The position numbers were made by a program, and so were the translations under genes. Under the pieces are notes generated by a model. That model was not told the origin of the DNA. It saw only the letters and a program-made list of their open reading frames with translations, and ran no database searches. DNA of 64,000 nucleotides. Origin: Dehalogenimonas sp. WBC-2 (lineage in GTDB: Bacteria; Chloroflexota; Dehalococcoidia; Dehalococcoidales; Dehalococcoidaceae). Location of the stretch: contig CP011392.1 in NCBI GenBank assembly GCA_001005265.1, positions 248,001 through 312,000 of the forward strand, written 5' to 3'. Shown here piece after piece: positions 1-64,000 of the stretch (the first letter of the stretch is position 1; each line of letters starts with the position of its first letter).

Positions 1-171
1 GTCAGTGACGCTACCTACTACAAGTGGAAGGCCAAATATGCAGGGCTTTCGGTCAGCGAGCCCAAACGGCTTAAAACCCTGGAAGAAGAAAATCACCGTT
101 TGAAGCAGATCGTGGCCGACCAGGCGCTTGATAATTGGGCGCTTAAAGAGCTGCTCGCAAAAAACTTCTAG
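1..171 (+). CDS. IS3-family transposase OrfA, C-terminal part (cut by window edge)
   Basis: Frame 1 is open from the first base to a TAG at 169-171 and gives 56 residues that fit the end of an IS3 Orf[16 protein letters not shown] segment lies at the end of the helix-turn-helix region, followed by the leucine-zipper-like [17 protein letters not shown] and a tail ending in LLAKNF. OrfA binds the element's ends and normally pairs with the DDE protein encoded downstream. The 5' part is outside the window. The gene ends inside a slippery A-rich stretch, from which the next frame can be reached by a -1 shift. Confidence 0.85.
159..165 (+). other. Programmed -1 frameshift site (A AAA AAC)
   Basis: The heptamer A AAA AAC sits in the OrfA frame (codons gca aaa aac) six bases before the OrfA stop. 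A -1 slip here continues as [14 protein letters not shown] and joins OrfB with no stop in between. This is the classic IS3 arrangement for making the OrfAB fusion transposase. I did not establish a downstream stimulatory structure. Confidence 0.8.
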
Positions 172-194
172 AGCCCAAGGTCAGGCGGGAGGCG

Positions 195-1019
195 GTGGAG
201 TTTGCCAGGGAGAATCTTGGGCTCAGTGAGAGAAGAGCTTATCTGCTTGTTGGTATTTCACCATCGGCCTATCGCTACAAGCCAAAACCAGACGATGATC
301 TAGCCTTGCGCCAACGTTTACGGGATCTGGCTGGACAGCGAAAGCGCTTCGGCAGTCCGCGACTCCACATCATGCTTAAAAGAGAAGGACTGGTGGTTAA
401 TCACAAACGAACCGAGCGTATCTACAAAGAAGAGGGATTGGCTTTAAGGAGAAAGCGCAAGCGCAAAGGCACTGCCGTTAATCGCATCATTTTGCCGCTG
501 CCCGATAGACCTAACCAGAGATGGAGCATGGACTTCGTTTCTGATTCCATCGTTACTGGAAGGCGCTTTAGGACACTGACTATCGTCGATGACTACTCCA
601 GAGAATGCCCGGCGATCGAAGTGGATACCTCTCTCGGCGGCGCCAGGGTGGTGAGCGTCCTGGAAAGATTGTCTGAGATTCGAGGCCTGCCCGAGGTCAT
701 CACCATCGATAATGGACCTGAGTTCGCTGGCCGGGCGCTTGATGAATGGGCTTACCAGCGAGGCGTAAAACTCAATTTCATAAGGCCGGGCAAACCGATA
801 GAAAATGCATTCGCTGAGAGCTTTAATGGCAGGTTCAGGGACGAATGTCTTAATGAGAATTGGTTCATGAACTTAAAACAAGCCCGCGAAATCATCGAGG
901 ATTGGAGGATTGATTATAACGAGGTCAGGCCACACACTTCATTGAAAGGTCAAACACCGCAGGAGTATGCTAAGGCAGGTTCTGGATTCTACTCCGGAAT
1001 GCTACTAAAGGTGGGGTAA
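195..1019 (+). CDS. IS3-family transposase OrfB (DDE integrase domain)
   Basis: The retroviral-type integrase domain cuts and joins the insertion sequence ends. An N-terminal HTH_21-like region (about residues 40-95, with [15 protein letters not shown]) precedes the rve core. The DDE residues are visible as the Asp in WSMDFVSD, the Asp in TIDNGPEF and the Glu in [16 protein letters not shown]; the C-terminal [12 protein letters not shown] motif is also typical. The GTG at 195 is only the first possible start in this frame. The frame is open upstream to the slippery site, so the product is probably the C-terminal half of an OrfAB fusion. Length (274 aa) is normal and the frame is intact, so the element may still be active. 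Its left end is outside the window and I could not define the right inverted repeat. Confidence 0.92.
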
Positions 1020-1052
1020 GGTCATTACGCTGCCTATCAAGGTCACTTTACT

Positions 1053-1196
1053 TTATCTTGTCGACAAATAGTTTGACCATAGAATTGCAAAACTAATTAT
1101 CGCCGCTACAAAGACTATAATCACAACAATGATGTCTTGGCTTTGACTAATTGGTTTCTTTTCAAGTTTTGAGGAAATATTTTTCGGGTTAGCCAT
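1053..1196 (-). CDS. Small single-pass membrane protein overlapping the 3' end of rdhC
   Basis: This 47-residue protein begins MANPKNISSKLEKKPIS, has a hydrophobic helix (IIVVIIVFVAAIISFAILW, about residues 22-40) and a short NYLSTR tail. A good ribosome binding site (GGAGA, 7 bases before the ATG) lies inside the end of the upstream RdhC-like gene, and the two frames overlap by 76 bases. The signal plus the one-helix design argues for a real translated gene at the end of the rdhABC operon. The function is unknown. A small accessory subunit of the dehalogenase membrane complex is an inference only. The neighbouring insertion sequence begins just past its stop. Confidence 0.55.
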   Translation of the reverse strand: MANPKNISSKLEKKPISQSQDIIVVIIVFVAAIISFAILWSNYLSTR

Positions 1197-2356
1197 CTTC
1201 GTGTCTCCAATATTATATCCATGACTGCACCAATCGGACAAAGGTAATAACACCATACATTCTTGATGACTAATGCCGCAAGGAGAATAACACCTACCAA
1301 AATCCATTGTAATCCAACTCCATGCAATGTAAAAAGCGTACCCCACGGCTCAAAGGTAGACACGCTCGCATTTTTCTCGAGCAGAGCTAACGATAAAGCG
1401 AACCACAATAGGAAGTATCTTGCTTGAACAAGTACGTGAAGTAGTTTTGGGTTTGGTCGTATAGAAAACTTGCCCATGAAATGCATGATTTCTTGAACAG
1501 CGGCGAACGGACACAACCAAAAACAATAAAAATTTTTTTTAAAAATTATTGCCAATCCTATTGTTCCAATGACGAGGATAAATATATATAGTTGGTTATG
1601 AATATTTGGAACATACCCAATTAACCAAACAATTATGTCTGAAAGATTAAGTGGGATAGTCAACCAAATTCCAATAATCGAAAGAGAAAAAGCCAAACAG
1701 ACATACCGCACCCAACGATACTTTGGAATAGATTTGTGCAATCTAAGTAATGCCACAATAACCAAACCCAGCGTAACGGCTAATTCCTTTACTCCGAAAT
1801 TAAAGGCTTCTTGCTCCTTAGGGAATGGGTTCCCCAACGCTTGGGCGACCAAAAACCGTGATTCTTTGACAGCTGTGGCAACTCCGTTACTCGAGAAGGT
1901 AGCTCCAGTTACTGTGTCTATATCCTTGCCAACAATAAACGGCTCGGTGTATTCTCGAGATATATATTGATCAAAATAATTATTGGTGACCAACATTTGC
2001 CACCAATTTGCATCCTCGTGCTCTTGTAGGACATGTAGCTTTTTGAGTATTCCGTTTTCGCTCCATAAGATTGCAACTTGAATTAATCCTTTGAAGCCTT
2101 GTCCCTCGTTTACTGTTGCGTAGCCAACTTCTTGTCCGTCCAAAGTAGTGTAAAAAAAAAGGCGATCCGATATATCTACAACATTTTCCGCGGATATAAC
2201 TTCGGGATAAGATCTAAGTATTAATTCCTGAAAGTTTGGTTTTGGTTGAGGTAAATTAGCTATAATTGCAACAATGATCAAGCTGGTTACTGAAATAATC
2301 CTATTAACCCGAACTCCATGTAGTTTGATTGGTGAGACTAAACTTGATTTTTGCAT
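1121..2356 (-). CDS. rdhC: RdhC/NosR-like FMN-binding polytopic membrane protein
   Basis: Proteins of this family accompany reductive dehalogenases and nitrous oxide reductase and are thought to pass electrons or help maturation. After an N-terminal helix, an extracytoplasmic FMN-binding domain (about residues 40-165) ends in DTVTGATFSSNGV, whose Thr would carry covalent FMN. Several membrane helices follow (about 185-375) with two cytoplasmic CxxxCP motifs (CFWLCP and CYYLCP) seen in NosR and RdhC. It is third in the operon after rdhA and rdhB. No clear Shine-Dalgarno site precedes the ATG. Instead a 17-bp hairpin ends ten bases upstream, so expression may be uncoupled from rdhAB. A later start is possible but none has a better signal. 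Confidence 0.82.
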   Translation of the reverse strand: MQKSSLVSPIKLHGVRVNRIISVTSLIIVAIIANLPQPKPNFQELILRSYPEVISAENVVDISDRLFFYTTLDGQEVGYATVNEGQGFKGLIQVAILWSENGILKKLHVLQEHEDANWWQMLVTNNYFDQYISREYTEPFIVGKDIDTVTGATFSSNGVATAVKESRFLVAQALGNPFPKEQEAFNFGVKELAVTLGLVIVALLRLHKSIPKYRWVRYVCLAFSLSIIGIWLTIPLNLSDIIVWLIGYVPNIHNQLYIFILVIGTIGLAIIFKKNFYCFWLCPFAAVQEIMHFMGKFSIRPNPKLLHVLVQARYFLLWFALSLALLEKNASVSTFEPWGTLFTLHGVGLQWILVGVILLAALVIKNVWCYYLCPIGAVMDIILETRRWLTRKIFPQNLKRNQLVKAKTSLL

Positions 2357-2366
2357 TTAGTTTATA

Positions 2367-2415
2367 AAAGTAGCATATTAGACAGATATTCACAGTTGGT
2401 CTAATATGCTACTTT
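2367..2415 (-). terminator. Perfect 17-bp inverted repeat between rdhB and rdhC
   Basis: The arms AAAGTAGCATATTAGAC (2367-2383) and its exact complement (2399-2415) enclose a 15-base loop. On the minus strand the stem is followed by TTATAAAC, only weakly T-rich. It may be a terminator or attenuator after rdhAB, an mRNA-stabilising hairpin, or an operator. Confidence 0.55.
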
Positions 2416-2435
2416 CAAATTAACTTAGCATAGAC

Positions 2436-2723
2436 TTAAGATGGGGTACTTTTAGGATGGCGCATAATTGAGAGTGCCGCAACAACTAACAATATTAAAC
2501 TAATGATTCCAGGAAAAACAAGGTACATTCCTGAAGCTGTTCGTTGCTCCTCCTCCAAAGCAGTCACCGCATTTTGAATTGTGAAAACAAGCAGAAGAAC
2601 ACCAATAACTCCCATTAGCCAATCGTACCATTTCACCGAAAGACCCTTCTTAGAAGAAAAGAATACCAAGCCAATCACACCCGCTCCGACAATCAAACCA
2701 AAAAACATATATAGTAATGTCAT
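2436..2723 (-). CDS. rdhB: Reductive dehalogenase membrane anchor RdhB
   Basis: RdhB proteins are small, very hydrophobic proteins thought to hold RdhA on the outer face of the cytoplasmic membrane. This 95-residue protein has three predicted helices (about 3-22, 34-52, 66-86). Between the second and third it carries the family signature around FTIQNAVTALEEEQRTASGMYL, with the conserved acidic residues before the last helix. AAGGAG lies 8 bases upstream of the ATG. It starts 17 bases after the rdhA stop, so the two are co-transcribed and presumably cognate. Confidence 0.9.
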   Translation of the reverse strand: MTLLYMFFGLIVGAGVIGLVFFSSKKGLSVKWYDWLMGVIGVLLLVFTIQNAVTALEEEQRTASGMYLVFPGIISLILLVVAALSIMRHPKSTPS

Positions 2724-2740
2724 TATAAGCTCCTTATCAA

Positions 2741-4312
2741 CTAATGTGTTTTATATATTCCATAAACTGGAAGGTCTTGTAGGTCCCACCACTCTTCTGG
2801 GTCACGCTCAGTAACGCAAACCTGAGTTTTATAATCGTATTTAGCTCGTGCATAGCCATAGGCGTCATCCATGCTGCGGAAAAAGCTATTGAATATTGTC
2901 GTTGATGCTATTGATGGCTTGACTATAAGGTCGTGAACCCAGGATTTGTCTTGTCTGGACCACGGGCAACTGGCGACACATACTCCGCAAAGAGTGGTCG
3001 CTTCGTACCAGAAGGAAGCACATTTGACACCATCCAGCCACGTGCTTTTTTTACCTGGGTTGTTCCATGTACCTTTCACGTCATATGTTACCGGGTCTGA
3101 CGCTGAAAGCGCCTGTGGAGGGCAATTTTCCTGACACTTACTACATGACGAACAAAAACGCCAAATACCGGCATCAATTGGTTTAGAAGGTGTTAAAGGC
3201 ATATCTGTTATTATTCCGGCAAGCCGTTGTAGGGCTCCAAATTCAGGAGACACAAGCTGCCCTATACGACCATGTTCTCCTAAACCATTTAGAGTTGCCA
3301 TGCCAGGGTTGTTGGATGTTGTATTAATAAACATGAATCCTGCCAAAGCTTCATAACCAAGAGCCTTTATAAAACGCTGCAGCCTAATCTGGGCATAATG
3401 TAGGCGAGAATAGTTTTCTGCCGTGGTGAAGTCTCCAAATAAAGTTGGAGCCCTTTTTATGTTCCAATCAGACATCAGCTGAGATAATGAAATATACCAG
3501 CGCGCCTTGGTGGGAATTACCCTCTTTTCTTTGTCTTGCACTACACCACCCCAGAAAGGTCCAGTCTCATATCCATGATCTACATCTTCAAAGACGATAT
3601 GCTTCCCGTCCCAATCTTGTGTCCAAATCATTTTCTGACCTTTTAGCGAATCAAGCTCTCCCACACCTATTTCATCACAACCATAAAACCTAGATGCGGC
3701 TCTCACAGTACGTAAATTTTCTTCTGGGGTACCTTCCCATCTTGGTACTGCAAGACCCCCCACGGGAAATCCTGGTAACGGAACGCAAAGCGCATCGGGT
3801 GAACCTGGACGCTGTTCAGTACCATCAATCCCAAAGTTCAGATAAAACACGTCTGAATCCGAACCGCCTAACCCAGACATTGGTGATGTTCTTTTGTCTC
3901 CTGTAAAACACTTAGAAAAACCATCAAACCAGCCAAAATTTGCTCCCGTAAAGAGTGCGAAATCTCGTAACGTGTAGCCGGGTTTATTTTCCAAAATCCA
4001 TTGCTTTCGGTTATTCATTGACAGTTTGATTAAATCATCGAGTTTATTTCTGCCTATGCGATCAGCCAAGGAACACTGCATTATGTCGCGCGCATTGAAT
4101 CGCTTCATCGCGTTCCAATCGGTTTCAACTGTGATTTCATCAACCTCTTTTACCCACCATGGCCTTTTTCGCTCACCCGATGCTGAAGATGTAATTTCGT
4201 CTACATCATGAAATAGGGGTGATGTTGCTGTGGCTGCCCCAATCCCTGCTGAAACTAGTCCCAGTCCTTTCATAAAATCGCGACGTGACATCGTTGAATG
4301 ATGGTTACTCAT
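2741..4312 (-). CDS. rdhA: Reductive dehalogenase catalytic subunit RdhA
   Basis: RdhA is a corrinoid iron-sulfur enzyme that removes halogens from organohalides as the terminal step of respiration. The 523-residue protein starts with a twin-arginine signal (MSRRDFMKGLG, Arg at 10-11) for Tat export with its cofactors. The long central region is the corrinoid-binding part. Near the C-terminus is a full CxxCxxCxxxCP ferredoxin motif (CSSCSKCQENCP, about 391-402), then a second cluster motif with CGVCVASCPW (about 442) and an upstream Cys. The length is normal. AAAGGGG precedes the ATG at good spacing. The substrate cannot be read from the sequence. It is divergent from a sensor-kinase operon that probably controls it, and followed by rdhB and an RdhC-like gene. 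Confidence 0.95.
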   Translation of the reverse strand: MSNHHSTMSRRDFMKGLGLVSAGIGAATATSPLFHDVDEITSSASGERKRPWWVKEVDEITVETDWNAMKRFNARDIMQCSLADRIGRNKLDDLIKLSMNNRKQWILENKPGYTLRDFALFTGANFGWFDGFSKCFTGDKRTSPMSGLGGSDSDVFYLNFGIDGTEQRPGSPDALCVPLPGFPVGGLAVPRWEGTPEENLRTVRAASRFYGCDEIGVGELDSLKGQKMIWTQDWDGKHIVFEDVDHGYETGPFWGGVVQDKEKRVIPTKARWYISLSQLMSDWNIKRAPTLFGDFTTAENYSRLHYAQIRLQRFIKALGYEALAGFMFINTTSNNPGMATLNGLGEHGRIGQLVSPEFGALQRLAGIITDMPLTPSKPIDAGIWRFCSSCSKCQENCPPQALSASDPVTYDVKGTWNNPGKKSTWLDGVKCASFWYEATTLCGVCVASCPWSRQDKSWVHDLIVKPSIASTTIFNSFFRSMDDAYGYARAKYDYKTQVCVTERDPEEWWDLQDLPVYGIYKTH

Positions 4313-4647
4313 AAAATCCCCTTTCTGAATTTAGTACCCATTTACTACTAATGCAAACCAACCTAATTCCCCCCTTGTTTTTCAGAATACTCCATTACCG
4401 ATTCAGTATAATGCGAACAAGTTAATTAAGAGTGTCATAACAGTAACATATAAGATACTAAATAGTTACAGTAAGGTAACAATTCTTAAATAAGAGTTCT
4501 TTCCCGACACTAAAGTATTATAATATGCACATAATAGGTGTCGATAGAAGTCGGCTCTTAACTGGTTTGAACTTGAACCCCGTTTCGACTCCTAAAACAA
4601 ATTAATACCAGCTTTCTTGTAATTGACCCAGCTCGTGAGGTTCAAGA
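4313..4647. promoter_or_regulatory. Divergent control region between rdhA and the sensor operon
   Basis: This AT-rich spacer has no gene. A TATACT-type -10 for rdhA lies on the minus strand at 4405-4410, and a TATAAT on the plus strand at 4519-4524 could serve the regulatory operon; neither has a good -35, which suits activator-dependent promoters. Between 4438 and 4482 the motif GTAAC or its complement GTTAC recurs (CAGTAACA, TAGTTACAGTAAGGTAAC), a possible response-regulator binding array. The functions are inferred. Confidence 0.4.
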
Positions 4648-5268
4648 ATGATGAATAATAGTTCCGATCCAGTGAATGGATGGAAAAGACTATTGAACCA
4701 GGGCTTCGATAACGAATTCAGCCTATTCTCAAAGGAGCGATGGCAAGAGTTCATCGAGGATGCGCTCACTCTTTGGAAAAACCATGAACTTTCACCAGCC
4801 GAATTTTATTCGATAGTCAAACTTACCGACACATACCTAAACAATATTATTGACAGTGATGCATCGGAAAAACCGTATGAAACTCCTGTGGACATCGTGT
4901 ACTTCGATAATGTTTTACCTAATGGGGCTCTTTTTCTTGGAGCATTACTTAAATCTATGTCGTATAGCCCTCACTTAATTCCGGTTGGTCACCATCTTGA
5001 AGATTGGCTGAGAATATTTGATGGATTTGATCGCTCATTCGTATTTGTAAGTCTCTTTCATTTTGTCCATATTAAGTCCTTGATTGGGCTGGTTGCTTTT
5101 TTACAAAAACGCAGAATAGACATTATTCTCGGTGGGGCACCGTTTGAGTATGACAAAAGCTTAGCTTCACGCTTCGTTGGGTGCATAGTGCCCAAGGATA
5201 TTAACGAATTGAAGAACATTTTATCTCAGATCAAATCACGAGGTGAAAAATGGAAACTCCGCGTATAG
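4648..5268 (+). CDS. B12-binding-like (degenerate) regulatory protein
   Basis: This 206-residue soluble protein has an N-terminal helical part (about 1-80) and an alpha/beta domain (about 85-200). The second domain follows the pattern of B12-binding domains of MtaC-like and regulator proteins: a first strand VDIVYFD, a helix, a second strand with HLIPVGHHLEDWL, the strand FVFVSLF and the strand IDIILGGAPF, the LGG matching the conserved VGG near the end of that fold. The cobalt-ligating DxHxxG motif is absent, so it may bind corrinoid base-off without a protein His ligand, bind something else, or only act as a scaffold. Its 3' end overlaps the histidine kinase gene by 19 bases, so the two are translationally coupled. 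It is probably the sensor partner of that kinase. The family assignment is from pattern only. Confidence 0.55.
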   Translation: MMNNSSDPVNGWKRLLNQGFDNEFSLFSKERWQEFIEDALTLWKNHELSPAEFYSIVKLTDTYLNNIIDSDASEKPYETPVDIVYFDNVLPNGALFLGALLKSMSYSPHLIPVGHHLEDWLRIFDGFDRSFVFVSLFHFVHIKSLIGLVAFLQKRRIDIILGGAPFEYDKSLASRFVGCIVPKDINELKNILSQIKSRGEKWKLRV

Positions 5269-7034
5269 GAATCGTGTGTTGTGCTGCGATGCAGCATGAA
5301 ATTAAGGATATTCTTAAAAATAGATCTAGTAGCGTTAGAATCTACCCGATGATACCATCTTGTACATTCACGGTAAGAATTGATTTGTTTAGGCATTATA
5401 TTGACAAATCAGTTTCAGAAAATGAAGTAACTGTTCTCGCTTATGGATTATGTCATCCCGAACTACTTGATCTGTTATCTGAATATGGTCAAAGATTGGT
5501 TAGAGTTGGGGGTGACAATTGTTGGGAAATGAGTCTTGGTTTAGATGACTATCTTACCTGTATTGATCAGGGGTACTGGATGCAAAGTAAACCTTTTTTA
5601 ACTCTTTGGAGAACCGAGACTCTTCATGGATTTGGAGTTAACTCTAAAAATGGACAGATGCTTCGAGAAACGGGTGATTTTAAAATTCTTTTTCTGAAGC
5701 AAGCTGCTGATATAAATCTTACGTTCGACTTAATAGACGGATTTGCAAAAGAGACCGGGTTGGGATACGAAATTAAAGACATTGATTCTTCTTATCTCAC
5801 TCGGTTATTAACCAACGCAATCGAAGAAGCGATACGCAACATTCCGGTCACTAAGGAAATTTATCTATTAGACGCCACTCGGTGTCCGGAATCGATAGCA
5901 ATTATCGAACACCTTGACGTTATCATTTATAAAATAGACGTTCATACAAAAGAAATCACCTATGCAAGTTCTCAAGTAAAGAATATTCTCGGTTACAACC
6001 CATCTGAATTTATTGGCATGTTCAATGAATCAGGCACGATGCCGATGAGATCTGATTTGGATAAAAACCGGATCATCACTGAGCGTTGGGATTTCTTGGT
6101 TAAATGTTTGACAAAAGGATTTCAAAAACCTTTTGAAGCTGAGTACAGTATTAAGCATAAAGATGGTCATTATCTGTGGGTAAACGAAAAGTTGAATCCC
6201 ACTTTCGCTAATGACGGTACTTTAGAGTACTTCGTTGGATTAATTGAAAAGATAGACGACAGGAAACATGCTGAAGAACAATTACAAAGTCAATATGAAA
6301 AAGAGGTAAATCTACGTAACCAAATTGAAAACCAGATGCAACGCAGAATTGAATTAACACGAGCTTTGGTCCATGAGCTCAAAACACCATTGACAGCAAT
6401 ATTAGCAGCGAGTGAAATTGTGTCAACTGCCCACTTACAAGAACCTTACTCTGATTTACTCAGACAAATAACCCAATGTGCAAACCATTTAGACCGGCGA
6501 ATTGAAGAGATGTTTGATGTCACAAAAGGCGAAGTGGGGCTTCTCAAGGTTCGATGTCACCACGTTGAAAGTACCCAAGTAATTCGCGAAGTAGCCGATT
6601 GTATGAGACCTGAAGCCATACGGTTAGGATGCTCCCTTGTTGAAGACGTGCCACTCATGATGCCACGAATATGGGCTGATGAAGAACGGTTAAAGCAAAT
6701 TCTATTTAATTTATTGAGTAATGCATTGAAGGTTACACCTAAAAAAGGTGTTATTACCATTAGAGCGAGGGAAGTTGCTTCAAGCCTAGTCATTCAGGTC
6801 TTCGATACTGGCTGTGGAATTAGCGTCGAAGATTTACCATCGTTATTTAATCCGTATCGTCAACTAGGGAATCTGTCAGATAATAAAGGTGGGCTTGGGC
6901 TCGGCTTAGCATTGTCCCAAATGCTGGTGCAACTACACGGGGGTAAAATATGGGCAGAAAGCGAACTCGGTCGTGGTAGCGTGTTAAGTTTTTCGCTTCC
7001 ATTGCCTGCGACCAGAGAGCGGAGTTTGTTATGA
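5250..7034 (+). CDS. DUF1638-PAS sensor histidine kinase
   Basis: This 594-residue kinase has no membrane segment, so it senses in the cytoplasm. Residues 1-195 resemble DUF1638 (VLAYGLCHPELLDLL, then a conserved GGDNCWEMSLG and YLTCIDQGYWMQ), a domain otherwise found beside corrinoid methyltransferases. A PAS/PAC module follows (about 215-345, with KDGHYLWVNEKL), then a coiled coil and a HisKA domain with the phospho-acceptor His375 in ALVHELKTPLTA. The HATPase has an N box (LLSNALKVTP), a G1 box (DTGCGIS) and a G2 box (GGLGLGLAL). GAGGTG precedes the ATG. The stop overlaps the start of the response regulator by four bases. The architecture suggests that a metabolite or corrinoid state is read by DUF1638 and/or the B12-like partner. 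Control of the divergent rdhABC operon is an inference from location. Confidence 0.85.
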   Translation: METPRIGIVCCAAMQHEIKDILKNRSSSVRIYPMIPSCTFTVRIDLFRHYIDKSVSENEVTVLAYGLCHPELLDLLSEYGQRLVRVGGDNCWEMSLGLDDYLTCIDQGYWMQSKPFLTLWRTETLHGFGVNSKNGQMLRETGDFKILFLKQAADINLTFDLIDGFAKETGLGYEIKDIDSSYLTRLLTNAIEEAIRNIPVTKEIYLLDATRCPESIAIIEHLDVIIYKIDVHTKEITYASSQVKNILGYNPSEFIGMFNESGTMPMRSDLDKNRIITERWDFLVKCLTKGFQKPFEAEYSIKHKDGHYLWVNEKLNPTFANDGTLEYFVGLIEKIDDRKHAEEQLQSQYEKEVNLRNQIENQMQRRIELTRALVHELKTPLTAILAASEIVSTAHLQEPYSDLLRQITQCANHLDRRIEEMFDVTKGEVGLLKVRCHHVESTQVIREVADCMRPEAIRLGCSLVEDVPLMMPRIWADEERLKQILFNLLSNALKVTPKKGVITIRAREVASSLVIQVFDTGCGISVEDLPSLFNPYRQLGNLSDNKGGLGLGLALSQMLVQLHGGKIWAESELGRGSVLSFSLPLPATRERSLL

Positions 7035-7714
7035 AAGTTCTAATAGTCGAGGATGACGAAAAAATCACGGCGGTCATTTCCGCCTTATTTCAAGTGAGTA
7101 GACCGGAAGCCAAATTAAAGTGTGCTTCTCTAGGGCAAAGAGGGGTAATTCTCGTTGAACATTATTGTCCTGATGTGGTAATTCTGGATTTGAATCTTCC
7201 GGATATAGATGGATTGGATGCCCTTATAGCTATACGCCGGTTTTCGAATGTACCGGTATTAATTCTGACAGTTAGAGGTGAAGAGAACGACATAGTCCGA
7301 GGATTAACTCTCGGTGCCGATGATTATATTGTTAAACCATTTAAGCCCATGGAATTAATAGCACGCATTAGCACCGTTTTGCGTAGGCAGCGAACCTCAG
7401 AGGAAAAACTCGATGTTCATTGTGGAAAATTACATTTTGGTTCTTCGATTCGACAACTCTATTTTGGTGATCGATTGGTGATGTTGACTGTGACCGAAGG
7501 GAAGATAATACATAAATTAATGGAGAATGCAGGCCATGTTGTCTCTCATTCCATGCTTGCAGGAGCAGTATGGGGTGATATTTATCCAGGTGCAACAGAT
7601 GCCCTGAAAGTCAATATAAGACGTATTCGTCAAAAACTTGAAATCTCCCCCAGCGAACCACAAATAATCCAAAGTGAAGCAGGTACGGGGTATTTTATCA
7701 GAATGGCCGTGTAA
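7031..7714 (+). CDS. OmpR/PhoB-type response regulator
   Basis: The 227-residue protein has a receiver domain (1-115) with the acidic pair EDD near the start, the phospho-acceptor Asp in VVILDLNLPDIDG (about residue 54) and the conserved Lys in DYIVKPFKP. A winged-helix DNA-binding domain follows (about 130-225, with SHSMLAGAVWG and DALKVNIRRIRQKL). The ATG overlaps the kinase stop (ATGA), so the pair is coupled. It is the expected output of the DUF1638-PAS kinase and probably acts on the rdhA promoter region at 4313-4647. Confidence 0.93.
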   Translation: MKVLIVEDDEKITAVISALFQVSRPEAKLKCASLGQRGVILVEHYCPDVVILDLNLPDIDGLDALIAIRRFSNVPVLILTVRGEENDIVRGLTLGADDYIVKPFKPMELIARISTVLRRQRTSEEKLDVHCGKLHFGSSIRQLYFGDRLVMLTVTEGKIIHKLMENAGHVVSHSMLAGAVWGDIYPGATDALKVNIRRIRQKLEISPSEPQIIQSEAGTGYFIRMAV

Positions 7715-7838
7715 TCAGTACTTACAACTTATTTTCACTCCATCCTTGGCTTTTGTCAGGAACGAAATCTCAAAGCATTTATTAACCATGAAGTCATTTG
7801 TAGACCGTCAGCGAAAATAGGACACCAAATAGGCCAAT

Positions 7839-7861
7839 AAAACCGTACACTTGCGGTTTTT
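7839..7861 (+). terminator. Likely terminator after the regulatory operon
   Basis: AAAACCG and CGGTTTT form a 7-bp stem around an 8-base loop, followed by T. It lies 125 bases after the response-regulator stop. The stem is short, so this is moderate evidence. Confidence 0.45.
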
Positions 7862-8067
7862 GGATCAAGCTTCTATGAGGTAGTAAACTCAAATACTCGG
7901 AAAGGAGCTAATGCGTCCCAAGAGTTATTCTCTAGCAAACTCTACAACCCCTACGACATCATCCCCACACACACAATACGGATGCCCTTTCGGCGCCCCT
8001 CTGCTCTTTGTGTATACCAAATACCAATCCATGATCTCGAAGATCGCGATAACGGTTTCACCTTTTC

Positions 8068-8700
8068 ATGGATAGGATTAGCGACTTCAATTGGGTATTG
8101 CCCATGGACTTTGATTGTGCCGTTGTGCTCGCAGATGAGCTTGAAGGTAGGGTCTGGGCGGAAGTCGAAAAGGTATTTACAAATCCATCTCTACTCATTG
8201 AGGACTTCAGGAACCCCGACAACCTGGCCGAGCTCGAATTCAATAAGGAAAACCTGAGCAAACGCCTGGACGAATTGGCGTCACAGGAATCCCGTCTGGT
8301 AAGTTTATTCAGGCTATCAGCGGTAGATGAATCGGTGATTAAAACGCAGATGAAGGACATCGAATCGGATAGGTATGAACTCAAAAGTCAGTTGAAATGG
8401 ATCGATGACATCCTGAACAAGGTGGTCAGCGAAGATACGCTGTTGGCGTTGGTGACCATATACGTCGATGATGTCAAGATCAAATACGGGAGTGGGTCTT
8501 TCCTAGATAAGCGGATGATCTTCAAGAGTTTAGGGGTGTGGGTAGAAGCAACCAGAAGCATAACGAAGATCACGATGCAGGTGAAGGTGGATAGGGTAGA
8601 GTTGGAAAGAGTAATCGAACTTTACACGCTAAAAGCTTTGCTAGCAAACATGCATGTAGCAAGCACTACAATTCGCAATTCATGTATTTGTAGTGCTTAG
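8068..8700 (+). pseudogene. Large serine recombinase, C-terminal remnant
   Basis: The 210 codons match the C-terminal region of large serine recombinases. A VVLADELEGRVWAEVEKVFTNP-like segment normally follows the zinc ribbon. A long coiled coil follows (NKENLSKRLDELASQESRLVSL and DIESDRYELKSQLKWID), then the final DKRMIFKSLGVWVEA strand region. The catalytic resolvase domain is missing. Upstream, about 7911-8067 carries out-of-frame traces (a possible CPFGAPLL zinc-ribbon fragment), so the gene is broken. Such recombinases are typical of genomic islands carrying rdhA in Dehalococcoidia. A second fragment of the same gene lies beyond the second rdhA at 11328. Confidence 0.65.
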
Positions 8701-8775
8701 CTATACGGTTTATATTGGTTAAAGAAAAGTGGCTGTAGATTTGGATTTGGAAGTGGGGTTAAATCGCTCAATTTG

Positions 8776-8813
8776 CGCCGCATGACACATATCGAGATGT
8801 GTGTCATGCGGCG
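8776..8813. repeat. 14-bp perfect hairpin
   Basis: CGCCGCATGACACA (8776-8789) pairs with its exact complement (8800-8813) around a 10-base loop, followed by TATTTTG. It could end transcription from the recombinase remnant or be the end of a mobile palindromic unit. Confidence 0.5.
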
Positions 8814-8908
8814 TATTTTGCTTTGCGTAATAGACCAAATTTTGGGATGTCTGAGGCACAATACACGTCATTCAATACCGTTTTGTATCCCTGTGGAGGG
8901 AGCACAAA

Positions 8909-9238
8909 ATGGTTCTCACCGCCGACGATAGGGAATTCGTCGAAAAATTCAACCAAACTATCCCCGGAGCGCCCCGACCCATTCAGGAAGTTGATGTTCT
9001 GAGGCTTATCAAGACCCATGGCTTCTTTTTCCGTTCCTCCAGTAGCCGGCATTCCAACCAGCATACTGGATTTTGTATTTTTCAGGTGGTCCCCTTTTCG
9101 GCCGCCGTTTATCTCAAAACTGGGCTCCTTTTATTATGCCGAAAACAAGCCTCAGGCGATTTCATCGATGAATGCAAATCGCAGTTCGATATTATCCAGC
9201 GTCCCTATTTGAACGCTTTTAACTTTTGTTTGTATTAA
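8909..9238 (+). CDS. Small ORF of unknown function, doubtful
   Basis: An excellent ribosome binding site (GGAGGG, 8 bases before the ATG) precedes 109 codons. The first 35 residues look protein-like (MVLTADDREFVEKFNQTIPG), but the rest is low in structure and rich in Ser, Phe and Leu and may be read-through of a broken gene. A minus-strand frame over the first half (9064-8804) is also open. I do not recognise either. It lies between recombinase debris and an orphan rdhA, in a region with other broken genes. Confidence 0.3.
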   Translation: MVLTADDREFVEKFNQTIPGAPRPIQEVDVLRLIKTHGFFFRSSSSRHSNQHTGFCIFQVVPFSAAVYLKTGLLLLCRKQASGDFIDECKSQFDIIQRPYLNAFNFCLY

Positions 9239-9245
9239 ATAGTTA

Positions 9246-9271
9246 GACCGGGGAACCTGGGTTCCCCGGTC
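9246..9271 (+). terminator. Intrinsic terminator
   Basis: GACCGGGGAAC and GTTCCCCGGTC form a perfect 11-bp GC-rich stem with a CTGG loop, followed by TCTTTTATT. It ends rightward transcription before the convergent rdhA gene, and may also work leftward. Confidence 0.75.
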
Positions 9272-9367
9272 TCTTTTATTGCTGGATCACTTTTTCTTTG
9301 ATTTACCTGTAGCTGTTATACACTACCCTGGTGGTATCGATGCCGAACATCGGGAATGACCTGCTGT

Positions 9368-10792
9368 TTAGTAGTAGATTTTACCAAGGTTATAACCCCA
9401 TGCCGGCAACTCCTTGTCCCACCATTCAACGGCTTTGTTGTTGAAGACACCGGTAGTTGGATCTCTCCCTGGACCGAAGTCTCCGGGACCATATCCCATT
9501 ACATCGTCCATTGTCCTGAAGAAACCGTTAAACATGGATGTCGTGCTCACAGTAGTCTTAACGAGTTCGTGGACCATAGCGCCAGTGCCTTTGTTGAAGA
9601 CACAAGCAGCTTCGCATGTGCTACATTGACCAATAGTAGTCCTGTAAATATGGCAATTCAGCATGTGGTTCTGGAACTGCTTATGACCTCGATTCGACCA
9701 TTCTGCTTGCGGTTCCCAGCTTTGTTCACCGTGAGTGATAGCTCCGTTCGGGCAGGCATCGGCGCACTTAGCGCAGCTATCGCAGAACTTCAGTATGCCA
9801 GCGTCGATCGGGTTGGTCGGCTCCAAAGAAAGATCGGTTGTCAATGAGGTCGGAGTAAATCCAATCCCAGCAGATGGATTAATGCCGTGGTTACCGGCAC
9901 GTCCGAGCTCTGTCATTCCAACCATGGTATCCAATCCAGGGTGGGGATAACAGTTCTCATAACCTCCGAACATACACTGGTAGCCTATCCCCATCAGAAA
10001 ACGCTGCGTACAGCTACCTGTCACTTCAATCATAGTATGACCGAGGCCAGTTGAAGCATAGCTTATCTGAGAAGGACCTGTCGCTATGTTTTCAACGGAA
10101 TTAGGACATGCTAGTCCAATACCCCACAATGGAACATTAGGAAGGACATCTACGCCAGCATCTGTAAAGCCTTTTGGAACATCTCTGAACTCATACTCCT
10201 CGAAAACAAACTTTTTAGTCTTCTCATTAAGTTCCATATAGCCCACCATGCTAGCCCCATACAACTTAAGAACTGACCGGAGCATGCGTGAGTTCTCTTC
10301 TGGAGTCCCTTGATATTTCGGTACTCCGTATGACGCGAAGTCGGCAATTGCGCCGGTATAAACCCAGGGAGTTGTTGCTCCAGGCGGAAGACCATTCTGA
10401 GCGGCCAGCACCTTATCTTGCAGCCTGTAGCCAGGTTTATTTGCGGTCATCCACTCTTTTGCATTCACTTTTCCCGGATTACCCGCTAGTTGTAAGAACT
10501 CTGCAGCGGTTACGGCGCCAGGATATCCGCCACGTACCCCAGCCTTTCTAGCGCCCTGCTCCTCAGGGTAACGATTAAACATGTCCCAGTCAATTTCGGT
10601 GGTAGGGTTTTCAATTTCCCTTTCTTTTATCCACCAAGGTTTGTTGGGGTGGCTCAACGAACCAGCCGACATCATCTCATCGAGATCATGGAACACCGGA
10701 GCTACTAAAGCAGCCCCACCAATTCCTGCACCTGCAATCCCTATTGCTTTCATGAAATCCCTGCGACTTACTGTACTATGAAACGTTGACAT
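9368..10792 (-). CDS. rdhA: Reductive dehalogenase RdhA (orphan, no rdhB)
   Basis: This second corrinoid iron-sulfur dehalogenase has 474 residues. The start is set at 10792 (MSTFHSTVSRRDFMK) because GAAGGAGA lies 8-9 bases upstream; the frame extends to a TTG at 10810, but that codon overlaps the binding site itself. The Tat motif SRRDFMKAIG is followed by a hydrophobic stretch. Iron-sulfur motifs are CDSCAKCADACP (about 334) and a second with CSTCEAACVF (about 390), in which Val replaces the usual Pro, as in several known RdhA proteins. The protein ends WWDKELPAWGYNLGKIYY. No RdhB-like gene lies on either side, so it must use an anchor from elsewhere or be soluble in the periplasm. It is flanked by recombinase fragments, which suggests acquisition with an island. 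Confidence 0.94.
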   Translation of the reverse strand: MSTFHSTVSRRDFMKAIGIAGAGIGGAALVAPVFHDLDEMMSAGSLSHPNKPWWIKEREIENPTTEIDWDMFNRYPEEQGARKAGVRGGYPGAVTAAEFLQLAGNPGKVNAKEWMTANKPGYRLQDKVLAAQNGLPPGATTPWVYTGAIADFASYGVPKYQGTPEENSRMLRSVLKLYGASMVGYMELNEKTKKFVFEEYEFRDVPKGFTDAGVDVLPNVPLWGIGLACPNSVENIATGPSQISYASTGLGHTMIEVTGSCTQRFLMGIGYQCMFGGYENCYPHPGLDTMVGMTELGRAGNHGINPSAGIGFTPTSLTTDLSLEPTNPIDAGILKFCDSCAKCADACPNGAITHGEQSWEPQAEWSNRGHKQFQNHMLNCHIYRTTIGQCSTCEAACVFNKGTGAMVHELVKTTVSTTSMFNGFFRTMDDVMGYGPGDFGPGRDPTTGVFNNKAVEWWDKELPAWGYNLGKIYY

Positions 10793-11327
10793 TAATGTGT
10801 TCTCCTTCAATTAATTGTTACTAGTGGTCTTCACCACTGCCCTCCGGTCTTTCCCGGTTGTCAATTCCATTATCGCCTCCTTAAAATTGATGGACATAAT
10901 GGAAAGAGTACCATCACAGAAAAATTATACGCTGAAAACAATAAGAATAGAATACGCCATTATGCGTAGAAATAATAATAATATGCTAACATAAAGTTAC
11001 ATAAATAATACCTGATCTTCACGCTCAACTTGGAGGTTACTGGTTAAAAGTAACAGACAATAGTTCACGTTTATATTTCGGGTGTTTATACCAGTTAATT
11101 TTCAAATATTAGTGGTAAATCAAAGATCAACAAATCCATTTTGAGCCATTGATTCCAAGAATGCTGCGCAATCTTCTTCTGCTCTGTTAAACGGAATCCC
11201 ATGTTGTTAGACAGTTTTTGAACTATTTGCTTAAAGCTGGTATTGCCATCACAGGATACTCTAGTCCTAGGACGATGAACAGATAGGAGAACCATATGTC
11301 TGGAAATATGCGCTCTCAACAGCCTGG
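10793..11327. promoter_or_regulatory. Upstream region of the orphan rdhA
   Basis: A perfect -10 (TATAAT on the minus strand, 10924-10929) lies about 130 bases before the rdhA start, without a good -35. Next to it ATACGC occurs twice and GCGTA once (about 10927-10966), a possible regulator site. From about 11080 to 11320 only weak short frames are present, such as a 74-codon minus-strand frame at 11095-11319 that I do not recognise. No regulator gene adjoins this rdhA. Confidence 0.35.
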
Positions 11328-11360
11328 GACTTTGATCGTACCATTGTGCTCGCAGATGAG
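11328..11360 (+). pseudogene. Second fragment of the serine recombinase
   Basis: Thirty of 33 bases match 8107-8139 of the recombinase remnant (GACTTTGAT...GCTCGCAGATGAG). It lies in the same orientation but beyond the orphan rdhA, and the similarity fades after a few more bases. This points to duplication or repeated insertion of the same recombinase around rdhA. Confidence 0.6.
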
Positions 11361-11419
11361 TTTGTAGATGCGACGGTCTGTGATGGGTAGGTTGGGGAAT
11401 TGGTATTGGGATATAGGAG

Positions 11420-11509
11420 CGAACCCTTCGATTAACTCAGGGCAGGCTTAAAGAGGAGGACTGTTCGACAAGCTCGTCGAGTACTAACTCGGGACAATCA
11501 GAGTGAATG
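11420..11509. repeat. Dispersed palindromic repeat (TTCGACAAGCTC family)
   Basis: The stretch contains TTCGACAAGCTC and a small palindrome CGAGT-ACTA-ACTCG followed by GGGACAA. The same family recurs at 24565, 26491, 55005-55260 and 59707 in this window. It is a short non-coding dispersed element. Confidence 0.65.
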
Positions 11510-11563
11510 TTGACTAGTTAGAAAAAGGATCCCTGCGAGATATTTTAAAAACGGCGGGGGGGA

Positions 11564-11878
11564 TTATTCGAGTTCAGGGCCTCGGTTCCATGTGATGCGA
11601 ACGATGTCGGCTAACAAAAAAGAGGTCAACGGCAACTTCCTGTCCAGGAGGTGGTGTCTGATGTAAGCGCCGCAAAACTGGCCGGCGGCAAAAACGCCAA
11701 CGAAAACAGGAACCATGGCCCAATTCCAAGAAAGAAAAACCAGGCGTAAGATGATGGCAATGGGGACGGGAAGATGGATGGCTAATATCCATTGAAGCGA
11801 GAACTTTTTAGTGTTGGCCCGCCAGTAGCCGAAGACGATGTTGAGCAAAAAGATGGCGATCAAGATTATAAACAGCAC
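11564..11878 (-). CDS. Small membrane protein of unknown function
   Basis: The 104-residue protein has three hydrophobic segments (about 1-17, 28-50 and 54-70) and a polar tail with RHHLLDRKLPLTSF. A GTG start is preceded by GAGAGG about ten bases upstream. It lies downstream of a molybdopterin-type lipoprotein gene on the same strand, with a gap of about 110 bases. A membrane partner for that protein, as MsrQ is for MsrP, is possible, but it shows no clear heme-ligand pattern and is not recognisably MsrQ. Confidence 0.55.
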   Translation of the reverse strand: MLFIILIAIFLLNIVFGYWRANTKKFSLQWILAIHLPVPIAIILRLVFLSWNWAMVPVFVGVFAAGQFCGAYIRHHLLDRKLPLTSFLLADIVRITWNRGPELE

Positions 11879-11990
11879 TGATGAATAACCTCTCGGCAGG
11901 CAGTTGTTTCATTCCGCTATCGGATAGCGGCAAGAATAGCATTATTAGCAAATGAATGCACGGTAGGAACGCCAGGCCGCCCTAAAAGCG

Positions 11991-12653
11991 TTATTCAAAA
12001 CGCGGGCCGTTGATGTCGGCGTTATTGTTATAGCCCCGGGTCTCCCAATAACCACGGAAATTATGATCTGATGATAATTCAATCCGGGTGACCCATTTGG
12101 CCCATTTGTAGCCGTATTTACCTTCAGCGATAACCTGGAACGGGAAGCCGCGGTCTTGCGGCAGGGTCACGTCATTGATGCTTAGCGCAATAATGACGTC
12201 CTGGCTTTGGATATAACTCAGCTCAAGAGAAGTGTAGCCGTCGGGGACATCTGACGTATAGAAGATGACATTTACCGCTCCGGCCTGTATCCCTGCTTCA
12301 TCAAAGATGGAGGAGAGGGCAGGCCCGGTCATTTTAACCACAAAACTCCAGCCTTCAACGCAATTCAGGGTGACCAGTTTGGTAACCTGAGGCAGGTTTT
12401 GCAGGTCTTTATAGGACAGACTGAGGGTCTGTGTCACCAGGCCGTCCACACTTAAGCTGTAAGTTTCCTTGTCCAGACGCTGAGTACCGCTGAGGGCGTT
12501 GTTTCTCTGATTACCAATAGGGGTCAGGGTAACACCCTGGTACTCTGTGGCCTCAACCTCGCCGGGAGGCGGGGTGAAGGGGGAACTGCAACCGCCGAGG
12601 ATGAGCACGACGGCCGCTACCAGAGCTACCAGAGATGTCTGCTTAGTTTTCAT
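11991..12653 (-). CDS. Lipoprotein with sulfite-oxidase-type molybdopterin fold
   Basis: The protein begins with a lipoprotein signal (LILGGCSS, lipidated Cys about 22). The rest (about 60-215) is a compact oxidoreductase molybdopterin-binding domain: SVDGLV at the start, LNCVEGW with the Cys that would bind Mo, SLELSY, and LPQDRGFPFQVIAEGKYGYKWAKWVTRIEL near the end. It would sit on the outer face of the membrane. MsrP and YedY-like proteins reduce or oxidise S and N compounds, but no substrate can be read here. No molybdenum cofactor genes are close by. It is smaller than MsrP and probably lacks the dimerisation domain. Confidence 0.8.
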   Translation of the reverse strand: MKTKQTSLVALVAAVVLILGGCSSPFTPPPGEVEATEYQGVTLTPIGNQRNNALSGTQRLDKETYSLSVDGLVTQTLSLSYKDLQNLPQVTKLVTLNCVEGWSFVVKMTGPALSSIFDEAGIQAGAVNVIFYTSDVPDGYTSLELSYIQSQDVIIALSINDVTLPQDRGFPFQVIAEGKYGYKWAKWVTRIELSSDHNFRGYWETRGYNNNADINGPRFE

Positions 12654-12841
12654 GAGATTGGACCTCTGCCAAATTTGATTTTAAAGGTAACAACCGAGGT
12701 GATATGCGATGGTTACACTTTCCAGTCTAAGACCAAATTGGTGTTCGGTCAACAAGCATGAGTGCGCGGGTACCGGAGTTGAATGATGGTGGATGTACAA
12801 TCCGGACGGCCGGAAAGTAAATCGAAACAGGGGAACAGTAT

Positions 12842-13444
12842 TTACTTAAGTTGTTGAGCCAGCCGCCGGCCAAGGTCAACGGCCTGTTCCATTATGTGCG
12901 CATCCTCTTTAACACGTCCTTTGTGGAAAACGCCGAGGACGGGGAGTTCAGCGACGACATCATAACCTAGAGCGGTAAGGGCGTGGCGCATGGTCTCCAT
13001 GGTTAAATCCATGCCGCCTTCTTCACGGTCAGGCTGCTCTCCGATGACCACGATCACCGCCTTGCGCCCGTGGCTGGCCAACCGGCTGCCCCAGCCGCCG
13101 GGGCGCTGAGTGTCAAAATCATAAAAACAATACAGCCGGTCAATAAAGGCTTTCATGATGGCGGTCATATTGTAATTATGGATGGGGCTGATGACGACCA
13201 GGCCGGCAGCCTCCAGGACTTTAGGATATAAAAGCTGCATGCCATCCAGCAGGCCGGTACATTCTTTGTCTTTACGGCAGCGTTCACAGGCGATACAGGA
13301 TTGGAACTGGTAATCACGAAGCTGTACTTCTGCCGTGACGGAACCTTCAGCCGCGGCGCCTTTAAGCACCGCATGAAGCAATATATCAGAATTGCCGCCC
13401 CTCCGGGGACTGCCGCCGACGCCCAGAATTGTCTGTTTAAGCAT
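12842..13444 (-). CDS. NAD(P)H-dependent FMN reductase / flavodoxin-fold protein
   Basis: The 200-residue protein starts MLKQTILGVGGSPRRGGNSD, the phosphate-binding loop of FMN-dependent reductases. The next part has CIACERCRKDKECTG (about 55), the four-Cys motif of iron-sulfur flavoproteins, and ISPIHNYNMTAIMKAFIDRL, typical of the FMN isoalloxazine site. It is likely a cytosolic flavoprotein electron carrier that may bind a [4Fe-4S] cluster. The start at 13444 is chosen because AAGAGGA lies 8 bases upstream; an in-frame ATG 39 bases further up lacks such a signal. Confidence 0.85.
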   Translation of the reverse strand: MLKQTILGVGGSPRRGGNSDILLHAVLKGAAAEGSVTAEVQLRDYQFQSCIACERCRKDKECTGLLDGMQLLYPKVLEAAGLVVISPIHNYNMTAIMKAFIDRLYCFYDFDTQRPGGWGSRLASHGRKAVIVVIGEQPDREEGGMDLTMETMRHALTALGYDVVAELPVLGVFHKGRVKEDAHIMEQAVDLGRRLAQQLK

Positions 13445-13582
13445 AATTAAAATCCTCTTCTTGCCCTTCCATTGTATTACCATAGGTCAAGAGAAGCTGT
13501 CTGCCTGGCGTAAAGGAACTAAAATTTGGGCAATTTGCCAAAGTGCCTTCTCAGCCCAATATGTATGGACGCTTACAACTTA

Positions 13583-13610
13583 TTGACATTGACCTATACA
13601 CATGTATACT
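13583..13610 (+). promoter_or_regulatory. Sigma70-type promoter of the GNAT toxin-like pair
   Basis: TTGACA (13583-13588) and TATACT (13605-13610) are separated by 16 bases and lie 35 bases before the small gene at 13645. The spacer and -10 are rich in TATAC, which could be an autoregulatory operator. Confidence 0.55.
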
Positions 13611-13644
13611 ATAGATGACCCTTTAGAAGGGGAGGTAAATTAAT

Positions 13645-13809
13645 ATGGCAATCCCTATCGCACCTACCCCAGTACTAAGTGGTAAAGAGGCAGCTGCGTT
13701 TATTTCTCAGATGTATGATACCACTAAGAAATCTACAGGCGTAGTCCCAACACCGAAGATAGCACAGGCGATTAAACTTATCCAAGCAAATGCCACTTCC
13801 AAGAAATAG
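13645..13809 (+). CDS. Small protein upstream of GNAT gene, candidate antitoxin
   Basis: This 54-residue protein (MAIPIAPTPVLSGKEAAAF...) has a strong ribosome binding site (GGAGGT, 8 bases before the ATG) and a good promoter. It has the pattern of a short helical protein (SGKEAAAFISQMYDTTKK, then KIAQAIKLIQANA). Its last 20 bases overlap the start of the acetyltransferase gene, so translation is coupled. The order and spacing match toxin-antitoxin operons in which a GNAT toxin follows its antitoxin. It is shorter than the usual DUF1778 antitoxin and I see no ribbon-helix-helix motif. The role is inferred. Confidence 0.6.
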   Translation: MAIPIAPTPVLSGKEAAAFISQMYDTTKKSTGVVPTPKIAQAIKLIQANATSKK

Positions 13810-14356
13810 TTGTAGGAGTGGCGAGTTCCTGCTCCAAAAAGTAGAAAACCAAGCTATTTGCGACGCCTTTGATTGCGGTCGCGATGACCTCAATGAGTAT
13901 TTTCACATGGATTCAATCCCACACAGATCTCAACTGTTGACACAATCTTATTGCCTTCAAGATATAACCAAAATGGGCGAGGCGATTGCCCTTTTGGATT
14001 TTTGTAACGATTCAATAAAACTCAAGGACTACGAAGAAGTTATTGCGCTTCCCCAAACTAAGCGGCACAGTTCACTTCCTGCTGTAAAGTTGACACGTTT
14101 TGGGGTTCGTAAAGACCTAATACACAGGCATATTGGGACTTATGCTTTAAATATGGTGAAAGCCTTTTTTGTAACTGAAAACAGAACAGGCTGTAGGTTC
14201 ATCACGGTGGATTCATACGTTGATGTCGTGGGCTTTTATGAAAAGAATAATTTTAAGCTTTTAACCAATCAGGATACACGAAAAGATACCAGGACAATGG
14301 TTTTTGACCTGAAATTTTTCGTACTGGATGCCTCATTCGATTTTTCTATCGGGTGA
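13790..14356 (+). CDS. GNAT acetyltransferase, TacT-like toxin candidate
   Basis: The 188-residue protein carries the N-terminal CGRDDLNEYFHMDSIPHRSQLL motif of TacT/AtaT-like acetyltransferases, an acetyl-CoA loop RHIGTYA (R-x-x-G-x-x-A; about 124-130) and the late VVGFYEKNNFKLL strand-helix shared by GNAT proteins. TacT enzymes acetylate aminoacyl-tRNA and stop translation; the substrate here is unknown. The ATG at 13790 lies inside the upstream gene. No strong ribosome binding site precedes it, which fits coupling. The protein looks complete. Confidence 0.75.
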   Translation: MPLPRNSCRSGEFLLQKVENQAICDAFDCGRDDLNEYFHMDSIPHRSQLLTQSYCLQDITKMGEAIALLDFCNDSIKLKDYEEVIALPQTKRHSSLPAVKLTRFGVRKDLIHRHIGTYALNMVKAFFVTENRTGCRFITVDSYVDVVGFYEKNNFKLLTNQDTRKDTRTMVFDLKFFVLDASFDFSIG

Positions 14357-14543
14357 TTCCCTAACCTAACAGCCTGATTACATTCTCTGAAGTCCAAATT
14401 CGATTAGTGACTTCTGCACCTAGAGGTTTGCTTGGATATGGAATTAGCGAGGATCTGGTACACTACCCAATTTTGGGATAAGCCGATTTGGAGATATAAT
14501 GGTTAAGCTGAAAACAGCAAATCATATCCAGGAGAACAACGAA

Positions 14544-15464
14544 ATGTTCCTTCGCAGAGCGCAATCCCTGACCATGATCCTGGTTTTGCTGCTGGCTACT
14601 GGTATCGTCGGCTGCAGCGGCGACAGCGCATCTCCGACGACAAGCAGTCCGGCAACAACTGACCCGCCGGTCACCACCACCGACCCGCCTCCGACTACAG
14701 CGCCACCGACTACAACGCCGCCGCCGACAACAGCACCGCCGGCCACGACGACCCCGGCCGGTTTGACCAGCGCTATTCTCAATGCCTCTGCCGCCATTAA
14801 CAGCTATGAGTTCATCGCTACGTCAACCACTGTCACTACCGTTTCCGGTTATACCGTCACGGCGACATCGGTGACTGACGGGCAGATAGATCTCAACGCT
14901 CAAAAAGCTCATATCAATACAGTAGTAAACACCCAGGGATATGAAATCCAGGTGGAAAACTATATCGCGGACAACTGGACATATATCAAGTATGTGGCAG
15001 ATGCTACCCCGCCCGGGTTTAATTCCGGGACATGGTATAAAGTCAGCATGACAGCCACAGAATGGCAGGATAGCTGGAATAGCAACAGCCAATCCGGACA
15101 GAATAACGCTTTATTTAACAATGCTACGGTAACTATTATCGGTAGTGAAACGATCAACGGTATTGACTGCTATAAGATCAACCTTATTCCTGATAAAGCC
15201 AGCTTCCTAGCGTATCTCCAGGCTCAGGGCACCACCGACGGCGCGGATGATGTCACAAACATTGAACAGTCATTGCAGGATATCCAGTTCACCGGCTGGG
15301 TAGCCAAGATCAATTCTTATATGATCAAAACAGAGATGTCTCTGGCAATGACCATTGAAGGTGTAACTGCCAATATCCAGTCGGTCAGCACTATCAGTAA
15401 TATAAACCAGGCGCTTAATATTACCCTGCCAGCGGCAGCACAGGCCGCCACTCAAATATCCTAG
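14544..15464 (+). CDS. Lipoprotein with Thr/Pro linker (DUF6612/LppX-like)
   Basis: A lipoprotein signal (LLLATGIVGCSG, Cys about 24) is followed by a 45-residue low-complexity linker of Thr and Pro. The domain (about 80-305) has repeated beta strands (INSYEFIATS, VTDGQIDLNAQKAH, ETINGIDCYKINLIPD). This resembles LolA/LppX-like lipoproteins that carry a hydrophobic cargo, often annotated DUF6612. The start at 14544 is chosen for AGGAGA 8 bases upstream; an ATG at 14499 also has a GGAGA but would put charged residues before the signal. The exact function is unknown. Confidence 0.7.
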   Translation: MFLRRAQSLTMILVLLLATGIVGCSGDSASPTTSSPATTDPPVTTTDPPPTTAPPTTTPPPTTAPPATTTPAGLTSAILNASAAINSYEFIATSTTVTTVSGYTVTATSVTDGQIDLNAQKAHINTVVNTQGYEIQVENYIADNWTYIKYVADATPPGFNSGTWYKVSMTATEWQDSWNSNSQSGQNNALFNNATVTIIGSETINGIDCYKINLIPDKASFLAYLQAQGTTDGADDVTNIEQSLQDIQFTGWVAKINSYMIKTEMSLAMTIEGVTANIQSVSTISNINQALNITLPAAAQAATQIS

Positions 15465-15490
15465 ACAGCTTAAATCACTACGACGTTATA

Positions 15491-15523
15491 CAGGCCGGGG
15501 GTAACAATGCTACCCCCGGCCTG
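15491..15523 (+). terminator. Hairpin after the lipoprotein gene
   Basis: A perfect 13-bp GC-rich stem (CAGGCCGGGGGTA with its complement) encloses a 7-base loop 26 bases after the stop. It is followed by TAATATATAG, only weakly T-rich, so termination is likely but not certain. Confidence 0.6.
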
Positions 15524-15579
15524 TAATATATAGTAAACTTAAGCACAAAATTCATTTTTATTTTATGAAAGGGGCGTAG

Positions 15580-16086
15580 ATGGAAGAGCGAAAAGGCGAC
15601 GGTCTTCAGGTTTGGATTGCCGTGGCAATAGGGGCAGCGACCATCATCGGCGCCATAGGAAGCTACGCCAGATGGTGGAACCTGGGATATCATATTGGAT
15701 CTGAATCTCTGGCCCACTGGTCAGGCTGGATAGGCGCGGCTTTAATAACGCTAATGGTTCCCTTGTTCATAATCCTAAAGCGGCGGTCCAAGATAGCGTA
15801 TCTTAAGCTGCTGACGGCGCACGTTTTCGGTAATCTGGTGGCTTTTGGCCTGCTGACGCTCCACATGGCGTATCAACTGGGCCGTCCGGCGGGTTTTGGG
15901 CCGGACATAGGCACCGGGGTGGCGATGTATCTGATATTTGCCGGGATGGTGCTGACCGGGGTGGTCCAGCGCTTCCGGCTGGCGCCTAAGTCCCAGGCTA
16001 ATATGCGGTTCATCCATCGGGGATTGAGCCTGTCATTGATCATCATTTTGCCGGTCCATGTGCTGCAGAATACCGGAGTGATTTAA
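15580..16086 (+). CDS. Four-helix membrane protein, cytochrome b-like
   Basis: The 168-residue protein has four predicted helices (about 10-28, 46-64, 78-100 and 140-160) and one His in or near each of several: HWSGW, HVFGNL, LHMAYQ, FIHRGL and PVHVLQ. Paired histidines in a four-helix bundle suggest heme b binding, as in cytochrome b561 and ferric-reductase-like proteins. The start has GGGG in AAGGGGCG upstream. It is not beside a clear electron donor; the nearest redox genes are the molybdopterin lipoprotein 3 kb upstream. The heme role is an inference from the His pattern. Confidence 0.5.
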   Translation: MEERKGDGLQVWIAVAIGAATIIGAIGSYARWWNLGYHIGSESLAHWSGWIGAALITLMVPLFIILKRRSKIAYLKLLTAHVFGNLVAFGLLTLHMAYQLGRPAGFGPDIGTGVAMYLIFAGMVLTGVVQRFRLAPKSQANMRFIHRGLSLSLIIILPVHVLQNTGVI

Positions 16087-16129
16087 AACTTTGGCTGAGG
16101 CGCAAGACAGTTCAAACAAAGGAGAAAAG

Positions 16130-16501
16130 ATGTCTGATAACAGTACCGGAATACCCGGACGGGCAGATAGAAGAAAAACACTGATCAGTGATTACAAACA
16201 GAGGAAGATCACCGGTGGTGTCTTCAAGGTCACTAATACCGCCACCGGCCGTTATTTACTGGACTCTGCTGCTGATATTCAGGCCAGACAGAACGCCTTT
16301 AATTTTTCGGTATCCACTAATAATGCGTTTGACTACAAAATGCGTAAAGACTGGCAGGAGTTTGGGTCTGCCGTCTTCAAATTTGAAGTGCTCGATTCCA
16401 TTGATAAAAAGGAAAGCCAGAGTCAGGAACAGTTTGTTGAAGACCTGAAAACGCTGGAACAGATTTGGGTGGAGAAGCTGGATAGGGCGTTGAGGTATTA
16501 A
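16130..16501 (+). CDS. GIY-YIG nuclease-like family protein
   Basis: The 123-residue protein has a pattern found in small GIY-YIG-fold proteins: GGVFKVTNTATGRYLLDSAADIQARQ, then FDYKMRKDWQEFGSAVFKFEVLDSIDKKE, and the final LKTLEQIWVEKLDR helix. The GIY and YIG triplets themselves have drifted (GVF, YLL), so nuclease activity is uncertain. The start at 16130 follows AAAGGAG with good spacing. A decayed copy of this gene lies at 20241-20342, part of a duplicated block. Confidence 0.75.
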   Translation: MSDNSTGIPGRADRRKTLISDYKQRKITGGVFKVTNTATGRYLLDSAADIQARQNAFNFSVSTNNAFDYKMRKDWQEFGSAVFKFEVLDSIDKKESQSQEQFVEDLKTLEQIWVEKLDRALRY

Positions 16502-16725
16502 CTTAAGGTGAGTAATAAAAATGATTCCGCCTGGCATCAAGACGCAGCGAATAGGAATTGACCTTTTAATCAATAGGCACTGTTTTCAGATTCGTACTGT
16601 CAGCCATTGTGGGGGCAAACAGAAATTCATTTACCGATGTGGTTAGTAAATTGACAATGAATTAGTATTGTTTGATAATCCTAAATTAATAACGTCCTGG
16701 TAAATATTGTTTAGAGAGGTGAATA

Positions 16726-17556
16726 ATGACCAAGATTTTCTTCCGGTCGGCAATTGTTATGGTTTCAATGGCAATTATCCTGATAGCAGCGGGTTGCAGC
16801 CCGGCGGCAGAGAATACTGACGATAATGCCAATAATAATCCACCCGCCACGACTCCCGTAACGACTACCAATCCGCCTGAGGCTACTGCGGTCAGCTATT
16901 TTAACTGTGAGCTTAAAGAATACCCTGATTCAATATGGCCGCTGTTAAATGTTCAGGACAGACAGAATAATTTCTGGATGGAAGTTTATTATCCAGCTGA
17001 TTACGTTTATCCCGATAACACATTCTATTACGGAGTTCAGTATGCTTCAAAAGGTACAAGGGCTGAAGTAATTAAACATTATTATGACAGGGTGGAAGTG
17101 CATGAGATTAATGCTTTTAGCGACGTACAAGGCTACATAGGTGATTGGGAAGTATATGCTGATGTTGAGTCATCTTTTTATGCTGGAGAGCAAGTTGTCA
17201 ATGTAATGGTGGGTAATAATAAAATTATCTACCAAAGCAATCCTTTTTTCACTGATTTTCCCACTGCCAGTTTCCCCGCTTTTCAGCAAAGTGTTCCAAT
17301 GAGCGATACGTTTCATTGCTGGGAGACATCTATTGAATACCATCGTCGCTACCTAAATAATGGCAATGCTTCAGATGCTGTAAATTATTATCGCAACCTT
17401 GTCTCCGGAGCTACTGAATTTTCTGAAAACGCGGAGACTGATGCTTACGGGACCACAACAATATTGAAAGGCAAACTAGCCGGTTATACCTTTGAAATTG
17501 GGGTACGGACATCTAACGATACCATCACAATTAATCTGGAAAAAATGACTGGTTAG
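16726..17556 (+). CDS. Lipoprotein of unknown function
   Basis: The 276-residue protein has a lipoprotein signal (IILIAAGCSP, Cys about 24), an Asn/Pro/Thr-rich linker (about 28-52) and a globular domain with many aromatic residues (VQYASKGTRAEVIKHYYDRV). An internally similar second half (YHRRYLNNGNASDAVNYYRNLV) suggests two copies of a small alpha/beta unit, in each of which a Tyr-rich helix follows a strand. AGAGAGGTG lies upstream of the ATG. I do not recognise a named family. It would sit on the outer face of the membrane. Confidence 0.6.
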   Translation: MTKIFFRSAIVMVSMAIILIAAGCSPAAENTDDNANNNPPATTPVTTTNPPEATAVSYFNCELKEYPDSIWPLLNVQDRQNNFWMEVYYPADYVYPDNTFYYGVQYASKGTRAEVIKHYYDRVEVHEINAFSDVQGYIGDWEVYADVESSFYAGEQVVNVMVGNNKIIYQSNPFFTDFPTASFPAFQQSVPMSDTFHCWETSIEYHRRYLNNGNASDAVNYYRNLVSGATEFSENAETDAYGTTTILKGKLAGYTFEIGVRTSNDTITINLEKMTG

Positions 17557-17703
17557 AAATAAGTCAGCTATGGACGGCTTAAATTTGCGCACCTGAATGC
17601 TTGTGCAGGTCTGCGCCTTCTCTTGGAAGGCTGTGGGTATCTGGATTGTGAACGGCGATGCATCAAAAAGGTACTGGCTTGTAAGAAAATTACACTAGAT
17701 CAT

Positions 17704-17737
17704 AGGAAGGGGGATAGCTTAAGCTATTCCCCTTCCT
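17704..17737. repeat. 17-bp hairpin, copy A of a duplicated block
   Basis: AGGAAGGGGGATAGCTT pairs with 17721-17737, with one wobble. It is followed at 17745-17775 by a second hairpin AAGACCT / AGGTCTT with a T run. The same two hairpins occur in the same order at 20645-20710, showing that this segment is a copy. Confidence 0.7.
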
Positions 17738-17756
17738 ATTTGTGGAAAGACCTATC

Positions 17757-17813
17757 TTAGAAGGTCTTTTTTAATGGAGTCGAACTGTTCATGAGCAATC
17801 CCACCAGGATAAA
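17757..17813 (-). pseudogene. SHOCT-domain protein, C-terminal remnant
   Basis: Read on the minus strand, this encodes PGGIAHEQFDSIKKDLL and a stop. It aligns with RGEITKDQFDAIKKDLIG at the end of the intact SHOCT gene at 20692-20934. Nothing upstream continues the gene. With the shared hairpins it marks a decayed duplicate. Confidence 0.65.
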
Positions 17814-17856
17814 ATAAAAATACGACAGCTCTAATTATGCTAAGCGCCGCCCGGCC

Positions 17857-19227
17857 TCAGGGTTTCAGTAGGTCATCCGCAATATCGGGATAGAGCTTTT
17901 TGATACAGTCGGGGCAAAGGCCGTGGGTGAATTCTGCCTGGGAGTGGCTTGATATATAGCTTTCCACTGACTGCCAGTAGCCGGTATCGTTGCGGATTTG
18001 CTTGCAGGAAGCGCAGATGGGCAGCAGGCCGCTGAGCATCTTGACCTCGTTCAGTGCTTTTTCTACTTCTTTCCGCTCGGTGATGTCGGTAAAAACAGAG
18101 GCGAGCTGGTTCGGAGCGGGCTGGAAGGCGGTAACCAGAAAGTATTTGTTGAGTTCGGCGGAATAGTTCTCGAACGACTTGGCTTTTCCGGTCAGGGCCA
18201 CTTTGCCGTAAGCCTCAACCCAAAACGGTTCGATCTTTGGCAGGACCTCTATGGACCTTTTTCCAATGATGTCCTTTGCTTTTAATCCGGTCATCTGTTC
18301 GAATGCCGGATTGACCGCCAGGAAACGGTAGTCCACCGCCTTGCCGGCGGCATCAAGGATCACCTCATGGACGGCGAAACCGTTCATCATTTCCCGGAAC
18401 AAAGTTTCATATTGCACTTCCAGCTTTCGGAGGGCTTCCTCGGTTTGTTGGCGGCGGGCGATCTCACGTTTGACGATATCCAGATCGCCGTTGCCTTCTG
18501 CCATCTCCTTGAGAAAGGCCAGTACCGGACGGTGCTCCAGCACGATGCCGACCTTCTTATTCTGCCAGGTGAGGTAACCATACAGGAACGGGAAGGTGAA
18601 TACCGACAGGATAAGGCGGTTCAACAGCGATCCCCGGAGTATGTCCACATAACCGGGAGTGCCCAGGAAAGCGCCGGTGTTAAACAGTAGTGAATCAAAC
18701 CACATGACGCCGAGGAGGGTCAGAAAAGCCCTGGCCCAGATGGGGACCCGATGCTTGTTACCGTCTAAAAACTCCCAGGCGATGCCCAGGAAAATGAAAT
18801 CCGAGATAGTTGTCAATACTGAGGCGGTGTTGATGCGCAGGTCGGGGGAGGGGAAAAACTCGGCGGGAACGTAACCCAGCAGATCCAGCTGGAGCCGTAA
18901 AACGGCGACAATCACCGGGGCGACAATTGAGACGCCGGCGATAGTGACGATGGCGATACGGGCAGAACGGGGGCCATCGAAAGCATAAAGGACGAAGACG
19001 CCGAGAATGAGAGCAGTATAGAAAACGGTGGAACCAACAAGGAAGGATATGCCGAAGGCCTCAACCTGAATGCCGGTGTCTGTAACCCAGGACATAATGG
19101 CGGTGATGCCGCCGAGCAGAGCGTAGAAGGGGTTCAGCCGATAGCGCAGCCTGAGCGAATGAACGCCCAGCACCAGCAAAAATATGACGACGGCCTCTGT
19201 CATCAGCAGAGCTAAACTGCTACTCAT
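17857..19227 (-). CDS. Membrane PAS sensor with C-terminal zinc-ribbon-like tail, no output domain
   Basis: The 456-residue protein has seven hydrophobic segments in about residues 1-215. A linker then leads to a PAS domain (about 272-395, with VNPAFEQMTGLKAKDIIGKRSIEV and SVFTDITERKEVEKAL). The tail LLPICASCKQIRNDTGYWQSVESYISSHSQAEFTHGLCPDCIKKLYP carries two CxxC pairs and is known from the ends of many sensor proteins. There is no kinase, cyclase or DNA-binding domain, so it must act through a partner or by the Cys tail itself. The start is uncertain because the ribosome binding site is weak. Confidence 0.7.
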   Translation of the reverse strand: MSSSLALLMTEAVVIFLLVLGVHSLRLRYRLNPFYALLGGITAIMSWVTDTGIQVEAFGISFLVGSTVFYTALILGVFVLYAFDGPRSARIAIVTIAGVSIVAPVIVAVLRLQLDLLGYVPAEFFPSPDLRINTASVLTTISDFIFLGIAWEFLDGNKHRVPIWARAFLTLLGVMWFDSLLFNTGAFLGTPGYVDILRGSLLNRLILSVFTFPFLYGYLTWQNKKVGIVLEHRPVLAFLKEMAEGNGDLDIVKREIARRQQTEEALRKLEVQYETLFREMMNGFAVHEVILDAAGKAVDYRFLAVNPAFEQMTGLKAKDIIGKRSIEVLPKIEPFWVEAYGKVALTGKAKSFENYSAELNKYFLVTAFQPAPNQLASVFTDITERKEVEKALNEVKMLSGLLPICASCKQIRNDTGYWQSVESYISSHSQAEFTHGLCPDCIKKLYPDIADDLLKP

Positions 19228-19397
19228 GGATCACGAATCCCGAACGGAGATTAGACATCTTTATAAGTAAGTATGCTGTATCCGTGAAATAGTGTCAAAA
19301 GAGTTGACGGTATACCTTATTTTCCTGGCAAAAGTATTGACCATGACCGTATTGCGGTGTATCCTCAAGAGGAAATTGCAAGTGAAAGGAGCAAATC

Positions 19398-19583
19398 ATG
19401 GGCGCGAGATTTGAGATCAAACTGGACAATGCCGGCGAATTCAGATTCACCCTGGTGGCACCGAACAACGAGATCATTGCCGTTTCAGAAGGTTATAGCA
19501 GCAAGGAAGGCGCAAAGAACGGCATCCAATCTGTGAAAACCAATGCCCCTAAAGCCGAGATAGTGGACAAGACACTGAAATAA
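19398..19583 (+). CDS. YegP/DUF1508 family protein
   Basis: The 61-residue protein (FEIKLDNAGEFRFTLVAPNNEIIAVSEGY, then SKEGAKNGIQSVKTNAPKAEI) matches one YegP/DUF1508 repeat. Family members are short beta-beta-alpha proteins of unknown biochemical role. AAAGGAG lies 7 bases before the ATG. Confidence 0.9.
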   Translation: MGARFEIKLDNAGEFRFTLVAPNNEIIAVSEGYSSKEGAKNGIQSVKTNAPKAEIVDKTLK

Positions 19584-19630
19584 GCGGCCGCTGAACTAAG
19601 CCAACCTGGTGTTGACCGGGGTCGGTTCTT

Positions 19631-20080
19631 TCAGAAAGTGATGCCGGCGGCGGCTACGTAGTCGGCGATTTCGGTGGCCACCTGGATATGCCACTCTTCC
19701 TCTTTGGCTATTTTGCTCAGGTGTTGCTGTAATATGTGATCCGGTGCCAGTTGGACACACTCTTGATGCAATTGCAGTGCTGTTTTCTCTTTTCCCACCT
19801 GACGCTGGAAGATAGCCAGCAGGCTGATATCCGGCAGCGGTTCAAAAGCCCATTGCGGTTCGCCGCCCAGGCTGGTGATGGCCGTGGCGACGGTGTCGGC
19901 GTGGGCCACCGAGGCAGTGGACAGGTACATGATCTTGTCGCTGATCTTCTTATCCTTGATGGCGTTGGATAGCCGGGGATAATGGATGATGAAACTGTAT
20001 TCCAGCTTCAACACTTTGTTGAGCAGACCGATCAGTTTGGCTCGGTTCTCATCGACGGGTCCGGGTTTAACAGTTGTCAT
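19631..20080 (-). CDS. Ferritin-like four-helix protein
   Basis: The 149-residue protein consists of four helices with LEYSFIIHYPRLSNAI, VAHADTVATAI, LHQECVQLAP and IAKEEEWHIQVATEIADYV. Glu and His at the ferritin positions (LEYS..IH, EEEWH) suggest a di-iron site. A paralogue lies at 54407-54853. The start is placed at 20080 (MTTVKPG) because GGAGGG lies just upstream; the frame extends 14 codons further without a signal. It may store iron or handle oxidants in this anaerobe, or be a structural relative. Confidence 0.7.
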   Translation of the reverse strand: MTTVKPGPVDENRAKLIGLLNKVLKLEYSFIIHYPRLSNAIKDKKISDKIMYLSTASVAHADTVATAITSLGGEPQWAFEPLPDISLLAIFQRQVGKEKTALQLHQECVQLAPDHILQQHLSKIAKEEEWHIQVATEIADYVAAAGITF

Positions 20081-20240
20081 AAACCCTCCAGCGGGATTTA
20101 CCCCTACGCAAGAGTAATCCATTTCATACTACTACCCACCTGCACCTCCGTCAATTAAGCCGCAGTACGACACCAGTTATAGCGGGTTTTTGGCGGCATT
20201 GAACTGCTTGCGGCTGATTTCATCATGGCGTAAGGTTATG

Positions 20241-20342
20241 GTGTCCACCAACCCGCCCTTTGATTACAAACTGCCATTTGTCGAGGGGCTGAAAACGTCG
20301 GAGCAGACCTGAGCGGAGAAACTTAATGCCGCCAGATATTAG
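20241..20342 (+). pseudogene. GIY-YIG-like gene remnant, copy B of a duplicated block
   Basis: The translation VSTNPPFDYKLPFVEGLKT, then SEQT, a stop and AEKLNAARY matches VSTNNAFDYKM and FVEDLKTLEQIWVEKLDRALRY of the intact gene at 16130-16501. There is an internal deletion of about 20 codons and one TGA in place of Trp. Weaker similarity extends upstream to about 20160. This is a decayed duplicate. Confidence 0.7.
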
Positions 20343-20424
20343 TTGCTCACTCCCGTTTTTGGGTCTAGAGCATAATAGCGTTATGATTATGGCATAAGGT
20401 CAACCAGAATAAGGGAGGCTGTCT

Positions 20425-20622
20425 ATGCAAAAAAACATGGGACAAACTGACAGGGTAATCAGGCTGATTATCGCCATCATCCTGGCATTGTGGGGTATCT
20501 TTATCGCCACCGGGGTTTGGGCCGGGGTGCTTTACACTCTGGGGGTGGTGATGTTAGTTACCGGCCTGATCGGCACCTGCCCGCTCTATATGCCGTTCCA
20601 CATCTCCACCAACAAAAAGTAA
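20425..20622 (+). CDS. DUF2892 two-helix membrane protein
   Basis: The 65-residue protein begins MQKNMGQTDRVIRLIIAIIL and has two hydrophobic helices (about 12-29 and 32-50) followed by GTCPLYMPFHI. This is the YgaP C-terminal/DUF2892 pattern, with the conserved G-x-CPLY after the second helix. GGGAGG lies 9 bases before the start. Such proteins often accompany rhodanese or sulfur-handling proteins, but none is adjacent here. Confidence 0.85.
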   Translation: MQKNMGQTDRVIRLIIAIILALWGIFIATGVWAGVLYTLGVVMLVTGLIGTCPLYMPFHISTNKK

Positions 20623-20644
20623 CAAATGGTCGCAATCCAACGGA

Positions 20645-20710
20645 AAAGGGGGATAGCGTATGCTATCCCCCTTTGATTTGCCGGAAAAGACCTAACCTAT
20701 GAGGTCTTTT
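20645..20710 (+). terminator. Two tandem hairpins after the DUF2892 gene
   Basis: The first stem is AAAGGGGGATAGC with its exact complement around GTAT (20645-20674). The second is AAAAGACCT with AGGTCTTTT around an 8-base loop (20685-20710) and ends in a T run. The second overlaps the 3' end of the convergent SHOCT gene. Both hairpins have copies at 17704-17775. Confidence 0.7.
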
Positions 20711-20934
20711 TTAATGGCGTCGAACTGGTCTTTGGTGATCTCACCCCTGGCGTAGCGCTCCTTGGCGATGTCCAGCGGGTCACGGCGTGAAGAAGTTGTG
20801 CCGACGCCGGTATCACCGCGCTTAGTCAGGGTTACGACGCCCCACACAATTAAGGCGATAACGGCTATCCACAGGATAAACATAAAAAGACCACCTCCAA
20901 AGCCCCAGTCATGCATATTATTCCAATACCACAT
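20692..20934 (-). CDS. SHOCT-domain small membrane protein
   Basis: The 80-residue protein starts MWYWNNMHDWGFGGG, then has one helix (LFMFILWIAVIALIVWGVVTL, about 15-36) and a C-terminal SHOCT domain (DIAKERYARGEITKDQFDAIKKDL). SHOCT domains are short helical hairpins found at the ends of many bacterial membrane proteins. The start at 20934 is chosen because AGGAGGG lies 5 bases upstream. A fragment of a second copy lies at 17757-17813. Confidence 0.88.
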   Translation of the reverse strand: MWYWNNMHDWGFGGGLFMFILWIAVIALIVWGVVTLTKRGDTGVGTTSSRRDPLDIAKERYARGEITKDQFDAIKKDLIG

Positions 20935-21097
20935 ACAGGCCCTCCTATTACTCTTTTCATTATACAACTAAAAAGTGGAGATATTATGAAGGGGGGGAGT
21001 GGGGTGGAGGGGCTCAACTAAATCCATTATGGAGTTTAATGCCGATGAAGTAGAAGCAGGTCGTGGTGAAAACTAGGCTAATCAGAGTCTGTGAAAG

Positions 21098-22447
21098 CTA
21101 CCAAGTTATGGTTTCGATTTTTAGTATTATACCCATGTTACCCCAAGTAGAGTTCCAACCATATTCTGGGAACAAACTATTCGGGATATAAGCGGACCCT
21201 TCAACAACCTTAACGATTTTGTCTGCGCTTGAGGGACCGGCACTTAATAGGCCAGTACAATCAATAAAAATAAGACCCGCATCCGCAGTTTCAAAAGCAT
21301 TGAGCGCATGACCTGAGCCGATTGGATATCCGGGACTGGGACCAAGCTCAATGCATACATAAGCTGCTTTCCACCCAGCTTGTTCTGCATTATTGTGTAA
21401 CATCTCAGCAAAATCAGCACAAACAAAATTATTGTAATTATATGCTTTGGTGTCTGTTGGGTCGTTACGTAAAAAATCTAATAATTGTTGATAAGAAGGG
21501 TTTTTTGCAGCGGGGTTGTTCTGCAATTTGATCAAATTACCACTCGCCCCTATGATTCGAGCGCCATTGATGGTAACGTATTTGCTGTTTGAGGTACTAT
21601 TACTCGTGGTTGGCGGAATGGTTGTGGATGTATTATTACTGGCAGGGTCACTAGTTGAAAAATCAAACTTGAAATCAGAAAGCTGAATAATATTATCAAC
21701 CATCTCACGGAACGAATTATCTGAAGTGAATAAACGATCCAAACGTTCCTTAGCATCAGAAATAGATTCAAGCTGAAAATATGACCACGCCGAGGCGATA
21801 TAAATAGTGGTCAATAACAAAGTCATGAATGTTCGAATAATTGTCAACCGATGGCGAACAGCTTCACCCAGAGTTTTCAAAACGACGATGATACCGATAG
21901 CTGACACTATGATAGCAGTGACGTTCAACGGCTCAACATTCAAGACATCTGCAACGCCCACCAGCACCAGAGCCGTGATTGCACCGACGATAGTGAATAA
22001 CAGCAGTCTGATAACTAGTAGAAACAATTTTTTAAAAAAACGGTTAATTTTCCACCAACGAATAGTCGGTACTTTTTCTTTGGAGGTCTGGATTGGCGGT
22101 TTAGTGGCAAAACTGGGTGGGCTTTTCAGTTCCGTCTCTGTAAAACGACGTTTACATGATTTATTTAGGCATTCATAAAGACTAGTGGTAGGGTTGAACC
22201 ATAATGACTTATTATCGCATTTTGGGCATATTTTTAGCTCGGGAGTTGCCGGTCTTGGATGTGAAGTCGGCTCACTTGAAGGACCGCCTGGACCATAACT
22301 TGGTGTAGGGAATGATTTTTCACAATAGTTACAACGCCAAGACTGAAATTTCTTGTTATAGGAAATGTTGAGATTCCCACAGAACGGGCACAGCCCCCTG
22401 CCTGGTACCCCTTTGCCAGTGTAATATTCATTCTCTCTACTCGGCAT
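21098..22447 (-). CDS. Zinc-ribbon membrane protein with transglutaminase-like domain
   Basis: The 449-residue protein has two N-terminal zinc ribbons (CPFCGNLN...CNYC at about 20-42, and CPKCDNKS...CLNKSCK at about 74-97). A pair of strongly hydrophobic helices follows at about 140-190, and possibly a third at about 205-220. After a Ser/Thr-rich spacer comes a C-terminal domain (about 290-449). There a Cys (NNFVCADFAEMLHNNAEQAG), a His (GSGHALNAFE) and an Asp (LIFIDCTG) are spaced as in transglutaminase-like proteases. The combination suggests an enzyme outside the membrane with cytoplasmic zinc ribbons. No substrate is known. The upstream base composition is AT-richer than its neighbours, so transfer is possible. 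Confidence 0.65.
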   Translation of the reverse strand: MPSRENEYYTGKGVPGRGLCPFCGNLNISYNKKFQSWRCNYCEKSFPTPSYGPGGPSSEPTSHPRPATPELKICPKCDNKSLWFNPTTSLYECLNKSCKRRFTETELKSPPSFATKPPIQTSKEKVPTIRWWKINRFFKKLFLLVIRLLLFTIVGAITALVLVGVADVLNVEPLNVTAIIVSAIGIIVVLKTLGEAVRHRLTIIRTFMTLLLTTIYIASAWSYFQLESISDAKERLDRLFTSDNSFREMVDNIIQLSDFKFDFSTSDPASNNTSTTIPPTTSNSTSNSKYVTINGARIIGASGNLIKLQNNPAAKNPSYQQLLDFLRNDPTDTKAYNYNNFVCADFAEMLHNNAEQAGWKAAYVCIELGPSPGYPIGSGHALNAFETADAGLIFIDCTGLLSAGPSSADKIVKVVEGSAYIPNSLFPEYGWNSTWGNMGIILKIETITW

Positions 22448-22654
22448 AAGGGAATAATACTATGCTTGGTTATCTAAGTAAATACTTAAAATTTTTTTAA
22501 TAACCAATTATTAGCTTGGAGATGATGCAATGTCGCCCTGGTGAAAACGTGATTGAGTTACGATTGGAAGCGGCAGGGTAGTAGTGTGGCTGGTGGCGGG
22601 GGGGATGGGTATACTCTTTTGCGATGAATGCCGGGGATGAGATAAAGTTAAAAT

Positions 22655-22680
22655 AGGGATACAGCCATGGCTGTGTCCCT
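22655..22680. repeat. Short palindromic repeat
   Basis: AGGGATACAGCC and GGCTGTGTCCCT form a 12-bp stem with a 2-base centre and one wobble. It lies in a gene-free spacer (22448-22843) in which I see no other feature. The sequence resembles a dispersed REP-like unit, but no second copy was found in this window. Confidence 0.45.
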
Positions 22681-22843
22681 ACGTAACATCTTACAATACC
22701 GACCTAGCCAAGGAGGGCACCTGCAACACGAGTACTAGGGAATAGTAACTGACCATGAAATCAAAGCGGGCCCGTTGTAGCTGATGGAAGCATCGGACGG
22801 ATAGAGTGCCAAACCAAACCGGCGAAAGAAGTTGAGCCTTATT

Positions 22844-23137
22844 TCATGAGCAACTTGTGGGGATTAGAAGGTTCCGTCTCTCTAAAACTTGCGAAATCAC
22901 ATCTAGTACCTGTTTGTTGTCGAATTTAAATTCGACACTTTTGGGGTATTTCAAGACCTGACTTACAAGCTCATCAGAAAATGAGTAGCTTATAGCGTCA
23001 ACTCCAGTGAAATCGACGACCAATTCATCAGCCGACTTAAAGGTTGGCATCTTCGCTATCGAAAGGCTGATTTCCTCAGCTTTTGGACGGGTCGAAAAGA
23101 CTTTGCCATATTTGGAAAGATCAAAATGGGCTTTCAT
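22844..23137 (-). CDS. STAS-like DUF4325 protein
   Basis: The 97-residue protein shows the DUF4325 pattern: FSTRPKAEEISLSI, a strand LVVDFTGVDAISYSFSDELV and a final helix (VLDVISQVLERR). It resembles an anti-sigma-factor antagonist (STAS) fold without the usual phospho-Ser region. The start at 23137 follows GGAGG with 5-base spacing; the frame begins 12 bases further up at a GTG. It immediately follows the HATPase gene, and such pairs occur together in many genomes. A partner-switching role is an inference. Confidence 0.7.
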   Translation of the reverse strand: MKAHFDLSKYGKVFSTRPKAEEISLSIAKMPTFKSADELVVDFTGVDAISYSFSDELVSQVLKYPKSVEFKFDNKQVLDVISQVLERRNLLIPTSCS

Positions 23138-23149
23138 TGTGGCCTCCAC

Positions 23150-24016
23150 TTAGCCGCAAGGCATCACTATGTGGGTCAGGGTTCCAGGAAATTTGCTGCA
23201 TTGTACATACTGGGATTCGCCCTGTGTACTTATTGTAGCACACCCCCGACCAGACCGCATATACATAATTCGCTCGGCACCTCCTCTAACTTCGGCTTCT
23301 ACATGGCCTAGCCCGTAGCCGCGAGTTGGAACGCCAGTGGACGTCGTTCCATTCTGCATAGCTAATTGTAGAACCTCTGCATCAGATAGCCTACCATTGG
23401 TCAAGTTGTATGAAAGTTCGAGTGATCTTTTAATACCGATTCCAATATCACCAATGGCTATTTCGATTATGGTTCCTTGTTGGTGGTGGTACTTCTGTGC
23501 TACTACGTAGCCACCACCAGAATTAGCATGGTAAAGAATGTTATCCGCAAGCTCACTGAAAATAATGTGACAAGGTTGGTGAAGCGTAGATGGTCCGATT
23601 GCCCCAGACATGAATAGCTCTTGCATCTTATTGGCAATTTTCTCCACGTCTTGGAAGGACTTAAATTTCTGGATTGGGATTAATGGGTTCATAGAGAAGG
23701 TGTGTCCTGGTGGGGTTGGTATTGCCCATCCATGTCGCAAAGCCCTTAGAGCATCTGGCAATCCTATCCGATACAAATACTCCAGAACCGCCTGATTACT
23801 TGGTGGAAGAATTTGAAGACGAGGAGATGGAATTGATCTATAGATGTGCTCCATTTCCATCATTAAACCGACAAGAGCTGGAGGCTTGATGAAGCGTAGA
23901 CCATTTAGGTCAAAGACTATGTGGTCGCCTTTATGAACCTTGGCAAAATCCACTCTGAGGCAATCGCATTGTTCGACGCGTTCAAATAGGGCTGGAACTT
24001 GATATTTATGATCCAT
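23150..24016 (-). CDS. STAS-like/HATPase fusion, partner of DUF4325 protein
   Basis: The 288-residue protein has a STAS-like N-terminal region (about 1-110, with HIVFDLNGLRFIKPPALVGLM). It also has an HATPase_c domain (about 135-280) with the N box SELADNILYHANSGGG, the G1 box GDIGIGIK and the G2 box RGYGLGHVEAE. There is no HisKA domain, so it is not a classic histidine kinase. It is closer to anti-sigma kinases of the SpoIIAB/RsbW type. It sits directly before the DUF4325 gene. A two-component switch is likely but its target is unknown. Confidence 0.7.
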   Translation of the reverse strand: MDHKYQVPALFERVEQCDCLRVDFAKVHKGDHIVFDLNGLRFIKPPALVGLMMEMEHIYRSIPSPRLQILPPSNQAVLEYLYRIGLPDALRALRHGWAIPTPPGHTFSMNPLIPIQKFKSFQDVEKIANKMQELFMSGAIGPSTLHQPCHIIFSELADNILYHANSGGGYVVAQKYHHQQGTIIEIAIGDIGIGIKRSLELSYNLTNGRLSDAEVLQLAMQNGTTSTGVPTRGYGLGHVEAEVRGGAERIMYMRSGRGCATISTQGESQYVQCSKFPGTLTHIVMPCG

Positions 24017-24041
24017 TGCTTGTTATCTATTTAGACCGTTC

Positions 24042-26798
24042 CTAGCACTTCGTAAACCCGCACCCCGGACAGATGAAACACCCCTCCTGGTAAACCAGAA
24101 TACTGCCGCATTCAACGCACTGCCCGGCAATATTCTTGACCAGGCCCAGGTCATTAATAACCTTCTTCTCAGTATGGCCGTTGCCATTACCGTTGCCGCC
24201 TACGGTTTCAGGCTTGGGTTGCTCCAGGCAGTGTTCTATGACCGTGGCGATGGCATCGGCGCAGGACAGGACGCTCTTGCCGCCGTCCCAGGCGATGGAC
24301 GGGCAGCGAATACCTTTGAGTTGTTTAGCGACGGAATCAGGGGCTACGCCGCTTCTCAGGGATAAGGAAGCCAGGCGGCAGGTGCTTTCAAGCTGGGCGG
24401 CGGCGCAACCGCCGGTCTTGCCCAGGTGGGAGAAGACCTCACAGACGCCGGTCTCATCAGAGTTGACGGTGACGTAAAGGGTGCCGCAGCCGGTGTTGAC
24501 CTTCTCGGTGAAGCCATTGGTGACCTTGGAACGCTTGCGGGGGCCGAGGGGCTTGGGCGCAGGCACTTCGACAAGCTCAGGGTGAACGGACTTTGAGGAG
24601 CCGGTGGACATCGGCTGATCGGCTTTGCAACCGTCACGGTAGATGGTGATGCCCTTCAAACCGTCATCAAAGGCCATGAGGTAAACACCCTCCACGTCAG
24701 CAACAGTAGCGTCGGCGGGGAAGTTGACGGTCTTGGAAACGGCGTTGTCGGTGTATTTTTGGAAAACCGCCTGCATCTTGACGTGACCTTCCGGGGTGAT
24801 GCGGTGGGCGGTGACGAACAACTTTTTAATCTCATCCGAGACCTCATCCATCTCTTCCAGGTGGCCGCCTTCGGCCAGGTTCTTCATCAGGTCATCGGAG
24901 TAGAAACCGCCTTCTTTGGCGGCGCGCTCAAAGTAGGGGTTGACCTCAATCATCCGGGTGTTGTCCATGATGTTGCGGGTGAAGCACAGGGCAAAATGAG
25001 GCTCGATCCCACTTGAGCAGCCAGCGATGATAGACAAGGTGCCGGTGGGGGCGATGGTGGTGCAGGAGGCATTGCGCATCTTGGTCTTGCCGTCGTAGAT
25101 GGAGCCATCATAGGCCGGGAAAACGCCGCGTTCAGCGGCCAAAGCCTCGGATGCCTTGTGTGATTCAGACTGGACGAAACCCATGACCGCCTCAGCAGTG
25201 GTCAGGGCATCGGGACTGTCATAGGGTATGGCAAGGTCAATGAGCATATCAGCAAAGCCCATGACTCCCAGACCGATCTTGCGAGTCTGGCGGGTGCGCT
25301 CACCGATCTGGGGCAGGGGGAACTTGTTAACGTCAATGACATTATCCAGGAAACGGACAGCGGTGCGCACGGTGTAGCCCAACTTGTCATAATCCACAGT
25401 CTTCTTGCCATTGCCTTTGAGCATACGTGACAGGTTGATAGAACCCAGGTTGCAGGATTCATAGGGCAAAAGCGGCTGCTCACCGCAGGGGTTGGTGGAC
25501 TCAATGCGGCCGAGGCGGGGGGTGGGATTGTCGGCGTTGATGCGGTCAATGAAGACAATGCCGGGGTCTCCGGTCTTCCAGGCCAGGTTGACGATCTTGT
25601 CGAACATGTCCCGCGCCTTTTTACGGACGGCGACCTCACCGTTGTGGGGATTGAGCAGGTCATATTCGCCGTTATTGCGGACGGCTTCCATGAACTTGTC
25701 GGTAATGGCGACGGACAGATTGAAATTGGTCAAAACGCCAGCCTGCTGCTTGGCGGTGATGAAATGCTCAATGTCCGGGTGCTCAATGGACAGGATAGCC
25801 ATGTTGGCGCCGCGGCGGGTGCCGCCCTGTTTAATGACATCGGTAGCGACATCAAAGGCGCGCATGAAGGACACCGGGCCGGAGGCGACGCCGCCGGTGG
25901 TGCCGACGCGGTCACATTCCGGACGCAAGCGGGAGAAGGAGAAGCCGGTGCCGCCGCCGGACTTATGGATCATGGCGGTATGTTTCACAGCATCAAAGAT
26001 GCTTTCGATGGAGTCCTCAATGGGCAAAACGAAGCAGGCGGACAGCTGCCCCAGTTCACGGCCGGCGTTCATTAACGTGGGCGAGTTGGGCAGGAATTCC
26101 AGCCGGGCCATCAGGCCGTAAAATTCGTTCTCTATATCACGTACGTCGCAACCGGGATTATAGATAAGCTCAGCGGCGGCGACGGTGCGGGCGACGCGGC
26201 GGAGCATGTCCTCCGGTGTCTCAGTAGGTTTGCCTTCCTTATCTTTCTTTAAATAGCGTTTCTTGAGTACCTGCAGGGCGTTATCGGCAAGCTCCACCTT
26301 TTCAGGGATGGCCGCTTTTTTATTCGTTTTTACTTTGGCTTTGGTGGCAGTCGGCATGATCTTCTCCTCTTTTACGGGCGTGGCGATAGGGGGGATGGGT
26401 GGGATGGGGGGCTTGGGTATTTCAGTCACGGCTTCGGATACTCCGGCAATGTCTGGGCCAGCAGGGCGAACGGGGGATGATAAGGATGACCCTTCGACAG
26501 GCTCCCCGAGTGCAGACTCGGGACAAGCAGGGCGAACGTGTTTGGTACTGTCTATGATGTCCTTGACCAGCGCCTCGATCTCATTCTCGGTAGCGGCGAT
26601 AGGCTGCTTAACGCCAGCGGGCATAAAAGCCTCCATACCCGGCAGAGCAACAGGCTTTTCCAGTTTGTCGATGACGCGGGCAGCGATCTCCTCTACCCGG
26701 GCGCGCTCGGCGATGCCCATGGCCGAGGCCTGGTTAAAGATGATCTGGGCGATGCGGTTCTTATCGACGATGGGTCTACCTGATAACTGCGGCGTCAT
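24042..26798 (-). CDS. nrdJ: Adenosylcobalamin-dependent ribonucleotide reductase (class II)
   Basis: The enzyme makes deoxyribonucleotides with an adenosylcobalamin radical. The 918-residue protein has an N-terminal extension, then the catalytic barrel (about 190-760). That barrel contains GGGTGFSFSRLRP, RRGANMAILSIEHPD, the NPCGEQPLLPYESCNLGS loop with the active-site Cys and Glu, and SCTTIAPTGTLSIIAGCSSGIEP. The C-terminal part has NTGCGTLYVTVN and a zinc-ribbon tail CVECG...CPGCGFTKC. The N-terminal linker and a site near residue 740 contain peptides encoded by dispersed repeats (26491 and 24565). Its start overlaps the end of nrdR by 23 bases, so the two are coupled and NrdR probably represses the operon. 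Confidence 0.95.
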   Translation of the reverse strand: MTPQLSGRPIVDKNRIAQIIFNQASAMGIAERARVEEIAARVIDKLEKPVALPGMEAFMPAGVKQPIAATENEIEALVKDIIDSTKHVRPACPESALGEPVEGSSLSSPVRPAGPDIAGVSEAVTEIPKPPIPPIPPIATPVKEEKIMPTATKAKVKTNKKAAIPEKVELADNALQVLKKRYLKKDKEGKPTETPEDMLRRVARTVAAAELIYNPGCDVRDIENEFYGLMARLEFLPNSPTLMNAGRELGQLSACFVLPIEDSIESIFDAVKHTAMIHKSGGGTGFSFSRLRPECDRVGTTGGVASGPVSFMRAFDVATDVIKQGGTRRGANMAILSIEHPDIEHFITAKQQAGVLTNFNLSVAITDKFMEAVRNNGEYDLLNPHNGEVAVRKKARDMFDKIVNLAWKTGDPGIVFIDRINADNPTPRLGRIESTNPCGEQPLLPYESCNLGSINLSRMLKGNGKKTVDYDKLGYTVRTAVRFLDNVIDVNKFPLPQIGERTRQTRKIGLGVMGFADMLIDLAIPYDSPDALTTAEAVMGFVQSESHKASEALAAERGVFPAYDGSIYDGKTKMRNASCTTIAPTGTLSIIAGCSSGIEPHFALCFTRNIMDNTRMIEVNPYFERAAKEGGFYSDDLMKNLAEGGHLEEMDEVSDEIKKLFVTAHRITPEGHVKMQAVFQKYTDNAVSKTVNFPADATVADVEGVYLMAFDDGLKGITIYRDGCKADQPMSTGSSKSVHPELVEVPAPKPLGPRKRSKVTNGFTEKVNTGCGTLYVTVNSDETGVCEVFSHLGKTGGCAAAQLESTCRLASLSLRSGVAPDSVAKQLKGIRCPSIAWDGGKSVLSCADAIATVIEHCLEQPKPETVGGNGNGNGHTEKKVINDLGLVKNIAGQCVECGSILVYQEGCFICPGCGFTKC
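24565..24590. repeat. Dispersed repeat inside nrdJ (3' part)
   Basis: ACTTCGACAAGCTCAGGGTG and AACGGA match the TTCGACAAGCTC family. It is read in frame on the minus strand as SVHPELVEV, in a linker before the APKPLGPRKRSKV segment. Confidence 0.75.
26491..26537. repeat. Dispersed repeat inside nrdJ (5' part)
   Basis: CCTTCGACAGGCTCCCCGAG, a small palindrome CCCGAGT-GCAG-ACTCGGG and GGGCGAAC match the repeat family. It encodes in frame a linker with VRPACPESALGEPVEGSS. A second partial unit (GCAGGGCGAACGGGGGATGA) lies just before it at 26461. Confidence 0.75.
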
Positions 26799-27318
26799 GG
26801 CCTTTTCTCCGTTTCATTTTCCTGTCGGCGGTGTCCAACAATAAAGGTAGCTGGGTAAGTGCGTCGGCATCGGGGCGGCTGACCAGCTTATCCACCATTT
26901 CCTTGAACTCGGTGACATCGGTGAATTTGCGGTAGACCGAGGCAAAGCGGATGTAGGCGATGTTGTCTACCGCTTTGAGCTTTTCCATCACCTTGTCACC
27001 GATGGCGGTGGAGGGGATCTCAGCGCGGCCGGTCTCAATCAGTTCCGCCTCAATGTCCTCAGCCAGTCTATCCACCGTGCCTACCGGCAGCGGCCGTTTT
27101 TCACAGGCCTTGTGCAGGCCGGAAAGCAGCTTGTCCTTGCTCCATTCCTCACGGCGGCCGTCTTTTTTAGTGACATAGACGGCGGTGGGCTGAATACGCT
27201 CATATGTTGTGAAACGATAGCCGCAACCAAGACATTCGCGGCGGCGGCGGATGCCGTCCTCAACCTCACGCGAGTCCACCACTTTGAAATCATTTTGTTG
27301 GCAATTGGGGCAATTCAT
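26776..27318 (-). CDS. nrdR: Transcriptional repressor NrdR
   Basis: NrdR represses ribonucleotide reductase genes when ATP and dATP levels signal sufficiency. The 180-residue protein has the N-terminal zinc ribbon (CPNCQQNDF, then CLGCGYRFTTYERI) and an ATP-cone (about 48-140, with VTKKDGRREEWSKDKLLSGL and AYIRFASVYRKFTDV). It is the first gene of an operon with nrdJ and overlaps it. No clear NrdR box pair could be named in the upstream spacer. Confidence 0.96.
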   Translation of the reverse strand: MNCPNCQQNDFKVVDSREVEDGIRRRRECLGCGYRFTTYERIQPTAVYVTKKDGRREEWSKDKLLSGLHKACEKRPLPVGTVDRLAEDIEAELIETGRAEIPSTAIGDKVMEKLKAVDNIAYIRFASVYRKFTDVTEFKEMVDKLVSRPDADALTQLPLLLDTADRKMKRRKGHDAAVIR

Positions 27319-27725
27319 GTTCTAAAAAACCACTACCTATTGTGTTACCAGTATAAGGTACCACTAGATGTAGGGGTTGTCAATAGGAATATAGTCAGTT
27401 ATTATAGCTGATAGGAATTGAGAGCCAAAAAATATTCCAGCCAAAAACACAATGATTCATAGCCTCAATGGTAAACAAGGTTACTTTCATTGATGATAAA
27501 TAAGTATCTATTAACAGACCTAGCTCAGCAATTGACAGTACTAAGACCGGGGTGTAGAATCTGGTGCAATCGCGAAAACAGATGCTGGGCATAAGGAAAA
27601 GAAGTATAGGGAGATAGTGGTTTGAGAAAATCGTCTTCCTTATGTTTTATACTGACCCGCATTGGTTTATAATGTTAAAGGCTATGCCCCACGGCTAATC
27701 GGCGACATACACAAGAGAGGTAAAA
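27319..27725. promoter_or_regulatory. Divergent spacer between nrdR and the cytochrome gene
   Basis: This 407-base spacer has no gene. On the minus strand a TTGACA (27376-27381) lies near the nrdR start with a poor -10. On the plus strand GAGAGG precedes the cytochrome start. I see no strong terminator or repeat. Confidence 0.3.
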
Positions 27726-28301
27726 ATGGAGAAGAAGACAGTCCGTAATATGCTCATGGCTGTTTTGTTGGTGGCAATACCGGTACTCAGTTCCTGCACC
27801 GACGAAACGACTCCCCCGCCAACCACCACCACACCACAGGAGGAAACATTATTACCGACGGTTGATGGTATTGACGCGGCGCTGGTTTATGCCAGCAAAT
27901 GCGCTTCCTGTCATGGTTCAGACCGCCAGGGCGGAGTAGGACCTTCTTTGCAACAGGATATGACCATCGCCTTCTTAAGCCAGTGGGTGCCGGTGCACCG
28001 GACAGGAGTGGGGCTTGATTCACGTCTGCGTGATGCGATGATAAATTGGTTGAAAACCAATTCCACCGTCTCCACTGAGCCAAAACCGACCGATGCCACC
28101 TTTATTTATGCCTTAAATTGCGCCATTTGCCACGGTAACAGCCGTCAGGGTGGATCCGGCGGACCATCAATTGAGCTAACAGATTTGGCCCGGTTTGACG
28201 CAGGCTTCCTGAGTGTTTTCCTACAGGGACATTACCATGGTGTGGATCTCATCCAGTCCCAGCGCGACGCTCTGGCAGAATGGTTGAAAACGAATCCGTA
28301 A
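27726..28301 (+). CDS. Diheme c-type cytochrome lipoprotein
   Basis: The 191-residue protein has a lipoprotein-type signal (VAIPVLSSCTDE, Cys about 24) and a Thr/Pro linker. Two similar units follow, each with a heme c motif: CASCHGSDRQGGVGPSL and CAICHGNSRQGGSGGPSI. The halves are internal duplicates of a mono-heme domain. The second unit lacks an obvious distal Met. It would sit on the outer face of the membrane as an electron carrier. It lies 49 bases before hupS on the same strand and is probably co-transcribed. c-type cytochromes are absent from Dehalococcoides mccartyi, so a heme protein beside Hup is notable. Cytochrome c maturation genes must exist elsewhere. Confidence 0.88.
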   Translation: MEKKTVRNMLMAVLLVAIPVLSSCTDETTPPPTTTTPQEETLLPTVDGIDAALVYASKCASCHGSDRQGGVGPSLQQDMTIAFLSQWVPVHRTGVGLDSRLRDAMINWLKTNSTVSTEPKPTDATFIYALNCAICHGNSRQGGSGGPSIELTDLARFDAGFLSVFLQGHYHGVDLIQSQRDALAEWLKTNP

Positions 28302-28350
28302 TCTACGGAATGAACGTATTACTTTAATAATACCTTCCGAAGGAGAAGAA

Positions 28351-29319
28351 ATGGATATTGCGAAACTAAGGAAACCGGAACTCTCCCGCCGAGATTTCAT
28401 TAAAGTCGCCGGTATGACGGCAACATACCTTGGCTTGAGCCAGGCGCTGACACCTCAGATAGTGCAGGCGCTGGAAAGCACCAGCGGCAAGCCGGCCGTG
28501 ATCTGGCTGGAAGGTTCAGGCTGTACCGGTTGTACCGAATCTTTCCTGAACAACCTGGAACCCAGCGCCACCTCTTTACTGCTGGATACCATTTCCCTGC
28601 GTTATCATGAAACTGCCATGGCGGCCTCCGGCCATCAGGCTAATGCTGCTTTAGAGGACACTATCGCTGAGGGCGGTTATGTTCTGGTGATTGAAGGCTC
28701 AATTCCGCTGGCTCAGGACGGACGGTTCTGCACGGTCGGCGGCAAGCCATTCACCCAGATTGTCCGGGAGTCAGCCAAGAACGCGGCAGTGATTATCTGT
28801 GTCGGTTCCTGCGCCACTTTTGGCGGTATCCCGCGTTCCGGCCCGACCGATTCTGTTGGCTATCTCTACCGCGGCAAGGAATTACATCATTATTTTGATG
28901 ATGTCGGCGCCAAACCGGTCATCAACCTGCCCACCTGCCCGTTACATAACGAGCGGCTGGTAGCGACAATCGTTCATTACCTGACCTTCGGCACTGCTCC
29001 GGAGATGGACTCTTTCCACCGGCCGCTGGCTTTCTACGGCAAGCTACAGCATGACAATTGCACCCGCCGCGGTCAATATGAATCCCGGCACTTCCTGACT
29101 GATTACAACGATCCAAAGCAACAGGGTTACTGTCTGATCCTCAAAGGCTGTAAAGGCCCGGTGGCCATGCAGGACTGCTGGGAGCGCCTGTGGAATAACC
29201 GCGGCAATTACTGCATCAACGCTGGCATCCCCTGCGTAGCCTGTTCCAATCCGGAATTCTACGAAGAGACCAGCCCCTTGTATGCTCACGACTATGACTT
29301 CGGTCTGCCGCCAAAGTAA
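28351..29319 (+). CDS. hupS: [NiFe] hydrogenase small subunit HupS
   Basis: The small subunit carries the iron-sulfur clusters that take electrons from the active site. The 322-residue protein starts with a Tat signal (LSRRDFIKVAGMTATYLGLS), so the enzyme faces the periplasm. The proximal cluster motif SGCTGCTESFL lies at about residue 60, with GSCATFGGIPRSGPT and PTCPLHNERL further on. The distal and medial cluster Cys and His residues lie in the C-terminal part (HDNCTRRG, GYCLILKGCKGP, NAGIPCVACSNPEF). No C-terminal membrane helix is present. RBS GGAG precedes the ATG. Confidence 0.95.
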   Translation: MDIAKLRKPELSRRDFIKVAGMTATYLGLSQALTPQIVQALESTSGKPAVIWLEGSGCTGCTESFLNNLEPSATSLLLDTISLRYHETAMAASGHQANAALEDTIAEGGYVLVIEGSIPLAQDGRFCTVGGKPFTQIVRESAKNAAVIICVGSCATFGGIPRSGPTDSVGYLYRGKELHHYFDDVGAKPVINLPTCPLHNERLVATIVHYLTFGTAPEMDSFHRPLAFYGKLQHDNCTRRGQYESRHFLTDYNDPKQQGYCLILKGCKGPVAMQDCWERLWNNRGNYCINAGIPCVACSNPEFYEETSPLYAHDYDFGLPPK

Positions 29320-29375
29320 AAAAGGATTGGGAGCAGACGAATGATCAAAAATAAGCTTGGAAAGGTATTTTAAAT

Positions 29376-30986
29376 ATGACGCGCATTGTCGTTGATCCGT
29401 TAACCAGAATTGAAGGCCACCTCCGGATTGAGGTTGAAGTTGAGAATGGAGTGATCACTGATGCCTGGTCTGCCGGTACCATGGCGCGCGGCATTGAAGT
29501 GTTGCTTCAGGGCAAAGATCCCTGGGATGCCCCCTATGTCACCAGCCGTGTTTGCGGTGTGTGCGAAGGCGTTCATAACATCGCTTCATCCCAAGCCATG
29601 GAAGACGCTTTCGGCATTGAATTGACCGAGGCCGGCCGCCTGATGCGCAATATTTTTTCTGCCGGTTATTATGTCCATGACCATTTTATTCACTTCTATG
29701 TCCTTTCAGCCCTTGATTTCCTGGATATCATGGCTATTGCTGAATATAAGGGCAGTGACCCCGGTCTGCTGGCTATCAAGTCCAAGATAGTGGGACTGGT
29801 AATGGCCGGAGATACCTCACCCTTTACCCCGCGCTATCAACCTGATGAGTTTTCAGTCAGCGACCCCGAGACGGTAACCACACTGGTGTCTCATTACCTG
29901 CGCGCGGTGGAACTGAAGGCTAAGTCTCAGAAGATGTTGTCTTATCTAACCGGCATTCAGCCGCATCCCAATGCCATGAATGTCGGTGGCTGCACTGCCA
30001 CCCCCAGCGTGGAAACACTGAGAGATCTGCGCAATCTGTGGGTGGAGCAGGCTGAGTTTGTCAATAACGTTTACCTGCCTGATGTACTGGCGGTGGGCTA
30101 CGGTCCTTTGCTGCCACTGGCGGCTTCTGCCTTCGGCGCTACTGCCGGCAACTATCTGGCTTACCCGATGCTGCCACAGGGCAGCCCGAGCGCCGCTGGA
30201 GACAACTCTTTTGGCGGTTCCAATCCTATGTTCAAGGGTGGCGTTATTATGGCCACCGGGCCCCGCGGTTCGCTGGCTGATATTGGACCGGTTAATGTTG
30301 CGCCGGTGGATTATGATCAGATTACCGAATCAGTAACCAACTCTTGGTACGATTATCCGGCAGGGGTGAACAAAATCCACCCGTCTGAGGGTGTCACCAA
30401 GTTTAATCTGGATAAATCCGGAGCTTATTCATTCATGAAAGCCCCGCGCTATGATTCACAACCAATGGAAGTCGGGCCGCTGGCACGCGGCATGGTCAAC
30501 AAATTCCCGCAACTGGATGCCTTCTTCAAAGCCGGTGGACGGGAGGGCGTGGTCGCCCGGCATTTGAGCCGCGCGGTTATTTCCAAGATGATTATCGATG
30601 AAGGATTGGCCTGGATTGATCGGTTGATTGAGATGAGAGTGGCCGGGCCGCTGGTGGGCATGCACGAAAAAGCTGTACCCCGGACAGGGCGAGGTATGGG
30701 CGTCTGGGACGCACCCCGCGGCGCTTTGGGTCACTGGGTGGAAGTGGATAACCACCGTATCAAGAACTACCAGCTGGTAGTTCCGTCTACCTGGAATGCC
30801 GGTCCCCGTGATGAGAACGGCGTAAAAGGTCCTTATGAGCAGGCGCTCATCGGTGCGCCGGTACCGGACATTGACAACCCGATAAATGTGGTGCGCATTA
30901 TCCGATCCTTTGACCCGTGCATTGCCTGTGCCGTCCACCTGATTGATCCGCATACCAATGATATTAAAGTAGTCAAGATATCCTGA
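29376..30986 (+). CDS. hupL: [NiFe] hydrogenase large subunit HupL
   Basis: The large subunit binds the Ni-Fe(CN)2CO site and oxidises H2. In this 536-residue protein the N-terminal ligand motif is RVCGVCEGVH (about 59) and the C-terminal one is DPCIACAVH. The latter is followed by a 15-residue tail that a specific protease removes after the His. The remaining regions (LTRIEGHLRIEVEV, GMGVWDAPRGALGHWVEV) are typical of group 1 uptake enzymes. It follows hupS by 56 bases and is followed by the protease gene hupD. It feeds electrons to reductive dehalogenases in the inferred respiratory chain. Confidence 0.96.
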   Translation: MTRIVVDPLTRIEGHLRIEVEVENGVITDAWSAGTMARGIEVLLQGKDPWDAPYVTSRVCGVCEGVHNIASSQAMEDAFGIELTEAGRLMRNIFSAGYYVHDHFIHFYVLSALDFLDIMAIAEYKGSDPGLLAIKSKIVGLVMAGDTSPFTPRYQPDEFSVSDPETVTTLVSHYLRAVELKAKSQKMLSYLTGIQPHPNAMNVGGCTATPSVETLRDLRNLWVEQAEFVNNVYLPDVLAVGYGPLLPLAASAFGATAGNYLAYPMLPQGSPSAAGDNSFGGSNPMFKGGVIMATGPRGSLADIGPVNVAPVDYDQITESVTNSWYDYPAGVNKIHPSEGVTKFNLDKSGAYSFMKAPRYDSQPMEVGPLARGMVNKFPQLDAFFKAGGREGVVARHLSRAVISKMIIDEGLAWIDRLIEMRVAGPLVGMHEKAVPRTGRGMGVWDAPRGALGHWVEVDNHRIKNYQLVVPSTWNAGPRDENGVKGPYEQALIGAPVPDIDNPINVVRIIRSFDPCIACAVHLIDPHTNDIKVVKIS

Positions 30987-31038
30987 TCCGAAACGGTATA
31001 AAGGCACTATAAAAATACTGGGATAATAATTTTACGGT

Positions 31039-31066
31039 GCACGGCGACAGTTTACTGTCGCCGTGC
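31039..31066 (+). terminator. 12-bp hairpin between hupL and hupD
   Basis: GCACGGCGACAG and its exact complement enclose TTTA. It lies 52 bases after the hupL stop and has no strong T run (TGTGTTTATG). It may reduce read-through into hupD or protect the hupSL message. Confidence 0.55.
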
Positions 31067-31087
31067 TGTGTTTATGGGGTGATAAAG

Positions 31088-31576
31088 ATGCTGAATATTG
31101 AGCCGACAGAAAATGTTTTAATCCTGGGAATAGGCAATGTAGCCTTGGGCGATGAAGGTTTCGGCATTCATGTTGCCCGAAGATTGAAAGACACCAGCTT
31201 TCCGGCTAACGTCAGGGTTGAAGAAGGTGCGGTGGCCGGGTTTGATCTACTGGGAACGCTGACTGATGTTGACAGGCTCATCGTTATTGATGCCATGATA
31301 TTGGACCTGGCTCTGGGTGAAATAGCTTTCATGGATCTGGATGCCGGATTTAACGCCATCAATAAAACCAACATGTCTTTTCACCAGGTGGGAATAGTAG
31401 AGTTGTTGCAGATTTCTTCTCTGGTAGGCAAAACACCGCGGGTTCACTTTTTGGTCACCAAGCCGGATAAGATGGAATGGAGCTTTGAATTGTCTCCAAT
31501 GGTGGCTCAGGCAGCCGATAAAGCAGCGGCATTTTTGCAGCAAAAACTGGCGATCAACCACATCACCAGCGAATAG
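31088..31576 (+). CDS. hupD: Hydrogenase maturation protease HupD/HyaD
   Basis: The 162-residue protease cuts the C-terminal tail of HupL once nickel is in place. LILGIGNVALGDEGFGIHVA at the start has the Gly-rich loop and the Glu (GDEG) that helps bind nickel. The Asp in LIVIDAMI and the His in SFHQVGIVELL complete the site. The start at 31088 follows GGGGTGA; the frame extends upstream to 31037, but that start lies in the hairpin. Confidence 0.92.
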   Translation: MLNIEPTENVLILGIGNVALGDEGFGIHVARRLKDTSFPANVRVEEGAVAGFDLLGTLTDVDRLIVIDAMILDLALGEIAFMDLDAGFNAINKTNMSFHQVGIVELLQISSLVGKTPRVHFLVTKPDKMEWSFELSPMVAQAADKAAAFLQQKLAINHITSE

Positions 31577-31629
31577 CCGCCTGCCTTTTGGGTGAGAGTT
31601 AATTTCAGCTATCGCCGATACTGACTAGT

Positions 31630-34383
31630 CTATACCGCTCTATTTTTGGTAACCGGGTGATCCGGCCTCCATTTGCCTTTGGAAAAAGCCATGGGAAAAA
31701 ACACTTTGCGCAATTCTTCGATGGCGAAAAAGACGAAACCGGCGCCCAAAGCGATAGCCCAGTCTCGTAACGAGGGAGCCACGGTGCGGAAAGCGGTCTG
31801 CATGAACGGGACATACACCGCCGCTAATTGCAGCAGTACGGCGATGCCCAGGGCAACGAGCAGCCAGCGGTTGGAAAAGAAGCCGATCTTGAAGATGGTG
31901 ACCTCATCGGTGCGGGCGTTAAGACCGCGGAATAGCTCGAAACTGACCATGGTGATAAAGGCCAGCGTCCGGGCTTCCTCGATCCCGACGTGCTGCTGGG
32001 CCCAGTAGAAAGCGGCAAAGACTCCAGCACCCATGATCAAGGCGACATAAACAATACGCCAAACCATGCCCGAATAAATAAGTCCAACCTCAGGGGAACG
32101 GGGAGGAGACTTGAGTTCATCGCCGCGGCGGGGTTCAAGAGCTAAAGGAACGGTGATGGTGGCGTCGGTGACCACGTTGACCCAAAGAAGCTGTGCAGCC
32201 AGCAGCGGTGCCTGTCCGATTACCGCTATAGCCACGGCCAGCGCCAGGAGCTCACCGATATTAGCTGCCAGAAGGTAGAAAATGACCGCCCGCAACCGGT
32301 TGAAAATACCGCGGCCTTCCTCAACGGCGGCGACCACGGAGACGAAGTTGTCGTCGGCCAGTACCATGTCGGCAGCCTGCCGGGCAACATCCGTGCCTGA
32401 AACGCCCATAGCTACGCCGATGTCTGCCGCCTTGAGTGCCGGGGCATCGTTGACGCCGTCGCCGGTGACGGCCACGACTTCACCGTTATGTTTCCAGGCG
32501 CGGACGATGCGCAGTTTCTGCAGCGGTTCGATGCGGGCAAAAACGGAAACTTCCTTGACCGACCGATTGAGTTCCTCGTCGCTCATGTTGGCGAGTTCAC
32601 TTCCAGTGACGATCCGTCCGTCTGGAATGCCGACTTCCCTGGCGATAGCGGCAGCAGTGGCGGCGTGATCGCCGGTGACCATGACCACCCGGATACCGGC
32701 GCCGATGGCCTGAGTTACAGCGCCGCGGGCTTCGGGGCGAGGCGGATCGGCGATACCGGCCAGTCCGGCCAGAACCAGATTGCCCCCTATATCTTCCGCC
32801 TTGAGCTTGACCATGCTTGAAGGAACCTCGTAATAAGCCAGAGCCAGCACCCGCATGGCATCACCTGCCATAGCTTCTATCTGGTCGCTGAATTCTTTCC
32901 GGCGAGTTTCATCCAACTCAACGTCAGCACCATCGTGCCGGAAGCGGGAACTCATTTTTAGTAGCTTCTCAGCGGCACCTTTGACGAAAACAATATGCCC
33001 TGAATCTGCGGCGTTGAGGGTGGCCATGAATTGTTTCTCGCTTGAAAAAGGTATCTCATCCAGGCGGGGATAATTTTTTTCAAGTTCTTCTTTAAAAAGC
33101 CCGGCCTTGGCGGCGGCTACCAGAAGGGCGCCTTCAGTAGGGTCGCCGAATAGTGAGCAGCACTCCTGTCCCATAGTCACGGTGGCGTTGTTGTCCAGTG
33201 CTCCTATCTTCAACGCCAGAATGAGGGCATCATCAGCGGCAACATCGATTTGTCGGCCTTCGGCACGAAATTCGCCTTCGGGCCGGTAGCCTTCACCGGT
33301 AATCTCTATCATCCGGCCGTTACAGAAAATCTTCCGCTGAGTCATCTGGTTCAGCGTCAAAGTGCCGGTTTTATCTGAGCAGATGACAGTGGCTGATCCC
33401 AGCGTCTCCACGGCCACGAGCCTGCGGACAATGGCATTGCGCTGCGCCATCAGGCGCATGCCTATTGCAAGGACGACGGTGACCACGGCGGGCAGGCCTT
33501 CAGGTATGGCGGCCACGGCGGCGGCTACCGCCAGAAGGAACATCTCCGCCGGATCCAGCCCGCGGACGAGGCCAATAACAAGGATCAGTCCACAAACGAC
33601 CAGAAGTATGACCACAAGGAAATTGGAAAGCCGGGCGATGTTCTTTTGGAGCGGTGTTTTTTCTTCAGTGATACCTTCCAGACTGCCAGCTATACTCCCC
33701 AATTGAGTGTCCATACCGGTGGAAACGATGACCGCCACTGCCTTGCCCTGAGTAGCGGTGGTACTCTGATATAGCATATTCTTGCGGTCAGCGAGGGATT
33801 TTTCAGCTTTGATTGACTCCAATCTTTTTTCCACCGGTTCCGATTCACCGGTCAGTGAGGACTCATTGACCTGAAGCGAGGCAATTTCGATCAGGCGGGC
33901 ATCGGCGGGGATGCGGTCGCCTTCTTCGATGATGATAATGTCGCCTGGAACCAGTTCTTTGGCCATGACATTTTGCAGTTTGCCGCTACGCCTAACCTTG
34001 CTATGGGGTGCGGCCAGTTGCCGGAGCGCCTCCATGGCTTTTTCCGCCTTGACCTCCTGAACGAAACCGATGACGGCGTTGATAATGAGGACGGCGGCGA
34101 TGGTAAGCGTATCCACGGCGTGGCCAGTAAAGGCCGAAACAGCGGCGGCGGCCATTAAGACATAGACCAGGGGGCTGGTAAACTGGGCAATGAAGATCAT
34201 GAGCGGCGATTTTTTGGGTTTGGCCTCCAAAGAATTGGGGCCATATTTTGTCTGTCTGGAGCGCACTTCAGATTCGGTCAGGCCGGAAGTGCGGCTTCCC
34301 AGCTTGTTAAGAGTTTCGGAGGGGGAAAGGGCGTGCCAATTTTCAGCCATATCAAGGTATTTTACCACGCGATTAGCTTTCAT
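31630..34383 (-). CDS. P-type cation ATPase (Ca2+ type, SERCA/PMR1-like)
   Basis: The 917-residue pump moves a cation out of the cytoplasm with ATP. It has an N-terminal cation_ATPase_N region (MAENWHALSPSETLNKLG), two helices, an actuator loop with NESSLTGESEPVE, and helix 4 with AAIPEGLPAVVTVVLAIG. The phosphorylated Asp is in CSDKTGTLT, and the hinge is GDGVNDAPALKAADIGVAMG. Six helices follow. The PEGLP motif and overall pattern fit Ca2+ and Ca2+/Mn2+ pumps. The true start may be 34350 (MAENWH); neither start has a strong ribosome binding site. Confidence 0.93.
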   Translation of the reverse strand: MKANRVVKYLDMAENWHALSPSETLNKLGSRTSGLTESEVRSRQTKYGPNSLEAKPKKSPLMIFIAQFTSPLVYVLMAAAAVSAFTGHAVDTLTIAAVLIINAVIGFVQEVKAEKAMEALRQLAAPHSKVRRSGKLQNVMAKELVPGDIIIIEEGDRIPADARLIEIASLQVNESSLTGESEPVEKRLESIKAEKSLADRKNMLYQSTTATQGKAVAVIVSTGMDTQLGSIAGSLEGITEEKTPLQKNIARLSNFLVVILLVVCGLILVIGLVRGLDPAEMFLLAVAAAVAAIPEGLPAVVTVVLAIGMRLMAQRNAIVRRLVAVETLGSATVICSDKTGTLTLNQMTQRKIFCNGRMIEITGEGYRPEGEFRAEGRQIDVAADDALILALKIGALDNNATVTMGQECCSLFGDPTEGALLVAAAKAGLFKEELEKNYPRLDEIPFSSEKQFMATLNAADSGHIVFVKGAAEKLLKMSSRFRHDGADVELDETRRKEFSDQIEAMAGDAMRVLALAYYEVPSSMVKLKAEDIGGNLVLAGLAGIADPPRPEARGAVTQAIGAGIRVVMVTGDHAATAAAIAREVGIPDGRIVTGSELANMSDEELNRSVKEVSVFARIEPLQKLRIVRAWKHNGEVVAVTGDGVNDAPALKAADIGVAMGVSGTDVARQAADMVLADDNFVSVVAAVEEGRGIFNRLRAVIFYLLAANIGELLALAVAIAVIGQAPLLAAQLLWVNVVTDATITVPLALEPRRGDELKSPPRSPEVGLIYSGMVWRIVYVALIMGAGVFAAFYWAQQHVGIEEARTLAFITMVSFELFRGLNARTDEVTIFKIGFFSNRWLLVALGIAVLLQLAAVYVPFMQTAFRTVAPSLRDWAIALGAGFVFFAIEELRKVFFPMAFSKGKWRPDHPVTKNRAV

Positions 34384-34452
34384 GGTTAAAATTAGCCGTA
34401 ATGCAGCATGGTCATTTCACCAACATCAAACAGTGAACCTTGGAGATTGTCA

Positions 34453-34497
34453 TTGACACCAGTTGTATAATTGTAGTAATAGACTAATTTACTACAA
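34453..34497 (+). promoter_or_regulatory. Promoter with palindromic operator before the ABC exporter operon
   Basis: TTGACA (34453-34458) and TAATAG (34477-34482) are 18 bases apart. A 9-bp palindrome, TTGTAGTAA and TTACTACAA with a 9-base centre (34471-34497), covers the -10. It is placed to block RNA polymerase, as TetR-type repressors do. A TetR gene lies in the operon. A TATAAT at 34466 has no suitable -35. Confidence 0.6.
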
Positions 34498-34531
34498 TTA
34501 TTACCGTGATAAGGGCAGAGGAGATATAACC

Positions 34532-35413
34532 ATGGCTGGCAATGTGATTGAAATTGAAAAGCTCACCAAGATGTACGGTAAAAACCGGGGTATCACGGAT
34601 GTTTCCTTCAACGTTAAAGACGGGGAGATCTTTGGTTTTATTGGGCCTAACGGAGCAGGCAAAACCACTACCCTCCGTCTTTTGGTAGGACTTATCTTCC
34701 CCACCGGTGGCCATGCCAAGATTTTCGGCAAGGATGTAGTTCAATTTGGGAATGTTATCCGCTCAGATATCGGTTATCTGCCTTCAGAAATATTTTACTA
34801 CGAAAACATGCGGGTTATTGAGCTGCTGAATTACTCTGCCAGTTTCTACAAAAAGGACAGCTTAAAACGCATCAAAGACCTGTCTGAACGACTGGAACTG
34901 GATGTCAACAGAAAAATAGATGAACTGTCCTACGGCAATAAAAAGAAGGTAGGCATTGTTCAAGGATTATTGCACTCTCCGAAACTTATTATCCTTGATG
35001 AGCCAACCAGTGGTCTTGACCCATTGATGCAACGGGAGTTCTTTGAGATTATCCGCGAAGAGAACGCCCGCGGCGCCAGTGTGCTTTTTTCCTCCCATAT
35101 CTTGAGTGAGGTCCAACGGCTGTGCCACCGGCTGGCTATCATCAAGGAAGGCGCTATTATCCGGGTTGATGAGGTATCAGCCCTTAGAAATGAGGCCTAT
35201 AAGAAGTTCAAGATCGTCAGCGCTAATAGTTTGAACGAGGCTGATCTGCCGATGACCGAAATCACCGATTTCCAGCATAAGGGTAATGAACTGTCATTTA
35301 TCTACCGGGGCAATATAAATACTATCATCAAAGCTATATCCCAACATAAAATAATGGATATCCAGATTGAGGAACCCACTCTGGAAGAGATCTTCATGCA
35401 TTATTATGAATAA
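34532..35413 (+). CDS. ABC exporter ATPase (exporter 1)
   Basis: The 293-residue ATPase has a Walker A (GPNGAGKTT, about 39), a signature LSYGNKKKVGIVQGLL and a Walker B LIILDEPTSGLDP. The C-terminal part resembles drug and bacitracin exporters with a long tail. The start at 34532 follows GAGGAGA with 7-base spacing. It pairs with the two permeases downstream (35446 and 36252). It may export an antimicrobial or toxic compound. Confidence 0.93.
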   Translation: MAGNVIEIEKLTKMYGKNRGITDVSFNVKDGEIFGFIGPNGAGKTTTLRLLVGLIFPTGGHAKIFGKDVVQFGNVIRSDIGYLPSEIFYYENMRVIELLNYSASFYKKDSLKRIKDLSERLELDVNRKIDELSYGNKKKVGIVQGLLHSPKLIILDEPTSGLDPLMQREFFEIIREENARGASVLFSSHILSEVQRLCHRLAIIKEGAIIRVDEVSALRNEAYKKFKIVSANSLNEADLPMTEITDFQHKGNELSFIYRGNINTIIKAISQHKIMDIQIEEPTLEEIFMHYYE

Positions 35414-35445
35414 CAGGCTGGGGTAATGGATACGAGGCAGGCGCG

Positions 35446-36240
35446 ATGAACATATATAAATACGAATTAAGCAAGCGGTTGGGAACCAGCCTGATCTGGA
35501 TCGTTTCGCTTGGGGCTTTTATATACCTGACATTTGCCTTTTTTGAATCATTTCAAGGGTCTGCTTTCACAGATATTCTGGGTAATTTCCCCGATGCCTT
35601 CAAAAAAGCATTCGGGTTGGAGCAGGACCTTTCTACCATCCTGGGCTATTTTGCCTTTATTGGCATTTACCTTTTCCTGGCCGGGGCGATCTTTTCTTCC
35701 AACCTGGGATTAAATGCGGTGTCAGTGGAAGAAAGAGACTTGACGGCAGACTTCCTGATCTCCAAACCGGTAACCCGGAACCGCATTGTCACCGCCAAAC
35801 TGTTGGCCGGACTGACCCATATGCTGGTATTCAACATCGCCATGGGACTGGTTTGCTGGGCTGGGATTGAGTCATTTGGCGGCGGTCAGGAATACTCTAT
35901 GAACGCCTTTTTACTTATTATGGCAGGGCTTTTCATTTTCCAGCTGCTTTTTTATGCCATCGGTTTTATTATTTCGGTGTTACTGAAACGTATGGATTCT
36001 CCGCTGCCGTTTTCCCTTGGGTTATCCGTCGGCCTGTATATTTTGTATTCTTTTGATGCGGTTATCAAAGATACCCCTATAAAATACCTGGTGCCATATG
36101 ACTATTTCAACCTGGGTTACATCATTGAGAATGAAGCATTTAAGACCTCAGGACTGGTCATCAGCATCGGGGTAATTGTGTTAAGTGTGGCAGCCGGATA
36201 TGTATTGTACAACCGGCGCGATATCGCCACCGCAATGTAA
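35446..36240 (+). CDS. ABC exporter permease 1a
   Basis: The 264-residue protein has six predicted helices and an N-terminal MNIYKYELSKRLGTS typical of ABC-2 type permeases. A loop with SVEERDLTADFLISKPVTRNRIV contains the conserved EExxTADFLxSKPxxR motif of this exporter class. It follows its ATPase by 32 bases and precedes a paralogous permease, with which it probably forms a heterodimer. Confidence 0.88.
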   Translation: MNIYKYELSKRLGTSLIWIVSLGAFIYLTFAFFESFQGSAFTDILGNFPDAFKKAFGLEQDLSTILGYFAFIGIYLFLAGAIFSSNLGLNAVSVEERDLTADFLISKPVTRNRIVTAKLLAGLTHMLVFNIAMGLVCWAGIESFGGGQEYSMNAFLLIMAGLFIFQLLFYAIGFIISVLLKRMDSPLPFSLGLSVGLYILYSFDAVIKDTPIKYLVPYDYFNLGYIIENEAFKTSGLVISIGVIVLSVAAGYVLYNRRDIATAM

Positions 36241-36251
36241 ATGGAGCGGCA

Positions 36252-37043
36252 ATGAATATAGTCAAACGTGAATTTAAAGCCAATCTTAAAGCCCTGATCA
36301 TCTGGAGTATCAGTTACGCAGCGATGATGGGAATCGCCTCGGTTGAATTCGGCGTCTATCAGGGACAGGCCGACGTAGTGAATGAATTTCTCAATTCACT
36401 GCCGGAAGCACTGAGGCAAGCCTTCGGTATGGACGGACTGCGTCTTGATATCCCCGAGGGCTATTTCGGCTATTTGGCCGGATTAGTCATCCTGGCGTCC
36501 TGTATCTATGCCGCTCTGCTGGGAGCTCAGATATTATCCAAGGAAATAAACAAGAAAACCGCAGAAACCACCTTTACCCTGCCGGTCACCCGCCCTCACA
36601 TTATCAGTATGAAGCTGGTGGCGGCGGTCATCAACTGCATCATCCTGGATATCATCACTTTTGCAAGTACCATGGCCGCCTTTGCCCGCTTTGATGTCAG
36701 CGGCGATTTTGTTAAAGGGGTGGCGGTGTTCATGCTGTTTATACTGCTGCTGCAACTGCTGTTCCTGGGATTCGGACTGTTCACCTCGGCGCTGCTGAAA
36801 CATCACAAGCGTGCCGGTTCTATCGTGGCGTCAATTGCAGTGGGCACCTACTTTCTGGCTTTTATTGTCAAGATCAATGAAAATACTGATTTTTTGAAAT
36901 ACTTCACGCCGTTTGAATACTTCCCGGCTCCTGACGTCATCAACGGCAGAGAGTTAGAGACGTTCGGTTTCGTCATTGTACCAGCGGCATTAGCCGTGTT
37001 CTTCATTGCCTCATATAAATTGGTGGCACGTAAGGACCTATAA
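36252..37043 (+). CDS. ABC exporter permease 1b
   Basis: The 263-residue ABC-2 type permease has six helices and MNIVKREFKANLKALIIWS at its start. A loop SKEINKKTAETTFTLPVTRPHIISMK resembles the loop in the preceding gene, showing that the two are paralogues. It begins 11 bases after that gene's stop, with GGAGCGG upstream. Confidence 0.88.
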   Translation: MNIVKREFKANLKALIIWSISYAAMMGIASVEFGVYQGQADVVNEFLNSLPEALRQAFGMDGLRLDIPEGYFGYLAGLVILASCIYAALLGAQILSKEINKKTAETTFTLPVTRPHIISMKLVAAVINCIILDIITFASTMAAFARFDVSGDFVKGVAVFMLFILLLQLLFLGFGLFTSALLKHHKRAGSIVASIAVGTYFLAFIVKINENTDFLKYFTPFEYFPAPDVINGRELETFGFVIVPAALAVFFIASYKLVARKDL

Positions 37044-37045
37044 GA

Positions 37046-37657
37046 ATGGCTGTGAAAATGGGCATCAACCTGCGTAAACGACAACGCATTATAGATACCA
37101 CGGTCAATCTGTTTCTGCATTCTGACGATGTCAGGAAGGTAAGTGTTGAGGCTATTGCTGCCAGCGCCTGTGTCTCTCCCACCACGGTTTATAACCAGTT
37201 TGGTACGCGTGACACACTGGTAATTGAAGCGGCTAAAAACCTGATTAGGGATATTGTCGAACGTGTTCGTGTGATACTGCACTCCGATATGACCTTCGAT
37301 GATAAAATGCGAGCGGTCATTTCCAATAAACTGGAAATCTCCTCTAAAGTGAACGACGAAGTTGTCTATAAAGTGATAAGCCAGGATAAAAACATCGCGC
37401 CTTACCTGGAAAAGATATACACCTCCGAAGTTAGGCAGCTCTGGATGGAGATGCTTGAACAGGGTAAAAAACAGGGATTCATTGATACTTCATTGGATCA
37501 GGAAGCTTTTATCACCTATATGAATATCATAAGAGCAGGATTTGCCTCCCAAGCTGGGTTATTTGAGCATTGGAAAGACAACATCGAAATGATCGAGAAG
37601 CTGACTCAGCTGATGTTTTTTGGATTTCTTAAAAAAGATATCGACCTTTTCGATTAA
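37046..37657 (+). CDS. TetR-family regulator
   Basis: The 203-residue protein has an N-terminal HTH (about 10-58, with VSVEAIAASACVSPTTVYNQFGTRDTLVIEA) and a helical ligand-binding half. It lies between the two ABC exporters, 2 bases after the first permease pair and 12 bases before the second ATPase, so it is part of one operon. It is the obvious candidate to bind the palindrome at 34471-34497. Confidence 0.92.
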   Translation: MAVKMGINLRKRQRIIDTTVNLFLHSDDVRKVSVEAIAASACVSPTTVYNQFGTRDTLVIEAAKNLIRDIVERVRVILHSDMTFDDKMRAVISNKLEISSKVNDEVVYKVISQDKNIAPYLEKIYTSEVRQLWMEMLEQGKKQGFIDTSLDQEAFITYMNIIRAGFASQAGLFEHWKDNIEMIEKLTQLMFFGFLKKDIDLFD

Positions 37658-37669
37658 GAAGGAGTGTAA

Positions 37670-38542
37670 ATGAGTGTCGCAACTAAATCAATTGTTGTAG
37701 AGAATCTGACCTACCGCTATGGAAGTCTCCTGGCGGTGGATCAGATCAACTTCGATGTCGGACAGGGGGAAATCCTGGGTTTGCTGGGGCCTAACGGTGC
37801 CGGCAAGACCACCACGGTCAAGATGCTTACCGGCCAACTGTTGCCTAAGGACGGACATGCGACTCTATTGGGGTTTGATGTAGCTAAACAGACGGCGGAA
37901 GTTCAGTCCCGCATCGGCGTCTGTTTTGAACAAACCAATCTCTACGAGATGATGAGCGCCGTAGACAATCTTAATCTCTTCGCCGATCTTTTTGGTGTTA
38001 AAGACTTCGATGGTTACGCTTTGCTAAAACGGGTCGGCCTGGCCGGGAGAGAGAAGGACAAAGTATCCGGTTACTCCAAGGGCATGAAACAACGCCTGAT
38101 GATTGCTAGGTCTATGGTAAACCGGCCTGAAATCCTGTTTATGGATGAGCCAACCTCTGGACTCGATCCTGTCTCCGCCGAGGCTATACGTCACTTAATC
38201 ATGGAGGAAAGAGACCGCGGCGCTACGGTGTTTCTGACCACCCATGACATGTGGGAAGCCGATAAACTGTGTGACCGCGTTGCCTTCATGGAAAGCGGCA
38301 GGATTGCCGCCCTGGACACGCCGCATTCCTTGAAACAGCAATACGGCAAGCGATCGCTCATCGCCGAAATAGCCGGACCGGATGGCAGGCTCTCACGCAG
38401 AGAGGTTTCTCTTGACACTGAGAGTACCGCGAATGATGTTCAGAGTCTGTTCCGAGATGGTAAAGTTGTTACCCTGCACTCTGAAGAGGCAACTCTTGAA
38501 GATATCTTTATAGAGGTTACCGGCCGGAGGCTTACCGAATGA
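37670..38542 (+). CDS. ABC exporter ATPase (exporter 2)
   Basis: The 290-residue ATPase has a Walker A GPNGAGKTTT, a signature SGYSKGMKQRLMIAR and a Walker B ILFMDEPTSGLDP. AAGGAGTG precedes the ATG. The stop overlaps the next gene by 4 bases (ATGA). The subfamily fits multidrug exporters (YadG-like). Confidence 0.93.
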   Translation: MSVATKSIVVENLTYRYGSLLAVDQINFDVGQGEILGLLGPNGAGKTTTVKMLTGQLLPKDGHATLLGFDVAKQTAEVQSRIGVCFEQTNLYEMMSAVDNLNLFADLFGVKDFDGYALLKRVGLAGREKDKVSGYSKGMKQRLMIARSMVNRPEILFMDEPTSGLDPVSAEAIRHLIMEERDRGATVFLTTHDMWEADKLCDRVAFMESGRIAALDTPHSLKQQYGKRSLIAEIAGPDGRLSRREVSLDTESTANDVQSLFRDGKVVTLHSEEATLEDIFIEVTGRRLTE

Positions 38543-39594
38543 ACGTCCGCACAATTAAGGCGCTGCTTAAGAAAGACTTTGCGCTCTTTACGGGCAATCG
38601 TTTTTACCTTTTGATCACGGTGCTGGGTCTGGTGTTGTATTCGCTTATTTATCTCATCCTGCCCCAGTCGGTGGATGAGAAATTTGAATTGGCGTTATAC
38701 GCCCCGGTGGTACCGCCAGCTTTTGAGCAACTGGCGGCTGAAGGGGCGGATGTTACCTATTTTGATACGGAAGAAAACCTTAAAACAGCGGTAAATGACG
38801 GCGATTTTCAGGTGGCCGTAGCCTTGCCGCCTGATATCATGGACATATGGGCAGCCGGAGATAAGCCGGATATCACCGTATATTATGCCTCAACAGCGCC
38901 GCCGGAGATATCTGAAGCCATCGTTACACTGATAAAAGAACTTTCATTCATACAGACAGGGCAGGTTCTGCAGTTTGATACTACCGAAGAAATCCTGGGC
39001 CCCGACATGCTAGGGGATCAAATAGCCTTACGCGACCGTATGCGTCCGATGCTGGCCATTATGATTCTTCTTTTGGAAATCATGACCTTAGGCAGTTTGA
39101 TTGCGGTGGAAATAGAGCAGGGTACCGCCCGCGCACTGCTGGTTACTCCCATGCGGTCATCAGATCTTTTTACCGCCAAGGGTGTTTTAGGCGTCGGTCT
39201 GGCGCTTTTTCAGGCGATCTTATTCATGGCGGTGGTGGGCGGTTTTGCTCATCAACCATTGTTAATATTGACCACCCTGGCTATTGCCAGTGTCTTTGTG
39301 GTCGGAGCTGGTTTTTTACTAGCCTCCCTGGTGCGTGACACCAATGCGGTTACCGGTTGGGGTATGCTGATCCTTATCTTCCTGGCTATTCCTGGTTTTG
39401 GTGCCGTAGTTCCCGGTCTATTGGCTGATTGGGCCAAAGTTATCCCATCCTATTATGTGATTGACACGGTCAACCGCGTCTCCAATTATGGCGCCGGTTG
39501 GGGTGATGTCGGCGGTAATCTGGCCATCATGGCCGCAATTACCGCGGTTCTGCTGATTGCCGGATTGGTTATGCTAAGGAGACGTTTTCAATGA
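38539..39594 (+). CDS. ABC-2 permease 2a with large external loop
   Basis: The 351-residue permease has one N-terminal helix (about 23-42) followed by an extracytoplasmic domain of about 120 residues (with VPPAFEQLAAEGADVTYFDTEENLKTAVNDG). Five more helices follow (about 170-345) with the conserved EIEQGTARALLVTPMRSSD loop. It overlaps the ATPase stop and the next permease by 4 bases each. Confidence 0.9.
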   Translation: MNVRTIKALLKKDFALFTGNRFYLLITVLGLVLYSLIYLILPQSVDEKFELALYAPVVPPAFEQLAAEGADVTYFDTEENLKTAVNDGDFQVAVALPPDIMDIWAAGDKPDITVYYASTAPPEISEAIVTLIKELSFIQTGQVLQFDTTEEILGPDMLGDQIALRDRMRPMLAIMILLLEIMTLGSLIAVEIEQGTARALLVTPMRSSDLFTAKGVLGVGLALFQAILFMAVVGGFAHQPLLILTTLAIASVFVVGAGFLLASLVRDTNAVTGWGMLILIFLAIPGFGAVVPGLLADWAKVIPSYYVIDTVNRVSNYGAGWGDVGGNLAIMAAITAVLLIAGLVMLRRRFQ

Positions 39595-40661
39595 AACTGA
39601 ACAGGGTCAACAAACTGGTAAAGCATGAAGTGTTGCATGGCCCTAAGGATGTGATGTTTGCCCTGGCCGTGGTTTTTCCGATAGTAATGGCCCTATTTAT
39701 AAATTTGGCTTTCGGTAATATCTTCACTGACCGCGCAAAACTGGGTGTTTATGATCAGGGTAACTCACAAGTGGCGGCCTTATTACAGTCTGCCGAGAGT
39801 TTGAGTTATTCCAGTTTTGATAGTGAATCAGCCCTCCGTGCCGCCGTAGTTGACGGTTCAGTAGATATGGGTCTGGTGCTGCCAGTGGATTTTGACCAGG
39901 TAATCCAAACTGGTACCGTACGCCTAAAAGCCTTTGTCTGGGGAGAGAGCCAGGCCAAGAACCGAGCACTTCTCCCCGTCGCTTTGGCCGATGCAGTACG
40001 CACCGTGGCCGGTTCTACTGTTCCCGTGGTTATTGACACCGTTGCCCTGGGTGATGGCTCCAGCCTGTCATGGAGTGATCGCCTGTTACCACTGGTGGTG
40101 CTGATGGGTGTCTTCTACGGCGGTTTAATGCTTCCATCATCGGCGTTGATCAATGAAAAACAGCATCGTACGTTAGAGGCACTGTACGTCACTCCGGCCA
40201 CCTTGGGCGACATCTTTTTGTCAAAAGGTATTATCGCCGTGGTAATAGCCACCATTATGGGGATACTGACGCTGGTTCTAAGCGGCGCCTTTGGTGGTCA
40301 GATAATACTGATAGTATTGGTGCTATTTTTAGGTGCTATCCTGGCTACTGAGTTCGGTTTACTGGCTGGTGCGCTAGTTGGCGATATGAACAGTCTTTTT
40401 GCTGTACTCAAAGCAGGCGGAATTCTGCTGTTCGGCCCGGCTATCGTCTTCATGTTCCCGCAAATACCGTCATGGATCGGCTATATCTTCCCAACTTACT
40501 ACATGGTGAGGCCGGTGGTTGATCTGTCGGTTTCCGGGGCGTCCTTCGGCGACGTGGCGGTTTACATCGGGGTACTGGCGTCATTGGTGGTGGTGGGGGG
40601 GCTGGTGGTTAGCATGATCGTCAGGAGGTTGACCACAAAAGCGCTCAAATTAAACGGATAA
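39591..40661 (+). CDS. ABC-2 permease 2b with large external loop
   Basis: The 356-residue protein is a paralogue of the preceding gene: one helix, an external loop (LGVYDQGNSQVAALLQSAESL), then five helices with NEKQHRTLEALYVTPATLGDIFLSKG. It forms the last gene of the operon. No clear terminator follows before recQ at 40770. Confidence 0.9.
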   Translation: MKLNRVNKLVKHEVLHGPKDVMFALAVVFPIVMALFINLAFGNIFTDRAKLGVYDQGNSQVAALLQSAESLSYSSFDSESALRAAVVDGSVDMGLVLPVDFDQVIQTGTVRLKAFVWGESQAKNRALLPVALADAVRTVAGSTVPVVIDTVALGDGSSLSWSDRLLPLVVLMGVFYGGLMLPSSALINEKQHRTLEALYVTPATLGDIFLSKGIIAVVIATIMGILTLVLSGAFGGQIILIVLVLFLGAILATEFGLLAGALVGDMNSLFAVLKAGGILLFGPAIVFMFPQIPSWIGYIFPTYYMVRPVVDLSVSGASFGDVAVYIGVLASLVVVGGLVVSMIVRRLTTKALKLNG

Positions 40662-40769
40662 AGCGAAATTACAAGACATTAGTAGGATAGCGACGCCGTA
40701 ATCATGAGCCTTTGTGCTGGTTGACAGCAGGATTACCTGTGGTTAACATATCCCAATGGTATTAATACA

Positions 40770-42620
40770 ATGATAGAACCCTCCCTTGAGAGCGGCTATC
40801 CTCTGCTTGAGACTCTACATCACACCTTTGGCTTTCCGGCTTTTCGCCCCTTTCAGCGAGAGATAATCGAAGCCTCGTTAGGAGGCAAAGATGTATTTGC
40901 GCTGTTGCCGACCGGAGGTGGCAAATCTCTGTGCTTTCAATTACCTTCTTTGCTTCGAAAGGGACTGACGGTGGTAGTCTCTCCTCTAATCGCGCTGATG
41001 AAAGATCAGGTAGATCAGTTGCAAGCAGCGGGAGTGCCAGCCACGTTCCTCAACTCCTCCCTGAATGAAGCGGAGACACGATTGAGGCTGGCTGGCTTGC
41101 ACCGGGGCGAATGGCGTTTACTGTACGTCGCCCCGGAGAGGTTGATGACAGACGGTTGTCTTGAGAATTTAAACAAGTGGAAAGTATCCGCTATCGCTAT
41201 CGATGAGGCTCATTGCGTATCTGAATGGGGGCACGATTTCCGGCCGGAATATCGGCAATTATCCCGAATCAGAGAATATCTGCCCGATGTTTCGTTGCTT
41301 GCATTGACGGCGACGGCAACTGAGAGGGTTCGTGCGGATATTGTCAGACACCTGCGCTTGAGGGCACCGGATATTTTTATCGCCAGTTTTAACAGACCGA
41401 ATCTAACATATCGCGTATCACCCAAAAATGAAGCCATCAGGCAGATCGTCGATTTCGCCGAGAAACGCAAGCAAGAGAGCGGCATTGTTTATTGTGCTTC
41501 AAGGGCGACTACTGAACGGGTCGCGGATTCTCTGACGCGCAAAGGTTTCGCCGCCCGTCCTTATCATGCAGGATTGAGTGCAGCCGACCGAAGCCGCAAC
41601 CAGGAATTGTTCATGCGCGATGAAGTAAAAATCATGTGCGCAACTATCGCTTTCGGTATGGGCATTGATAAACCTAACGTCAGGTGGGTTATTCATCATG
41701 ATCTACCTAAAAACATAGAAGGCTATTATCAGGAAACCGGGCGGGCAGGACGCGATGGATTGCCTAGCGATTGCCTGCTGCTTTTCAGCAGCGGCGATGC
41801 AGCCAAACAGACACATTTCATTGAGGAGATGTCCGATGAACTCGAACGTAATATCGCCCGGAGCCAGCTCAGACAGATGTTACATTACGCAGAAGGGGCA
41901 GCCTGCCGGAGGCGTGGACTTTTGGAATATTTCAACGAAGAAGTCTCTGGCGATAATTGCGGCGGTTGTGATAACTGCCTCGAACCCCGCGAATCTTATG
42001 ACGGCACGGTCATCGCCCAGAAATTTCTTTCAAGCATCTTTCGAATCAATCTAGCTGGAAGCCACGGCGTGGGACTGAACCATATTGTTGAAATCTTGAC
42101 CGGAGCCAAAACGGAAAAAATCCGCCGCTCAGGACACGATAAACTGTCAACTTATGGCATAGGAAGTGAATTACCACGACCGCAGTGGGCAGCCGTAGGC
42201 CGGGAATTGATACGCCTTGGTTACATCAACCAAAGCGGAGGAGAGTTTCCGATACTCGTACTGACAGAGACGGGGAAGGAAACTCTGCTATCGCGCCGTC
42301 CAATCACCCTCATGAGGCCCATGGAGATATCGAAAACGTCAAGACCCATCCGTAGGGAAGGTGAAGTTGATTGCGACGACGCGCTATTCAACCGTTTGAG
42401 GACGTTGCGCAAAAAGATTGCGGATGAGCGTGGGGTTCCGGCATACGTCATCTTCGGTGATAAAACTCTTCGTCATCTTGCCCGCGAATATCCGATCAGG
42501 ATCGAGAAGATGAATGGAATATTCGGAATCGGTGAAATTAAGCGTGCCGAATTTGGGGCCGTGTTCGCGGCAGAAATAGCAGACTACCTTGAATCGCACC
42601 CGCGACAGAGTTTCGATTGA
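40770..42620 (+). CDS. recQ: ATP-dependent DNA helicase RecQ
   Basis: The 616-residue helicase unwinds DNA in the 3'-5' direction in repair. It has a Walker A (LPTGGGKSLCFQLP), a DEAH box (AIDEAHCVSEWGHDFRPEY), motif VI (QETGRAGRDGLPSDCLLLFS), a zinc-binding region (CRRRGLLEYFNEE, then CGGCDNCLEP), an RQC domain (about 405-510) and a C-terminal HRDC domain (about 535-610). The start has only a weak ribosome binding site. Confidence 0.95.
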   Translation: MIEPSLESGYPLLETLHHTFGFPAFRPFQREIIEASLGGKDVFALLPTGGGKSLCFQLPSLLRKGLTVVVSPLIALMKDQVDQLQAAGVPATFLNSSLNEAETRLRLAGLHRGEWRLLYVAPERLMTDGCLENLNKWKVSAIAIDEAHCVSEWGHDFRPEYRQLSRIREYLPDVSLLALTATATERVRADIVRHLRLRAPDIFIASFNRPNLTYRVSPKNEAIRQIVDFAEKRKQESGIVYCASRATTERVADSLTRKGFAARPYHAGLSAADRSRNQELFMRDEVKIMCATIAFGMGIDKPNVRWVIHHDLPKNIEGYYQETGRAGRDGLPSDCLLLFSSGDAAKQTHFIEEMSDELERNIARSQLRQMLHYAEGAACRRRGLLEYFNEEVSGDNCGGCDNCLEPRESYDGTVIAQKFLSSIFRINLAGSHGVGLNHIVEILTGAKTEKIRRSGHDKLSTYGIGSELPRPQWAAVGRELIRLGYINQSGGEFPILVLTETGKETLLSRRPITLMRPMEISKTSRPIRREGEVDCDDALFNRLRTLRKKIADERGVPAYVIFGDKTLRHLAREYPIRIEKMNGIFGIGEIKRAEFGAVFAAEIADYLESHPRQSFD

Positions 42621-42659
42621 CGCCTTGACGTTCGCATCTGCCACGCCTACAATCGAATT

Positions 42660-43994
42660 ATGAGTAAATACGATGTAGTTATTATCGGCGGCGGCCCGGC
42701 GGGTTTGTTTGCCGCGCTTGAATTGGTAACAGATAAAGCACTCAGGATTATCCTGCTGGAAAAAGGCCGGGATATCGACGAACGTTCGAACATCGTTTCC
42801 GGACTGGGCGGCGCCGGCGCTTTTTCTGATGGCAAGCTGACCTTATCATCCAAAGCTGGTGGACACCTGGCTGAATATGTCGGTGAAACGGCGGCTGAAG
42901 ATCTCATAAGGTACGTTGATAAATTGTGGCTGGACTTCGGAGCGCCGGAAAAGATATACGGGATGGGTGAGGGGGTGGCGGACATAGAACGCCGTGCTTC
43001 TCTGGCCGGATTGCGGCTGGTGCCGCTGCCGGTACGCCATTTGGGGACAGAAAGATGTCCGGCAGTGCTGCGGGCCATAAGGGACCATCTCCAAAAACGG
43101 ATTGAGATACGGGTGAATACCGCTGCTAAGCAAATTATCGCTTCCGAAGGAAAGGTTATCGGTGTCGAGACAGCCGAAGGCGAGGTCATCGAATCCGAGA
43201 CCGTTATCGTAGCGCCGGGGCGGGAAGGGTCTGATTGGCTGCTGAAACAGGCGCGAGCCCTCGGCCTGTCGCTGGCGACAAATCCGGTGGACGTCGGGGT
43301 ACGCGTTGAATTACCTAATGCTGTCCTGGAGAGCCTGACCAGCGTGCTTTATGAGGCCAAATTGGAATTCCTGTCAAAAAGCTTCGATGACCGCATCCGG
43401 ACGTTCTGCATGTGTCCCCAAGGCACTGTTGTAAAAGAAACCACCGGCGGCGACGATCCTGTTATCACGGTCAATGGTCAAAGTTTCGCCAGTCATGACA
43501 GCCCTAACACCAACTTCGCATTACTAGTGAGCACCCAGTTCACCGAGCCTTTCAAAGAACCGATCGAATATGGAAAATACATCGCCAGGTTGGCCAATAT
43601 TCTAAGCGGCGGCGTGCTGGTGCAGCGCTTGGGCGACCTCAAGAAAGGCCGCCGTTCGACGCCGGAGCGTATCGCTCGAGGACTGGTGCGCCCCACCCTG
43701 GCCGATGCCACACCGGGCGACCTGTCTTTCGTGGTGCCTTACCGGCATTTGACCGGACTTTTGGAAATGCTGGACGCTATGGATAAACTTTCTCCGGGTG
43801 TAGCTTCTGAACATACTCTACTCTACGGTGTCGAAGTAAAGTTTTATTCCAGCCGCCCAAAGCTTTCATCCGGTTTCGAGACGGAGTTGGCGGGGTTGTT
43901 CGCCATCGGGGACGGGGCGGGGATAAGTCGGGGACTGATACAGGCGAGTGCGTGTGGGGTGGTGGCGGCGCGGGAGATATTGCGTAAACGCTAA
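42660..43994 (+). CDS. FAD-dependent dehydrogenase (COG2509 type)
   Basis: The 444-residue protein has a Rossmann FAD motif (VVIIGGGPAGLFAALEL) at the N-terminus, a SGLGGAGAFSDGKL loop and a C-terminal GLFAIGDGAGISRGLIQASACGVVAA segment, which closes the FAD site. These are the marks of COG2509 dehydrogenases. The substrate is not known. It begins 39 bases after recQ. A strong bidirectional terminator separates it from the convergent MerR gene. Confidence 0.85.
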   Translation: MSKYDVVIIGGGPAGLFAALELVTDKALRIILLEKGRDIDERSNIVSGLGGAGAFSDGKLTLSSKAGGHLAEYVGETAAEDLIRYVDKLWLDFGAPEKIYGMGEGVADIERRASLAGLRLVPLPVRHLGTERCPAVLRAIRDHLQKRIEIRVNTAAKQIIASEGKVIGVETAEGEVIESETVIVAPGREGSDWLLKQARALGLSLATNPVDVGVRVELPNAVLESLTSVLYEAKLEFLSKSFDDRIRTFCMCPQGTVVKETTGGDDPVITVNGQSFASHDSPNTNFALLVSTQFTEPFKEPIEYGKYIARLANILSGGVLVQRLGDLKKGRRSTPERIARGLVRPTLADATPGDLSFVVPYRHLTGLLEMLDAMDKLSPGVASEHTLLYGVEVKFYSSRPKLSSGFETELAGLFAIGDGAGISRGLIQASACGVVAAREILRKR

Positions 43995-44014
43995 ACACAA
44001 CTCGTTTATAAAGA

Positions 44015-44041
44015 AATGGGGGCTAGTTTAGCCCCCATTTT
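44015..44041. terminator. Bidirectional intrinsic terminator
   Basis: AAATGGGGGCTA and TAGCCCCCATTT form a perfect 12-bp stem with a 3-base loop between two convergent genes. A TTTTA run follows, and A-rich sequence precedes it. Confidence 0.8.
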
Positions 44042-44062
44042 AGTTATCTGCTGAATAACCGG

Positions 44063-44824
44063 TTATTTTTTACGGCATGCACAGTAGTGCTCGATAGCTC
44101 TGGTCATAAAACCCGGCATGTCTTCATGGTAATTGTGGTAGAAGGCGACAAAGCGATCGTCGGCGGAGTACGTCTGCCCGAGCCCAAGAATCATCTCATC
44201 GGTGTAGTGGCTAAAGTTCTCCATGAGCTCCCGCCACCGGGCGATACGCGTCTGAACCTCGGCGCATTTAGGCCCTTTTGGCATATCGGCAACGATAGCG
44301 CGGTAGATGTTATCGAACTCTGCCTGGACTACGGTCATCTTCTCTTTGCCCATGGCCATGACCCTGGCTTCAGAGTCGGCGACGGTCTTTTCACCGTATT
44401 TTTCGCGGGCTTCCCGGCGCATGCTTTCTACTTCTTCATCGCTGAAGCCTTTATAGTAGTCTTTGATTTCCATTTCCCGTTCTCCTTTGAGTTTGGCGAT
44501 AGTTGTGTCCACAGTGTTCAGCAGCTTATTCAGGCGTTCGGCTTTTTTCTCCAGCAGTTTGCGATGTGATTCAAGCGCCGCCAGAGTGTTGAATCCGGGG
44601 TTTTCCATAACGCGGTGGATCCCAGACAGTTCCAGTCCCAGTTCCCGGTAGAACAGTATCTGTTGTAGCCTCAATGCTGCCGTTTCATCATAGCGACGGT
44701 ATCCGGCGACTGAATAAGAATCTGGTTTTAAGAGCCCGATCTTGTCGTAGTATTGAAGCGTGCGCACGCTCACTCCAGACAGACGGGCTAACTCGCCGGT
44801 AGCGTAGGTGATGTTCTGGGTCAA
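44063..44824 (-). CDS. MerR-family regulator, TipA-like
   Basis: The 253-residue protein has a MerR HTH (about 5-75, with YATGELARLSGVSVRTLQYYDKIGLLKPD), a coiled-coil linker (HRKLLEKKAERLNKLLNTVDTTI) and a TipAS antibiotic-binding domain (about 125-250, with ALGQTY-like GLGQTYSADDRFVAFYHNYHEDMPGFMTRAIEHY). TipA proteins bind thiopeptide-type drugs and activate transcription. A TTG start is used with AAAGGAG 6 bases upstream. Its own promoter has the MerR geometry, so it is probably autoregulated. Confidence 0.92.
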   Translation of the reverse strand: MTQNITYATGELARLSGVSVRTLQYYDKIGLLKPDSYSVAGYRRYDETAALRLQQILFYRELGLELSGIHRVMENPGFNTLAALESHRKLLEKKAERLNKLLNTVDTTIAKLKGEREMEIKDYYKGFSDEEVESMRREAREKYGEKTVADSEARVMAMGKEKMTVVQAEFDNIYRAIVADMPKGPKCAEVQTRIARWRELMENFSHYTDEMILGLGQTYSADDRFVAFYHNYHEDMPGFMTRAIEHYCACRKK

Positions 44825-44853
44825 TACTCACTCCTTTATCGATTGATAAGAGG

Positions 44854-44884
44854 AGTATAAACTATGACGTTAAGTCATAGTCAA
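44854..44884 (-). promoter_or_regulatory. MerR-type promoter with 19-bp spacer and dyad
   Basis: On the minus strand TTGACT (44879-44884) and TATACT (44854-44859) are 19 bases apart. A perfect 8-bp dyad lies across the spacer (ACTATGAC at 44861-44868 and GTCATAGT at 44874-44881, with a 5-base centre). Overlong spacers with a central dyad are the hallmark of MerR-activated promoters. The TipA-like gene starts 30 bases downstream. Confidence 0.85.
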
Positions 44885-44898
44885 GGGGGAAAACAGGA

Positions 44899-45300
44899 TT
44901 ATTTTGCGTCGAGGGCCTGGTTGGCCAGGGCATCGGCGTCACGGTTGCGCTCGCGGGGGACGTAGCGGTATTTTACGCTTTTGAACTTGGTTTCCAGTGC
45001 CTTTACTTGAGCATATAGCGGTGCCAGGGCGGCATTTTTCACCCGATACTGGCCGTTAAGCTGTTTGACTACCAGTTCAGAATCAGCGTTGAGCAAGAGT
45101 TCGGTTGCGCCCAGTTTGAGGGCTTCTTCCAGAGCGGCGATTACGGCGGAATACTCTGCCTGGTTATTGGTCATGTGGCCGAGAGCGCGGCAGACCTGCT
45201 TCACCACCTGCCCGGTGGGGGTTTTAATGATGACGCCGAGTGAAGAGGCACCGGGGTTGCCGCGGCAGGCGCCGTCGGAGTTGGCGATAAGTTGAGTCAA
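44899..45300 (-). CDS. Ribonuclease HI-like protein
   Basis: The 133-residue protein has the RNase H fold: SDGACRGNPGASSLGVII with the first Asp, NNQAEYSAVIAALEEAL with the Glu, LLLNADSELVVKQLNG with an Asp, and NRDADALANQAL with the last Asp. It removes RNA from RNA-DNA hybrids. It starts at a TTG just after the upstream gene's stop (GGAG about 10 bases before) and is probably co-transcribed with the coiled-coil zinc-ribbon gene. Confidence 0.92.
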   Translation of the reverse strand: MTQLIANSDGACRGNPGASSLGVIIKTPTGQVVKQVCRALGHMTNNQAEYSAVIAALEEALKLGATELLLNADSELVVKQLNGQYRVKNAALAPLYAQVKALETKFKSVKYRYVPRERNRDADALANQALDAK

Positions 45301-45306
45301 AATTAT

Positions 45307-45999
45307 TTACTCCAGAAATAAGATACGGTTGCAGGATGGGCAGTGGACCGCCTCACCGGAGCGGGCGCGGTGCAACCAGGCGGTGGTTACGGCAATGCCG
45401 CAGCCACGGCAGATACCCTGCTCAACTTTAGCCACGGCGCGGCCTTTTTGTTTTTTGAGCCATTCATAATCAGCGGCAATTGGAATCGGGATCTGTTCAA
45501 TCAGGGTAGTGTGACGGCTGGCAAGGTCGGCAAGTTCGTTGGTATGAGTAATCAGTTGTGCTCCGAGATCTTTGCGGTGAATTTCCAGGGTTTCTTTATG
45601 CCGCTGCAAGGCCGTTTCGGCGGCGTCGATGGAATCTTCGGTAGACTCAATTTTCTCCATGAGTTCCAAAGCCTTTTCCTCATGTGGGACACGGTGGCCT
45701 TTAAGCAGTTCAATGTCTTTTTGCAGTGCCGTGAGCTCTTTAGGGTTGCTGACCCGGCCGCTGTATAGCTTTTCTTCATGGAGTTTGATGCGGGCGCTGA
45801 GATCATCCGACTGGGCGGATACTTCCCGCAGTTCATGGCGCAAGGCATCAAGTGCGGATTCTTTATCGCTGATGACACGTCGCTCGGCAACAAGAGGGTC
45901 AGCGGCCAGTTCAGCCTTAACGGCGGCAACACACACACGGGTGGCCTCAATGGCGATATCAGTTTCCTGGAGTTGGTAAAGTAACCTGGTTAAACTCAT
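45307..45999 (-). CDS. Coiled-coil zinc-ribbon protein (COG1579 type)
   Basis: The 230-residue protein consists of a long coiled coil (about 30-175, with LRHELREVSAQSDDLSARIKLHEEKLYSGRVSNPKELTALQKDI). It ends in a zinc ribbon (CRGCGIAVTTAWL...VHCPSCNRILFLE). COG1579 proteins are found next to RNase HI and rRNA-related genes in many bacteria, and they are thought to act on nucleic acid. The SGRVSNPKELTALQKDIE motif is conserved in the family. It lies 6 bases before the RNase HI gene. Confidence 0.87.
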   Translation of the reverse strand: MSLTRLLYQLQETDIAIEATRVCVAAVKAELAADPLVAERRVISDKESALDALRHELREVSAQSDDLSARIKLHEEKLYSGRVSNPKELTALQKDIELLKGHRVPHEEKALELMEKIESTEDSIDAAETALQRHKETLEIHRKDLGAQLITHTNELADLASRHTTLIEQIPIPIAADYEWLKKQKGRAVAKVEQGICRGCGIAVTTAWLHRARSGEAVHCPSCNRILFLE

Positions 46000-46139
46000 C
46001 GGCTCATTGTAAGGGGACAGGGGGTAACAAGTCTAGCCTGATGCATCCAGCTAACCTATAGAAATGGTATGGATAGCTACTCGAACCTGTTGATTTCCTG
46101 ACGAGAAGCTCTTACACTAAGACCGTTCAGGTGGAAACA

Positions 46140-46841
46140 ATGAAGAAACTACTGCTTTTTTTGATATCAGCGGTGCTTGTGGTGTCACCTCTAAACGTGA
46201 CCATCTGTCATGCCAACTCCGGCCCGCCGCCGATGATCATTATAGTCGTGTCCGACGCCTCGGCGGATCTCAAGCTCAGTATCGGTGAGCAGCAGGGCGG
46301 AAGACGAGATAAACCACTGGCGAGCTATTTCCTGTTTTACCAATTTGATTTGATACCGGAAGATTTCAGCCTCCAGGTCAGTAGCGGCGGGCAGAACTTC
46401 AGCCTGCCAATAAACACCAATAAAACCTACAATAACTATTACCGGCTGGATTTGGAATCCAGAACGCTGACGCCTATGGAGTCATTACCGGGCACAACCA
46501 GCGTACCGCTGATGATGGTCATACTGACGCTGGTAATTGAGGGCGTGGTGTTTTTCCTGTTCGGTTTCAGACACAGGAGGTCATGGCTGATTTTCCTGGC
46601 GGTCAACTTAACTACCCAGATACTTCTTATCATGTGGCTCGGTCAGTACGCTTCATTCACCAGTTCCTATGATATTTTGACACTAATCTTTGGGGAAGTG
46701 TGGGTGTTCATCATTGAGCTGATCGCTTTCATGTTTTTACTCAAAGAACATGGCCGCTGGCGAAGAGCTTCTTACGTTATTTTGGCGAATTTCCTCAGTC
46801 TGATATTAGGCGGATATTTGATCTCGGTGTTTGCGATTTGA
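46140..46841 (+). CDS. Exported membrane protein of unknown function
   Basis: The 233-residue protein has a signal peptide (MKKLLLFLISAVLVVSPLNVTICHA) and an external domain rich in beta strands (about 30-120, with DLKLSIGEQQGG). Four helices follow (about 122-140, 146-165, 172-195 and 205-230). The start at 46140 is chosen for AGGTGG upstream rather than the GTG 9 bases earlier. I do not recognise a family. Confidence 0.65.
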   Translation: MKKLLLFLISAVLVVSPLNVTICHANSGPPPMIIIVVSDASADLKLSIGEQQGGRRDKPLASYFLFYQFDLIPEDFSLQVSSGGQNFSLPINTNKTYNNYYRLDLESRTLTPMESLPGTTSVPLMMVILTLVIEGVVFFLFGFRHRRSWLIFLAVNLTTQILLIMWLGQYASFTSSYDILTLIFGEVWVFIIELIAFMFLLKEHGRWRRASYVILANFLSLILGGYLISVFAI

Positions 46842-46864
46842 AGCTTCCTAAAGTGTATAAAATA

Positions 46865-46896
46865 AACGAGGGCGGGTCAAAAGGCCCGTCCTCGTT
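46865..46896 (+). terminator. Terminator after 46140 gene
   Basis: AACGAGGGCGGG and CCCGTCCTCGTT form a 12-bp stem with one mismatch and an 8-base loop. It lies 24 bases after the stop, followed by CAATAAG. It also faces the convergent pseudogene. Confidence 0.6.
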
Positions 46897-46920
46897 CAAT
46901 AAGCAGCAATGCTGACAGAA

Positions 46921-47180
46921 TCAGGAAGCAGTCCGGGTGAGGTAGGCGGTAACCCTGTCTACCTCTTTTAGACCGGATAACACCAAAGTAACATCTATCA
47001 AGCCTTTCTCATAAGGGTAATCGCCGTATCTGATGGTAGCATCCGGGGCGATGCCGCGCAGGTATTCACCCATGTATTTTATCAGGCTGATGCCAATCTC
47101 TTCCGGCGGTTGTCAAGGCGCACAAATTCATCCGCTATTCTGCCGCCGCATTGGCCTAAACCAATAACCATGAATTTCAT
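46921..47180 (-). pseudogene. FtsZ/tubulin-like gene with large internal deletion
   Basis: The start has an excellent ribosome binding site (GGAGGTG, 4 bases before the ATG) and encodes MKFMVIGLGQCGGRIADEF, the N-terminal nucleotide-binding motif of FtsZ/tubulin-like proteins. After about 25 codons the frame is lost. The next readable piece (EEIGISLIKYMGEYLRGIAP, then YPYEKGLIDVTLVLSGLKEVDRV) ends at a TGA at 46921. It resembles the C-terminal part of such a protein. Most of the GTPase body is missing. The junction is near 47113. Confidence 0.65.
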
Positions 47181-47303
47181 GTCACACCTCCTAGATTAAT
47201 CAATTGTAGTCGCTGGGTGAGCGATATACAATAGCCATGTTAAGTACTATTCTGACATCAGAACACTGCGACCTGGTGCGCCTTTTGGATTAGGGTCATC
47301 AGG

Positions 47304-47615
47304 TTAGGAAGGCAAGTCAGCGGGGTTGATGCGCCGGGTCTTTCCTTCCGGTTGTGGTGAGGCTGTTTGCTCTGATGCTATCAAAGGCAATAGTTGCTTT
47401 ATCCTTTTGGTGATAGATTCAATGTGTTCGATTGTCTTGACGATAGTGCCAGACAGCACCGGGGCATCAGTGGTGTCGGACCGAGACGCATGATCCTGAG
47501 TTTTAATCAGATTTTGAAGCAGCGTTTTCAGGGTAGCACTCTCCTGATCTAATTCAGCCGCTAATATCCGGACCTCGTCATAAGGCTCTTTGACGGACTG
47601 TTTCTGGTCTTCCAT
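47304..47615 (-). CDS. Small coiled-coil protein of unknown function
   Basis: The 103-residue protein starts MEDQKQSVKEPYDEV and consists mainly of helix with a possible coiled coil (AAELDQESATLKTLLQNLIKTQ and TIVKTIEHIESITKRIKQLLPL). The start at 47615 follows AAGGGGG at good spacing; an ATG 48 bases upstream has no signal. It follows the 47669 gene by 53 bases and is probably in the same operon. No family was recognised. Confidence 0.5.
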   Translation of the reverse strand: MEDQKQSVKEPYDEVRILAAELDQESATLKTLLQNLIKTQDHASRSDTTDAPVLSGTIVKTIEHIESITKRIKQLLPLIASEQTASPQPEGKTRRINPADLPS

Positions 47616-47668
47616 GATGGCCCCCTTCGGTTTTACAAAAACAACCGGGCGCTGGCCTGTCATTTAAG

Positions 47669-48043
47669 TTAATAGTGTTCCAAGTCCTCGCCGGGATTTT
47701 GCTCTGAGAAAGGTTTTTCATCAGAGCTTTCCTGTTCTCCGGGGTAAAGCGGTACCTGCTCCAGAAACTCTTCTATAACCCGGATGCCGAAATGGGAACT
47801 GCTGATATTATCAAGATTGCGCAGCCCCTGACGCGCCAGCCATGTATCCAGTTCAGCTTCGGTCTCAGCTACCGGGATGAAGGCTACCGCCCCGGTGTCG
47901 CCTTCCAGTCGCTCAAACCACTGCGTCCAGGCCCAGACGAAAGTGCGTCCCTCATCTGTATGCTGCGAGTTGGTGGAGTAAGCCACCGGAGTGGTGCCGC
48001 GGAAACGGTCTTCGGCAAATTGTTGAGTCAACGTAAACTCCAT
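47669..48043 (-). CDS. Small acidic protein of unknown function
   Basis: The 124-residue protein (MEFTLTQQFAEDRFRGTTPVAY, then FVWAWTQWFERLEGDTGAVAFIPV) has an alpha/beta-like first half and an acidic tail (EQESSDEKPFSEQNPGEDLEHY). The ribosome binding site is weak. It is probably the first gene of a pair with the coiled-coil gene downstream. I do not recognise it. Confidence 0.5.
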   Translation of the reverse strand: MEFTLTQQFAEDRFRGTTPVAYSTNSQHTDEGRTFVWAWTQWFERLEGDTGAVAFIPVAETEAELDTWLARQGLRNLDNISSSHFGIRVIEEFLEQVPLYPGEQESSDEKPFSEQNPGEDLEHY

Positions 48044-48167
48044 CTGGCATTAAACATCCTGTCTAATAATAAAGGTTGAAGACCGGATTGGCTATTAGTA
48101 GAAACACCTAATTTAATGTGACAGGCTGCGTATCTCATAACCCATGGCCTTTTTGGGACAGACACAA

Positions 48168-48197
48168 AAGAAGCCCCCTCATAGGAGGGGGCTTCTT
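48168..48197 (-). terminator. Intrinsic terminator of the Ig-repeat surface gene
   Basis: AAGAAGCCCCCTC and its exact complement form a 13-bp stem with an ATAG loop. On the minus strand it is followed by TTTGTG after CTTCTT. It lies 18 bases after the stop of the 48216 gene. Confidence 0.8.
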
Positions 48198-48215
48198 AAA
48201 CTGGTTAAAAAAACG

Positions 48216-50288
48216 CTAGTAGGTGGCGCCGCGGCGGTAGAAGTAGTAGATCAGTCCGCCGATGATGACCACGACGAAGACGCCGATGACTGCCCAGGCC
48301 CAGACAGGGATGGCGCCGAAGAAGTCGGCGAAAGAGAAACCGACGGTGAATGTTTGCGGCGTGGAGGCTGCCCCGACATTGCCCGCGCCGTCAGTGGCAA
48401 AGACGCGCCAGTAGTAGGGGGCGTCTTTGGAGACAGAGGGCAGTTTTTCAGCATCGGTGGCGGTGTAGCTGGTGGTGGTCAGGCCTGTCTTCTGCATAAA
48501 TACGGTACCGAAGGTGGAGTCATTTCCGACTTCCAGGGTATAGGTCACGCCTGAAGGATCAGTGACGGCACCCCATTCATACACGATAGGCTGCTTGGGT
48601 TTTTCAATGTTTGAAGGCAGAGTCAGTACCGGTGCGGCGGGAGCAACACCTTCCATGACGAAGGTGAAGGGGCGGGAATTGGCTCCATCGGTGACGTTTA
48701 TAGTGTAACTGCCAGCGGTGACGGCCGGGACTTTGAAAGTGACGGTGAAGGCGCCGGTGGCGCTGGAGGTGGCCGAACCTACTGTATCATTGCCGAACTT
48801 AACGGTAATGGCGGCGTTGGGCAAGAAACCGATGCCGGTGATGGTCAGATCCTGGCCGACATTACCAGGAGAAGCGGTAGAGGTAACGGGACTAATATCC
48901 GCGCTCAAGGTGGAGGTGAAACTGCTTGTGGCCGTGTTGCCCAGTCCGTCTGAGGCGGTGACGGTGTGATTGCCTGCTACGCCGCCAGGTACGGTAAAGG
49001 AAGCGGAGAAGGTACCGTTAGCCAGGCTGACGATGTTGCCCGGGGCGGTGGACAGTACTGTATTGTCGTAGGTAATTGTGATAGTGACACCCGGGTGAAA
49101 ACCAGAGCCGCTAAGGCTGACCTGAATACCGGAAGTGCCGCTGGTTGGGGTCAGGGTGATCTTGGCGGCAAGGGTATAGACCGCCTCGGCAGAACTGGAG
49201 GCATCGCGGGCGGTGATGGTGTGTTCGCCGCTGATAGCGGTGGGGATATTGAAGGTTTTGGTGAAAGAACCGGTACTGTTGGTGGTGGCGGCGGTGACGC
49301 CGGCGATGGCCGTCCCATCCCATTCAAAACTGATTGAAGTGCTTTCGCCGAAGCCTGTGCCGGTTACCGAAATGGAAGAACCGACGGCGCCGGTGCTGGG
49401 ATTGAGAACTATCTTAGGTGTGACGGTAAACTGTTTTCCTGGGGTATTGGTGGTTGTTGAAATATCCCTGGCGATAATGTTGTGCGCGCCGCGGACAGCG
49501 GCAGGGATGATGATGTTGGCATTGATAGACCCGTTGCTATCGGCATTGACCGTAGCCAGGGCGGTGCCATCGCTGTTATTCCAGAAGATGCTGACAGAAC
49601 CGGATGCCGTAAAACCGCCGCCGGTGAGGGTGATGGTGTCGCCAACTTTGCCGGTGGCTGCGGAGATGGTTGCGATGCCCGGGGTGACGGTCAGGCCGGG
49701 GCTGGCGTAAGCGATGTTAAATGATGAATCTCTGGCATAGATGGTATAAAGACTGCGCGGTACTGACGGTACCGTGAATTGGGCGGAGAAGCTGCCGGCA
49801 GGGTTTGACGTGGTCTGAACCGCCGGAGTGGAGAGAGATCCGAAATATACTGCCATAATTGAATTGGCGGCGAAACCGTTACCGATGACGCTCACCGTTG
49901 TTCCGACGGCAGCGCTGGTGGGCGCTATTGTTAACGATGGCGCGATGGCGAAGCTGCCTGCATTGTAGGCAGTTCCCGTCGCAGGCCGGAGCCAGACTTC
50001 ATAGGTACCGGTAGGCAGCGCCGGAACTTGAACGCTGGCGCTTATGACGCCTGTGCCGCTTGAAGTTACGCTGCCCGCGCTTGCCCGGTCAGTGCCTGAT
50101 TGGGCGAAATAAACGGTATAGGCGGTACTGTTGGCTACCCCGGTCTGGGATATGCTTAATGCCGAACCGACGATACCTGATGGTGGGCTGACTGTTGCCG
50201 ACACCGGCGCCGCTGTAGCGGTCAGAGCCAGCGCGGCCAGCAGCATCACCGGCAAGGCGCGGAGCAACGCTCTAAATCTGGTTTCCAA
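48216..50288 (-). CDS. Large surface protein with IPT/TIG-like repeats
   Basis: The 690-residue protein has a signal peptide (about 1-30, LPVMLLAALALTATAAPVSA). At least six Ig-like IPT/TIG repeats of about 85 residues follow. Each starts with a pattern such as SPTSAAVGTTVSVIGNGFAANS and ends with a strand like GTYEVWLRP or SLYTIYARD. A fibronectin-like domain follows (about 560-640, SYTATDAEKLPS, YYWRVFATDGAG), and then a C-terminal helix with a basic tail (VWAWAVIGVFVVVIIGGLIYYFYRRG). It would be anchored by the C-terminal helix and face outward as an adhesin, S-layer-like or cell-wall-like element. The start is a TTG with AGGAGG 9 bases upstream. A repeat count needs alignment. Confidence 0.78.
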   Translation of the reverse strand: METRFRALLRALPVMLLAALALTATAAPVSATVSPPSGIVGSALSISQTGVANSTAYTVYFAQSGTDRASAGSVTSSGTGVISASVQVPALPTGTYEVWLRPATGTAYNAGSFAIAPSLTIAPTSAAVGTTVSVIGNGFAANSIMAVYFGSLSTPAVQTTSNPAGSFSAQFTVPSVPRSLYTIYARDSSFNIAYASPGLTVTPGIATISAATGKVGDTITLTGGGFTASGSVSIFWNNSDGTALATVNADSNGSINANIIIPAAVRGAHNIIARDISTTTNTPGKQFTVTPKIVLNPSTGAVGSSISVTGTGFGESTSISFEWDGTAIAGVTAATTNSTGSFTKTFNIPTAISGEHTITARDASSSAEAVYTLAAKITLTPTSGTSGIQVSLSGSGFHPGVTITITYDNTVLSTAPGNIVSLANGTFSASFTVPGGVAGNHTVTASDGLGNTATSSFTSTLSADISPVTSTASPGNVGQDLTITGIGFLPNAAITVKFGNDTVGSATSSATGAFTVTFKVPAVTAGSYTINVTDGANSRPFTFVMEGVAPAAPVLTLPSNIEKPKQPIVYEWGAVTDPSGVTYTLEVGNDSTFGTVFMQKTGLTTTSYTATDAEKLPSVSKDAPYYWRVFATDGAGNVGAASTPQTFTVGFSFADFFGAIPVWAWAVIGVFVVVIIGGLIYYFYRRGATY

Positions 50289-51202
50289 TTTTTAAATCCT
50301 CCTGATTTATTCTGCACGCAGTATATGTCAAAATCGTGGTCATTATAGCACAGGAAATACCCTGAGTTTCCAGCGGCGGACACTATTACGATAGTAATAC
50401 GGCTGCCTTTTATATTATAACGCATGAAAGAAGCCATAAGATAGGAGCAAAATCAGTATCCGTTAAATGCCGGAGCAAAGAAGTGAAAAAAAATTTCAAA
50501 TGCCGCCGGGCTGCTATATTGCAAAGCCTACAATTTCGCTCCCCCGACACCGCTGGGATAAACAGGGCGAACTTTGGTTTTTGGCGGCGCATGGCGGATT
50601 TGTTTTGTCTTTTCATAAAACACTAAAATCAACTAAAACAACCTCCCTTTTTACGATTGAAAGTGGTGAAAACAACCGGTTGTTTTCAGTTGAAACAAAT
50701 AAATCAAAGGAATCAAATACCCTTTTTAACAACTAAATAAACAGAGAACATATGTTAACACAGGAGTGGTGGGGTGTCAATGGGGTTTTGGAACTTTTTT
50801 GGGGTTTATTTTCTACCACCCGCCCACTGACTCACCGTCTGTGCCTCAAATCCGCAACTCAATGATCAAAGGAAAACTGAGATTGTTTTGCCACAGGGCT
50901 GACAATGACGACGTAAGAGCAGAAATGACGGAGTAAGGGCACAAGAAAAGTTGAGATGCAATTGAGGTGAGAGTGCCGGTTTTTATATTCCAGGTGGCAA
51001 CGTTGCGGCTAGTTATTGTAATGCGGCGGTTAAATCCAGGTAATTAGTGCTAGTAATTTAGGAATTAACAGGGCATTATTGACATCGCTCATGCGACATT
51101 GTAATATCAACACTAAGGATTGACGAGGATAGCCGTTGACACCGGTACAGGTGTACTATGAAAATGGTACTGGTGGTACTGGCAGAATAAACTAAAATAC
51201 CA
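50289..51202. other. 914-base spacer without a supported gene
   Basis: The spacer is AT-rich. It contains a 22-bp perfect palindrome at 50667-50688, and two imperfect 19-base tandem repeats (AATGACGACGTAAGAGCA and relatives) at about 50904-50942. A plus-strand frame of 89 codons (50467-50736) has no ribosome binding site and repetitive composition. I regard it as chance. Confidence 0.4.
50667..50688. promoter_or_regulatory. 22-bp perfect palindrome
   Basis: The half-site TGAAAACAACC is repeated exactly as its complement. Related half-sites (CTAAAACAACC and TTGAAACAAAT) occur on either side within 50 bases. It could be a regulator site for a divergent promoter. No regulator gene is near. Confidence 0.4.
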
Positions 51203-51232
51203 TTGACTATGTTTAAGCAGTACCCCTATAAT
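51203..51232 (+). promoter_or_regulatory. Sigma70-type promoter of the prepilin gene
   Basis: TTGACT (51203-51208) and TATAAT (51227-51232) are separated by 18 bases. They lie about 72 bases before the prepilin ATG. Imperfect GGTACTGG repeats (51149-51183) just upstream may bind a regulator. Confidence 0.7.
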
Positions 51233-51304
51233 TAGTTTAACTGTCCGGAAATATTAACATAATTCGGAGAGAGAGTCTACAAACGGAAAGGTGGTGACAA
51301 ACAG

Positions 51305-51676
51305 ATGAAGTTTCTAAATCTAAAGAAGTTCCGCAAAGGCCAGAAAGGCTTTACCCTGATCGAGCTTTTGATGGTCATTGCCATCCTGGGCGTCATCGCC
51401 GCCGTCGCGGTACCCAATATCATCAAATTCATTGGTAGTGGCGAGACTGAAGCGCAAAATGCAGAGCGCCATAACGTAGTTGTAGCTTTAACTGCAGCTA
51501 TGGTAGAAGCCAATGTATCCACGTTAACTGCAGGAACTATTAGCAGTGCCGCCGATTATGAGGTGGCTGACGGCATTACTGTCGGTAGCTATATAGTAGG
51601 TGGTTACCAAGCCTTGGCTTATTCTTGGGATATCGGCGTTAATGGGTCTGTATCATTAACTGCTGAAGATTCATAA
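51305..51676 (+). CDS. Type IV prepilin-like protein
   Basis: The 123-residue protein has the class III signal RKGQKG|FTLIELLMVIAILGVIAAVAVPNI. A prepilin peptidase would cut after the Gly, and Glu5 of the mature protein is present. The C-terminal part is short (about 80 residues) with a pseudopilin-like beta region. The start has AAAGGTGG upstream and a strong promoter. No other pilus genes lie nearby. It is followed by two glycosyltransferase genes that could modify it. It could be a pilin, a pseudopilin or part of a nanowire-like filament. Confidence 0.87.
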   Translation: MKFLNLKKFRKGQKGFTLIELLMVIAILGVIAAVAVPNIIKFIGSGETEAQNAERHNVVVALTAAMVEANVSTLTAGTISSAADYEVADGITVGSYIVGGYQALAYSWDIGVNGSVSLTAEDS

Positions 51677-51702
51677 GAGATCATTTATAAATCAAGTAAA
51701 GA

Positions 51703-51728
51703 AGAACCTCCGCAAGGGGGTTCTTCGG
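51703..51728 (+). terminator. Terminator after prepilin gene
   Basis: GAAGAACCTCC and GGGGGTTCTTC form an 11-bp stem (one wobble) with a GCAA loop, followed by GGTTTTATT. It lies 26 bases after the prepilin stop. Confidence 0.78.
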
Positions 51729-51773
51729 TTTTATTGCGCAAAGAATTGAACACCGCATCGAAACGCACTATGC

Positions 51774-53045
51774 TTGTGCCATGCCACGGAGTTCTACAAG
51801 GAATTGAAAGTACTTAAATCCCAATATAGTGGGCTGGTAATCCTCATCGGCCTGTTTCTGTCCATGCACCTAGCCGTCATTGCCAACCCCGATGCTCTCG
51901 TTTTCGATGAAAAGTACTATGTTGTTGATGCGCGGCACATCATTAACGGCGATGGCTCCGACAGAGTGGAGCACCCGCCGCTGGCACGTCTGGCTATCAG
52001 TTCCGGCATACTGATTTTTGGAGACAATCCCTTTGGCTGGCGCATAATGCCGGTTATATTCGGGGCGGCCAGCCTGGTATTAGTTTATTTTATCTGCCGC
52101 CGCCTTAATCTCAGTGACCGGGCGGCTTTTTTTGTGACTTTCCTTTTGGCATTGGAGAATTTGAGTTTTGTCCAATCAGGGGTTGCCATGCTGGATGTAT
52201 TCAGTGTAACTTTCATGCTGGCATCGTTCTACCTGTATTTACGCGGTAAGTGGCCTGGCAGCGGTGTATTCATAGGGCTGGCCGGGCTGGCTAAACTGTC
52301 GGGATTTCTGGCTTTGCCGGTAATTGCCCTTCACTGGCTGATTACTAACCGTAGCCGAATTCCATGGTTTGCCCTTTTATTAGCTGCTGCTCCATTAACC
52401 TATGTGGCGCTTTTACCGGTAATGGACTGGATGATCTGGGGGAAATTTATCAATCCCATCACCGAAACACGGACGATGCTTGATGTGTTGGGTGCTTCAA
52501 CATTTGCCAACCTGCCTTCGGATATGCTTAGCCGTCCCTGGGAATGGCTGACGCAGGTGGAAATAATCACCTACTGGCCGGAACCGCACTATCTGGCTGT
52601 GCTGAGTCCGACCTTGCTGATCCTGTGGTTGCCGAGCGCTATTTTCACCGGATTTATGGCTATACGGAAAAAGCCGTGGGCGGTGTTCGCCACGGTCTGG
52701 TTTGCGGTGACTTTTGTGCTATGGATCCCGGTCAGTCTGGTTACCGACCACATCAGTTATATCTATTATCTTTATCCCGCCGTCGGAAGCATCTGCCTGT
52801 TCAGCGGTTGTGCATTGATTTCAGCGGAAGGTTATCTGTTAGAGAAAACCAAGCGGCTGTGGGCTATTGCCGGAGGATTATTGATCCCGGTGGTTGCGGT
52901 TCTTCATCTGGGTTTCTTTATCTATCTTTCACCGCTGCCATACTGGGGGAAATTAGTTTTTGGATTTATCCTTTATGTTATAGTCCGCGTCTATCTCAAA
53001 GCACCAACTCAGAGAACCCCTGACCAGGTGGTATTTTCAATTTAA
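51774..53045 (+). CDS. Polytopic glycosyltransferase, GT39/PMT-like
   Basis: The protein of about 412-423 residues has ten or so helices. An early acidic loop (FDEKYYVVDARHIINGDGSDRVEHPPLARL) resembles the DE and HPP motifs of dolichyl-phosphate mannosyltransferases. Such enzymes transfer a sugar from a lipid-linked donor to exported proteins. The start is uncertain: the frame opens at a TTG at 51774, and a TTG at about 51807 with AAGGAA upstream is also plausible. It lies close after the prepilin gene, so modification of that protein is possible. Confidence 0.75.
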   Translation: MCHATEFYKELKVLKSQYSGLVILIGLFLSMHLAVIANPDALVFDEKYYVVDARHIINGDGSDRVEHPPLARLAISSGILIFGDNPFGWRIMPVIFGAASLVLVYFICRRLNLSDRAAFFVTFLLALENLSFVQSGVAMLDVFSVTFMLASFYLYLRGKWPGSGVFIGLAGLAKLSGFLALPVIALHWLITNRSRIPWFALLLAAAPLTYVALLPVMDWMIWGKFINPITETRTMLDVLGASTFANLPSDMLSRPWEWLTQVEIITYWPEPHYLAVLSPTLLILWLPSAIFTGFMAIRKKPWAVFATVWFAVTFVLWIPVSLVTDHISYIYYLYPAVGSICLFSGCALISAEGYLLEKTKRLWAIAGGLLIPVVAVLHLGFFIYLSPLPYWGKLVFGFILYVIVRVYLKAPTQRTPDQVVFSI

Positions 53046-53058
53046 CGCGGTAACCTTG

Positions 53059-53129
53059 ATACTGCCGCATGGGATTGCGGCAGTATTTCATCCGTCTACA
53101 GACACGCATTGCCTATCCCCAATGCGTGT
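53059..53129 (+). terminator. Two tandem hairpins after the GT39 gene
   Basis: ATACTGCCGCA with its exact complement forms an 11-bp stem (53059-53086). ACACGCATTG with its complement forms a 10-bp stem (53102-53129). The first is followed by TTCATCC. Either could stop transcription. Confidence 0.6.
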
Positions 53130-53146
53130 GATAACCTAATATCGTT

Positions 53147-54400
53147 TTGAAGCTGTTACGCAACCTTAAACCGTGGCAAGTGGTGTCCCTGTTTGTCATC
53201 GTCCATGCCTTCATCTTCCTACTGATATTTAATACCGGTTTCTACGCCAGATACTTTGAAGACCCGATCAGCATCTCCTATGTTTATGCTGCCGATATCT
53301 TTTCAGGGAAGATACCTTATCTTGATTTCAACATAGAATATCCGCCGCTGGCCCTGGTATTCATGCTGATACCCAGGTTATTCACCACCGATACACCGGC
53401 CGCCTATCACATGGCCTTTTCGGCAGAGATGCTGGTCTTAGACATTCTGATCATGCTGCTGCTGGCGGCTTTTTCCCGCAGATTGGGGCTTGCCGGTTGG
53501 AAGACGCTGGGTATCTATACCATCGGCTTGCTGGCCATAGGGCCTATCCTTACCAAGAACTTTGACCTGGCGGCGGCCTTTGTAACACTTTTATCGCTTT
53601 ATGCCTTTGTCGCCGGGAGGTATAAGACAGCCTGGGTGGCGCTGGCTGCGGGTGTTATGACCAAGCTGTTCCCGGTGGTACTGATACCCTTATACCTTAT
53701 CTATCACTGGCGGCACCGGCAGAACAAGCAGGCGGTGACGGGCATGGCCGTTTTTGGGCTTACCATGGCCATAATCGCCGCGGCGCCGCTATTTATCAAT
53801 GCCAGCGGGTTCATTTCTTCTTTCACCTATCATATGGAGCGACCGCTCCAACTGGAAAGTCTGTACTCATCGGTGATCCTGTTTGTACGCTGGCTGGGTT
53901 CGGAGCCTTTGTACCTGGCATTCAGCTACGGTTCATATAATATCATCTCACCAGCGGCCGATTTTTTCAGTTCCGCGGCGTTGTGGATCACCGCCGGACT
54001 GCTGGCGGCGGTGTATATAGCCTTTGACCGTTTCATCAGGCGGAGGCCGGGGACGGCGGAGGGGACAGACTACGGGTTTATGATGTACGCCGCGGTAACG
54101 CTGCTGGTATTTGTGGTGTTCAACAAGGTGCTGTCGCCACAGTTCCTTATCTGGCTGTTACCGCTGGCAGCCCTGGCGCAACGGGATGATTGGCTACCCT
54201 GGCTGCTGTTTGTGTTTATCTGTTTCCTGACCGCTATGATCTACCCCAATTTTTACGGCGGACTGCTGGACGGAGAGCCGCTGTTGGTAGGCGCTTTGCT
54301 ACTGAGGAATATTGCCCTGGTGGTGTTGCTGTTTCTATTGGTCAGGCAGGTTAATTACCGGCAATTGAGACCGGGCGGAGTTCTGGTTTCTCCAAGATAG
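53147..54400 (+). CDS. Polytopic glycosyltransferase, DUF2029/GT87-like
   Basis: The 417-residue membrane protein has about ten helices. An early loop with FEDPISISYVYAADIFSGKIPYLDFNIEYPPLALVF matches the D-x-Y-x(n)-G-x-x-PYxDFxxEYPP motif of GT87-type mannosyltransferases. The start is probably a TTG at 53147, and no strong ribosome binding site was seen. It follows the GT39-like gene on the same strand. A polyprenyl-phosphate sugar donor is likely. Confidence 0.75.
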   Translation: MKLLRNLKPWQVVSLFVIVHAFIFLLIFNTGFYARYFEDPISISYVYAADIFSGKIPYLDFNIEYPPLALVFMLIPRLFTTDTPAAYHMAFSAEMLVLDILIMLLLAAFSRRLGLAGWKTLGIYTIGLLAIGPILTKNFDLAAAFVTLLSLYAFVAGRYKTAWVALAAGVMTKLFPVVLIPLYLIYHWRHRQNKQAVTGMAVFGLTMAIIAAAPLFINASGFISSFTYHMERPLQLESLYSSVILFVRWLGSEPLYLAFSYGSYNIISPAADFFSSAALWITAGLLAAVYIAFDRFIRRRPGTAEGTDYGFMMYAAVTLLVFVVFNKVLSPQFLIWLLPLAALAQRDDWLPWLLFVFICFLTAMIYPNFYGGLLDGEPLLVGALLLRNIALVVLLFLLVRQVNYRQLRPGGVLVSPR

Positions 54401-54406
54401 CGTGTT

Positions 54407-54853
54407 TTAAGCCGGAGTAGGCGGTTGCGCCCGCAGGTAGTCCAGTATCTCCTCAGCAACCTTCATGTGCCACTCTTCTTCTTTGGCGATATCTCGAAAT
54501 TTGGGCTTCAATCCCTCCGGCATCAGTTTGACCACCTCATTATGCATCCGGTGGGCTTCATTCTCTTTTTCAAGCTGGAACTCAAACATTTTAACCAGAT
54601 CATCGTCGTCGGGGAAAGGCTCAAAGTTCCATTCGGCCTTGCCGCCAAGTTTCTCTATGGCGTCGGCCACGGTGTCAGCGTGTTTCACCGACGCGGAAGA
54701 CAGGGAAATTACTTTGTCGCGGATCTGAGGATCTTTGAAGGCGTTGGCGATACGGGGGACATGGATGATTATGGAGTATTCCAGCGCCAGGGTGCGGTTG
54801 AGCAGGGCTATGGCTTGAGCGTTCTGTTCACTCAGCGGAATTTCTTTTGCCAT
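54407..54853 (-). CDS. Ferritin-like four-helix protein (paralogue of 19631 gene)
   Basis: The 148-residue protein has LEYSIIIHVPRIANAF, SVKHADTVADAIEKLGG and IAKEEEWHMKVAEEILDYL, which align with the same positions in the protein at 19631-20080. Glu and His at the ferritin di-iron positions are kept. The start at 54853 (MAKEIPL) is chosen because GGGAGA lies 5 bases upstream. Its function is not known from the sequence. Confidence 0.72.
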   Translation of the reverse strand: MAKEIPLSEQNAQAIALLNRTLALEYSIIIHVPRIANAFKDPQIRDKVISLSSASVKHADTVADAIEKLGGKAEWNFEPFPDDDDLVKMFEFQLEKENEAHRMHNEVVKLMPEGLKPKFRDIAKEEEWHMKVAEEILDYLRAQPPTPA

Positions 54854-54959
54854 GATATTCTCCCGAAATGTGCTTTCCTTATAAGAATTATACTCCGGGA
54901 GATTGCGCAAAGCTAGAGATCAGTTCAATTTCTGCGATATTGGTCAGGGCAAAGGTGGT

Positions 54960-55612
54960 CAGGCACTAACACCTTAATATCTTTGACAGGCTTACTGAGA
55001 GCTAACTCTCAGTCTTGCCGGGACAGGTAGCGTGAACATTTGGGGCGAATAATACCAATAATACCAAATCCAATTTCCAATAAGAGGTACCTGAGGGACT
55101 TCGCTCTCAGAGTGCTGACTCCCTGAAGTGATAACTCAGGATAGACAGTGCAGGACTGAACAATACCAAAAATCCAATACCCAATGACCAAAGGGAAAAC
55201 CGGGATTGCTTTCCCACGCTTCGCTCCCCGAGTGCTAACTCGGGGCAGGCTGGACAGGCGGCGTAGCCTCGCAATGATGACGAGGGAAATCCCTCTCAAT
55301 CTCCCTTTACGAAAGGGAGAAGTGCGTAGCCTTGTAATGACGATGCTGGAAGAAGGGAACCGGGATTGCTTCCCTGACCTTGGGACAGGACAAGCCCACG
55401 CTTTGCTCACCAAATTCCAGACAAGACCAAAATCCAAAAGTTTGAAATACAAAACAGGGACAGACTGTGCTGCACTCTCTGTTATCATGCCTTTTGCCTT
55501 TGCGGATGGAGCTGGGGACATGGCCGATCTCAGATCGGCGCCGACGAAATACCCGCAATGGCGGGAGTTTGAAGGGGGAATCTGCGATATTCCCTCAAGT
55601 CATCAGGGTTAA
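54960..55612. repeat. Repeat-rich spacer with two dispersed repeat families
   Basis: Two kinds of repeat lie here. One is the palindromic family with a TAAC-type loop: ACTGAGAG-CTAA-CTCTCAGT at about 54992-55014 and CCCCGAGT-GCTA-ACTCGGGG at about 55215-55240. The other has the AACCGGGATTGCTT core (55198, 55368) with CTCGCAATGATGACGAG-type ends. Open frames over this stretch have no ribosome binding sites and differ in every frame, so I treat it as non-coding. Confidence 0.65.
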
Positions 55613-55645
55613 AAAAATAAATCCTCAAAAAGTTCCAAAAGCCTA

Positions 55646-55675
55646 TTGACAAAATTTGTAGAACACAGTTACTAT
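55646..55675 (+). promoter_or_regulatory. Promoter before the phage-like cluster
   Basis: TTGACA (55646-55651) and TACTAT (55670-55675) are 18 bases apart, about 80 bases before the first small gene. It is the only good promoter seen for the cluster. Confidence 0.55.
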
Positions 55676-55753
55676 ATTCAGCGCGGCAAGAAATAGCTCG
55701 GCGGAGGGGTAGGGCGGCGGACGCCGCGGCCGGATTTTAATCCCCGGTATCAC

Positions 55754-55891
55754 ATGGTGGAGTGGCTTTTGATAGCTAAAGAACAAATGAGCGATATAAA
55801 ACTGGAATACAAGCAGAAAGGAAGAGCCAACCGCCAGGGACGGCAGTATCCCCCGGCTGGTGAAGATGTACGGGATGACAGCGGACAATGA
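55754..55891 (+). CDS. Small ORF at the start of the phage-like cluster
   Basis: The frame encodes 45 residues (MVEWLLIAKEQMSDIKLEY, then KQKGRANRQGRQ). The C-terminal half is basic and Gln-rich. Its end overlaps the start of the next gene by 17 bases, as is common in phages. No good ribosome binding site precedes it and an internal ATG at 55787 is also possible. Support is weak. Confidence 0.3.
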   Translation: MVEWLLIAKEQMSDIKLEYKQKGRANRQGRQYPPAGEDVRDDSGQ

Positions 55892-56165
55892 CCGACAAAT
55901 TGAAGACCTGCCGCCTGAGTTTTGCCACTATGCCGATGAGGGCTGCAAGCTGGCTGAATCATGCCTTAACTGCCCTTTTCCGATGTGCTACCACGACGAT
56001 CCGGCATTATTCCGCAGGCAGCAAGCGGAGCGCCGCAATGAAGAGATGTTTCGGCTGCGGCAGTGCGGCAAGAGTCTGGCGGACATTGCCGCGGCGCTGG
56101 GGCTGAAACGCGGCACGGTCATCAGAGGCATAGCTCAGCATGCACAAGGGCAATCTAATTATTAG
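55875..56165 (+). CDS. Cys-rich HTH protein of the phage-like cluster
   Basis: The 96-residue protein has an N-terminal Cys cluster (LPPEFCHYADEGCKLAESCLNCPFPMCYHD), which may bind zinc. A C-terminal helix-turn-helix follows (RQCGKSLADIAAALGLKRGTVIRGI). It may be a regulator or stand in for a small terminase subunit. The start could also be the GTG at 55860 or the ATG at 55866. It overlaps neither the portal frame nor its likely start. Confidence 0.6.
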   Translation: MTADNDRQIEDLPPEFCHYADEGCKLAESCLNCPFPMCYHDDPALFRRQQAERRNEEMFRLRQCGKSLADIAAALGLKRGTVIRGIAQHAQGQSNY

Positions 56166-56184
56166 AACAGAAAGAGAAAACCGA

Positions 56185-57501
56185 ATGATGATAAATACCA
56201 TTTCGAATACCGCCGGCACCGATGAACGACGGCGGCGCTACCGGGAGATGCTGGACTTTTACCGTGGGCGGCAGCGGACAGGCCGGGAGGAGGCGCGCCT
56301 GACACTTAACTACGCCGCGGCGGTAGTGGACAAGCTGACGGCTTACCTGATGAACGGGCTTTCGGTCAGGGTGGCGGCTGCTGACGACAGTGCCGGAGCT
56401 AGAGCCAGAGCCAGAAGGGCGCAGGCGCTCATAGACCGCGCTTGTGACCAACTGCTGGACTACGAAACGGAGATTGACGCCGCGGTGCTGGGTGACGGCT
56501 GTTACCGGCTGGGCTGGGATGCCGCCGCCAAGACGGTCAGGGTGAGCGCGCCGGATATGGCCGGCATCAATGTCGAATACACCATCGACGGGGTGAAGGC
56601 GGAGCGGCTGACTTTGGCTTATACAGTTGATGCTGCCTCGGCGGCCAGTGCCTGGGGGTTCACCGCCGCAGGGAAAGAGGTCGAGGTTGTCGAGACATGG
56701 ACCGTTGAAGCCTTTGAGGTGGTGTGCGGTGGGGTTGTGGCGGCGGGTGGGGAGAACCCTTACGGCTGTATCCCGTTCCTCGTTTTTCCCAATCTGCCGC
56801 AACCAAAATCTGTCTGGGGAGCCTCGGACCTGGACAACCTCATAGAGGTGCAGCGGGAACTTAACCGCGCCGCCGGTCAGTTGTCTCATATCCTGGAATT
56901 GTCCGGCAATCCCATAGCCGTACTGGAGAACGTGGAATCCTCCAAGGATATCGCCGTATCGCCCGGTGCGGTGTGGCACCTGCCGGAAGAGGCGCGGGCT
57001 TACCTGCTTGACTTGCTTCAGGGCGGTGGCGCGCAGTTGCACATCAGCTACATAGACCTGCTGTTCAGGGTGCTGCATGACCTGGGCGAGATGCCGCGGG
57101 CGGCCTTTGGCGGGGTGGGGCGGGACATCTCCGGGGTGGCGCTGGAACTGGAGCTTCAACCGCTGTTACACCGGGTGTGGCGCAAAAGGCTCATCCGTAC
57201 AGGCGTATATAAGAAACGTGCAGAGATGATGTTGGTGATGTACGCCAGATTCCTGGATGAAGACTTCAGCGGCTGCGCCATTGAGGTCAACTGGGCGCCG
57301 GTGCTGCCGCGCGATACCGCCGCCTTGGTGGTTGCTGAGAAAAGCCTCATAGAATCCGGCATCCATTGCAGAAAGACGGCGATGCGGAGCTTCGGCGTTG
57401 ATAATCCCGAGTATGAATTCGGTGACTGGCTGGCGGAACAACAGGCGATAACCGGCCAAAACCCCGTGGCAAAAAACATCAATAACAACAAGGAGGAATG
57501 A
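56185..57501 (+). CDS. Phage portal protein-like
   Basis: The 438-residue protein has a portal-like pattern: DERRRRYREMLDFYRGRQ at the start, LNYAAAVVDKLTAYLMNGLSV, then NPYGCIPFLVFPNLPQPKSVWGASDLDNLIEVQRELNRAAGQLSHILE and a C-terminal region with SLIESGIHCRKTAMRSFGVDNPEYEF. These match SPP1 gp6/HK97-type portals, which form the DNA entry ring of the capsid. The start at 56185 is chosen over 56140, which lies inside the upstream gene; neither has a strong ribosome binding site. It precedes a capsid-like gene, which supports the call. Confidence 0.8.
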   Translation: MMINTISNTAGTDERRRRYREMLDFYRGRQRTGREEARLTLNYAAAVVDKLTAYLMNGLSVRVAAADDSAGARARARRAQALIDRACDQLLDYETEIDAAVLGDGCYRLGWDAAAKTVRVSAPDMAGINVEYTIDGVKAERLTLAYTVDAASAASAWGFTAAGKEVEVVETWTVEAFEVVCGGVVAAGGENPYGCIPFLVFPNLPQPKSVWGASDLDNLIEVQRELNRAAGQLSHILELSGNPIAVLENVESSKDIAVSPGAVWHLPEEARAYLLDLLQGGGAQLHISYIDLLFRVLHDLGEMPRAAFGGVGRDISGVALELELQPLLHRVWRKRLIRTGVYKKRAEMMLVMYARFLDEDFSGCAIEVNWAPVLPRDTAALVVAEKSLIESGIHCRKTAMRSFGVDNPEYEFGDWLAEQQAITGQNPVAKNINNNKEE

Positions 57502-57502
57502 C

Positions 57503-57874
57503 ATGGAGCCTAAGGAAACCAAAATAGAATCAAAGCCAACGGAGCAACCCTTGACCCAAACCGATATTGAGCGGCTGTCGACGGCCATCATTGAGAAAGA
57601 AGCAGTCATCGGCCAACTGACCGAAAGCCTGGCCGGAGCAGTCGCCGCTTACCGGACAGCATCTATCGCCCGCAACGCCGATGTTCCGGCGGAACTCATC
57701 GTCGGAGACAGCATTGCCGACGTTGATGAATCAGTCAAACGCGCCCGGGCACTGGTGGAGCAGGTCAGGGCATCGCTTAAGACTGCCCCGCCGCCGGTGG
57801 TTGCCGTGCGCCGCGGCGGCAGCATTGAGGTGATGACCACCGAGGAGAAGATCCGGCGCGGGCTGGGCTTTTGA
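57503..57874 (+). CDS. Small helical protein, possible scaffold
   Basis: The 123-residue protein begins MEPKETKIESKPTEQ and has a long helix (LSTAIIEKEAVIGQLTESLAGAVAAYRTA) and a C-terminal MTTEEKIRRGLGF. AGGAGG precedes the ATG. It lies between portal and capsid, the usual place for a scaffold or head protease. No protease motif is visible. The role is inferred from position. Confidence 0.5.
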   Translation: MEPKETKIESKPTEQPLTQTDIERLSTAIIEKEAVIGQLTESLAGAVAAYRTASIARNADVPAELIVGDSIADVDESVKRARALVEQVRASLKTAPPPVVAVRRGGSIEVMTTEEKIRRGLGF

Positions 57875-57875
57875 C

Positions 57876-57955
57876 ATCGTTTGTCATTGCCACGTCGCTG
57901 CGCTCCTCGCAATGACAGAAACCGGGATTGCTTCGGTGACCCTCGCAATGACGGT
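57876..57955. repeat. Dispersed repeat between phage-like genes
   Basis: The unit GTCATTGCCACGTCGCTGCG, with CTCCTCGCAATGAC, followed by AACCGGGATTGCTTCGG and CTCGCAATGACGG, shares the core found at 55198 and 55368, and its GTCATTGC end matches 58937. It is a chromosomal repeat family and sits between two cluster genes. Confidence 0.7.
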
Positions 57956-58011
57956 ACAAGAGGCGCAACGACATTAGATGAATAGGAAAGTAAAAAAGGA
58001 GAAAAAAGAAT

Positions 58012-58932
58012 ATGGCTATCACATTACCTGAGGCATCCAAACTATCCAACGACCTGCTGCTGCAGGGGGTTATTGAGACGATGATCAAGGAATCTCCGGT
58101 GCTGTCGCGCCTGCCGTTCATTGAGATCACCGGCAACGGCCTGACCTATAACCAGGAAAAAACGCTGCCGGATGTAGCCTTCTATGACGTCGGCGATGAT
58201 TGGGGCGAAAGCACGCCGACCTTTGAGCAGAAAACGGCGCATTTAAAGATCATGGGCGGTGATGCGGACCTGGATAACTTTCTGAAAACCACCCGCTCCA
58301 ATGTCCAGGACTTGCAGGCGGCGGTCATCCAGATGAAGGCCAAGGCGCTCAGGGACAAATTTGAAGACGTTTTCATCTACGGCGACTCCAATATCAATGC
58401 CAAGGAATTTGACGGTTTGAGAACGCTTATCGGCACTGAAAACGGCGGCGACGGTGTTATCGCCATGGCCTCAAGCGGTGCCACGCTGACGCTGAATAAA
58501 CTGGACGAACTTATAGACGCGGTTAAGGGCGGCAAGCCGGATATGCTTTTGATGAGCCGCCGCAGCCGGCGCAAGGTGTCGGCGCTGGTACGGGCATCGG
58601 GGGGCGTGCTGGAAACCGACCGCGACGCTTACGGCAATTTCATGCAGTTCTGGAACGGCGTGCCGGTGGGGGTCAACGACTGGATCAAGGACAGCCACGT
58701 GGTGGCGGGAGGGCTGGAAGCAGCCATCACCGGCGGTGATTGTTCTACCATCTATGCCGTCCAGTTCGGCGAAGGCGCGCTGGCGGGACTTTCCAGCCCC
58801 GGTTTGATCCAGGTGGAAAAACTTGGCTCGCTGGAAGGCAAGGACGCCGCCCGCACCCGGGTCAAATGGTATTGCTCACTAGCTTTGTTCAGCGCGGTAA
58901 AAGCGGCGGCGCTCATTGGGGTCAAAGACTAA
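58012..58932 (+). CDS. HK97-type major capsid protein
   Basis: The 306-residue protein has the pattern of small HK97-fold capsid proteins: MAITLPEASKLSNDLLLQGVIETMIKESPVLSRLPF at the start, a region with DNFLKTTRSNVQDLQAAVIQMKAKALRDKFEDVFIYGDS, and ASGGVLETDRDAYGNFMQFWNGVPVGVNDWI before a final beta region. AAAAGGAG lies upstream of the ATG. It follows portal and scaffold-like genes and precedes an adaptor. The protein looks complete. Confidence 0.85.
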   Translation: MAITLPEASKLSNDLLLQGVIETMIKESPVLSRLPFIEITGNGLTYNQEKTLPDVAFYDVGDDWGESTPTFEQKTAHLKIMGGDADLDNFLKTTRSNVQDLQAAVIQMKAKALRDKFEDVFIYGDSNINAKEFDGLRTLIGTENGGDGVIAMASSGATLTLNKLDELIDAVKGGKPDMLLMSRRSRRKVSALVRASGGVLETDRDAYGNFMQFWNGVPVGVNDWIKDSHVVAGGLEAAITGGDCSTIYAVQFGEGALAGLSSPGLIQVEKLGSLEGKDAARTRVKWYCSLALFSAVKAAALIGVKD

Positions 58933-58936
58933 TTGG

Positions 58937-58975
58937 AATTGTCATTGCGAAGCGCCGAAGGCGCTGTGGCAATCT
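58937..58975. repeat. Dispersed repeat after the capsid gene
   Basis: GTCATTGCGAAGCGCCGAAG, then GCGCTGTGGCAATCTCAC, matches the chromosomal GTCATTGCGA...GCAATCTC family, with a palindromic middle. It sits between the capsid and adaptor genes, so the cluster has been exposed to the host's repeats. Confidence 0.65.
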
Positions 58976-59048
58976 CACTGCCCGCCGGGATTTAAACCGC
59001 TTCCCGGTGGGGCAGGTGGACAGGTTTCCCTAAAAGAAAGGAGTCAGC

Positions 59049-59681
59049 ATGAACATATCAACTATACGCAGCCTGGTTCGCCAGGACCTCCGCGACACCA
59101 ATCCGAATACCTACCGCTGGTCCGACCAAACATTGGACCGCCATATCGCCCGCGCCGTAGCCGAATACTCCGCCGCGGTGCCGCGGCAGATGACCATGAA
59201 CTTTATTACCACCTACGGCTGCCGTGACATTGATCTGACGCCGATAATCGACCGGGTGTGTGTCATGGCCGCTGAGTATCCGGCTGGCGAAAATCCCCGG
59301 CGCTACCGCCGCTTTTCAGTTTGGGCGCACCGCCTGACGCTGGAGGGCGGCCCGGCGCCGGACGGTTCGGAACTGACGGTTTATTACGGCGCCATTCATA
59401 TCATTAACGCTGAAACTTCGACGCTGCCGGTCAAACACCATGACCTGGTGGCAACGGGTGCAGCGGCCTATGCCGCCATAGAGTGGGCCGCCTTTGCCGT
59501 CAACCGGGTCAACAACGGCGCTGACGCCGCGGGCGGCTACTTCCGCTGGGGCAAGGAACGCCTTTCTACCTTCCGGGATGAACTGCGGCGGTTGTCACGG
59601 CGGAGCAGTCTGCGGGTGAGCAGGCTTTATCCGGCGACGGAATCTGTGACTGAGTACGTCTTATTCGATGAACCGTGTTAG
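59049..59681 (+). CDS. Head-tail adaptor-like phage protein
   Basis: The 210-residue protein has a helical N-terminal MNISTIRSLVRQDLRDTN and a WSDQTLDRHIARAVAEYSAAVPRQ motif common to gp6/gp15-type adaptors. The central part is beta-rich. The C-terminal part is helical with EWAAFAVNRVNNGADAAGGYFRWGKERLSTFRDELRRLSRR. AAAGGAG lies upstream. It follows the capsid gene, the normal place for an adaptor. Confidence 0.7.
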   Translation: MNISTIRSLVRQDLRDTNPNTYRWSDQTLDRHIARAVAEYSAAVPRQMTMNFITTYGCRDIDLTPIIDRVCVMAAEYPAGENPRRYRRFSVWAHRLTLEGGPAPDGSELTVYYGAIHIINAETSTLPVKHHDLVATGAAAYAAIEWAAFAVNRVNNGADAAGGYFRWGKERLSTFRDELRRLSRRSSLRVSRLYPATESVTEYVLFDEPC

Positions 59682-59706
59682 TGGATTCCAACCAATGATA
59701 GAAAAC

Positions 59707-59730
59707 ACTTCGACAAGCTCAGTGTGAACG
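59707..59730. repeat. Dispersed repeat (TTCGACAAGCTC family)
   Basis: ACTTCGACAAGCTCAGTGTG and AACG match the family seen at 11420, 24565, 26491 and elsewhere. It lies just before the small membrane gene in the phage-like cluster. Confidence 0.7.
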
Positions 59731-59762
59731 AACTTTTATATTTTACTTGTGAGAAGAAAGAA

Positions 59763-60002
59763 ATGAACCTGTATAAGATACTGTGGTCGCACTTGGGCGG
59801 CCGCCCCTGGACTTACATCATCCGCGACCTGTGGCACCGCTTTGAGTGGCTGTGGATCATCGGCCTGCTGCTGACCGGCTATTTTCTGGGCAAACACGGC
59901 TTTGAGCCGATGCTGGGGATAATGATCGCCTTTAACCTGGGCTATGTCGCCGGGCATCTTTTTTGGGGCACCGAATACGTGCCGGGGCAGCGGGGCGACT
60001 GA
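59763..60002 (+). CDS. Small membrane protein of the phage-like cluster
   Basis: The 79-residue protein starts MNLYKILWSHLGGRPW and has two predicted helices (about 28-45 and 50-68). AGAAAGAA precedes the ATG. A holin is possible but not certain, and the position before the tail gene is not the usual lysis position. Its stop overlaps the next start by 1 base (TGATG). Confidence 0.6.
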   Translation: MNLYKILWSHLGGRPWTYIIRDLWHRFEWLWIIGLLLTGYFLGKHGFEPMLGIMIAFNLGYVAGHLFWGTEYVPGQRGD

Positions 60003-61723
60003 TGAGACCGCTTTCAACGACATTGCTGGCTGCTCAGCTCTCTGACAGCCGAGTGCCTTACGTCAAAGCCGCCGCCAAGCGTCGATTCCCGGTGTGGCAA
60101 CAGGTCTACTCTGGTAGTGAAGCCGACGGCTGCCACGCCGCCGCCTTTACCGGCGACGGTTCGATGATCCGCGCCCGTCTTACGCCCGCTGATTCCGGTA
60201 AACTCTACCGGCAGCGGGTGGCGGAGCCGGGTGCGGCTGCTGATTTTAGCCAGTGGGTCTTTACCGGCCAGACCGACGCGGTCACTGTCGCCATGGCGGC
60301 CATAGGTGCCGAGATATCCATAGTCTGGATCAAGCGCGACCGCAGCATCAGGCGTATCGTCAGTAGCGATAATGGCCTGAACTGGAGCGCGCCGGAACTC
60401 ATTGACTATACCCCGACGACGGCTATCAACGGCCTGGCGGCGGTGTACAAACCAGATGGCGGACTGGCAATCTTCTTTGCCGATCAATCAACGCTATATG
60501 TCAAGAAACGCATCGGCGGGACGTGGCAGCCCCGTGTTTCCTGGAATAAAACCACCGGAACGCTGTCCGGCGTGGATTGCGTCTATGATGGGGATTTCAA
60601 GCTGATGCTGACCGGACAAACCGCCGCCGGGGATTACCGCCTGTGGTCGCTGGTCTATTCCGATAGCGGGGAGTGGGGAGACCTAATCGAAATTGCTGCT
60701 TCGCCGTCTGGCGAGCCGTATGAGTTCCGGCAGGCTTTCCTCGACAAGGCGGACGTTTATCGCTGCGCCTATGTGGAGAAGTACACCGGTGCAGAGCCAT
60801 TCGTCCGTGTTTACCTGACTTCGTCGGTGGTCGGGGCGGGGTTTGGGGAGGGGTTGTGGACGGAGCCAGAACTCTTTGCGGATTCCGGCGACTGCGGTTT
60901 GGCAATTCTTCACAGTGAGACTGCGCTCTGGCTGATCTCTCCGGCTTCGGTGTGGCGGGCTGAAATGGATGCCGATGAAATTGATATATCAGATGACATA
61001 AAGAGAGTCTCCCTCGCCCTCGACGTATTCGACGGTAAATTGACGCTGGAACTGGATAATGCCGCGGCGCTGCTTGCAATCGGGGATGAGATAACTTTCA
61101 GTCCCGGCTATGTCACGGAGGCGGGCATTGAGGTCAGCAGCGGACCGGGTTTCACCGTCGCCCGCGTGGAACGCCGTATTGCGCCGGGGAGAGACCACTT
61201 CATCATTGAGGCGGCGGACGGTTGGGCAAGGCTGAGAGAATGGCAGGCGAGGAACCAGTTGCGGTGGAACGGGACACATACCATCGCTGAAATCCTGGCC
61301 TGGGTGGTGGGGCGGGTGGGTTTGAAGCTGGAAGTCCTGTCCGCTTCGGAGGTCATCACTTCAATGCACCCCGATTTCTCGGTGAATCCCGGCACTGACG
61401 GCCTGGCGGCGGTCAAACACATATTATCCGAAGTAGCGGACAAAATCTTCATCGAGGGCGGCACGGCCTATTTGGTGAACCCGCTACCCGATGATGCGGC
61501 GGGCTACAGTTACGGCGCGGAGCATTCGGTCTTCATTTCTCGTTTAGCCGATGGTGGAAGCGAGACTTTAGTGCCGCTGAACTGCGGTCAGCAACTCTAT
61601 GATGTTGTTGATGTTAGTGACGGAAATGGCGGTTTGAAGCGGTTTCAGGTGACGGGCATCAGGCTGGATCACCGGCCGGATGATGGTATATATGACATGA
61701 AACTCAAATTGGAGGCGGTCTAA
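60002..61723 (+). CDS. Large phage tail/baseplate-like protein
   Basis: The 573-residue protein has an N-terminal half of beta-propeller-like repeats (SIVWIKRDRSIRRIVSSDNGLNWSAPELID and AVYKPDGGLAIFFADQSTLYVKKR), similar to BNR/sialidase-type motifs. The middle (about 330-430, SLALDVFDGKLTLELDNAAALLAIGDEITFSPGY) and C-terminal parts (EADGWARLREWQARNQ-like, TIAEILAWVVGRVGLKLEV) resemble tail hub/gpD-type proteins. The start at 60002 overlaps the preceding stop. It could bind a cell-surface polymer and form the tail tip, or be a surface protein. The two halves look like a fusion. Confidence 0.65.
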   Translation: MRPLSTTLLAAQLSDSRVPYVKAAAKRRFPVWQQVYSGSEADGCHAAAFTGDGSMIRARLTPADSGKLYRQRVAEPGAAADFSQWVFTGQTDAVTVAMAAIGAEISIVWIKRDRSIRRIVSSDNGLNWSAPELIDYTPTTAINGLAAVYKPDGGLAIFFADQSTLYVKKRIGGTWQPRVSWNKTTGTLSGVDCVYDGDFKLMLTGQTAAGDYRLWSLVYSDSGEWGDLIEIAASPSGEPYEFRQAFLDKADVYRCAYVEKYTGAEPFVRVYLTSSVVGAGFGEGLWTEPELFADSGDCGLAILHSETALWLISPASVWRAEMDADEIDISDDIKRVSLALDVFDGKLTLELDNAAALLAIGDEITFSPGYVTEAGIEVSSGPGFTVARVERRIAPGRDHFIIEAADGWARLREWQARNQLRWNGTHTIAEILAWVVGRVGLKLEVLSASEVITSMHPDFSVNPGTDGLAAVKHILSEVADKIFIEGGTAYLVNPLPDDAAGYSYGAEHSVFISRLADGGSETLVPLNCGQQLYDVVDVSDGNGGLKRFQVTGIRLDHRPDDGIYDMKLKLEAV

Positions 61724-61935
61724 TGGACATAAAACAGGCGATACTCAAGGTGTTTGACAGCGGCACATATACAGCGTTAATCCAGCTATCCGGTTCGCCG
61801 CAGGCTTATCTTGAAGGAGTAGCGGTGGCACAGAACATCCCGGCATTTGAAATGATTGCCGGACGTAAACTGGTGGTCTTCTTCTTTGACCAGTACCGCG
61901 TCAGCGAGGCGGTGGTGGTGGCGGTGTGGAAGTAA
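61723..61935 (+). CDS. Small protein after the tail gene
   Basis: The 70-residue protein (MDIKQAILKVFDSGTYTALIQLSGSPQAYLEGVAVA) looks like a small beta-rich domain. Its ATG overlaps the stop of the tail gene (TAATG), so translation is coupled. A tail accessory role is inferred. The family is unknown. Confidence 0.6.
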   Translation: MDIKQAILKVFDSGTYTALIQLSGSPQAYLEGVAVAQNIPAFEMIAGRKLVVFFFDQYRVSEAVVVAVWK

Positions 61936-61938
61936 GAG

Positions 61939-62175
61939 TCAGGCGGTTTTGGCCTCGGCGTTGCGGTGGCAGCGGAGGCACAACATCTGGCAGTTGTGGA
62001 CGTCATTGGAACCGTCCGGATCAATGGGATAGTAATGGCCCTCGTGGTAATTCCAGATATATACCAGGCAGCGGCCTTTGGGGTGCTCGGCACAGTCCTC
62101 AGTGCACTGGCATTGGAGCCCGGCGCTTTGGTAGGCATGGAGTTTGACCGCGTCGGAGAAAATTATTTCGGACAT
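61939..62175 (-). CDS. HNH endonuclease-like small protein
   Basis: The 78-residue protein has QCQCTEDCAEHPKGRC, a middle HEGHYYPIDPDGSNDVHN and MLCLRCHRNAE, matching the Cys-His pairs and zinc-binding CxxC(H) of HNH endonucleases. GAGAGGTG precedes the ATG. It is convergent with the cluster, as HNH genes at the ends of phage modules often are. It may be a free homing-type endonuclease or a packaging HNH. Confidence 0.75.
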   Translation of the reverse strand: MSEIIFSDAVKLHAYQSAGLQCQCTEDCAEHPKGRCLVYIWNYHEGHYYPIDPDGSNDVHNCQMLCLRCHRNAEAKTA

Positions 62176-62279
62176 CGATCACCTCTCTGACTTGATTATA
62201 GGACGTTATTGTGACAAGTCAATACTTTTCTCCTGCCGCCGTGATTGACACTGCAACGGAGCGCACATACAATGGCGGC

Positions 62280-62699
62280 ATGGATGAAAAAGAACAACAG
62301 GAAGCGGTAACGGGTCAGGACAAGCCGGTTTTAGTGGCGGCGCTGGTATGCGATGTGGCGGTGAAAGACCCCACCAGCGGCAAGATTTCCCTAATCGGTA
62401 TCTTTGACCGGGTGCATGTAAAGCAGTTTCCGGCTAACCGTCCGGTTTCGGTTTATGCCAAGCTCACCGAAGCTGAAGGCAAATACAACTTCCTGGTCAA
62501 ATATGTCTATTCCAACACCGGGGAAAAACTGGCTGAGGCTAAAGGTCAATTCACTTCAAAAGACAAGCTGGCGACGGTGGAGCTGAATCTCCAGTTCCCA
62601 CCGATCCCCATCCCCGGTGAAGGGCGCTACGATTTTCAGGTGTGGGTTAACGGGCAGTTCCTGGGGCAGACGTTCATGGATGCGACGGGGATGCCCTAG
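62280..62699 (+). CDS. DUF6941-like cytosolic protein
   Basis: The 139-residue protein (after start MDEKEQQEAVTGQDKP) has VLVAALVCDVAVKDPTSGKISLIGIFDRVHVKQFPA and YDFQVWVNGQFLGQTFMDA, the beta-sandwich pattern of DUF6941 proteins. The start at 62280 has only a weak GGCGG upstream; the frame opens at a GTG at 62211. It is between the HNH gene and proS. Confidence 0.65.
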   Translation: MDEKEQQEAVTGQDKPVLVAALVCDVAVKDPTSGKISLIGIFDRVHVKQFPANRPVSVYAKLTEAEGKYNFLVKYVYSNTGEKLAEAKGQFTSKDKLATVELNLQFPPIPIPGEGRYDFQVWVNGQFLGQTFMDATGMP

Positions 62700-62702
62700 C
62701 GT

Positions 62703-64000
62703 TTAAAGAATGGCCGACATCGCTATGGACACCGCAGATTTAACTGCCTCAACAACGTTCTCGACGGGTACAAGTTCGAAAGCCTTCTCGCTGCGCTTCT
62801 TGAGTTCCACGCCGCCCTTGTCGATTGAACGCGGGCTGATGGTCAGCCGGAGCGGCATACCCAAGAGGTCGGCATCGTTGAACTTCACGCCGGGGGACTC
62901 CTGCCGGTCGTCGTAAAGGACTTCGATGCCTGCGGATGTTAAATCGCTGTATAGCTTTTCTGCCTTGGCCTTGACCGCCTCATTCTCCAGCCCAAGTCCG
63001 CACAGATGCACTTGGTAGGGAGCGATGGGCATGGGCCAGATGATGCCCTTGTCATCGTGGTTCTGCTCGATGGCCGCGGCCAGTAGCCGCCCCACCCCGA
63101 TGCCGTAGCAGCCCATGACACAGGGCTTCTGGTTACCTTCAGCGTCGGTATAGAGTGCGCCGAAGGTCTCGGCCAGGAAGGTTCCCAGCTTGAAAACGTG
63201 GCCGACCTCAATGCCGCGGGTGGACTCAAGCGTGCCGCCGCAACGGGCGCAGGCCGCGCCGACTTTGGCAGAGGCGATATCGGCGGTCTTGTAGGCACTG
63301 AAATCCCGCCCCAAGTTGATGTTCTTCATGTGGCGGCCAGCGATGTTGGCCCCGCCGACGTAGTTGATGCCGGAGATGACCGAGTCATCGGTAATCACCT
63401 TGCCTTTGAAGCCCACCGGTGAAGCTGATCCGGCGACAACACCGGCACCAGAGACTTCATCGGCAATGGCCAGGCGAAGGTCAGTGGCTTTAAGCAGGTT
63501 TTTAAGTTTGATCTCGTTGACGTCCAGGTCACCGCGGATGACGGCGATGATAAACTCTTTATCGGCGACATAAAAGACGCACTTGAGCATGTGTGACGGT
63601 GCCAGTCCCAGGAAAGAGGCCACATCATCAATGGATTCCTTGCCGGGGGTGGCAATTTCCTCGGTCGGCAGCGGTGCCTGGGTGGCGGTGGTTCCTTTGT
63701 TGAATACGGCTTTCTCCAGGTTGGCGGAATAACCGCAGTCTTTTCCAGAGCAGAAGATGACCTCGTCCTCGCCGGACTCGGCCAGCACCATGAACTCATG
63801 TGACGCCTTGCCGCCGATGGCCCCGGAATCGGCCTCTATGGCCATAGCCTTGAGACCGCAGCGGCGGTAGATGTTCTTATAGGCCTGCACCATCTTCTGA
63901 TAGCTGATTTCCAGCCCTGCGTCATCGGCATCAAAGGAATACATGTCCTTCATGATGAACTCACGGACGCGGATAAGGCCGCCGCGGGGGCGGGGCTCGT
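62703..64000 (-). CDS. proS: Prolyl-tRNA synthetase, C-terminal part (cut by window edge)
   Basis: The frame runs to the right window edge and the visible part starts within PRPRGGLIRVREFIMKDMYSFD, the class II motif 2 region. Next comes the editing (YbaK-like) insertion (about VASFLGLAPSHMLKCVFYV and GSASPVGFKG). Then the C-terminal catalytic part (VMGCYGIGVGRLLAAAIEQNHDDKGIIWPMPIAPYQVHL) and the anticodon-binding domain follow. It charges tRNA(Pro) and edits mischarged Ala. The upstream end of the gene lies beyond the window; about 430 residues are visible. Confidence 0.96.
   Translation of the reverse strand, partial: EPRPRGGLIRVREFIMKDMYSFDADDAGLEISYQKMVQAYKNIYRRCGLKAMAIEADSGAIGGKASHEFMVLAESGEDEVIFCSGKDCGYSANLEKAVFNKGTTATQAPLPTEEIATPGKESIDDVASFLGLAPSHMLKCVFYVADKEFIIAVIRGDLDVNEIKLKNLLKATDLRLAIADEVSGAGVVAGSASPVGFKGKVITDDSVISGINYVGGANIAGRHMKNINLGRDFSAYKTADIASAKVGAACARCGGTLESTRGIEVGHVFKLGTFLAETFGALYTDAEGNQKPCVMGCYGIGVGRLLAAAIEQNHDDKGIIWPMPIAPYQVHLCGLGLENEAVKAKAEKLYSDLTSAGIEVLYDDRQESPGVKFNDADLLGMPLRLTISPRSIDKGGVELKKRSEKAFELVPVENVVEAVKSAVSIAMSAIL

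Follow-up and report, generated by a model that had tools for sequence, protein, structure and literature searches.

A soluble two-component system with a putative corrinoid-derived input module beside the rdhABC genes of Dehalogenimonas sp. WBC-2

Known rdh regulators and the WBC-2 locus

In Dehalococcoides and Dehalogenimonas, the reductive dehalogenase genes dcpAB, tdrAB and cerAB all lie beside two-component systems with soluble kinases, the signal of which is an open question according to the accessible portion of a 2026 account (PMC13390414; cited from that portion throughout). These RdhP/RdhS systems consist of a soluble PAS-type histidine kinase and an OmpR regulator beside rdhAB, and the accessible text mentions neither a DUF1638 domain nor a B12-fold partner (PMC13390414). 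The PceS/PceR-type two-component systems of Sulfurospirillum, CprK and Rdh2R also regulate rdh genes, but they have other input domains or belong to other regulator classes, and no B12-type module is mentioned in the accessible part of the source (PMC7755780). Cobalamin-fold domains, built of a helical cap and a Rossmann domain, occur in regulators of another kind, namely CarH and related MerR-B12 proteins, AerR and the photocobilins. Members of the DUF1638 family occur in systems of corrinoid methyltransferases and of MetH reactivation. In Phaeobacter inhibens, B12-dependent methionine synthesis requires one such gene along with a gene for a RamA-like activator, which links this member genetically to B12 reactivation (PMC5764234; see also PMC12478193).

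The window, i.e., the whole stretch of 64,000 nucleotides analyzed here, covers positions 248001-312000 of the closed WBC-2 genome (1,725,728 bp). It contains three overlapping genes (the trio) divergent from rdhABC, and the open reading frames lie precisely where an earlier note on this DNA had placed them, with overlaps of 19 nt (B12L/kinase) and 4 nt (kinase/regulator). In window coordinates, the features are:

1121-2356, minus strand: rdhC-like FMN-binding / 4Fe-4S membrane protein (FMN_bind/Fer4_5)
2436-2723, minus strand: rdhB-like membrane anchor
2741-4312, minus strand: rdhA, the presumed target of the trio
4443-4480, plus strand: candidate regulator site, a GTWAC-like array in the divergent promoter region
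4648-5268, plus strand: B12L, 206 aa (ORF, Pfam, family profile, fold model)
5250-7034, plus strand: soluble sensor histidine kinase, DUF1638-PAS-HisKA-HATPase, 594 aa (ORF and Pfam)
5250-5837, plus strand: DUF1638 domain of the kinase (Pfam)
5958-6242, plus strand: PAS_3 domain of the kinase (Pfam)
6345-6533, plus strand: HisKA domain of the kinase, with H-box VHELKTPL and the codon of the phospho-acceptor His375 at 6372-6374 (Pfam and sequence)
6678-7007, plus strand: HATPase_c domain of the kinase (Pfam)
7031-7714, plus strand: OmpR/PhoB-type response regulator, 227 aa, with the Asp53 codon at 7187-7189 and a C-terminal winged helix

All kinase domains score above their Pfam thresholds (DUF1638 33.5 bits against a cut-off of 27, PAS_3 49.2, HisKA 44, HATPase_c 99.3), as do both regulator domains (Response_reg 88, Trans_reg_C 66). 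The H-box His375 and the receiver Asp53 are intact. As in systems of the RdhS/RdhP type, a HisKA domain with its H-box and a HATPase domain are combined with a receiver Asp and an OmpR-type effector, and rdhA is adjacent; phosphotransfer and control of rdhA would be the presumed functions of the trio. The sensor had been read as cytosolic, and hydropathy analysis of 15 trio kinases revealed no membrane-like segment, the maximum 19-residue value being 0.8-1.7 compared to 2.5 for the RdhC control.

By their coordinates, the tdrA, cerA and dcpA systems of the published account (PMC13390414) are trios of the kind found in the window; not all RdhS kinases have a DUF1638 domain and B12-fold partner. 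A soluble two-component system beside rdhA in this genus is already on record, judging from the accessible text (PMC13390414), whereas we found no publication of the B12-derived input module. In the open full-text literature searched, DUF1638 is named in three papers, one of which also uses the term histidine kinase but concerns a PHB regulator, and nothing tied DUF1638 to rdh regulation.

On the far side of rdhC lies an IS3-type transposase gene (195-1019), and just after the trio is a 210-aa open reading frame (8068-8700) that resembles the C-terminal part of integrase family PHROG 95 and is probably a recombinase remnant. Among known RNA elements, such as the cobalamin riboswitch, none scored above threshold in positions 1-12000 of the window.

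Distribution of the trio and linkage to rdhA

Within the order (156 genomes), fusion of DUF1638 to a kinase is limited to Dehalogenimonas and Dehalococcoides. A search of 400 genomes of the phylum with the B12L profile led back to these nine genomes, with their 17 loci, and to weaker matches. Three of the weaker matches were examined and have genuine B12-binding domains; two are MerR-B12 regulators and the third is a B12 protein that contains a GAF domain. At every one of the 17 loci with a DUF1638-kinase or its remnant, B12L is directly upstream and rdhA lies within ~3 kb. Because 15 distinct homologous loci were compared in detail, chance is excluded as the source of the trio. Three further kinases that are linked to rdh genes in these stretches have neither DUF1638 nor B12L, so the pairing is specific. 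A B12-fold match for the first protein, a DUF1638 domain at the kinase N-terminus and homologous trios near rdhA were all found, in line with what that note had anticipated.

The correlation among the pairwise distances of the four components (B12L, DUF1638, kinase and regulator) is strong, at 0.91-0.97, and weaker with those of RdhA, at 0.65-0.79, all values being inflated by relatedness. The three best matches of the window RdhA in ten related genomes are each encoded directly downstream of the regulator of another trio, and a scan of genome contigs with RdhA gave six distant loci, none with a trio. The divergent arrangement of trio and rdhA is conserved in the window and at two further loci (L053 and L054). 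We consider it probable, with good confidence, that the trio regulates the neighboring rdh genes.

WBC-2 carries a second, diverged trio at ~386-389 kb, beside a second rdhAB, so that the trio in the window is no one-off. An IS21-type transposase pair lies by this rdhAB, and IS21 genes are described near tdrA in WBC-2 (PMC13390414); we infer that this second rdhAB is tdrAB. Compared with coordinates from the same source, the IP3-3 and NSZ-14 dcpA islands hold two other trio loci (L058 and L059), and locus L056 of genome G031 is the GP locus with the 85% homolog of the WBC-2 RdhA, presumably cerA (PMC13390414). The second WBC-2 locus (L003:1-9672, corresponding to G000:C1 ~380000-389671) and L056 share essentially the same DNA sequence for 9.7 kb, apart from rdhAB, where identity falls to 83-90% at sharp borders; at the protein level the trios are 99-100% identical and the RdhA proteins 85%. 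One sensor here serves two dehalogenases: the dehalogenase was either exchanged or diverged (rapidly) under a constant sensor and cassette, so that in this instance the signal is not tied to one version of RdhA. Between the second trio and rdhB, a second OmpR-type regulator without its own kinase is encoded (L003:4333-5019).

A degenerate cobalamin fold paired with DUF1638

The first protein had been described as a degenerate B12-binding-like fold, and this description holds: its score against Pfam B12-binding (PF02310) is 15.8 bits, below the cut-off of 32.1, but profile comparison and fold model agree. The family profile of B12L aligns with MerR-type, CarH-like cobalamin sensors at an hhalign probability of 97.7% (E 2e-12, 161 columns); methyltransferase corrinoid proteins reach only 15% and receiver domains 0.3%. 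The AlphaFold2 model (pLDDT 80.7, pTM 0.78) comprises a helical cap (~residues 29-70) and a Rossmann domain of the cobalamin-binding type (~residues 79-204), and all 50 best PDB matches in Foldseek are cobalamin-fold proteins, with E-values from 7.5e-8. As the TM-score is only ~0.5, the fold class is clear and the details are not. The matches include AerR, MerR-type B12 proteins, photocobilins, MttC, a Desulfitobacterium cobalamin protein, MtaC, MetH and CarH, as well as the SCHIC domain of AppA (4heh). PDB sequence searches with B12L and with DUF1638 yielded no credible match for either, and no B12L relatives were found in viral contigs. The B12-type fold of cap plus Rossmann domain is confirmed by the family profile and the fold matches. 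The corrinoid kinship drawn earlier stands as far as this fold is concerned, with its direction changed, as CarH and related MerR-B12 regulators are the closest sequence relatives; descent from a methyltransferase corrinoid protein is ruled out by the hhalign values.

In CarH, W131 is the cap aromatic, H142 the upper and H177 the lower cobalt ligand. Mapped through L089, W131 corresponds to W43 of B12L (W in 12 and Y in 3 of the 15 copies), H142 to F53 and H177 to L90, and neither His is present in any copy. Position 90, the lower-axial His of D/ExHxxG in CarH-like proteins, is L, I, Q or V throughout, and of the Wx9EH cap motif the aromatic is kept in 15/15 and the EH is lost. B12L also differs from CarH-type regulators in having no DNA-binding domain and in working beside a histidine kinase. 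The copies diverge fast (~20% identity); invariant residues are L101, G162, G163, F166 and P182. Judged from the alignment, B12L keeps the fold and the nucleotide-loop GG while the cobalt ligands are gone. Since a protein-derived cobalt ligand is absent in every copy, corrinoid binding may have been lost, and direct binding is uncertain.

These losses, together with the low identity between copies, fit a B12L that acts as a pseudo-receptor, a cobalamin-fold scaffold docking onto DUF1638, with the PAS domain or the DUF1638 cysteines of the kinase sensing the organohalide or a redox partner. Direct organohalide or redox sensing has been proposed for these soluble kinases (PMC13390414). The tdrA and cerA loci have identical trios, and both dehalogenases act on chloroethenes. 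A pure scaffold, however, has no obvious need for the GG pair, the cap aromatic (W/Y in 15/15) and the groove architecture, all of which are kept, and the pairing with DUF1638 is strict, both halves coming from cobamide biology. We regard this explanation as rather unlikely. A corrinoid-linked signal remains our leading hypothesis, held at slightly less than an even chance.

The assignment of the kinase N-terminus to DUF1638 (PF07796) proved correct for the window kinase; the paralog scores 43.4 bits, and the most diverged trios score 23-27 bits, just under the cut-off. The domain model has a pLDDT of 88.8, and Foldseek revealed no convincing solved relative (best TM ~0.3). The association of the family with corrinoid methyltransferases was likewise borne out: in seven other Dehalococcoidia loci, DUF1638 lies beside MttB and RACo. 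Outside the family it is placed between these two, and a corrinoid protein and a methyltransferase are encoded there as well. Other matches in the class (393 genomes) are frames of ~200-290 aa or, in G245, fused to MttB. At L088:4271-6319, MttB and DUF1638 form one protein within a methyltransferase operon, which supports a direct physical link between them. All 11 family genomes lack MttB yet retain RACo, so that DUF1638 is redeployed in the trio. A scan of genome contigs with DUF1638 gave no match.

Cysteines 11, 38, 68 and 91 are invariant in all trios. C11, C68 and C91 as well as the YGxC motif are common to the trio and the compared methyltransferase-linked proteins (one of which has no N-terminus as called), whereas C38, found in 15/15 trios, occurs in none of the latter. 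Unlike those proteins, the trio domain is fused to a PAS-kinase and has lost the four further cysteines of the methyltransferase type. In the predicted structure, each of the four trio cysteines either coincides with the end of a beta-strand or follows it, so that they could meet at one sheet edge and form one site.

Such a site might bind a metal or Fe-S cluster, or the B12L pocket might hold another cofactor, making the trio a haem, Fe-S or metal/redox sensor. The SCHIC domain of AppA, a degenerate B12-type domain in a signaling protein, binds haem, and it is among the fold matches of B12L. B12L has no conserved haem-ligand residue, however, and methyltransferase-linked DUF1638 shares three of the four conserved cysteines, which may therefore serve a general corrinoid-related role; we consider this alternative improbable.

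Candidate regulator site and proposed mechanism

Between the trio and rdhA, half-sites GTAAC, GATAC, GTTAC and GTAAC follow one another with a period of exactly 11 bp (4443-4480), as would be expected of OmpR/PhoB-type tandem sites. The array was equaled in 0 of 500 mononucleotide shuffles, a figure that is optimistic as the period, strand and half-site were picked after viewing the sequences. Better support for the candidate array comes from the genome-wide count: exact GTTACN6GTTAC pairs number two per genome, and in four genomes one of the two lies just upstream of a trio. The array is convincing just for a subset with similar regulators (the window, own2/G031b, G027a and G029a); its position near the trio promoter in the other members supports autoregulation more directly than control of rdhA. 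With regard to the regulatory target left as inference in the earlier note, the divergent region offers a candidate array.

In the mechanism that we propose, B12L, with its CarH/AerR-type cobalamin fold devoid of both protein-derived cobalt ligands, would join DUF1638 to form the input module of the PAS-kinase. The presumed complex would report a corrinoid-linked state, such as whether a cobamide is bound or what its redox or alkyl state is, which the organohalide might alter; the real sensor could, however, be the PAS domain. His375 would then phosphorylate Asp53 of the regulator, which would bind the 11-bp-period GTWAC array and set transcription of the trio and rdhABC. Taken as a whole, the reading of the trio as a cytosolic switch that has a corrinoid-derived input module and acts on the divergent rdhABC is, in our judgment, evenly balanced between true and false. 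In a more specific version, which we consider unlikely, B12L cradles a cobamide without a His ligand and the DUF1638 cysteines read the state of the cobalt, yielding a histidine kinase gated by a cobamide or alkyl-cobamide. Such a kinase would report the presence of the dehalogenase cofactor, or of the reaction product of organohalide and cob(I)amide. We know of no cobamide-gated histidine kinase.

To the question of what soluble rdh-linked kinases sense, the trio offers a specific ligand class, two proteins and one DNA site as candidates. As the systems next to the characterized dcpA, tdrA and cerA genes are, by coordinates, of the trio type, the module bears on genes used in chlorinated-solvent bioremediation. 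Cobamide supply is a known limit on these bacteria, and if cobamide gates the kinase, it would also be a gene-expression signal.

It is highly improbable that the trio travels with rdhA on mobile islands as a passenger, without regulating it: insertion sequences, a recombinase remnant and ssrA-linked dcpA islands do occur near trios, and in two genomes an IS3-like insertion has replaced the kinase part (L048:7754-9173 and L049:7881-9300, where B12L and a 203-aa DUF1638 stub remain beside rdhA), but the complete linkage spans two genera with matching RdhA clades, the divergent arrangement is conserved, the repeat array is nearly unique and expression of rdh-linked regulators has been published (PMC13390414).

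Short paralogs (~600 aa) of B12-dependent ribonucleotide reductase are encoded up to 10 times per genome, several beside rdhA, for instance at positions 380182, 1510969, 1582858 and 1673036 of G000:C1 and also in other genomes. An adjacent copy was rejected as a trio-specific corrinoid clue, since short NrdJ paralogs are common in these genomes. A transporter resembling bile-acid-sodium symporters, with weak family scores, recurs near trios (L050:7103-7909, L051:10370-11311, L052:10441-11358, L055:14432-15364 and L058:1989-2936).
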